DNA from: a virus | DNA: 20,306 bases | Strand: one strand, 5' to 3' | Virus record (IMG/VR): IMGVR_UViG_3300020428_000121 | Span: 1 to 20,306 of that record | Part shown: positions 1 to 20,306 of the stretch, in pieces | Layout: each line of letters opens with the position of its first letter | How positions within the stretch are numbered: position 1 is the first letter of the stretch | The notes under the pieces: generated by a model | What the model was told of the DNA's origin: nothing | Seen by the model: only the letters and a program-made list of their open reading frames with translations | Databases searched by the model: none | Translations under genes and position numbers: made by a program

Positions 1-188
1 GATTGATTTTCATACCAAGCAATTTCTGCTTTGATATAGTCATCATTTGGTTGACCAATAATGCTTGGTTTATCAGCAACAAAACTTGCAGCAATTATTT
101 CAATTGTTTTTGCTCCAGTACGATCTATTGTAAAATCTTCAGCATACAATAGCTCTCCAAATACTTCTCTAATGTCAGCCGTGCGCAT
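1..188 (-). CDS. 42: dCMP hydroxymethylase (T4 gp42 homologue), N-terminal part
   Basis: The first 62 residues of a gene that continues beyond the left edge. The enzyme transfers a hydroxymethyl group from methylene-tetrahydrofolate to dCMP, giving the precursor of hydroxymethylcytosine in phage DNA; it belongs to the thymidylate synthase superfamily. The segment DRTGAKTIEIIAASFVAD followed by ND(D)YI..EI.WY closely follows T4 gp42 (DKTGVKTIEIIGASFVAD, NDEYIQRELEWY) as I recall it. ATG at 188 has a GAGGG Shine-Dalgarno sequence and overlaps the end of the upstream cytidylyltransferase gene by 14 nt, so the two are probably translationally coupled. The residues separating dCMP hydroxymethylase from thymidylate synthase are outside the window, so substrate specificity is inferred from N-terminal similarity only. 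Confidence 0.8.
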   Translation of the reverse strand, partial: MRTADIREVFGELLYAEDFTIDRTGAKTIEIIAASFVADKPSIIGQPNDDYIKAEIAWYENQ

Positions 189-588
189 CTTTTACCCTCT
201 TTCTTAATCCGCTTGTTGAGAACCTATGATCTCTTTTGTTAAAATATAATTCTATATCGCGTGCTTTACAAATATCTCTACCCGTAAAATCTTTATCACG
301 ATACTCTTCACCAAGAATTCTTACAGAAATTTGTCTCATTTGTAAGATATCTTCTAAATCTTTTTCATGTAAATATGGTATCACTTCATCTACAAATTTA
401 ACTGCTTCAAGCTGTGTGTATCTTTCTACGATCGTTTGAACCGGTTTGTTTTTTTCTTTTCTATCAACTGACGGATCAATTTGTAGAGCGCAGATTAGAT
501 ATTCACATTGCGATTTTGATTCACGCAACATTTCTATATGTCCTGCATGAAGCAAATCAAATGTAGATGCTGTGATACCGACTCTCAT
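175..588 (-). CDS. Cytidylyltransferase-like nucleotidyltransferase (TagD/RfaE type)
   Basis: A 137-aa protein of the HxGH nucleotidyltransferase superfamily, close in size to glycerol-3-phosphate cytidylyltransferases. The N-terminal strand GITASTFDLLHAGH carries the nucleotide-binding HxGH (H14-A-G-H17), and RFSTSGLR near the C terminus matches the second signature (R/K)xSTS. Such enzymes couple CTP to a phosphorylated alcohol or sugar. In a phage it could feed modification of host surface or phage glycans; this is inference. The start at 588 is chosen because TGAGGTGTCC-like SD sequence precedes it and because it overlaps the stop of the 37-aa gene as TAATG. Translation could begin 10 codons upstream, but that stretch has no SD support. 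Confidence 0.8.
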   Translation of the reverse strand: MRVGITASTFDLLHAGHIEMLRESKSQCEYLICALQIDPSVDRKEKNKPVQTIVERYTQLEAVKFVDEVIPYLHEKDLEDILQMRQISVRILGEEYRDKDFTGRDICKARDIELYFNKRDHRFSTSGLRKRVKDAHG

Positions 589-701
589 TAGGACACCTGA
601 ATTGCAATATAGAGGCAAAGACCTAATATGAGGAGCTTTCCATAGTCAAGGTCAAAGTCCGTACCTTCACCAAATTTCTTTTTAAACTCACTTAGTTTCA
701 T
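588..701 (-). CDS. Tiny single-span membrane protein (37 aa), function unknown
   Basis: A short gene beginning MKLSEFKKKFGEG, with a charged N-terminal half and a hydrophobic C-terminal segment (about residues 22-35, KLLILGLCLYIAIQV), consistent with one membrane helix at the very end of the protein. ATG at 701 follows a GGAG SD (AACAGGAGAAAAAA). It overlaps the upstream DUF1599-like gene by 14 nt and the downstream cytidylyltransferase start by one base (TAATG), so it sits within a tightly coupled operon. No family recognised. Confidence 0.65.
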   Translation of the reverse strand: MKLSEFKKKFGEGTDFDLDYGKLLILGLCLYIAIQVS

Positions 702-1053
702 TTTTTCTCCTGTTAAACATGTCACGATCAGGAACTTGACCGTCCATTTTACCACGCATATAAGATACTGCAAAGGATGCATAATTAATTAAATCCATAT
801 AAGTATCTTCGAGTGATTCGAAATTAGGATCTGCAGTTTTGCCAGCTTCAAGCAAAGATTGCGCGCGATACAATTTGCCTTGAATAGCATCATGAATTGT
901 ATCTACACCTCTACGATAATGCATTGCTTGACTAACATTTGAGTCAGGATTTTGATAATCATCTGACTTGCGAAGTTGTACCTCAATACATTCATTAAGA
1001 ACACGTACAGACTCTTTCATACCAGAGTCAATGATGTTACTGTTTTTTGCCAT
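688..1053 (-). CDS. DUF1599-like (nucleotide-modification-associated) protein
   Basis: A 121-aa, largely helical protein. The C-terminal part SLEDTYMDLINYASFAVSYM resembles the (L)ED...DL.NYA.....L signature that I associate with DUF1599, a MazG-like all-alpha domain found in phages and linked to nucleotide modification or metabolism. YRRGVDTIHDAIQGKLYRAQSLLEAG in the middle also fits a helical bundle. ATG at 1053 is preceded by GGAG four bases upstream and overlaps the end of the 56-aa upstream gene by 17 nt. Its position between small early genes and gp42 fits a role in nucleotide metabolism. The family call rests on a short motif seen by eye. Confidence 0.5.
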   Translation of the reverse strand: MAKNSNIIDSGMKESVRVLNECIEVQLRKSDDYQNPDSNVSQAMHYRRGVDTIHDAIQGKLYRAQSLLEAGKTADPNFESLEDTYMDLINYASFAVSYMRGKMDGQVPDRDMFNRRKNETK

Positions 1054-1207
1054 AAGTCTCCATCCATTTCATGAGAATTTCTCTAGCTTCTTTTTTATCA
1101 ACACCAAACATTTCACAAAGATAAGGTGCTGCACCAAACATGTTAGTTACGCCGGTTTGTTTTAAAGCTTCAAGATAATCAAAATATTTTTTATAAACAT
1201 CTTCCAT
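1037..1207 (-). CDS. Small conserved-looking phage protein (56 aa), unknown function
   Basis: Begins MEDVYKKYFDYLEALKQTG and contains TNMFGAAPYLCEMFGVDKKEA; a soluble, helical-looking small protein with no membrane segment. I recognise the Y..YL..L...G.TNMFGA..YL pattern as common in phage genomes but know no function. ATG at 1207 is preferred over ATG at 1219 because the latter lies inside the -10 hexamer of the promoter at 1218-1246. A GGAG at 1214-1217 is well spaced for 1207, but the predicted transcription start (about 1211) falls downstream of it, so this start may be used on a nearly leaderless message or on a transcript reading in from upstream. Confidence 0.65.
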   Translation of the reverse strand: MEDVYKKYFDYLEALKQTGVTNMFGAAPYLCEMFGVDKKEAREILMKWMETYGKKQ

Positions 1208-1217
1208 AATATACTCC

Positions 1218-1246
1218 ATTATACCATATTGTTAAAGAAAAGTAAA
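1218..1246 (-). promoter_or_regulatory. Sigma70 extended -10 early promoter
   Basis: On the minus strand TTTACT (1246-1241), a 17-bp spacer ending in TGG, then TATAAT (1223-1218). TGG before TATAAT is an extended -10. Predicted start is about 1211, only 4 nt before the ATG at 1207. It lies immediately downstream of the stop codon of the 56-aa membrane protein gene (1250). Confidence 0.8.
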
Positions 1247-1249
1247 CTA

Positions 1250-1420
1250 TTATTTTTCTCTCGTTAATTTAGGGAGTGCCCATGCCATAAGAGCAAGACC
1301 AAGAGCACAAAGCCCCATTGTTTGCATTAGAGGAGGTGGCATTGTGCCAGCTTCCATTGCAAAGTCATCAGCGCCTACAGCGCCAATAATAATAAAAAGT
1401 CCTAAGCAAAATCTAATCAT
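1250..1420 (-). CDS. Small two-helix membrane protein (56 aa)
   Basis: Starts MIRFCLGLFIIIGAVGADDF and ends LPKLTREK. Two hydrophobic stretches (about residues 4-17 and 34-50) are separated by a short acidic, proline-containing loop; the first could instead be a signal sequence cleaved near GAVGA-DD. The positively charged C terminus (KLTREK) should stay in the cytoplasm. ATG at 1420 has a GAGG SD and overlaps the stop of the 49-aa gene upstream as ATGA. No family recognised. Confidence 0.65.
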   Translation of the reverse strand: MIRFCLGLFIIIGAVGADDFAMEAGTMPPPLMQTMGLCALGLALMAWALPKLTREK

Positions 1421-1566
1421 TTGACCTCATTCCTTTCATGTTCTATAACTGAATCAACTTCTGTCTTCACAATTCCTGCGATAGACTTACTAAAATCGAC
1501 AACGCCATCGATACCCCATGTAGCGATGAACATTCCGATTATTATTCCAAAAATAAAATTTTTCAT
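1417..1566 (-). CDS. Small N-terminally anchored membrane protein (49 aa)
   Basis: Begins MKNFIFGIIIGMFIATWGID: a hydrophobic helix (residues 3-18) followed by an amphipathic or soluble tail rich in Ile/Val and charges (VKTEVDSVIEHERNEVK). This suggests one N-terminal span with a cytoplasmic or periplasmic tail. ATG at 1566 has a strong SD (GGAAAGGAAG). It is the first gene after the promoter at 1676-1704, with a leader of about 100 nt, and its stop is coupled to the next small membrane gene (ATGA). Function unknown. Confidence 0.65.
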   Translation of the reverse strand: MKNFIFGIIIGMFIATWGIDGVVDFSKSIAGIVKTEVDSVIEHERNEVK

Positions 1567-1589
1567 TTAACTTCCTTTCCTTAAAAGTT

Positions 1590-1657
1590 ATTGCTCACTT
1601 GAACCCCTACACCACCTTTGTGGAACTTTACTGTAGGCCAACCACCTTAAGAGCAAT
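1590..1657 (-). other. Potentially structured 5' leader RNA
   Basis: The leader between the promoter at 1676-1704 and the gene starting at 1566 contains nested inverted repeats. An outer stem pairs ATTGCTC (1657-1651) with GAGCAAT (1596-1590). A middle stem pairs CCTACA (1637-1632) with TGTAGG (1611-1606). An inner hairpin pairs CCAC (1623-1620) with GTGG (1615-1612) around a 4-nt loop. The SD of the downstream gene lies just after the outer stem. It matches no riboswitch class I can recall. It may be a regulatory leader or an RNase-protecting structure. Confidence 0.4.
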
Positions 1658-1660
1658 TTT

Positions 1661-1721
1661 TCATTTTATAAGTATATTATACCATATAACGAATCAATTG
1701 TAAACCATAAAATGCATTTTT
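1661..1721 (-). repeat. Promoter-cassette repeat, copy 1
   Basis: About 61 bp closely resembling 2393-2453. The core 1676-1704 is identical to 2408-2436 over 29 bp and contains the whole promoter. The flanks toward the gene (1661-1675 versus 2393-2407) differ at three positions. The flanks upstream of -35 differ at four positions over 17 bp, and both keep a TGCAttttt block. Confidence 0.85.
1676..1704 (-). promoter_or_regulatory. Sigma70 extended -10 early promoter
   Basis: Minus strand TTTACA (1704-1699), 17-bp spacer ending TATGG, TATAAT (1681-1676). Predicted start about 1669, giving a message beginning AUAAAAUG, in which a five-codon mini-frame (M-K-N-C-S-stop, 1664-1647) starts 5 nt from the 5' end. 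It drives the two small membrane protein genes. Confidence 0.85.
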
Positions 1722-1722
1722 T

Positions 1723-1815
1723 TTACTTTTTTCTGTTTTTTCTAGCATTTTTTCTTTTTTGCGAACCTTTTTTTCTACGGCCGGGGCGTGGCCTGTTTTT
1801 TGCTGGCCACGGCAT
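1723..1815 (-). CDS. 30-aa extremely basic peptide (Lys/Arg-rich)
   Basis: A minimal gene encoding MPWPAKNRPRPGRRKKG... and ending RKNRKK. Fifteen of its 30 residues are Lys or Arg and none is acidic; the N-terminal third is proline-rich. Such composition is typical of RNA- or DNA-binding peptides, for example arginine-rich antiterminator motifs, but no homologue is recognised. ATG at 1815 overlaps the stop of the upstream gene as TAATG, the coupling arrangement also used at 588, 2024 and 9268, which is the main argument that it is translated. A 7-bp hairpin (1787-1811) starts right after the start codon. The lysine codons make the coding strand A-rich, so low-complexity sequence is an alternative explanation. 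Confidence 0.5.
   Translation of the reverse strand: MPWPAKNRPRPGRRKKGSQKRKNARKNRKK
1787..1811 (-). other. Perfect 7-bp hairpin at the start of the basic-peptide gene
   Basis: CGTGGCC (1811-1805) pairs with GGCCACG (1793-1787) around an 11-nt A-rich loop. No U-tract follows on the minus strand, so it does not look like an intrinsic terminator. It lies one base after the ATG and could affect initiation of the basic peptide or protect the 3' end of the upstream message. Confidence 0.45.
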
Positions 1816-2024
1816 TATATGTACTTACCCCAAAACTCGCTCCACATATCGTGGACGAGTTCTTTAGCAATCTCAATATCAAATGTAGATGTAAGACTAA
1901 GAGCTTTAAGAACAAAGTCCTCAAATTCTCCAATGACTTCGCATTCCCCACATTTAGACTCAAGACCTGGGATAGCGAAGATGTCCTCTTCGATACCCAT
2001 CATGTGATTTTTTACAGCACCCAT
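1815..2024 (-). CDS. Small acidic protein with CxxC (69 aa), unknown function
   Basis: Begins MGAVKNHMMGIEEDIFAIPG. Near the middle is SKCGECEVIGEFEDFVLKAL with a single CxxC pair, followed by an amphipathic C-terminal half rich in aromatic residues (VHDMWSEFWGKYI). A single CxxC could be a redox pair or half a zinc site, but with no other Cys/His pair the latter needs dimerisation. ATG at 2024 has a near-perfect SD (AAGGAGG) and overlaps the upstream stop as TAATG. An in-frame start at 2093 exists but lies deep in the upstream gene. I recognise this only as a recurrent phage hypothetical. Confidence 0.7.
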   Translation of the reverse strand: MGAVKNHMMGIEEDIFAIPGLESKCGECEVIGEFEDFVLKALSLTSTFDIEIAKELVHDMWSEFWGKYI

Positions 2025-2374
2025 TACGCTGCCTCCTTTTCTTGATAGCGTGGGCAACTTTTGCCCGTTAAAGGAGATACCCTTCGGGCACACTCCTTCT
2101 GAAAGGTACGATAATCTTCATCATCGTCCATCATGTCAGAAAGCCACTCGGCTTCTGTTTGGAAATGACAGGGGAATTCTTTCCACCCAATCCCATTTTC
2201 AGAGAAGGCTGCCATTACGAAAGCAACAGCATTTTGCATGCTATCACAATCAGATACGATATAACACGTACCCGGCTTAAATTTCCAGTAGGAATTGCCA
2301 CTGGCAAACTTACCGTCCTCAGAATGAGCACCGTAGTTTTCTAAAACCTGAGTATGTATTGCGAAATTTGTCAT
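2024..2374 (-). CDS. Conserved-looking phage protein (116 aa), unknown function
   Basis: Begins MTNFAIHTQVLENYGAHSEDG and continues with YWKFKPGTCYIV. The N-terminal half looks like a small alpha/beta fold; the C-terminal half is acidic (DMMDDDEDY) and ends with a Cys-containing basic stretch. The MTNFAIHTQVLENYG start resembles many phage hypotheticals, none with a function known to me. It is the first gene after the promoter at 2408-2436 and has a strong SD (AAAGGAAAGG) before ATG at 2374. Cys residues near positions 37, 43, 68, 95 and 107 are scattered, with no clear metal site. Confidence 0.75.
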   Translation of the reverse strand: MTNFAIHTQVLENYGAHSEDGKFASGNSYWKFKPGTCYIVSDCDSMQNAVAFVMAAFSENGIGWKEFPCHFQTEAEWLSDMMDDDEDYRTFQKECARRVSPLTGKSCPRYQEKEAA

Positions 2375-2392
2375 GATATTTCCTTTCCTTTA

Positions 2393-2453
2393 TCATTTTA
2401 TAGATAGATTATACCATATAACGAATCAATTGTAAAGGAAAAAGTGCATTTTT
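2393..2453 (-). repeat. Promoter-cassette repeat, copy 2
   Basis: Second copy of the promoter cassette at 1661-1721 (see that entry). The two copies lie 732 bp apart and drive different two- or three-gene units. Confidence 0.85.
2408..2436 (-). promoter_or_regulatory. Sigma70 extended -10 early promoter
   Basis: Minus strand TTTACA (2436-2431), 17-bp spacer ending TATGG, TATAAT (2413-2408). Predicted start about 2401, 27 nt before ATG 2374, leaving room for the SD. TTTTTCC directly upstream of -35 is shared with the promoters at 7068 and 14921. Confidence 0.85.
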
Positions 2454-2466
2454 ATTTCCTTTAAAA

Positions 2467-2925
2467 TCAACTACTTACGTTTTTTTTGTATTTTTTTTCA
2501 TAATGGCACCATAAATATGTACCTTCGTGTTGATAATCGCCAGTTTTGCGGTTACCAATCCACATAAAAACGTAGTCAGGAAAGCCTCTCCAAGCTTCTT
2601 GTTTCCTATCAGCACATCTTTTAAGCTCAAGAGGAACAGCAGCAGGATATCCTACAGTCTTAACTTCTACCTCCACGGGCGCGTCCGGGTGGAAAAGATC
2701 TTTATATTTTCTTGTGTCATCTACATATCCACCATTCTTCATCATCCATATTTCTGATGCATGACCAAACATGCATGCTTCAGCTATCTGAGCAATGTCA
2801 CGGCCTCTTCTTGTAGATTCTTTTGAGTGGATTTGTTGAGCTTCGTTAAAAGCTCTATTTCTTAATGTATAAGGATCAATGTCTTTTTTAACATTAAATG
2901 TTCCTATAAACGTATTCAATTGCAC
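2467..2925 (-). CDS. Putative PD-(D/E)XK-type nuclease (152 aa)
   Basis: Starts at GTG 2925, which is preceded by AGGAGG six bases upstream; a longer frame would run further into the upstream gene without SD support. The N-terminal helical region (RRGRDIAQIAEACMFGHASEIWMM) is followed by KYKDLFHPDAPVEVEVKTVGY, where a helix Glu, an Asp and a strand E-x-K fit the PD-(D/E)XK layout. The C-terminal part (RGFPDYVFMWIGNRKTGDYQHEGTYLW) looks like the closing strands. A small phage nuclease could act in DNA processing or host DNA degradation. The call rests on motif order alone. It overlaps the primase-like gene by 32 nt and is last in the polymerase operon. Confidence 0.4.
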   Translation of the reverse strand: MQLNTFIGTFNVKKDIDPYTLRNRAFNEAQQIHSKESTRRGRDIAQIAEACMFGHASEIWMMKNGGYVDDTRKYKDLFHPDAPVEVEVKTVGYPAAVPLELKRCADRKQEAWRGFPDYVFMWIGNRKTGDYQHEGTYLWCHYEKKYKKNVSS

Positions 2926-3820
2926 GATTCGCCTCCTTTTCAATTGGGCGAGATTTATACCAATCGCCCGTTTCATTATCTAGTTCCCTACACAATTCGG
3001 TAATTTGTTCAGGTGTTATTGGATATTTGTTTTTCACTGCATTACCAGCAGTGGCAACCATTATTTGATACATTTTATGATACCAACCTGCGTTATTAAT
3101 AACGCGATATTCGTTGGCTAATCCTTTAGGAAAGAAAGGACAATCTTTATAAGATGTCCAATGCACATTAGTATTATCCATTTGTTCTTTTCTATAGTCT
3201 ATAACTTGTTGTCTTAAAGCTTTAGGAAGCTTATCAAGAAAAGAACCGCCAGACTTTTCAATATATTCATGTTTCCTCATTAAGTCATGAGGATCAATAG
3301 TATCACCAATATTAGTGAAAATGAAGTTGTTAGCGCCAGCGTAACTGCCAGGGATATAATACATTCGAGATAAATCTTTAGTCTGGATATCCGCGAGTTG
3401 TCCAAGTTCAGTGTTGAGTGCGTGCCAGAAGTGTTTAATGTTAGATGATTTAACCTCTGCTGTAAGTGGGAATACAAGTCTGAACTTTGGCGCATCACTT
3501 TTACTACTCGCAGTAGAATAGCAAACAAAATAATAACTACCAAAACGATTAGCCAATTCACTTTGTAAATCCCCATTAAATTCGTGATCATCAACATCTA
3601 CGGCACACCATGATGACCACGAAATTACATTATCATTCGATCTTGTACTATTGTATTTATAAGTAGCGGGAGATATTAAAGTTGCATCTTTCTTACCGCT
3701 ACGAGGTTGTTCAGAAAGATGATATAACGCTTCTTCAAATCTTGCGAAAGATTCGAATTCGGTAACTTTATCAGTTTTATTATCGAATATATTATTAAAG
3801 AGCGTTACTGAAGTAGCCAT
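2894..3820 (-). CDS. Primase-like protein (archaeo-eukaryotic primase-type N-terminal domain)
   Basis: A 308-aa protein. The segment WCAVDVDDHEF (hhDhD, about residues 73-83), then YSTASSKSDAPKFRLVFPL, then DIQTKDLSRMYYIPGSY resembles phage replication proteins of the primase/polymerase type with the pattern D.D ... YST.S.....R.RlvfPL ... d.SR..Y.P. The last 80 residues (HKMYQIMVATAGNAVKNKYPITPEQ... IEKEANRAIEYV) look like the small helical domain that follows such primase domains. No helicase domain follows. The classical second-motif His is not obvious, so activity is uncertain. ATG at 3820 has AAGGGA upstream and overlaps the MazG-like gene by 26 nt. T4 itself uses a DnaG-type primase, gp61, which is not in this window. 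Confidence 0.45.
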   Translation of the reverse strand: MATSVTLFNNIFDNKTDKVTEFESFARFEEALYHLSEQPRSGKKDATLISPATYKYNSTRSNDNVISWSSWCAVDVDDHEFNGDLQSELANRFGSYYFVCYSTASSKSDAPKFRLVFPLTAEVKSSNIKHFWHALNTELGQLADIQTKDLSRMYYIPGSYAGANNFIFTNIGDTIDPHDLMRKHEYIEKSGGSFLDKLPKALRQQVIDYRKEQMDNTNVHWTSYKDCPFFPKGLANEYRVINNAGWYHKMYQIMVATAGNAVKNKYPITPEQITELCRELDNETGDWYKSRPIEKEANRAIEYVYRNI

Positions 3821-4220
3821 GATTTCCCTTATGGGTAGGTCCAACCCAATTTTCAGGTTTAATTAAATCTGGTAGACCAAGTGGGTTAGGACGTGATTTT
3901 TTCACTCCCGGTTGTTTTGTGATATTTGCTAACATTACTTCTGACCATGCAGCATGAGCATCAACATTAAAGGCATCTAATGTACCTATTGCTACAACAC
4001 ATAAATCAATAAGACCATCAACAATTTCTTCTGGATCTTTAGTTTCTATTGCTTTCTTAGTTTCATCTAGTTCTTCTTGTAAAAACTTAAGACGGAATTC
4101 TAAGAATTGAGAAAGCTTTTCTTTATCGCCTTTATTAGCTTCCATCCATTCATGCACTTTAAACTTATTATGCATAAACTCTATATCAAAAGGCCAATCG
4201 CCTTTATTTAACGCTGTCAT
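3795..4220 (-). CDS. MazG-like / phosphoribosyl-ATP pyrophosphohydrolase-type protein
   Basis: A 141-aa all-alpha nucleotide pyrophosphohydrolase. FRLKFLQEELDETKKAI gives the first metal-binding helix (E49, E50, E53), and DPEEIVDGLIDLCVVAIG the second (E65, D68), as in the MazG/PRA-PH fold. The C-terminal tail (GLPDLIKPENWVGP) is typical of phage members. It probably hydrolyses dNTPs or alarmone-like nucleotides and may tune nucleotide pools during infection; the substrate cannot be read from sequence. ATG at 4220 has AGGAGG just upstream and lies 17 nt inside the cupin gene, so the two are coupled. Confidence 0.8.
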   Translation of the reverse strand: MTALNKGDWPFDIEFMHNKFKVHEWMEANKGDKEKLSQFLEFRLKFLQEELDETKKAIETKDPEEIVDGLIDLCVVAIGTLDAFNVDAHAAWSEVMLANITKQPGVKKSRPNPLGLPDLIKPENWVGPTHKGNHGYFSNAL

Positions 4221-4563
4221 TTTTTCCTCCTGAGGTTTTACGTTTAATATCATTATGATTGAATTCAGCCCAGTACAATTCAAAAGCAACACCGTCTTCC
4301 ATTCCAATGAATTGATGATATAACCCGGGCTTAACTTTAGTATAATCTCCAGGGAATAGTATAGTTTCATCTACTAAACCCTGTTCATCTTGCCAAACTT
4401 TTATCTTCATTTGGCCTGACTCAACATAAAATCCATTCCATTTGAATTCATGTTTATGTTCTGAGCATTGGTAACCTGCTTTGAACTCAATTCTATGAAA
4501 TTCTAAAGCACCATTTGCCTCAACCAGTTCTGTTTGTCCCCATACTTTTCCTGCTATACTCAT
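4204..4563 (-). CDS. Small cupin-domain protein (119 aa)
   Basis: A single-domain cupin. Strand EFKAGYQCSEHKHEFKWNGF carries the first motif (H36-x-H38, then a downstream Glu in YVESG), and FPGDYTKVKPGLYHQF carries the PGD and the second-motif His (H83), so a metal site appears intact. Cupins of this size include sugar isomerases, epimerases and dioxygenases, and the substrate is unknown. ATG at 4563 overlaps the polymerase stop as ATGA, so it is translated together with gp43. Confidence 0.75.
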   Translation of the reverse strand: MSIAGKVWGQTELVEANGALEFHRIEFKAGYQCSEHKHEFKWNGFYVESGQMKIKVWQDEQGLVDETILFPGDYTKVKPGLYHQFIGMEDGVAFELYWAEFNHNDIKRKTSGGKNDSVK

Positions 4564-7058
4564 GCGAAAAAATCCTCCAAGCTGCTTTGTTCCTCTGCAT
4601 GCCAATCAATAGCCTCAAGAATAAGATTGAGAGGATCAAGGAATGTTTTAGTAAATTGTTTGTCATAGTCAATATAACTATGTAGGTTTATTTCTTGAGG
4701 CAAATAATCAGGAAAGGCTATAACATTTTCATGAATAGGATTTGGCATTTTAAGATATGCAAATTTAATCTTTTCACCGTTTTGTATCTTTGCATACTTT
4801 TTTTCTAGTCCTTTTTCTTTAAGAAATTTGTTATAAAGTATTGAGCCTCTGACGTGAATCGGACAACCTTTTTTGTAAATTGATTTACGATCTGCCCAAT
4901 CCGTGACATTACTAACTGAACGTGGAAAAGAAACATTCTCAGGCGGTAGTGAATTGAAGTCCGATCTGAATTGCTTAATGAATCGTTGTATCGTTGCTTC
5001 ATCGGCATCAATAAGGAGTTTAAATGCTTCTTTAAATTTACCTCTAACCTTTTCAGGAGTTGAAGACTTAATTGCTTCAATACCCATAATTTTGAGTTTA
5101 GGGTTTTTAAATTGAACCCCTTCTGAATTGTGCACATTAAGGATGTAACGTTTCTTTGCAGTCCAGATACCTTTGTCTGCAATGACTTCACGATCCATGA
5201 CCATTCTGTTTTCAAAGACCGACATGTTTTCAGCAAGTTCGGCATAAGCTTTACCTAATTTAGGTGTAAAGTGTTCTTTACATATTTTGTCAAGAAACTT
5301 TACAGGATTTTTTGGTTGAAACTTTTCTACTAAAGGACCGAAATTAACATACAAGCTATCGGTATCAATAGCAATAACAAAATCAATATCTTTTCGTTGT
5401 TTGGATTCTCCATTCATCACCTCATTCATAGTTTTATTCATACATTGCTCTGCCCACTTGATTGCAAGTTGACCGGATAAAGTAACAGCTTCAGCAATTT
5501 GCATATCGAAATATCTGAAATACTGGTTACCCAATGCACCATAAAGAGAATTAAGCAAAATCTTAATAGCCATTTGTTTGTTTTCAAGTTGATTGATTTC
5601 TTTTTCAAGTTCAATGGTAGGATTCTTTTCATTATCCTGCATTGCAATCAACATAAGCTTTTTAACTTCTTTACGTTCATTGTAATAGTCAACAACAATC
5701 TTAGGAATAATTCCTTGATGTTTATTAGTAAAAGTAGAACCATTAGCAGCAACAGAGTTTGGTGAAACTACATTGCCACCACTAAGCACTGTATCAAAAA
5801 CATTAATGTCAGTTATACGTTTTCGAATAGTTTCAGGAGACATATTGTACTGAACCAAAAGGTTTGGATAAAGACTGTTAAGATCAAAAGAGACCACCCA
5901 ATCATGTTTACCACACATAGGCTCTTTGACATAGCCTCCAGGATATGCTGTTTTATTCTTATCAACATTTTGAGGTATTGCAATATGTTTTTGGTTTAGG
6001 GCTCGATAAATAATTGAATCCCATATCGCAGTTGTACCAAATGTGTCTTGGTAATTTACACCGCCTTTATATGCAATAGTAAGAGCTAATTCAATTAGTT
6101 TCATTTTATCATCAATACGTTCAATAAGTCCAACATCATGAATATTGTATTCAATAAACTTTTGATGATCATTTTTATAAAGAGAATGTAAACTTCCATG
6201 TTCTTCATAAGAAAGCTTACGTTCACCAAGAACAACATGAGCTATATGATCAAGTTTGTATGATTCTTGTGGACCATACGAATATCCAAACTTTTGAAAC
6301 AAATCATAATAGTCAAGTTGTTGTGTACCAACAATATCATACGTATCCATCTTTTTACCTTTTAAGGTAAGCTGTCTATAATTTACCATCTTCCAAGGAG
6401 ATAGCATTTTTACAGCATCTTCAGATTGAATTTTAATGATACGATTTACAATATAAGGAATATCGAAAAGACGAGTATTCCAACCAGTAATTACATCAGG
6501 TGGATCTTCATTCCAAAAGAAAAGAAATAAATCAATAAGCTCATGTTCATTGGCACATTTACGATAAATGACTTCTTGGCCATTTGGATTATAATCACCA
6601 AGACCCCAAACATATGTAAAGTTTTTAGAGCGAGATGACATTTTAAGAGCAATGGAAATAATAGGATGATTTGCATCTTCAGGAAAAGGGAATCCATCAT
6701 CAGATGCAACCTCAATATCGATATTGCAAACATTAACTAAGCTTGGATTGAACTTAATTTCATTAGGGAAAGTTTCAGTGATGTATTGATGAATATAGTT
6801 AGTATTGCCATAAACATCAAAGTTTGCAATATCTCTATATTTTTCTAGGAAGTCTTTGGCTTCTCGCATGCTGTCAAACTTTATAGGTTCAACAGGCTTT
6901 CTATCTAAAGAAGTCCAATCTGTTTGCTTTTTATCAGAAGGAACATACAATGTAGGATTGAAATGTACACGTTTTTGTACACGTTTTCCATTGTAATTGA
7001 AACCGCGATAGAGGAGATTGTTACCGTATCTTGAAACTTGTGTGTAGAATGATTCCAT
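4560..7058 (-). CDS. 43: DNA polymerase, family B (T4 gp43)
   Basis: The replicative polymerase with 3'-5' exonuclease, 832 aa (T4 gp43 about 900). Exonuclease motifs: NIDIE (about 112-116), GWNTRLFDIPY and YNIHDVGLIER. Polymerase motifs: SFDLNSLYP (A), KILLNSLYG (B) and AIDTDSLYV (C), then KKRYIL. The protein ends SSLEDFFA, a typical clamp-binding tail for gp45. Start is ATG 7058; a longer frame would begin inside the promoter. The promoter at 7068-7096 predicts transcription starting at about 7061, leaving a 3-nt leader, and no SD precedes the ATG. It leads an operon with the cupin, MazG-like, primase-like and nuclease-like genes. Confidence 0.97.
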   Translation of the reverse strand: MESFYTQVSRYGNNLLYRGFNYNGKRVQKRVHFNPTLYVPSDKKQTDWTSLDRKPVEPIKFDSMREAKDFLEKYRDIANFDVYGNTNYIHQYITETFPNEIKFNPSLVNVCNIDIEVASDDGFPFPEDANHPIISIALKMSSRSKNFTYVWGLGDYNPNGQEVIYRKCANEHELIDLFLFFWNEDPPDVITGWNTRLFDIPYIVNRIIKIQSEDAVKMLSPWKMVNYRQLTLKGKKMDTYDIVGTQQLDYYDLFQKFGYSYGPQESYKLDHIAHVVLGERKLSYEEHGSLHSLYKNDHQKFIEYNIHDVGLIERIDDKMKLIELALTIAYKGGVNYQDTFGTTAIWDSIIYRALNQKHIAIPQNVDKNKTAYPGGYVKEPMCGKHDWVVSFDLNSLYPNLLVQYNMSPETIRKRITDINVFDTVLSGGNVVSPNSVAANGSTFTNKHQGIIPKIVVDYYNERKEVKKLMLIAMQDNEKNPTIELEKEINQLENKQMAIKILLNSLYGALGNQYFRYFDMQIAEAVTLSGQLAIKWAEQCMNKTMNEVMNGESKQRKDIDFVIAIDTDSLYVNFGPLVEKFQPKNPVKFLDKICKEHFTPKLGKAYAELAENMSVFENRMVMDREVIADKGIWTAKKRYILNVHNSEGVQFKNPKLKIMGIEAIKSSTPEKVRGKFKEAFKLLIDADEATIQRFIKQFRSDFNSLPPENVSFPRSVSNVTDWADRKSIYKKGCPIHVRGSILYNKFLKEKGLEKKYAKIQNGEKIKFAYLKMPNPIHENVIAFPDYLPQEINLHSYIDYDKQFTKTFLDPLNLILEAIDWHAEEQSSLEDFFA

Positions 7059-7067
7059 AATAAGTAT

Positions 7068-7096
7068 ATTATACCACATCAAATGAGAAAAGTAAA
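7068..7096 (-). promoter_or_regulatory. Sigma70 extended -10 promoter for the polymerase operon
   Basis: Minus strand TTTACT (7096-7091), 17-bp spacer ending TGTGG, TATAAT (7073-7068). Predicted start about 7061 with ATG at 7058. The U-tract of the upstream terminator runs directly into the -35 region, so termination and re-initiation are back to back. Confidence 0.85.
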
Positions 7097-7098
7097 GG

Positions 7099-7121
7099 AA
7101 AAAAGAGGGCCAAAGCCCTCT
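7099..7121 (-). terminator. Strong intrinsic terminator, symmetric
   Basis: AGAGGGC (7121-7115 on the minus strand) pairs perfectly with GCCCTCT (7110-7104) across a 4-nt loop, followed by TTTTT (7103-7099). The plus strand also has a run of T after the hairpin (7121-7128), so it could work in both directions. It separates the clamp/RegA/Hsp20 operon from the polymerase promoter. Confidence 0.9.
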
Positions 7122-7126
7122 TTTTT

Positions 7127-7267
7127 TTAATATATGCCTTTGTAGGCTAGTCTTTTTTGTCTTTGCTCAAGATCATAGTGATCAATTGACTGCGACAAAT
7201 ACTTTTCAATTTGGACTCGCTGATAGTCTTCTCTAAAATAGTTAAGAATCTTTTTTAGTATCATCAT
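7127..7267 (-). CDS. Small basic helical protein (46 aa), DUF3563-like
   Basis: Begins MMILKKILNYFREDYQR, then EKYLSQSIDHYDLEQRQKRL. The pattern of an N-terminal amphipathic helix, then YL..S.D..DLE.R...L resembles the short DUF3563 family of small bacterial proteins of unknown function; the match is by eye. ATG at 7267 overlaps the upstream stop as ATGA (a second ATG follows at 7264). The stop codon lies directly before the terminator, making this the last gene of its operon. Confidence 0.6.
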   Translation of the reverse strand: MMILKKILNYFREDYQRVQIEKYLSQSIDHYDLEQRQKRLAYKGIY

Positions 7268-7503
7268 ATATTTTCTCTTCTTCTACATGCATCCCATTGA
7301 ACATTAAGTTCATTTTCAATTTGGTCTACAGTTAGTTTCGGATATTCGCATCTCATCATAGGAGCAATCTCCTTATTGACTTGACGCATACGAGCATTTA
7401 CTATGCCCGCCATCATACTTGCTAAAAGTATTCTTAGCCCTTTTAAGAATCTATCAAGAACCTTCGTTGAGAAGTTGAGACTTTGAAGTGCTACTTGTGT
7501 CAT
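7264..7503 (-). CDS. Small protein (79 aa), unknown function
   Basis: Begins MTQVALQSLNFSTKVLDRFLKG. A basic amphipathic N-terminal half (FLKGLRILLASMMAGIVNARMRQ) is followed by EIAPMMRCEYPKLTVDQIENELN. It may be a membrane-associated or helical DNA/RNA-binding protein; nothing specific is recognised. ATG at 7503 has a GAGGG SD and lies 50 nt inside the 3' end of the Hsp20 gene in another frame, an unusually long overlap for this region. Confidence 0.6.
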   Translation of the reverse strand: MTQVALQSLNFSTKVLDRFLKGLRILLASMMAGIVNARMRQVNKEIAPMMRCEYPKLTVDQIENELNVQWDACRRRENI

Positions 7504-7930
7504 TTTTACCCTCGTTAGAATTAATTTTAATTTTACGAGGACGCTTCTCTTCTGGAAGAACGACTTCAAGATCGACAGTCAGTATTCCATCCTTTAGATT
7601 TGCTCCTGATACTTCAGTATATTCGGACAATCTAAACGATTTCTCAAATTTACGACCTGAAATCCCTTTATGAACGTATGCTGTTTGCTCTCTACGAGCT
7701 TCTCGATTCCCTTTAATAAAAAGAACATGATCTTTAACTTCGATATCAATATGACTTTCGTTGAATCCAGCAATTGCTAGCTCAACTTGATAAGTCGTTT
7801 CACTCGTTTTTACAACGTTATGTGGGGGATATGTATCTTTGGCGCCATTAGCGACCTGCTCAAGTTCGTCAAAGATGTGGTCGAAACCAAGAAATGCGTT
7901 CCGTGGGAACATAAAAGTATTGCTTACCAT
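7454..7930 (-). CDS. Small heat shock protein, Hsp20 / alpha-crystallin family
   Basis: A 158-aa ATP-independent chaperone. The N-terminal FGFDHIFDEL-like stretch (AFLGFDHIFDELEQVAN) is typical of Hsp20. The alpha-crystallin domain spans about residues 35-130, with YQVELAIAGFNESHIDIEV, LFIKGNR, GISGRKFEKSFRL, and the closing strand ANLKDGILTVDLEVVLPEEKRPRKIKI, which includes the family's GhL motif as DGILTVDL. Hsp20 genes are regular members of marine T4-like genomes and are thought to protect proteins during infection or assembly. ATG at 7930 has a perfect AGGAGG. A GGAA-loop hairpin lies in its leader. Confidence 0.93.
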   Translation of the reverse strand: MVSNTFMFPRNAFLGFDHIFDELEQVANGAKDTYPPHNVVKTSETTYQVELAIAGFNESHIDIEVKDHVLFIKGNREARREQTAYVHKGISGRKFEKSFRLSEYTEVSGANLKDGILTVDLEVVLPEEKRPRKIKINSNEGKNDTSSTSKSQLLNEGS

Positions 7931-7965
7931 AATTACCTCCTATTGTTAAGCAAGGTTGAAATGTA

Positions 7966-7985
7966 GGACTCGCTTCCGCGACATC
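7966..7985 (-). other. Short hairpin with GGAA tetraloop in the hsp20 leader
   Basis: TCGC-GGAA-GCGA (7981-7970 on the minus strand), with a GNRA-type loop, extended by GGA/TCC across a small internal loop. It lies between the kinase-like gene stop (7991) and the hsp20 SD. There is no U-tract, so it is more likely a stabilising or processing element than a terminator. Confidence 0.35.
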
Positions 7986-7990
7986 CAATA

Positions 7991-8518
7991 TTATATATAA
8001 GATTTCCAATCTAAACGTTGCTTTTCCCATAAAATTTTTCTATCTTTTATGGAAATTTCACGATACGTGTCGAAATCAATCAAATATATGTTATCAGTGC
8101 GTTCTTCTTGAATATAATTTCTATAATTATAATCTGCAAACGACCACCGATTCTTTCTATATACTACATCTTCTTCAATAATAGACATCTTACTTTTATT
8201 AAGATATTTGCCTTTTATGTATTCAGATGTAATATACAATTTGCTATTTAATATTTCATATTCAAATTTAGGTATATGAATTCTATTAAAGCTATCTTTG
8301 TGAAGTCTATCTAGCCACTCTGTTTTAAGTGCTAACTTTTCCTGTAAATCTTCTGGCGAATACTCAATGCACTTTGTTAAAGTGAAGGTTGTTCTTCTTC
8401 CTTCAGTATAATATGATCTAGCTATTTTTTGTTTGTCGTGCCTTAATTCGGCTACAAACTTTTGAAAGGTTCCATCATGTTTGCCTAAGTCTTGTTTCCA
8501 ATATTGTATTTCGGACAT
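7991..8518 (-). CDS. Short protein-kinase-like-fold protein (175 aa), tentative
   Basis: Begins MSEIQYWKQDLGKHDG. The C-terminal part WSFADYNYRNYI followed by NIYLIDFDTY looks like the catalytic region of protein/small-molecule kinases, with D...N then IDFD, the DFG-like metal-binding position. TSEYIKGKYL could be the hinge region. The N-lobe would be short, and no clear glycine loop or HRD histidine is visible, so it may be degenerate. ATG at 8518 lies 34 nt inside the regA 3' end; a GTG three codons upstream is an alternative. Neither has a strong SD, so coupling with regA is likely. The fold call needs a profile search. Confidence 0.4.
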   Translation of the reverse strand: MSEIQYWKQDLGKHDGTFQKFVAELRHDKQKIARSYYTEGRRTTFTLTKCIEYSPEDLQEKLALKTEWLDRLHKDSFNRIHIPKFEYEILNSKLYITSEYIKGKYLNKSKMSIIEEDVVYRKNRWSFADYNYRNYIQEERTDNIYLIDFDTYREISIKDRKILWEKQRLDWKSYI

Positions 8519-8904
8519 AGTTCCCACTCATTTTTTTCTTTAAATGGTATAATCTTAATTTGTCTCAAAGGAGCTTGATTTTCAACCATAGCACTATTTT
8601 CTATGTTAATAAGTCCCCAATCACTCATAAGAGTAGTAATTGTATTACGTCTTCCAATATCAGTTTCATCTAGGTTAGCTTTTTTTCCATCAAGTAAAAA
8701 AAGCTCTTTAAAATGCACAATGAAATATCGACCTTGTTTATGCAGAATATGACAAGATTGAAATAGCTTTTTTTCTTTACGAGAAGCTACTCCTATTCTT
8801 GTTAGTGTTTCTCTTACTTTTAAGAAGTCGTCAGGTTCTCGAAGAGTCACCTCGAGCATTTTGCTCGGATCCCATTCTACTAATTTATTTTCTTGTTGTT
8901 CCAC
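8485..8904 (-). CDS. regA: RegA translational repressor
   Basis: A homologue of T4 RegA, which binds initiation regions of early mRNAs and blocks their translation. MLEVTLREPDDFLKVRETLTR, SCHILHKQGRYFIVHFKELF, DWGLINIE and KEKNEWELCPKYNIGN align with T4 RegA along its length. The start is uncertain: GTG 8904 (139 aa; AGAAGG upstream, overlapping gp62 by 20 nt) adds 15 residues, whereas ATG 8859 (124 aa) matches the usual N terminus but has only a weak SD. T4 RegA represses genes 44, 45 and itself, all neighbours here, so autogenous control of this operon is likely. Confidence 0.93.
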   Translation of the reverse strand: MEQQENKLVEWDPSKMLEVTLREPDDFLKVRETLTRIGVASRKEKKLFQSCHILHKQGRYFIVHFKELFLLDGKKANLDETDIGRRNTITTLMSDWGLINIENSAMVENQAPLRQIKIIPFKEKNEWELCPKYNIGNKT

Positions 8905-9268
8905 CTTGCGATACCTTCTTTTTTAATCCGTTTATTTGTTCAGACGATAGAAGGGGCAAAACTTGGCGGGCTTTTTCGTTGCTATAACCATAATACTTTT
9001 TCACCACTTCAGCGTCATGTTCTAAATCAGGTTTAGCCCATTTACTAAACCTTTTCCTCTTTCGTATAATATTTATAAGAAAGTCGAATTGTAAACGGCT
9101 ATCTAAGTGATAGTTAATATTCATCTCATTTGCCATAAGAACAGTATCATTAAAATAGCTAAGACCTCTATTAACCATAAATGAGTTATAATCATTTTCA
9201 ACTAAATCATCAACCATGATATTCTTTTTGCCATAATTGATGTCATTTAAAAATTCAAAGGGATTCAT
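8885..9268 (-). CDS. 62: Clamp loader small subunit (T4 gp62)
   Basis: Partner of gp44 in the complex that opens gp45 and loads it on primer-template DNA. The 127-aa protein starts MNPFEFLNDINYG and contains YNSFMVNRGLSYF, FDFLINIIRKRKRFSKWAK and VKKYYGYSNEKARQVLPLLS, which correspond to the SKFMVENALSQF and KRYGKWAK regions of T4 gp62. It is much shorter than T4 gp62 (187 aa), as in other marine relatives. ATG at 9268 has GGAG eight bases upstream and overlaps the stop of the 56-aa gene as TAATG. The order gp44, small gene, gp62, regA supports the assignment. Confidence 0.88.
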   Translation of the reverse strand: MNPFEFLNDINYGKKNIMVDDLVENDYNSFMVNRGLSYFNDTVLMANEMNINYHLDSRLQFDFLINIIRKRKRFSKWAKPDLEHDAEVVKKYYGYSNEKARQVLPLLSSEQINGLKKKVSQGGTTRK

Positions 9269-9438
9269 TACCACCACTCCAATAATCTACCGTTTCCGAT
9301 TATAATCATACAGCACGTCGCTATATGCAATAAAAACCACATTGTTCTAATAGCTAAATGTATATGATCATCTTTTTTATCATCATCATAAGCATGGCTG
9401 CCCATTGCTTTACACCAATATTTCCATAGAGTTATCAT
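9268..9438 (-). CDS. Tiny membrane protein between gp44 and gp62 (56 aa)
   Basis: Begins MITLWKYWCKAMGSHAYDD. After an N-terminal aromatic/basic segment and a very polar stretch (HAYDDDKKDDHIH) comes a hydrophobic helix (about residues 32-48, MWFLLHIATCCMIIIG), ending NGRLLEWW. This predicts a single membrane span. ATG at 9438 overlaps the gp44 stop (ATGA), and its stop overlaps the gp62 ATG (TAATG), so it is locked between the two clamp loader genes and could set their relative translation. No function known. Confidence 0.7.
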   Translation of the reverse strand: MITLWKYWCKAMGSHAYDDDKKDDHIHLAIRTMWFLLHIATCCMIIIGNGRLLEWW

Positions 9439-10373
9439 GCAAATTCGACATTAGCCATAAGTTCAGTCATACATGCAACAACATTTAGTTCATGGTCAGC
9501 CGCAAAGGCATTCTTATACTGATAGTCAGCAAGAATAAGAACCACTTGAGGAACTGATGCAGGTGCTACCTTTTCAACCATTCTATCATAGACGCCTCTA
9601 AAAATAGCAGAAGCATCGGTATCAATATTATTAACAACCCACCCTCGCATTTTCTTAAAGTCTTTAGCTTTTAGAAAAGTGAAAAGCTCGTCGTATTTAG
9701 ACGAACTAAGAGATACAAGAAGGCCAGCGTCAATACTGCCAGTGGTAGAATATCGTTGAAGTTCATTAAGTACTCTTCTCCAATCAGGGGCAAATCTCAT
9801 TATAAGTTCAGCAATAATCTTGTCATTGGATTCAATATTCTCATTGACTAAGATTTTTTGAATTCTTTGCATAAACTCGCCACAAAGTTCAGCTAATTGC
9901 TTTTTATTACAATTGAATTCATAAACACCACACCTTGAGTGTAAAGGCTCAATGATACGATTTTTAAAATTACAAGTGAGAATAAATCTACAATTATTTG
10001 AGAATTCTTCAATAAATCCACGCAAAGCTGGTTGAAACGATTGTGGATTTAGATAATCAGCTTCATCAAGGATAACTACTTTATAGTCGCCAGACAAAGA
10101 TACGCTTGATGCAAACTGTTTTATTTTATTTCTTAAGGTGTCAATATTACCTTCTTCTGAACCGTTAATAAGAAGATAATCAACACCAAGCTCATGACAA
10201 AGAGCTTTAGCAACTGTGGTTTTACCTAAACCTGCAGTGCCAGTGAAAAGCATATTCTGCAATTCACCAGCATCTACAATATTTTGGAAAACAGTTTTAA
10301 GTTGCAGAGGTAAGATCGTTTCCGATATTTTTTGTGGGCGATACTTTTCGACCCATAGGTAGTCTTTCGACAT
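9435..10373 (-). CDS. 44: Clamp loader ATPase subunit (T4 gp44)
   Basis: AAA+ ATPase of 312 aa (T4 gp44 is 319). WVEKYRPQ at the N terminus is typical of clamp loaders. Walker A is GTAGLGKT (about 45-52), Walker B VVILDEAD, followed by the sensor/arginine-finger region LHSRCGVYEF. With gp62 it forms the loader that places the gp45 trimer on DNA. ATG at 10373 has AAAAGGA upstream. A perfect 8-bp hairpin (10399-10421) precedes this SD and covers the stop codon of the upstream gene; both are possible control points for RegA or RNA processing. Confidence 0.97.
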   Translation of the reverse strand: MSKDYLWVEKYRPQKISETILPLQLKTVFQNIVDAGELQNMLFTGTAGLGKTTVAKALCHELGVDYLLINGSEEGNIDTLRNKIKQFASSVSLSGDYKVVILDEADYLNPQSFQPALRGFIEEFSNNCRFILTCNFKNRIIEPLHSRCGVYEFNCNKKQLAELCGEFMQRIQKILVNENIESNDKIIAELIMRFAPDWRRVLNELQRYSTTGSIDAGLLVSLSSSKYDELFTFLKAKDFKKMRGWVVNNIDTDASAIFRGVYDRMVEKVAPASVPQVVLILADYQYKNAFAADHELNVVACMTELMANVEFA

Positions 10374-10398
10374 ATTCAATCCTTTTCATAATATATTG

Positions 10399-10421
10399 GC
10401 AAGCACTATTTCTGTGCTTGC
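10399..10421 (-). other. Perfect 8-bp hairpin upstream of the gp44 ribosome binding site
   Basis: GCAAGCAC (10421-10414) pairs with GTGCTTGC (10406-10399) around a 7-nt loop that includes most of the TAG stop codon of the 84-aa gene. No U-tract follows, so it is not a typical terminator. It sits about 10 nt before the gp44 SD. Confidence 0.55.
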
Positions 10422-10660
10422 TCCTGTTGAAAGTTTTCAGCCATCTGAATAATCGAGATAGACTGATCACGAAGTTGTCCAATTGTAGACAACTCTTCAC
10501 CTTTGAATCCACCACGTTGAGTGACAGTATCAATAACGGCGATCATACTACGAGCAGCTCTATTAGCTGTTTCGTACATTTGAGTATGAGCATCTACCGG
10601 TTCATCACCTTGCGGTGCATCAGTAGGTGCAGGTACTTCAGGTTTTTTTTCTTCAGCCAT
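10406..10660 (-). CDS. Small conserved-looking protein between gp45 and gp44 (84 aa)
   Basis: The first 25 residues are Pro/Glu-rich and likely disordered (MAEEKKPEVPAPTDAPQGDE). The rest is a predicted helical hairpin with AVIDTVTQRGGFKGEELSTIGQLRDQ and a Gln/Glu-rich end. A similar small protein with a (T)QRG.F...E....G motif occurs at the same place, between clamp and clamp loader, in marine T4-like phages as far as I recall; its function is unknown. ATG at 10660 follows GGAG eight bases upstream, inside the gp45 stop region. Confidence 0.75.
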   Translation of the reverse strand: MAEEKKPEVPAPTDAPQGDEPVDAHTQMYETANRAARSMIAVIDTVTQRGGFKGEELSTIGQLRDQSISIIQMAENFQQEQAQK

Positions 10661-10661
10661 A

Positions 10662-11339
10662 TTAAACTCCAGTCTCCGAAGATTTTTCTAAAGCAATCCA
10701 ATATTGGATGTTGCTATTTTTGTTAACAAAATGAGAGATTAATTTCGAAGAAATCGACACGTCATAATCTCCCGGCACAATCCTAAGATTGCCTATATTC
10801 AGAACATAATTAAAATCACCATTCTGAAATTCTCCACTGACGTCAATAGAGAATGCATTTGAGGTTGCATTGTTTTTATCTATAACAGATAAAGATAACA
10901 CACCGCTCGTTGTTCCTGAAATTGAAATTTCTTGATGGCCTAATGTTGCAGTTGCTTTTCTCAATCGATTGAGAGTCGCTTCATCAAGAACAAATGAAAC
11001 ATCACTATCCGGCATCACAATATCTTTTTGAGGTGATGTAAGAATTTCCGGATCAGCATAAAAGTATTTTACTTTTGATCTACCGGACGAATCATTTACT
11101 ATTACATAGTCATCTGTAAATTCTAAAGTTGGGCTATCAACTAATCCTAAAACTGCTAGGAACTCATTCAAATCATATATCCCCATTGGTGTAGGAAACT
11201 CTTGATCAAGTTTAGCCTGTGCTAAAACGTTTTTAGCCTCAGTAATAGTTTTAAGCGTGTCACCATTTTGAATTACAATATTGGGGTTAATCCCTGCAAA
11301 GTTCTTCAAAACAGTCAAAGTATTTTCATTAAGTTGCAT
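10662..11339 (-). CDS. 45: Sliding clamp (T4 gp45)
   Basis: A 225-aa homotrimeric processivity clamp (T4 gp45 228 aa). MQLNENTLTVLKNFAGINPNIVIQNGD corresponds to the T4 start MKLSKDTTALLKNFATIN; GIYDLNEFLAVLGLV and the C-terminal IVPGDYDVSISSKLISHF match conserved clamp segments. It tethers gp43 and, in late infection, RNA polymerase through gp55. ATG at 11339 has an AAAGGA SD and about 27 nt of leader after the promoter at 11373-11401, so this operon has an ordinary leader. Confidence 0.95.
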   Translation of the reverse strand: MQLNENTLTVLKNFAGINPNIVIQNGDTLKTITEAKNVLAQAKLDQEFPTPMGIYDLNEFLAVLGLVDSPTLEFTDDYVIVNDSSGRSKVKYFYADPEILTSPQKDIVMPDSDVSFVLDEATLNRLRKATATLGHQEISISGTTSGVLSLSVIDKNNATSNAFSIDVSGEFQNGDFNYVLNIGNLRIVPGDYDVSISSKLISHFVNKNSNIQYWIALEKSSETGV

Positions 11340-11372
11340 AATTTATCCTTTACGATTTACAGTTATAATAGT

Positions 11373-11401
11373 ATTATACCACAGTCGTGATGAAATGTAA
11401 A
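11373..11401 (-). promoter_or_regulatory. Sigma70 extended -10 promoter for the clamp operon
   Basis: Minus strand TTTACA (11401-11396), 17-bp spacer ending TGTGG, TATAAT (11378-11373). Predicted start about 11366. The -35 lies just 4 nt after the gp46 gene end. Confidence 0.85.
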
Positions 11402-11404
11402 CCA

Positions 11405-13108
11405 TTATTTCATCTCGCTGAAGTTTTTGTTTTTGACAAACTCAATTTTTGAATTGAATTTTCCATCAAGGACTTCTCCTTTGTGTGATATCACGAACGT
11501 ATTTGTATTATCATCTAAGCTTTCTAGTATTTTCATAAGATTATCAATACCATCATGATCAAGACTTGAATCAAAAGTTTCATCAAGAATTAAAAGATTT
11601 GTAGACACCGAGTTTTTCATCTTAGCAATTTGTCTCCATGTAAACAATAAAGCTAAGTCAATACGTTGCTTTTCACCTTCTGAGAATGAGTCATAAGTAA
11701 ATGCATCACGGTGTCTTGATCTTATTGTTTCTTGAAAACTTTCATCTAAATTAAAATGCACATAGAAATCTAAGATTTGAAGATATTGATTAACAAGCTT
11801 ATTTATCACAGGTAAATATTGCTTAATGATTTTTGTTTTAATTCCTGTATCTTTAAGCATTTCAAGAATGACTTGATTATAAGAACTAGTTTCTCTTAAA
11901 GCAAATTTATGTTCAAGTTTTGATTCTTGAGATTCCTTATATTGTTGTAATTCTGAATTTGCTTGTGATAAGTCTTTACTTGTATCTTCTTCGTTTTTAT
12001 CTACATTTATTTGTTTTTGGAGCTTATCAATAGTTTTGCTATTGGAATTTATAGTAGATTGCTTTTCACGAATATCATTTATTTTTTCTACTATTACATC
12101 TAACTCTTTTTCAACTTGAGTGTATTCAATTTTAACGCCTTTTACAGCGTCTAAAATTTTTAGCCCTTCATCTTTTAAGGATTTTAGTTTTTCGTCTTTA
12201 AGCTCTTTATCTATTTCTTGAGTACATGTTGGGCATATATCATTAACTTTATAGAAATCACTATCTTTTTCTAAAGCCTTATGCTTTTCTTCAAATCGAT
12301 ATTTGTGTTGCATTAGACTTTGCTTCTTATCATTTAAGTCTTTTGAAGCTTGTTGTGTAGTAGGATCATCTTTACTAATAGCATCTAATAAAACCATATT
12401 TTCGGATAGCAATGATTGTATTTCATCTTCAATTCTTTTTATATTTTTAAGTTTCTTTTTCTTAGCATCTGCACTTATACTTGTAATATCTCGAATATAT
12501 TTCTTTTGTACCTCAATTTTATTTTTTAATATTTCAAGTTGAGCATCGTTTTCTTTAGTTTCATCACGCAATCTTGAATTTTTTTCTTTAAGAATTTGAC
12601 TCATTTTAGAAAAGACACCGATATCTAAAAGATCTTCAATCACATCTCTTCTATGCCCTGCAGGTAATTGCATAAAAGGAATAAACGATGATGAACCTAA
12701 TACAACAACCTGATGAAACGACTTATGATTAAGTTTAAGAATATTTTGCTCAAGAATTTTTTGATACTCGCGGGCGTGCGAGGATTGATTAAGCATTATA
12801 TTATTTTTCCAAATTTCAAATACGCCAGGTTTCACTCCTCGCGCGATCCTATAAGGAATACCTTGAACATCAAATTCTATATGGACTAACATATCCTTTG
12901 AGTTTATAGAATTGATGAGTTGGTTTTTACTAATATTACGGTGTGCTCTACCAAAAAGAGCAAAGGATATTGCATCAAGCATAGTAGATTTGCCTGAGCC
13001 ATTTTGACCAACAATAAGAGTTGATTTATCTTTACTTAAATCAATCTCTATGAAATTGTTACCGGTTGAAAGGAAGTTTTTATATTTAATCTTTTTGAAT
13101 ACGATCAT
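11405..13108 (-). CDS. 46: Recombination endonuclease subunit gp46 (Rad50/SbcC-like)
   Basis: The ATPase of the gp46/gp47 complex that resects DNA ends for recombination-dependent replication. Length 567 aa (T4 560). Walker A VGQNGSGKST (33-42) at the N terminus, then two long coiled-coil arms flanking the zinc-hook CPTC (about 292-295), the signature FSEGEKQRIDLAL and Walker B LLILDETFDSSLD near the C terminus. ATG at 13108 overlaps the gp47 stop as ATGA. Confidence 0.96.
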   Translation of the reverse strand: MIVFKKIKYKNFLSTGNNFIEIDLSKDKSTLIVGQNGSGKSTMLDAISFALFGRAHRNISKNQLINSINSKDMLVHIEFDVQGIPYRIARGVKPGVFEIWKNNIMLNQSSHAREYQKILEQNILKLNHKSFHQVVVLGSSSFIPFMQLPAGHRRDVIEDLLDIGVFSKMSQILKEKNSRLRDETKENDAQLEILKNKIEVQKKYIRDITSISADAKKKKLKNIKRIEDEIQSLLSENMVLLDAISKDDPTTQQASKDLNDKKQSLMQHKYRFEEKHKALEKDSDFYKVNDICPTCTQEIDKELKDEKLKSLKDEGLKILDAVKGVKIEYTQVEKELDVIVEKINDIREKQSTINSNSKTIDKLQKQINVDKNEEDTSKDLSQANSELQQYKESQESKLEHKFALRETSSYNQVILEMLKDTGIKTKIIKQYLPVINKLVNQYLQILDFYVHFNLDESFQETIRSRHRDAFTYDSFSEGEKQRIDLALLFTWRQIAKMKNSVSTNLLILDETFDSSLDHDGIDNLMKILESLDDNTNTFVISHKGEVLDGKFNSKIEFVKNKNFSEMK

Positions 13109-14166
13109 GAAATTTCTAAGGCCTGTGCTTCTGTCATCAAATTTCTTACTTGCGACTTAATTTTTTCTTTATCTAAGTCAGTAACTACTCCATCAATATA
13201 GGTGTCTAAAAGCACAGACGTGTCTTCAAGAGAAACGGCCTCATCATCAACATTTTCTCCCATAAACTCATTAAAATTTTCTTGTATTTTAAGCTCATAT
13301 ATGTCTTCGTTTTGAATTCTATCGATGAACCTATCAAATGTAAAAGGGTCTTTTTTATTTGCAACAACAACCTTAATAAATTTTTGCTTAAGCTTTGAAA
13401 CATCATATTCAAAATACTCGTGCTGTTCATCATCATAATATATTCTTTCAAATAAAGTGTATGGATTTCGAATTTTGGTTAACTCACGGGTTTCCGTATC
13501 TAATACGTGAAAATATTTAGGATCATGAGCGTCAGACCAAAAGAACTCAAATTGAGATCCTAAGTATTTAACGTTGCCTTTTTCAGAAGCTGTGTGATAA
13601 TGCCCAGACATTACTAATTCAAATCTTTCAAAGATTTTTGGATCCATGCCATGTGCCATTACATGACCTCTCATTACTTCAAATCCAGAAAGTTCTAAAT
13701 GCGCACCGATAATATCAGCTTTACATTGCTCAATAAATTTTATGCTTTCTTCATAATTTTCTTTGTTTATCCAAGGGATAAGCCCAATATCTAATCCACC
13801 ATAATTTACAATTTTAGGTTTCATAATAATATGAACTTCATTCATGTAATGACCTTGCAATTCTTTTAACGAATTAAGCTCATTAGTGTTTTTGTAAAAA
13901 ACGTCATGATTCCCAGGAATAATATCCATGACCATACCTTCGTCACGAAGAATATCTAAGAACATATATCTATTTGATTGAAGCGCTTTAAAATTAATAA
14001 ACTTGCGATTATCGTAATAATCACCTAAATGCAATATTTGTTTTATATTATTTTCGCGGAGATAAGGAAAGAATATATCATTATAAAACTTTTCTTGTTG
14101 ATCAATAAAGATTTCAGAAGAATTTCTAATACCCGCATGCGTATCATTAAGTATTGCGATTTTCAC
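13105..14166 (-). CDS. 47: Recombination endonuclease subunit gp47 (Mre11/SbcD-like)
   Basis: The nuclease partner of gp46, 353 aa (T4 339). Metallophosphoesterase motifs: ILNDTHAG (D8, H10), LHLGDYYDNR, IIPGNHDVFY, GAHLELSG and MSGHYHTA. The start is GTG 14166, which gives the canonical N terminus; GAGG lies about nine bases upstream. It overlaps the zinc-finger gene by 20 nt. The C-terminal third, which would contact gp46, is rich in charged residues. Confidence 0.96.
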   Translation of the reverse strand: MKIAILNDTHAGIRNSSEIFIDQQEKFYNDIFFPYLRENNIKQILHLGDYYDNRKFINFKALQSNRYMFLDILRDEGMVMDIIPGNHDVFYKNTNELNSLKELQGHYMNEVHIIMKPKIVNYGGLDIGLIPWINKENYEESIKFIEQCKADIIGAHLELSGFEVMRGHVMAHGMDPKIFERFELVMSGHYHTASEKGNVKYLGSQFEFFWSDAHDPKYFHVLDTETRELTKIRNPYTLFERIYYDDEQHEYFEYDVSKLKQKFIKVVVANKKDPFTFDRFIDRIQNEDIYELKIQENFNEFMGENVDDEAVSLEDTSVLLDTYIDGVVTDLDKEKIKSQVRNLMTEAQALEIS

Positions 14167-14302
14167 GTAACTCTGCCTCGTAATGTTTTTTCTGATGTTT
14201 TATAAGACAAGCAATATAACGAAATGACCTATCGCACTCAATACAATTAGCGTATCCATAATGTCTAAAAAACGATTTGTCATACTCTTTATACCATCTC
14301 AT
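14147..14302 (-). CDS. Tiny classical C2H2 zinc-finger protein (51 aa)
   Basis: A gene in the gap between gp55 and gp47. Residues 20-40 read C20-x2-C23-x3-F27-x5-L33-x2-H36-x3-H40 (CIECDRSF...CLIKHQKKH), the full C2H2 consensus including the hydrophobic core positions. The N-terminal 19 residues are aromatic and basic (MRWYKEYDKSFFRHYGYAN); the tail is charged. It is probably a nucleic-acid-binding or protein-docking finger. ATG at 14302 overlaps the gp55 stop (ATGA), so it should be translated with the late sigma factor; its end overlaps the gp47 start. Such small proteins are easily missed by length cut-offs. The role is unknown. Confidence 0.75.
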   Translation of the reverse strand: MRWYKEYDKSFFRHYGYANCIECDRSFRYIACLIKHQKKHYEAELRENRNT

Positions 14303-14895
14303 TCTGAAAAGAATTCTTGGAGATCTGAATCAACTGATTTTGATCTACGTTTCTTTTTCTTTTGTATTGACGCATATTCTTTAATAGCAAAATCTTGTGA
14401 TTTTACCTTTCCGATTCTATCTTTCAAAGTATCTATAAACATTCCTGCTTGTGTAACAGCAGCTTGATTATCATCTCCAATATCAACAAAATCTTCAAGT
14501 CCAGATTGTGACAAATATTTAAATTTAATTTCTTGTTGCTTTTTTTCTTTAGCGATTCTTCTTAAAAACGCATACCAACTTATTTGTGTAAAATAAGCAA
14601 AAGCATTTGGTTTACCTGTTCGCGTAGCGGTTTCTAAATTATAATTCTCAATAGCACGAAGACAATTTTCAACTGCATCCATCACCATTTCTTCACGATA
14701 CGTATATCTAATAAAGTTTGATTTGTGTGATAGACCTTCTGCAATTTTTAAGAAGCATGTAGCAATATAATCAGGTACTAGAGGAAGACTATTTGCTTTC
14801 TTTTCTTTAGCTTCATTTATCACTTTAACATAATCAACAACTGCTTGTGAAAACTCCGCATTATTGACATAATGTGGTCTTTCTTTTGGTTTCAT
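14299..14895 (-). CDS. 55: Late-transcription sigma factor (T4 gp55)
   Basis: A 198-aa sigma factor (T4 185 aa) that directs host RNA polymerase to TATAAATA late promoters. YREEMVMDAVENCLRAIENYNLE... NAFAYFTQISWYAFLRRIAKEKKQ is the sigma region-2-like core. A basic stretch (KKKKRRSKS) is followed by the C-terminal tail DSDLQEFFSE, similar to the gp43 tail, SSLEDFFA; in T4 the gp55 C terminus binds gp45, and the same role is likely here. ATG at 14895 has GGAG six bases upstream; a TTG frame start at 14907 is not used because it overlaps that SD. A TATAAATA site is present in the window before the virion gene at 19930. Confidence 0.95.
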   Translation of the reverse strand: MKPKERPHYVNNAEFSQAVVDYVKVINEAKEKKANSLPLVPDYIATCFLKIAEGLSHKSNFIRYTYREEMVMDAVENCLRAIENYNLETATRTGKPNAFAYFTQISWYAFLRRIAKEKKQQEIKFKYLSQSGLEDFVDIGDDNQAAVTQAGMFIDTLKDRIGKVKSQDFAIKEYASIQKKKKRRSKSVDSDLQEFFSE

Positions 14896-14920
14896 AGTAA
14901 ACTCCAATTGTTATAAGACT

Positions 14921-14949
14921 ATTATACCACCTTCAACGCCAAATGTAAA
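14921..14949 (-). promoter_or_regulatory. Sigma70 extended -10 promoter for the gp55-gp47-gp46 operon
   Basis: Minus strand TTTACA (14949-14944), 17-bp spacer ending GGTGG, TATAAT (14926-14921). Predicted start about 14914, 19 nt before ATG 14895. A T-rich block (TTTTTTCC) precedes the -35. Confidence 0.85.
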
Positions 14950-15016
14950 GGAAAAAATGCAATAGACAAATTTATCACAGTAAATAAAAAAAAATGCACT
15001 TACGAATCAAAAGCTA

Positions 15017-15045
15017 TTTACAAACGGCACAAACTGTGGTATAAT
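15017..15045 (+). promoter_or_regulatory. Sigma70 extended -10 promoter on the opposite strand
   Basis: Plus strand TTTACA (15017-15022), 17-bp spacer ending TGTGG, TATAAT (15040-15045); the same architecture as the seven minus-strand promoters. Predicted start about 15052. It faces into the 3' end of the minus-strand gene at 15074-15529, with no credible downstream protein gene. Confidence 0.8.
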
Positions 15046-15051
15046 AAAAGA

Positions 15052-15121
15052 GGTTGCTGAGGGAAGGGATATACTAATTTAGCGTATCTGATCCTGGGTA
15101 TATCCATGGGCCTTTAATTAT
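15052..15121 (+). ncRNA. Candidate antisense / small RNA
   Basis: Predicted product of the promoter at 15017-15045. The first frames contain no SD-ATG-ORF; the first ATG (15106) opens only a three-codon frame. An 8-bp perfect inverted repeat, GGATATAC (15067-15074) and GTATATCC (15098-15105), could form a stem with a 23-nt loop, followed after the stem by a T-rich stretch from about 15112. The end coordinate is approximate. The RNA would be complementary to the last codons and stop of the gene at 15074-15529. Confidence 0.35.
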
Positions 15122-15529
15122 TTTACCTCCGTCTGAATCACACTCGGCTGCTAAATCATCGATGTTTACCTCAACTCCAACCTTTTCTTTAAAATATTTC
15201 TCCATCTCTTTGCGAGTCTGATCAATATTACTCAATTCATGATCTTGAAATAAATCTAAATTTTTCTTAAATTCAACTATAAGATCTTTCGAAGGTGTAG
15301 TTTCACAAACAATATTATTAGGATTTAATATTTGCACATGAGTATGATCGCCTTGATATAATACCCATGGTCTGAATGCAAAAAATCTTTGACCGCTCAT
15401 CATATTTTCCATACTTACGATTTTTAAAGTATTTCTAATCACTAATGAATGATCCGAATCTGCGAAATCTACAACTTCCGTTATAATCTCATCACCGCTT
15501 GTCAATTTAAATTGTCTTAATGCAATCAT
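15074..15529 (-). CDS. Conserved T4-like phage protein (151 aa), unknown function
   Basis: Begins MIALRQFKLTSGDEIITEVVDF. The N-terminal 70 residues look like a small beta-barrel (alternating strands LVIRNTLKIVSME, RFFAFRPWVLYQ, VQILNPNNIVCET) reminiscent of Sm-like folds; the C-terminal half is helical and acidic. Proteins of this type sit near uvsW in other marine T4-like phages as I recall, without known function. ATG at 15529 is 1 nt after the upstream stop (TAATATG), with no SD, so re-initiation by coupled ribosomes is likely. Its 3' end lies under the candidate antisense RNA. Confidence 0.75.
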   Translation of the reverse strand: MIALRQFKLTSGDEIITEVVDFADSDHSLVIRNTLKIVSMENMMSGQRFFAFRPWVLYQGDHTHVQILNPNNIVCETTPSKDLIVEFKKNLDLFQDHELSNIDQTRKEMEKYFKEKVGVEVNIDDLAAECDSDGGKIIKGPWIYPGSDTLN

Positions 15530-15530
15530 A

Positions 15531-16139
15531 TTATTCTAGAAGAGTTGCGACTAAATGTACTCGATTCTCTTCTCCTCCGTTAAAAAAGTTATGGTAAACT
15601 CTGTTATCAGTAATATATATAGTGCCGTCTGCTATCATATGAAAAGCCTCATCTTCAATCACCATTCTGCTTCCATAGTTGGTTTTTATTGGTATATGTA
15701 TTCTTCTTTCAGGATCTCGGTGCCAACTTAAACATGATCTCGGCGGCTTCATTAAAAATCGCGCGCGTCCAATGCTCCACTTAGAAGCGAGAATATTAAC
15801 AACTTCTTCTGCATACGTACCTTTAAATTCTGGACATATTTCATTGTATTCTGCTTCATCCACATAAGGAAGTCTTTCTTCTTCTTCAAACTTATCGCTC
15901 GGGTAGGTCCAATATTTTCCTCTAACGTTTCCACCTGTTACAGAATTTGGATCTCCAATTTTTCTATTAATGCAAATAGCATTAAAATCGACAAGACTGC
16001 TATCATCAGTCGAATGCTCGTGCGTGCGTAGAAACTCATTATAATCTTCGTAAAGCTTTTCAACATTTATTATTTTTTGTAAAGTTTTTTCAAGATAACG
16101 GTATTTCGTATTCACGATAGTCAAATCGTTCTTTGTCAT
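15531..16139 (-). CDS. 2-oxoglutarate/Fe(II) oxygenase, Asp/Asn beta-hydroxylase-like
   Basis: A 202-aa protein. The catalytic core is SWHRDPERRIHIPI (H140-x-D142), then YHNFFNGGEENRVHLVATL (H183 iron ligand, R193 for 2-oxoglutarate), with a typical double-stranded beta-helix spacing. The pattern HxD...RIHIPI...H...R is that of the aspartyl/asparaginyl beta-hydroxylase branch. Marine T4-like phages commonly carry 2OG oxygenases; the substrate, protein or nucleotide, cannot be read. ATG at 16139 has AAAGGG nine bases upstream and overlaps the uvsW end by 50 nt. Confidence 0.82.
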   Translation of the reverse strand: MTKNDLTIVNTKYRYLEKTLQKIINVEKLYEDYNEFLRTHEHSTDDSSLVDFNAICINRKIGDPNSVTGGNVRGKYWTYPSDKFEEEERLPYVDEAEYNEICPEFKGTYAEEVVNILASKWSIGRARFLMKPPRSCLSWHRDPERRIHIPIKTNYGSRMVIEDEAFHMIADGTIYITDNRVYHNFFNGGEENRVHLVATLLE

Positions 16140-17547
16140 ATATTTTTACCCTTTCTGCAGCATGCTGCAAAACAAAATTCTTTTTATTTTTCCATGATAT
16201 GTCGTCAGCAATGTCATAAAGTTTAGTAGGTTTTCCATCGTCGCTTTTTCTTAGACCTCTACCTATTGATTGTAAAACTCTTATTTGAGATTTCGATGGG
16301 CTAGCGAATACTATATTATGAAGATTACGAATATTAACGCCTGTAGAAAAAGTTCCCATACTAGCAACAACAATAGCGTCAGTTTGTTTTTCAGTTATAT
16401 GTCGTATTGCTTCTCTATCTGAAGCAGCCACTTCACCGCTTACAAAAAAGACTTTTCTATTTTGATCAACATTGTCTTTAATTAGTTTAAATAAAACCTT
16501 TCCATGTTTTTCTACAAATTGGAATAAGACTAATGTATTCCCTTTTTGATCAATTGTCAAATTCTTTATAAAGTTATTTCTCTTTTCATTAGTAACAATA
16601 TAATCAACTTCATCTTGATAATCTTTTTTAAAGTCTTTTCTTATTTGGTCTTGATATTTTAACTTAATTATATTTATCTTCAATTTAGCTAAAGTATCGC
16701 TATCTTGTAAATCTTTTGTTGTAGTTGCATTCCATACGCGACCAAATAATCCTTCTAACACAAGTTTATGAGTCTGTGTACCATCTAACGTTCCTGTAGT
16801 TCCAATCCTATAAGAAGTTTCTGTGCATTTATTCATTAACGTAGTAAGTGATTTTGATTTAAATCCATGGCATTCGTCACCAACCACTAAATCAAAATCT
16901 TTAAACCAAGCTTTAGGAAATTTATATATTGATTGCCATGTGCTTATCACAACCTTTGAATATTCTATGTCTTTATCTTTTCCCGAATAAATCCTATGGC
17001 TTTTATCATAACCATAATTACAAAAATCACCATGCATTTGCTCAACTAAAGATGTAGTAGGTACTATTATAAGCACCTTGCCTTTCATATATTGAGCTAA
17101 AATATAAATTATAAGCGATTTACCAGAACCCGTGGGCGAAAGAATAATTGCTCTTTTTACAGCTATTGCTTTTTTAATAGCTTCATATTGATAGTCTCTA
17201 ACCTTAAAAGGTAACTTAAGATTCTCAATATGCTTAAAAAGATCATCATCAGACACATGCTCAACATCCCACGGCGATCCATAATTAGTTTTTTCTGTAT
17301 CAATTAAATAACCGCGTTTAGATGCAAAGTTAGTTACATATGTGAATAATCCTACTGGCAGTTCTTGAGATTGAGAGTTATAGAGTCGTATTCTTCCGTC
17401 CCATACTTTGTTTCTGTAGGCAGGCATAAACCTGTAGCCGGGTACATAGAAACAAAAAAAGTCGGAAAGTTCTTCGCCAACGCCTCTATCACATTGTATT
17501 CGGAGTGTTGATTCATTAACCTTACTGATGGTAAGCTTATCCGCCAC
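16090..17547 (-). CDS. uvsW: UvsW recombination/branch-migration helicase
   Basis: SF2 helicase of 485 aa (T4 503) that unwinds branched and R-loop intermediates, moving replication from origin-dependent to recombination-dependent mode. The N-terminal UvsW-specific region contains FFCFYVPGYRFMPAYRNKVWDGRIRLY. Motif I is SPTGSGKS (137-144), motif II GDECHG, motif III-like IGTTGTLDGT, and motif VI SIGRGLRKS. The start is GTG 17547, which gives an N terminus aligned with T4 UvsW; a GGAG lies 11 nt upstream, inside the uvsY end (11-nt overlap). Confidence 0.95.
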   Translation of the reverse strand: MADKLTISKVNESTLRIQCDRGVGEELSDFFCFYVPGYRFMPAYRNKVWDGRIRLYNSQSQELPVGLFTYVTNFASKRGYLIDTEKTNYGSPWDVEHVSDDDLFKHIENLKLPFKVRDYQYEAIKKAIAVKRAIILSPTGSGKSLIIYILAQYMKGKVLIIVPTTSLVEQMHGDFCNYGYDKSHRIYSGKDKDIEYSKVVISTWQSIYKFPKAWFKDFDLVVGDECHGFKSKSLTTLMNKCTETSYRIGTTGTLDGTQTHKLVLEGLFGRVWNATTTKDLQDSDTLAKLKINIIKLKYQDQIRKDFKKDYQDEVDYIVTNEKRNNFIKNLTIDQKGNTLVLFQFVEKHGKVLFKLIKDNVDQNRKVFFVSGEVAASDREAIRHITEKQTDAIVVASMGTFSTGVNIRNLHNIVFASPSKSQIRVLQSIGRGLRKSDDGKPTKLYDIADDISWKNKKNFVLQHAAERVKIYDKERFDYREYEIPLS

Positions 17548-17983
17548 TTTCGAATTGTCTCCACTTTATCATGTTGCCGATTGTTTGATGTCGCCATTTT
17601 ACGTTATCAACTATTTCAGATAATGTATCTATAAGAGTTTTAAAGTACTGAATCTTTTCTTCTGATTGTTGTATTTCAGGATCTGAATCATAATAATAAT
17701 CCATTTCGCCTTTAAGAATTTTTAATCCATCAAAAGGATCAGGGTCCCATCCTTCTTTTTCAATATCCTCTTGAGTCATCTTTCCATTATAGTATAGCCA
17801 CTTCTTTTTGAGAAGCGTTTTCTGAGTGAACTCGTGTCTTTTTAATTGTAATTTACACGTGGACAACAACTCAAGATATTTTGCATGTAATGCTGGCGTT
17901 TGCCGTGACGCCTCATAAAGATCGCTCACGTCAATTCTGCAATCGTCTTTCCACATATCATGTATATTTTTCAAATCAATCAT
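17537..17983 (-). CDS. uvsY: UvsY recombination mediator
   Basis: A 148-aa homologue of T4 UvsY (137 aa), which loads UvsX recombinase on gp32-coated ssDNA. DLKNIHDMWKDDCRIDVSDLYEAS at the N terminus and TLSEIVDNVKWRHQTIGNMIKWRQFESGG at the C terminus correspond to the T4 segments LEDLQEELKKDVFIDSTKLQYEA and FCSGALDAIKSRGFAIKHIQDMRAFEAG. The adjacent uvsW gene, as in T4-like genomes, supports it. ATG at 17983 lies 8 nt inside the SGNH hydrolase end. Confidence 0.88.
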   Translation of the reverse strand: MIDLKNIHDMWKDDCRIDVSDLYEASRQTPALHAKYLELLSTCKLQLKRHEFTQKTLLKKKWLYYNGKMTQEDIEKEGWDPDPFDGLKILKGEMDYYYDSDPEIQQSEEKIQYFKTLIDTLSEIVDNVKWRHQTIGNMIKWRQFESGG

Positions 17984-18728
17984 ATAACATCCTTATGTAT
18001 TTATTAAAATACTTATACGTTAGGTAATGGCCTTCATTGCTAGGATGAACATCTGCATTGCCTTTCCTAAGGTTATCCGGATAAGTTATCGGATAATTTC
18101 CTATTATAAGCTTATCATAGTCACGTTGTAACTTTAAGAAATTTTCTTGGGAAAACATAAAATCTCGAGTTTGTACAATTGGTGAAAATGCTTCTGGCAT
18201 ATTTTGCAACATATGCTCATACACTAATCTTGATATAGTTTGCCCAGGTTTTTTAACAACATTCATTTCTTCTTTAAAGTGTGTATGATTAAAAAAGTTT
18301 GGACCAAACGCGTGAAATACATTTTCATGAAAAGTATTCGCCATTTTAATTCTTCTTAGCATATGATTAATTAGCACATCTACGTGAAAATGTTCTGAAT
18401 CAAAATAAACGCGCTCTCCAACGTTTTTTAAAGCGCCACTACCAGTTGAATAAAAATTGTCATTTTTATCAAACCCCACACTTATATGTTTATTATGGAA
18501 AGATAGCCTCATGGACTGAGACCATTGACATATTACAAGATCTGGTTTATGCACTTGAATCGCATCAAATGTGGTATTTAAGATCCAATCATTACTGGCG
18601 CCAGATCCACCAATAACTACAACTGATGCATCATCAAAATACTCAGGCCAAAACTTTATATTTTGTCCTTTGTATGAATCGCACCCTTGATCTAAATAGC
18701 TATCACCTACGGCAAGTATTTTTTTCAT
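17976..18728 (-). CDS. SGNH/GDSL-family hydrolase-like protein
   Basis: A 250-aa protein. Block I is VGDSYLDQG with the nucleophile Ser10; block II/III contains IGGSGASNDW (Gly, Asn46); block V is DVHPSNEGH (D226, H228). These make up an apparently complete SGNH catalytic set. Family members are esterases or lipases acting on lipids, carbohydrate acetyl groups or cell-wall components. The substrate is unknown; it could modify phage or host surface sugars. No signal peptide is seen, so it should act in the cytoplasm or in the virion. ATG at 18728 has no strong SD and lies 12 nt after the HAD gene stop, so coupling is likely. Confidence 0.78.
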   Translation of the reverse strand: MKKILAVGDSYLDQGCDSYKGQNIKFWPEYFDDASVVVIGGSGASNDWILNTTFDAIQVHKPDLVICQWSQSMRLSFHNKHISVGFDKNDNFYSTGSGALKNVGERVYFDSEHFHVDVLINHMLRRIKMANTFHENVFHAFGPNFFNHTHFKEEMNVVKKPGQTISRLVYEHMLQNMPEAFSPIVQTRDFMFSQENFLKLQRDYDKLIIGNYPITYPDNLRKGNADVHPSNEGHYLTYKYFNKYIRMLYD

Positions 18729-18740
18729 TCACATTCAACA

Positions 18741-19346
18741 TTATCTATATCTCGAAACTGAACCATTTGCTTTTGCAAGAAATGCTTCAAAAGTTACGCT
18801 TGGGTATTCGTCTTGGAGTGAGAGAAAAGCTTTAAGATTATCTTTTGCGTCATCAAATAATCTTAGTCTTTTATAAATTTTTTGATCTAAGTATTTTTTA
18901 AATATCACTTTTTTATTATCCGCTGCAGGACCTTTTCCTAGATTGCCTGCTCTTTCAACATATATCTTATCAATATCTATACCTTGATTTCGAAAGGTAT
19001 CGAGAAATAATTCTCTATCATCAAAATTAGGTCTGGCTGTTACAATAATCACCTTTGAGCCTGCTTTTACAGCATTCTTTAATATGGCTTTAACTTTATT
19101 TATCATCCTTGCAATTGGCGTAGATGTTTGATTAAAAATTTTAGCATTAGTGAATTCGCCAAAATCGAAATCTTCGCCAGATTTAAGTTTGTATTTATTG
19201 AACTCTTGATTAGTAAGCTTTTTTATAACTTTACCATCTTTCGTCACGTGTACACGAGCTTTAGTTTTAAACATAGTTTCATCTACGTCAAACATAGTTA
19301 AGCCTTTACCACTTGCTTCTTCTAAATATGTCTTAAATCTTACCAT
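18741..19346 (-). CDS. HAD-superfamily phosphatase-like protein
   Basis: A 201-aa protein with all four HAD motifs: MFDVDETMF (D20, D22), VIIVTARPNF (T103), KKVIFKKYL (Lys near 146) and RLRLFDDAKDN (D165, D166). It probably hydrolyses a phosphate ester; T4-like phages carry related polynucleotide or nucleotide 5'/3'-phosphatases, but the substrate is not evident. The N-terminal MVRFKTYLEEASGKG is a common lead-in of T4-like phage proteins, supporting ATG 19346. That ATG is the predicted transcription start of the promoter at 19353-19381, so the message would be leaderless. An internal ATG (residue 18) with AAAGG upstream is an alternative start that would drop the conserved N terminus. Confidence 0.82.
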   Translation of the reverse strand: MVRFKTYLEEASGKGLTMFDVDETMFKTKARVHVTKDGKVIKKLTNQEFNKYKLKSGEDFDFGEFTNAKIFNQTSTPIARMINKVKAILKNAVKAGSKVIIVTARPNFDDRELFLDTFRNQGIDIDKIYVERAGNLGKGPAADNKKVIFKKYLDQKIYKRLRLFDDAKDNLKAFLSLQDEYPSVTFEAFLAKANGSVSRYR

Positions 19347-19352
19347 ATAGCT

Positions 19353-19381
19353 ATTATACCACAGTTCTTTTAATTTGTAAA
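19353..19381 (-). promoter_or_regulatory. Sigma70 extended -10 promoter, probably leaderless
   Basis: Minus strand TTTACA (19381-19376), 17-bp spacer ending TGTGG, TATAAT (19358-19353). Six bases separate the -10 from ATG 19346, so the standard start falls on the A of ATG. It marks the border between the late virion genes and the early replication region. Confidence 0.85.
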
Positions 19382-19930
19382 CTACTTAATTGTAAAATAT
19401 GTGAATCTAAACGAAGCTGGATAGATTACATATTGAACTGTTCCGCTTGCGGCTTCAAATGCAATATCACCTAATGAGGTTGGTACTGCATCATGATATG
19501 TGATTGTTTTGTTTTTATTATTATGGCTTGAAAGTATTGTGCAAGTAATATCCGCTGAGCTTGCGCCTCTTCCCATATTCTGAGCATCTACGTTAGACGT
19601 GTCAGGTACTTCAACAAAACTTTTCATCCAATTATAAAGCTCTGTATAACCAGATAAATCTTCATCTAATATGATCATAGCAGTGACTTCGCCCATAGTA
19701 AGCTTATCACCAGGGAGTGGCATCGTTGCGATACGAGGGATGCCAACTTCTACAGATTGGACTGTAGTGGCTGGATGCAAAACCGACTGTGCAAAAAATT
19801 CAAGATTAGCAAAATACTTACGATTAATCTTGAACTTAAATCCAGTCGGCTGTAAATACGATTTGTTCGTAGCTTCACTTGTTGGTTGTATACCTTTTAA
19901 ACCAACTGTAGCTGTCGCTGATACTGCCAT
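19382..19930 (-). CDS. Virion structural protein (tail-tube-like family)
   Basis: A 182-aa protein beginning MAVSATATVGLKGIQPTSEA. The motif LQPTGFKFKINRKYFANLEFF, followed by ...PGDKLTMGEVTAMIILDEDLSGYTELYNWMKS, is shared by virion proteins of marine T4-like phages that I recall, usually annotated as structural or tail-tube-related. The last third is beta-rich (GTVQYVIYPASFRFTYF). An exact TATAAATA late promoter lies 20 nt upstream, and the ATG at 19930 has AAAGGAG. Its exact virion position is uncertain. Confidence 0.75.
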   Translation of the reverse strand: MAVSATATVGLKGIQPTSEATNKSYLQPTGFKFKINRKYFANLEFFAQSVLHPATTVQSVEVGIPRIATMPLPGDKLTMGEVTAMIILDEDLSGYTELYNWMKSFVEVPDTSNVDAQNMGRGASSADITCTILSSHNNKNKTITYHDAVPTSLGDIAFEAASGTVQYVIYPASFRFTYFTIK

Positions 19931-19949
19931 ATAATAACTCCTTTGGAGC

Positions 19950-19957
19950 TATTTATA
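19950..19957 (-). promoter_or_regulatory. T4-type late promoter TATAAATA
   Basis: The exact late-promoter octamer recognised by gp55-RNA polymerase in T4, on the minus strand 20 nt upstream of the ATG of the virion gene at 19382-19930 and without a -35 element. It is the only such octamer found in an intergenic position in the window; gp55 itself is encoded at 14299-14895. Confidence 0.8.
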
Positions 19958-19962
19958 TGTTT

Positions 19963-20289
19963 TTATTCTTTCGAAGGCTCAGGCGTTGGATCTGTTTCAC
20001 TATGATCATGCAAATCGCCACCTGACTCGAAATAAAATTTACTAATACCTGCTAATATTGGTATAAATGCGCCTATAAGAATATTCAAAAGATCTTTTGA
20101 AGAAGCAGCTAATTCTTCTGGTGCAATTAACATCATATGCACAATATATGAGAATATAGCCAATGCGCCTAAAGCAATACCGAATCTAGCATAAAAACGC
20201 GTAACCTGAATTTTTTCATTCACCGTCATACTCGCTTTTACGGGCTTAGGTGGATCAGGCGTTTCTTTAATTATAGTTTCCTTTGCCAT
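19963..20289 (-). CDS. Two-helix membrane protein, holin candidate (108 aa)
   Basis: An N-terminal cytoplasmic-looking Pro/Lys-rich segment (MAKETIIKETPDPPKPVKAS) precedes TRFYARFGIALGALAIFSYIVHMMLI (first helix, about residues 36-56) and LLNILIGAFIPILAGISKFYF (second helix, about 67-87). An acidic tail (GGDLHDHSETDPTPEPSKE) follows. Length, two spans and a hydrophilic C terminus match class II holins, but other small phage membrane proteins look alike, and no lysin gene is in view. ATG at 20289 has GGAG seven bases upstream. Confidence 0.6.
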   Translation of the reverse strand: MAKETIIKETPDPPKPVKASMTVNEKIQVTRFYARFGIALGALAIFSYIVHMMLIAPEELAASSKDLLNILIGAFIPILAGISKFYFESGGDLHDHSETDPTPEPSKE

Positions 20290-20306
20290 TGTTCTCCAGA
20301 GTCAAT

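Follow-up and report, generated by a model that had tools for sequence, protein, structure and literature searches.

The finger gene and its neighbours

The window, a stretch of viral DNA of 20,306 nucleotides, carries on its minus strand a run of core genes: the late sigma factor gp55 (14299..14907; phrog_234, E 1.1e-49), the SbcD-like nuclease subunit gp47 (13105..14166; phrog_100, E 1e-95; Metallophos, E 1e-8) and the SbcC-like ATPase gp46 (11405..13108; AAA_23, E 4e-18; SMC_N, E 7e-15). These PHROG and Pfam matches bear out the identities assigned to the flanking genes in the initial annotation. Comparison with the corresponding ORF of a related IMG/VR contig, L002, indicates that gp55 is likely to start at the ATG at 14895. 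The C-terminus of gp55 (14299-14340) is a hydrophobic, acidic tail (VDSDLQEFFSE), which is similar in relatives, is left intact by cargo insertions and resembles the tail through which T4 gp55 has been described to bind the clamp (PMC2988020).

Between gp55 and gp47, and on the same strand, the ORF list contains a frame for a protein of 51 aa (14147..14302, including the stop codon), which is supported by orthologs and has the translation MRWYKEYDKSFFRHYGYANCIECDRSFRYIACLIKHQKKHYEAELRENRNT. A pattern search identified a single C2H2 motif in this protein, C-x2-C-x3-F-x5-L-x2-H-x3-H, which runs from C20 to H40 (14183..14245, minus strand), comprises C20, C23, F27, L33, H36 and H40, and satisfies the classical pattern C-x2-4-C-x3-F-x5-L-x2-H-x3-5-H. 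The start codon overlaps the gp55 stop codon in an ATGA (14299..14302), and its final 20 nt (14147..14166) are shared with the beginning of gp47, whose GTG start is at 14166, so that gp47 coding constrains the C-terminal residues of the finger protein. The initial annotation, which was silent on the strand, had described a 51-aa frame with exact C2H2 spacing, the structural Phe and Leu, and ATGA coupling to gp55, and all of these features are present. Given these overlaps with both neighbours, the gene is probably co-translated with gp55 and gp47 on a shared message. As a DNA pattern, the motif is found a single time in the window and in none of 100 dinucleotide-preserving shuffles of it; among 92 collected loci it is restricted to the locus of the window and those of its two relatives, and no residue-level finger motif was detected in the six frames of 755 kb of other loci. 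The 51-aa frame is a genuine gene, and its motif is beyond chance.

Conservation, profile matches and predicted fold

Two IMG/VR contigs, L002 and L003, are colinear with the window (~81% nucleotide identity over 8.5-8.8 kb), and each encodes a 54-aa ortholog of the finger protein (L002 2859-3023; L003 2045-2209) in the same place and with the same ATGA start; both the start and the stop overlaps are preserved. The finger protein is 63% identical to these orthologs, as opposed to ~88% for gp55 and gp47. Both orthologs keep the four ligands and the F/L core, that is, all six motif positions, as well as the stretch FRYIACL, and the only internal indel in the alignment, of two codons, is in frame. 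The dN/dS ratio of the finger gene is 0.39-0.55 overall and 0.29-0.33 in the finger part, compared with 0.05 for gp47; as judged from these sequences, the gene is weakly constrained, yet constrained, and fast-evolving. Conservation of the six motif positions taken alone is not striking (chance ~0.05 by a hypergeometric calculation made by hand, 0.013 by nucleotide simulation), so we rely on a combined simulation, in which an equal number of random substitutions left the frame, the motif and the identity all intact in 0.04% of runs (P ~4e-4). Neither ligand loss nor frame disruption, the observations that the initial annotation had set against its own proposal, was seen in these close relatives, which, being nearly identical to each other, effectively provide one independent comparison. 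The window protein alone, used as a query, found no relative; an alignment of the orthologs (A1) retrieved the same two contigs only and zero bacterial or archaeal genomes, and two half-motif scans yielded no further homolog.

The profile search that had been proposed, with Pfam zf-C2H2 (PF00096), matched all three orthologous proteins, in each case below the curated cut-off of 25.2 bits: 17.0 bits for the window finger (E 0.0084), and 18.4 and 19.5 bits for its two orthologs. The description of the finger as 'textbook' is thus apt for the pattern and inapt for the profile score. In other phage genomes, PF00096 matches that look accidental score up to 16 bits; matches of this size are noise, so the case for a finger rests on conservation. 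The protein is accordingly classed as C2H2-type on the strength of its motif, its conservation and its predicted fold, and does not formally qualify for the Pfam family. A match of the finger protein to phrog_13952 (E 0.049) was judged too weak.

A profile built from the three orthologs (A1) matched the one-finger PDB chain 2em9 (ZNF224) with an E-value of 1.1e-6. Its matches to PDB fingers mostly span residues 19-41; multi-finger arrays score higher, but repetition inflates these values. AlphaFold places a short helix near the N-terminus (9-15), followed by a hairpin and then a long helix (30-49), with a pLDDT of 77 for the best model and 51-56 for the other four. The top Foldseek matches of the predicted fold are mostly C2H2 fingers (CTCF, Kaiso, ZNF224), superposed at ~0.5-1.3 A rmsd over 22-27 residues; their E-values of ~1 are unsurprising because the aligned segment comprises only ~25 residues. 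The sequence comparisons and, more tentatively, those made with the modelled fold point to a C2H2 finger.

Contents of the gp55-gp47 junction

We compared 133 distinct gp55-gp47 junctions from IMG/VR and annotated marine T4-like phages, scoring a junction as having no gene if the gap was <40 nt. No gene lies between gp55 and gp47 in 88 of them, and the finger gene is present in three and absent from 130. Most of the other junctions harbor unrelated genes, which mostly start with an ATGA overlap to gp55. These encode NAD epimerases (PF01370, 1e-22), a sulfotransferase (PF00685, 4e-23), 2OG-Fe(II) oxygenases, a P-loop kinase, a DUF6580 protein, small unknowns and MazE/AbrB-like small proteins (L065, L135, L148, L153, L161 and L182; 6e-8 in one, weak in the others). 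The tails of the MazE/AbrB-like proteins are shaped by the gp47 start. In Synechococcus phage ACG-2014f, the slot contains an unannotated 54-aa ORF (L193:1953-2117) with a CxxC-CxxC arrangement, a C4 zinc-ribbon-like pattern (CKECGC...CHFC). Gene-bearing junctions also include L051, L066, L112, L139, L147, L176 and L181, in addition to L065.

With the finger in only three of the 133 junctions and unrelated genes in others, the finger gene is best described as cargo of a variable slot, and its location there cannot be taken as a sign that it works with gp55 or gp47. In the comparison of this gap that had been suggested for related marine T4-like phages, the ligands and the F/L core are kept in both orthologs, and the finger itself is found in those three junctions. 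The earlier proposal of an accessory dedicated to gp55, RNA polymerase or gp46/47 is unsupported, given that 88 of the 133 slots are empty and most others hold unrelated genes. The finger gene is thus an optional passenger, and probably a dispensable accessory rather than a core component working with the late sigma factor.

The space between these two core genes thus accepts variable cargo, and this cargo overlaps the core genes and probably rides on their translation. The slot is therefore a good place to seek small host-takeover proteins. It also serves as a caution that adjacency to gp55 is unsafe for inferring function. For T4-like phages, the window adds a clean, free-standing finger of the classical type; a PF00096 search of 13 annotated marine T4-like genomes revealed nothing convincing. 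Among the matches rejected, one in Pelagibacter phage Mosig lies within a region annotated as one long CDS, with no finger ORF, and one in ACG-2014b falls in a 33-aa open frame that was provisionally taken as chance.

Possible roles and relationship to known fingers

By classical numbering, helix positions -1, +2, +3 and +6 of the finger are occupied by Y29, A31, C32 and K35, which are identical in all three orthologs, and an Ile at +1 would give the helix a hydrophobic start. Tyr, Ala, Cys and Lys are unusual for base contact at these positions. The atypical contact residues, together with the hydrophobic helix start, favor a protein-binding adaptor and place a weak DNA-binding regulator second. 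We therefore tentatively regard the protein, with a probability of about 0.45, as a fast-evolving accessory made of a single zinc-folded C2H2 finger, an optional cargo of the slot in marine T4-like phages that acts as a protein-binding adaptor. One zinc ion, held by C20, C23, H36 and H40, is predicted to fix the hairpin-helix unit, with the short N-terminal helix preceding it. The helix face FRYIACL-x-KHQK, which is strictly kept and for the most part hydrophobic, would then form the adaptor surface for a host or phage protein, which may be modulated during infection; alternatively, this face could be packed internally against the N-terminal helix. A more specific proposal appears unlikely: it would make this free-standing finger a protein adaptor on the transcription machinery of the host or the phage, the first micro-protein of its kind in T4-like phages, and one of several swappable regulators of the slot.

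A small regulator that binds phage or host DNA, either through the basic helix end or as a dimer, and thereby alters transcription is the next candidate, possible but less probable than the adaptor. The finger segment is net positive, with R28, K35 and K38 kept, and other small putative DNA-binding proteins (those of the MazE/AbrB-like type) recur in the slot. However, the contact residues are not the usual base readers, the finger has neither a linker nor a second finger, and the orthologs have an acidic N-terminal part. The net charge, counted by hand, is not conserved (~+4 in the window, +1 in L003), which also speaks for an adaptor over a base reader. A precedent for DNA binding by a single finger is AFV1p06, an archaeal virus protein for which a regulatory role of this kind has been proposed and which binds double-stranded DNA at sub-micromolar concentration with a GC preference (PMC3541406). 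AFV1p06 is likewise a small viral protein with one classical-type finger and N- and C-terminal extensions, but it employs Glu as the fourth ligand and has an added C-terminal loop and strand, whereas the phage finger has His as the fourth ligand and its main extension is N-terminal.

Far less probable is that the protein works specifically with the late transcription machinery or with gp46/47, for example in place of the co-activator gp33. The ATGA coupling to gp55 and the overlap with gp47 would agree with such a role, as would the observation that the sequence of the gp33 homologue in cyanophage S-PM2 does not reveal whether it binds its clamp (PMC2988020). Nevertheless, all 130 junctions that lack the finger have both gp55 and gp47, and unrelated enzymes occupy the slot in relatives. 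A gp33-like factor would be expected to bind the RNA polymerase flap and the sliding clamp and to be conserved alongside gp55 across the phage family, which the finger, present in 3 of 133 junctions, is not. The finger protein also lacks an acidic-hydrophobic clamp-binding tail, and its C-terminal end is constrained by the start of gp47.

Fingers of the same pattern occur elsewhere in IMG/VR. They are fused to HNH nucleases, as recognized by PHROG matches, in L093 (8983-9576) and L103 (1374-1967), form a 39-aa free-standing ORF in two contigs (L097:3150-3269 and L104:478-540), and are found as several fingers within a larger protein in L101 (11580-12632). Five further pattern matches (L095, L096, L098, L099 and L100) have a stop codon inside the motif, and matches in Klebsiella jumbo phages proved spurious, the KPN8 stretch having one cysteine and no finger. 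The HNH fusions raise the idea that the window finger is the DNA-binding remnant of a homing endonuclease that formerly occupied the slot. We consider this very improbable, since no HNH domain (PF01844) is present in the window or in the L002 and L003 records, and since the finger ORF occupies the gap completely, evolves under constraint and carries an N-terminal extension of its own. That the frame is non-coding or a product of chance within the 132-nt spacer, as the small size, fast evolution and sub-threshold Pfam score might suggest, is equally improbable in view of the joint preservation of frame, motif and indel phase, the A1 matches to single-finger PDB chains and the preserved start and stop overlaps.

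The adaptor candidate shares with classical C2H2 fingers (PF00096, PF13894, PF13912) the ligand spacing, the structural Phe and Leu, and the predicted hairpin-helix; it differs from them in scoring below the Pfam cut-offs, in having one finger and no TGEKP linker, and in its atypical helix contacts. Ros/MucR proteins of the bacterial world also possess a Cys2His2 zinc site, but the Ros ligands C79, C82, H92 and H97 are spaced x9/x4 within a larger, 58-aa fold (PMC9779718), as opposed to x12/x3 in the phage finger, which does not fit the Ros pattern C-x2-C-x9-H-x4-H; the initial annotation was correct in separating the two. Its implication that C2H2 fingers are rare in phages needs correcting. 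Our survey of the literature on phage C2H2 proteins found little, but staphylococcal kayvirus 812 carries a zinc-finger protein (PMC10127798), which, like the HNH fusions of L093 and L103, represents a phage finger of the classical type within a larger protein. The window finger, in contrast to those fusions, stands alone, with no nuclease in its vicinity. Fingers of the C2H2 type have thus been described before in proteins of phages and archaeal viruses, and what is new for the window finger is its lineage and setting.

Elsewhere in the window, a 202-aa ORF (15531-16139) between the uvsW-like and methylamine-utilisation-like genes is without a PHROG match; by eye it contains an HxD...H pattern, as in the 2OG-Fe(II) oxygenases that neighbour uvsW in related phages.

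Follow-up and report, generated by a model that had tools for sequence, protein, structure and literature searches.

A conserved early promoter facing uvsW in marine T4-like phages as a candidate R-loop replication origin

The T4 replication origins oriF and oriG each consist of a promoter and an unwinding element and form R-loops, which the T4 helicase UvsW clears late (PMC3016281). Another origin, oriE, uses an early promoter, and oriE, oriF and oriG all lie at strand switches of transcription and of composition or skew (PMC3016281). In the T4 record, uvsW occupies 112677-114440 (plus strand) and oriF is annotated at 115321, 881 bp past the uvsW 3' end; its primer RNA is the leftward uvsY transcript, which converges on uvsW. 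This origin was defined by an assay of phage-dependent plasmid replication. Cyanomyoviruses lack motA (PMC2984593), and the same source reports a single theta origin predicted for cyanophage Syn9. Apart from this prediction, the parts of the literature accessible to us contained no mapped origin for the Kyanoviridae. For cyanophage S-PM2, PMC5931967 describes CfrI, an antisense RNA at psbA.

We analyzed a 20,306-nt stretch of viral DNA (IMG/VR record IMGVR_UViG_3300020428_000121, hereafter the window). On its plus strand, at 15017-15045, lies an early sigma70-type promoter with the -35 hexamer TTTACA (15017-15022), a 17-nt spacer ending in the extended -10 motif TGTGG, and the -10 hexamer TATAAT (15040-15045). 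Standard sigma70 spacing and the alignment of the elements place the predicted transcription start at a G, position 15052, after the 6-nt discriminator AAAAGA. Seven early promoters of the same design lie on the minus strand (first hexamers starting at 19381, 14949, 11401, 7096, 2436, 1704 and 1246), and all of them precede genes. The site at 15017-15045 is the only one of this design on the plus strand of the window; a further TGGTATAAT on that strand, at 8545, is not accompanied by a -35 hexamer. Downstream of it we found no plus-strand gene, only short open reading frames (ORFs) antisense to real genes, and from the promoter as far as 17134 the plus strand has no predicted intrinsic terminator. 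A preliminary description of this locus had reported a plus-strand promoter like the others and unique on its strand, and its coordinates proved correct. The ORF listing also agrees with its statement that the promoter meets the gene at 15074-15529 tail-first, with no protein gene after it, and the comparisons below support its reading of a host-type early promoter that would start a noncoding RNA convergent with that gene.

The neighbors of this promoter are all on the minus strand. On one side lies gp55, the late sigma factor gene (14299-14895, with a likely ATG start at 14895), with its own divergent early promoter at 14921-14949. On the other side lies the opposing gene at 15074-15529, here called X, which encodes a small protein of PHROG 471 ('methylamine utilization') that resembles Sm-like proteins with a score under Pfam's cut-off. 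Beyond X is a uvsW homologue (16090-17547). Its 3' end lies 1038 bp from ~15052, the predicted start, and the predicted transcript points at it. Many of the X proteins encoded beside the promoter in the window and its relatives (L003-L082) seem to have a common C-terminal tail, D-S-x-NVI-K/H-F ... K-D-x-L/V-H, in a by-eye reading of the antisense strand made with no alignment; the remainder of the protein differs.

In the two closest relatives (L001 and L002) the promoter is 95% identical to that of the window, and positions 15047-15073, the conserved noncoding initial transcribed region, are identical at 27 of 27 and 26 of 27 positions. The flanks have diverged: identity is 64% in the gp55-side spacer, 67% in the gp55 promoter region and 74-81% in the opposing gene, whose protein is 76-77% identical to that of the window. 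Because the promoter and the next 27 nt are near-identical between relatives while both flanks have diverged, their conservation exceeds chance. By these identities the conserved unit (hereafter the element) is the promoter plus ~27 transcribed bases; it is more conserved than coding DNA, and its end coincides with the opposing gene's stop codon.

We took 80 gp55 loci from viral contigs, of which two (L046 and L062) end at the site, leaving 78 evaluable. A counterpart of the element was found in 77 of these 78 marine T4-like contigs, many of which are near-duplicates (63 nonredundant elements remain after pooling with the cultured phages); L061 has only a degenerate candidate. At 72 contig loci the promoter faces away from gp55 within 330 bases, the usual distance being 60-180 bp. 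At five others (L040, L042, L064, L076 and L079) the element stays beside the opposing gene, with at least one gene between it and gp55. The inserted gene in four of these five resembles the cytidylyltransferase at the other end of the window. The element was also present in all 13 cultured Kyanoviridae genomes examined (C48C1, Mosig, AG-345-L05, ACG-2014b, P-SSM2, S-SSM7, Syn30, Syn9, S-PM2, P-HM2, HTVC008M, S-RSM4 and P-SSM4), C48C1 and AG-345-L05 being sequenced genomes whose records name no cultured host. It lies near 120.76 kb in P-HM2, near 123.7 kb in Syn9 and near 84.5 kb in S-PM2d. It is present in S-SKS1 too, and in Sinorhizobium phage phiM12 (genus Emdodecavirus). In phiM12 (L237, 864-898, plus strand) the order is uvsW-X-element-gp55, and a perfect 5-bp dyad, CAGGA-ATG-TCCTG, follows the -10 hexamer. 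When seven whole genomes were scanned for the exact pattern, the element was the sole opposite-strand match in six, and with a leave-one-out matrix it was the top opposite-strand match in 11 of 13 genomes (exceptions Mosig and P-SSM4). Wherever relatives carry the element it diverges from gp55 and is aimed at the uvsW 3' end. The preliminary description had staked its reading on the promoter being present in close relatives, as it is; judged on sequence, marine T4-like phages carry the promoter as a fixed cis element. We found no report of it in the portions of the literature available to us.

The transcribed part of the element has a composition of its own. A purine- and G-rich block, GAGGGAAGGGA, occupies 15059-15069 (plus strand) and is followed at about +19 by a TATAC motif (15070-15074), which 54% of contig elements have between +18 and +25, compared with 2% of shuffles. 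The first 24 transcribed bases hold on average 9.2 G in 50 nonredundant contig elements, compared with 5.0 at 134 gene-directed promoters of the same contigs (Mann-Whitney p 3e-23), and GGG occurs there in 92% of the elements and 2% of the gene promoters. Such a start is predicted to favor RNA-DNA hybrids: with published nearest-neighbor values, the hybrid-minus-duplex energy from +1 to +25 is -4.65 kcal/mol for contig elements and -0.83 for control promoters, and the hybrid is favored by 6.0 kcal/mol in the window's own element. The G-rich, hybrid-favoring start is milder in most cultured phages and absent in Mosig and P-SSM4; by hybrid energy it is also missing in HTVC008M and P-HM2. We considered whether the block leads a small protein and rejected this, as start codons are not enriched after it and the ORFs are short (median 17 aa).

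A short dyad of at least 5 bp surrounds the predicted start in 28% of elements and 3% of control promoters. We did not retain it as a 5' RNA hairpin, as its 5' half precedes the predicted start and may not be in the RNA. We give the dyad little weight because the initial sequence AACnCTGTnAGGGTT of cyanophage elements is also found at gene-directed early promoters of cyanophages. Early promoters that share the discriminator and this initial sequence lie, for instance, at S-PM2 162723, ACG-2014b 12627 and Syn9 52727 (numbered along the gp55 strand), and AACnCTGTnAGGGTT is possibly an extended early-promoter signature of cyanophages.

The preliminary description had further suggested a small structured RNA built on an 8-bp inverted repeat. 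The repeat is indeed present (15067-15074 and 15098-15105, plus strand) but amounts to no more than chance gives. Its right arm is made up of codons of the opposing gene; L001 and L002 have GTAAATCC at this place, which disrupts the pairing. In folding, the predicted RNA showed no advantage over shuffled sequences (85 nt, z +0.55; 59 nt, z -1.45). With neither conservation nor excess stability, a structured RNA on this repeat was ruled out. Searches of the window and nine relatives gave no Rfam match, and no tRNA or tmRNA was found. Elsewhere in the window, the ~100-nt leader at 1567-1670 (minus strand), between the promoter at 1704-1676 and an ORF for a predicted 49-aa membrane protein (1417-1566), forms a stem (UUGCUC...GAGCAA) when folded, the z over 250 nt being -1.9.

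The preliminary description had also proposed an antisense RNA that pairs with the last codons of X. A cis-antisense RNA would have an opposite-strand promoter overlapping the 3' end of its target, as is the case for X, and a target conserved together with that promoter, which X is not. The gene overlapped at its 3' end is in most cases one for an Sm-like protein of PHROG 471, but in several lineages this neighbor has been replaced while the promoter and the first ~30 transcribed bases were kept; L013, L014 and L018 have a common element sequence with different gene ends, and so do L036 and L058. Because the neighbor is swapped between phages and the element stays, we abandoned an antisense RNA specific to X as unlikely.

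The explanation that we favor, with a probability of roughly 0.45, is that the element is an R-loop replication origin, a marine counterpart of T4 oriF. The comparison with oriF suggests this reading, which is absent from the preliminary description. Host RNA polymerase would start an early RNA at ~15052, against the coding direction of the genome, and the G-rich first ~20 bases of the RNA would stay paired with the template, forming an R-loop. The 3' end of this RNA could then serve to prime the first leading strand, and loading of the primosome could be enabled by the displaced strand. Late in infection the origin would be shut off as gp55 directs the polymerase elsewhere and R-loops are unwound by UvsW. 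Our main reason to think that the transcript itself is functional is that the Kyanoviridae keep the convergent promoter with no gene behind it, uvsY lying beyond uvsW. We consider it possible, and put it forward tentatively, that the origin is common to T4-like phages, with its place and orientation behind uvsW kept, and that in the marine lineages the primer RNA lost its gene and now serves solely as a noncoding RNA, with a start that is rich in G and forms hybrids.

Composition offers weak support for an origin. The third-position cumulative GC skew is low at the element, with only 0.9-21.5% of each of the 13 genomes lower. The skew minimum lies within 30 kb of the element in 12 of 13 genomes, and the maximum is roughly opposite in most; in AG-345-L05, where two minima are nearly equal, one script placed the minimum at +13 kb and another at -55 kb. 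We dropped the skew as proof of an origin and weigh it lightly, because the element sits at the border of late and early genes, which confounds skew with gene class, because skew at C/T sites does not follow the element, and because gene order is common to the genomes. We accordingly set aside the p-value pooled over them.

The same border invites another explanation, in which early RNA running into X and uvsW silences the late side, or prevents transcripts from reading through into the early gp55 operon, for as long as sigma70 has not been displaced by gp55. It extends to uvsW the convergent transcription that the preliminary description had offered as an alternative. We regard it as the main rival, less likely than the origin, and both could be true together. 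It would suit the position of the element between late structural and early genes (late-promoter motifs are 3-9 kb away to one side, 4-50 kb to the other), the fact that the next conserved gene faced is always uvsW, and the predicted run to 17134 with no terminator; premature UvsW, moreover, would remove origin R-loops (PMC3016281). Interference needs the promoter alone, however, which leaves unexplained the G-rich first ~27 bases conserved above coding DNA, and both the neighbor and the uvsW distance vary (0.5-2.6 kb from uvsW end to gp55 start across contigs). Those bases would be central if the functional part were the first ~30-60 nt of a short trans-acting RNA, either as a G-rich stretch for pairing or by acting as a decoy, with ribosomes or an RNA-binding protein such as the Sm-like X as its target. 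The conserved purine block with TATAC, the dyad and the likeness of X to Sm proteins all speak for such an RNA, but it would have no terminator, Rfam match or stable fold, the dyad may lie partly outside it, and its exact sequence drifts between lineages as a seed would not; we judge it improbable.

Two further explanations place the function outside the plus-strand RNA. Back-to-back promoters might tune gp55, the divergent RNA being a by-product, which would fit the constant divergence from gp55 at a short distance; yet where genes intervene (the five contigs named above) the element stays beside X, and we find this very unlikely. Least credible to us is that the strip acts on the other strand, for instance as a C-rich site where the uvsW-X message is terminated or processed. 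Its minus-strand reading is indeed C/T-rich followed by T-runs, but a conserved, correctly spaced plus-strand -35/-10 pair would then go unexplained, and phages of cyanobacteria, hosts not known to have Rho, keep the element.

If the origin reading is right, a shared T4-like origin would be the first to be located in the Kyanoviridae, a family that ranks with the most abundant viruses of the ocean, and the element offers a precise ~60-bp candidate. Should convergent transcription be the function instead, the element would still be the source of a noncoding transcript common to the whole family, placed where late genes give way to early ones.

The comparison with T4 is closest for oriF, also called ori(uvsY), and in part for oriG. 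As in T4-type R-loop origins, a promoter is predicted to direct a transcript into the candidate origin. Both have a promoter with a TGGTATAAT start, and the T4 oriF promoter also reads GTGGTATAAT; both lie beyond the uvsW 3' end, ~0.9-1 kb off, with a transcript convergent on uvsW, and both are near uvsY/uvsW where transcription shifts. A skew shift marks oriF, and third-position skew has its minimum near the marine element in most of the 13 genomes, a pattern confounded by gene class and common gene order. Opposite-strand genes converging on uvsW were also seen in the T4-like phages of Vibrio and Acinetobacter that were examined. The differences are equally clear. The marine element has a sigma70 -35 hexamer (TTTACA, TTGACA or TGTACA) where oriF and oriG have the MotA box of a middle-mode promoter; its transcript has no gene, whereas that of oriF is the uvsY message; in the Kyanoviridae uvsY is on the other side of uvsW; and the start is G-rich in most marine elements, which the oriF transcript is not. 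The A+T-rich downstream element of oriF and oriG was not found around the marine element, where A+T is 0.63-0.66 downstream, equal to background, and 0.74-0.78 upstream. Because the MotA promoter, a defining feature of oriF, is absent, we do not call the element a proven oriF member; we propose that it functions like oriF and is probably its positional counterpart. T4 oriE differs in its location and its iterons, none of which were noted here. CfrI of S-PM2 is likewise a noncoding antisense RNA in a Kyanoviridae phage, but belongs to the psbA locus, whereas the present element also occurs in phages of non-photosynthetic hosts. In ColE1 RNA II and at mitochondrial LSP-CSBII, a promoter followed by a G-rich transcribed block gives a persistent hybrid that serves as a replication primer, and the element has the same arrangement of promoter and G-rich transcribed block, a likeness that we offer as an analogy only.
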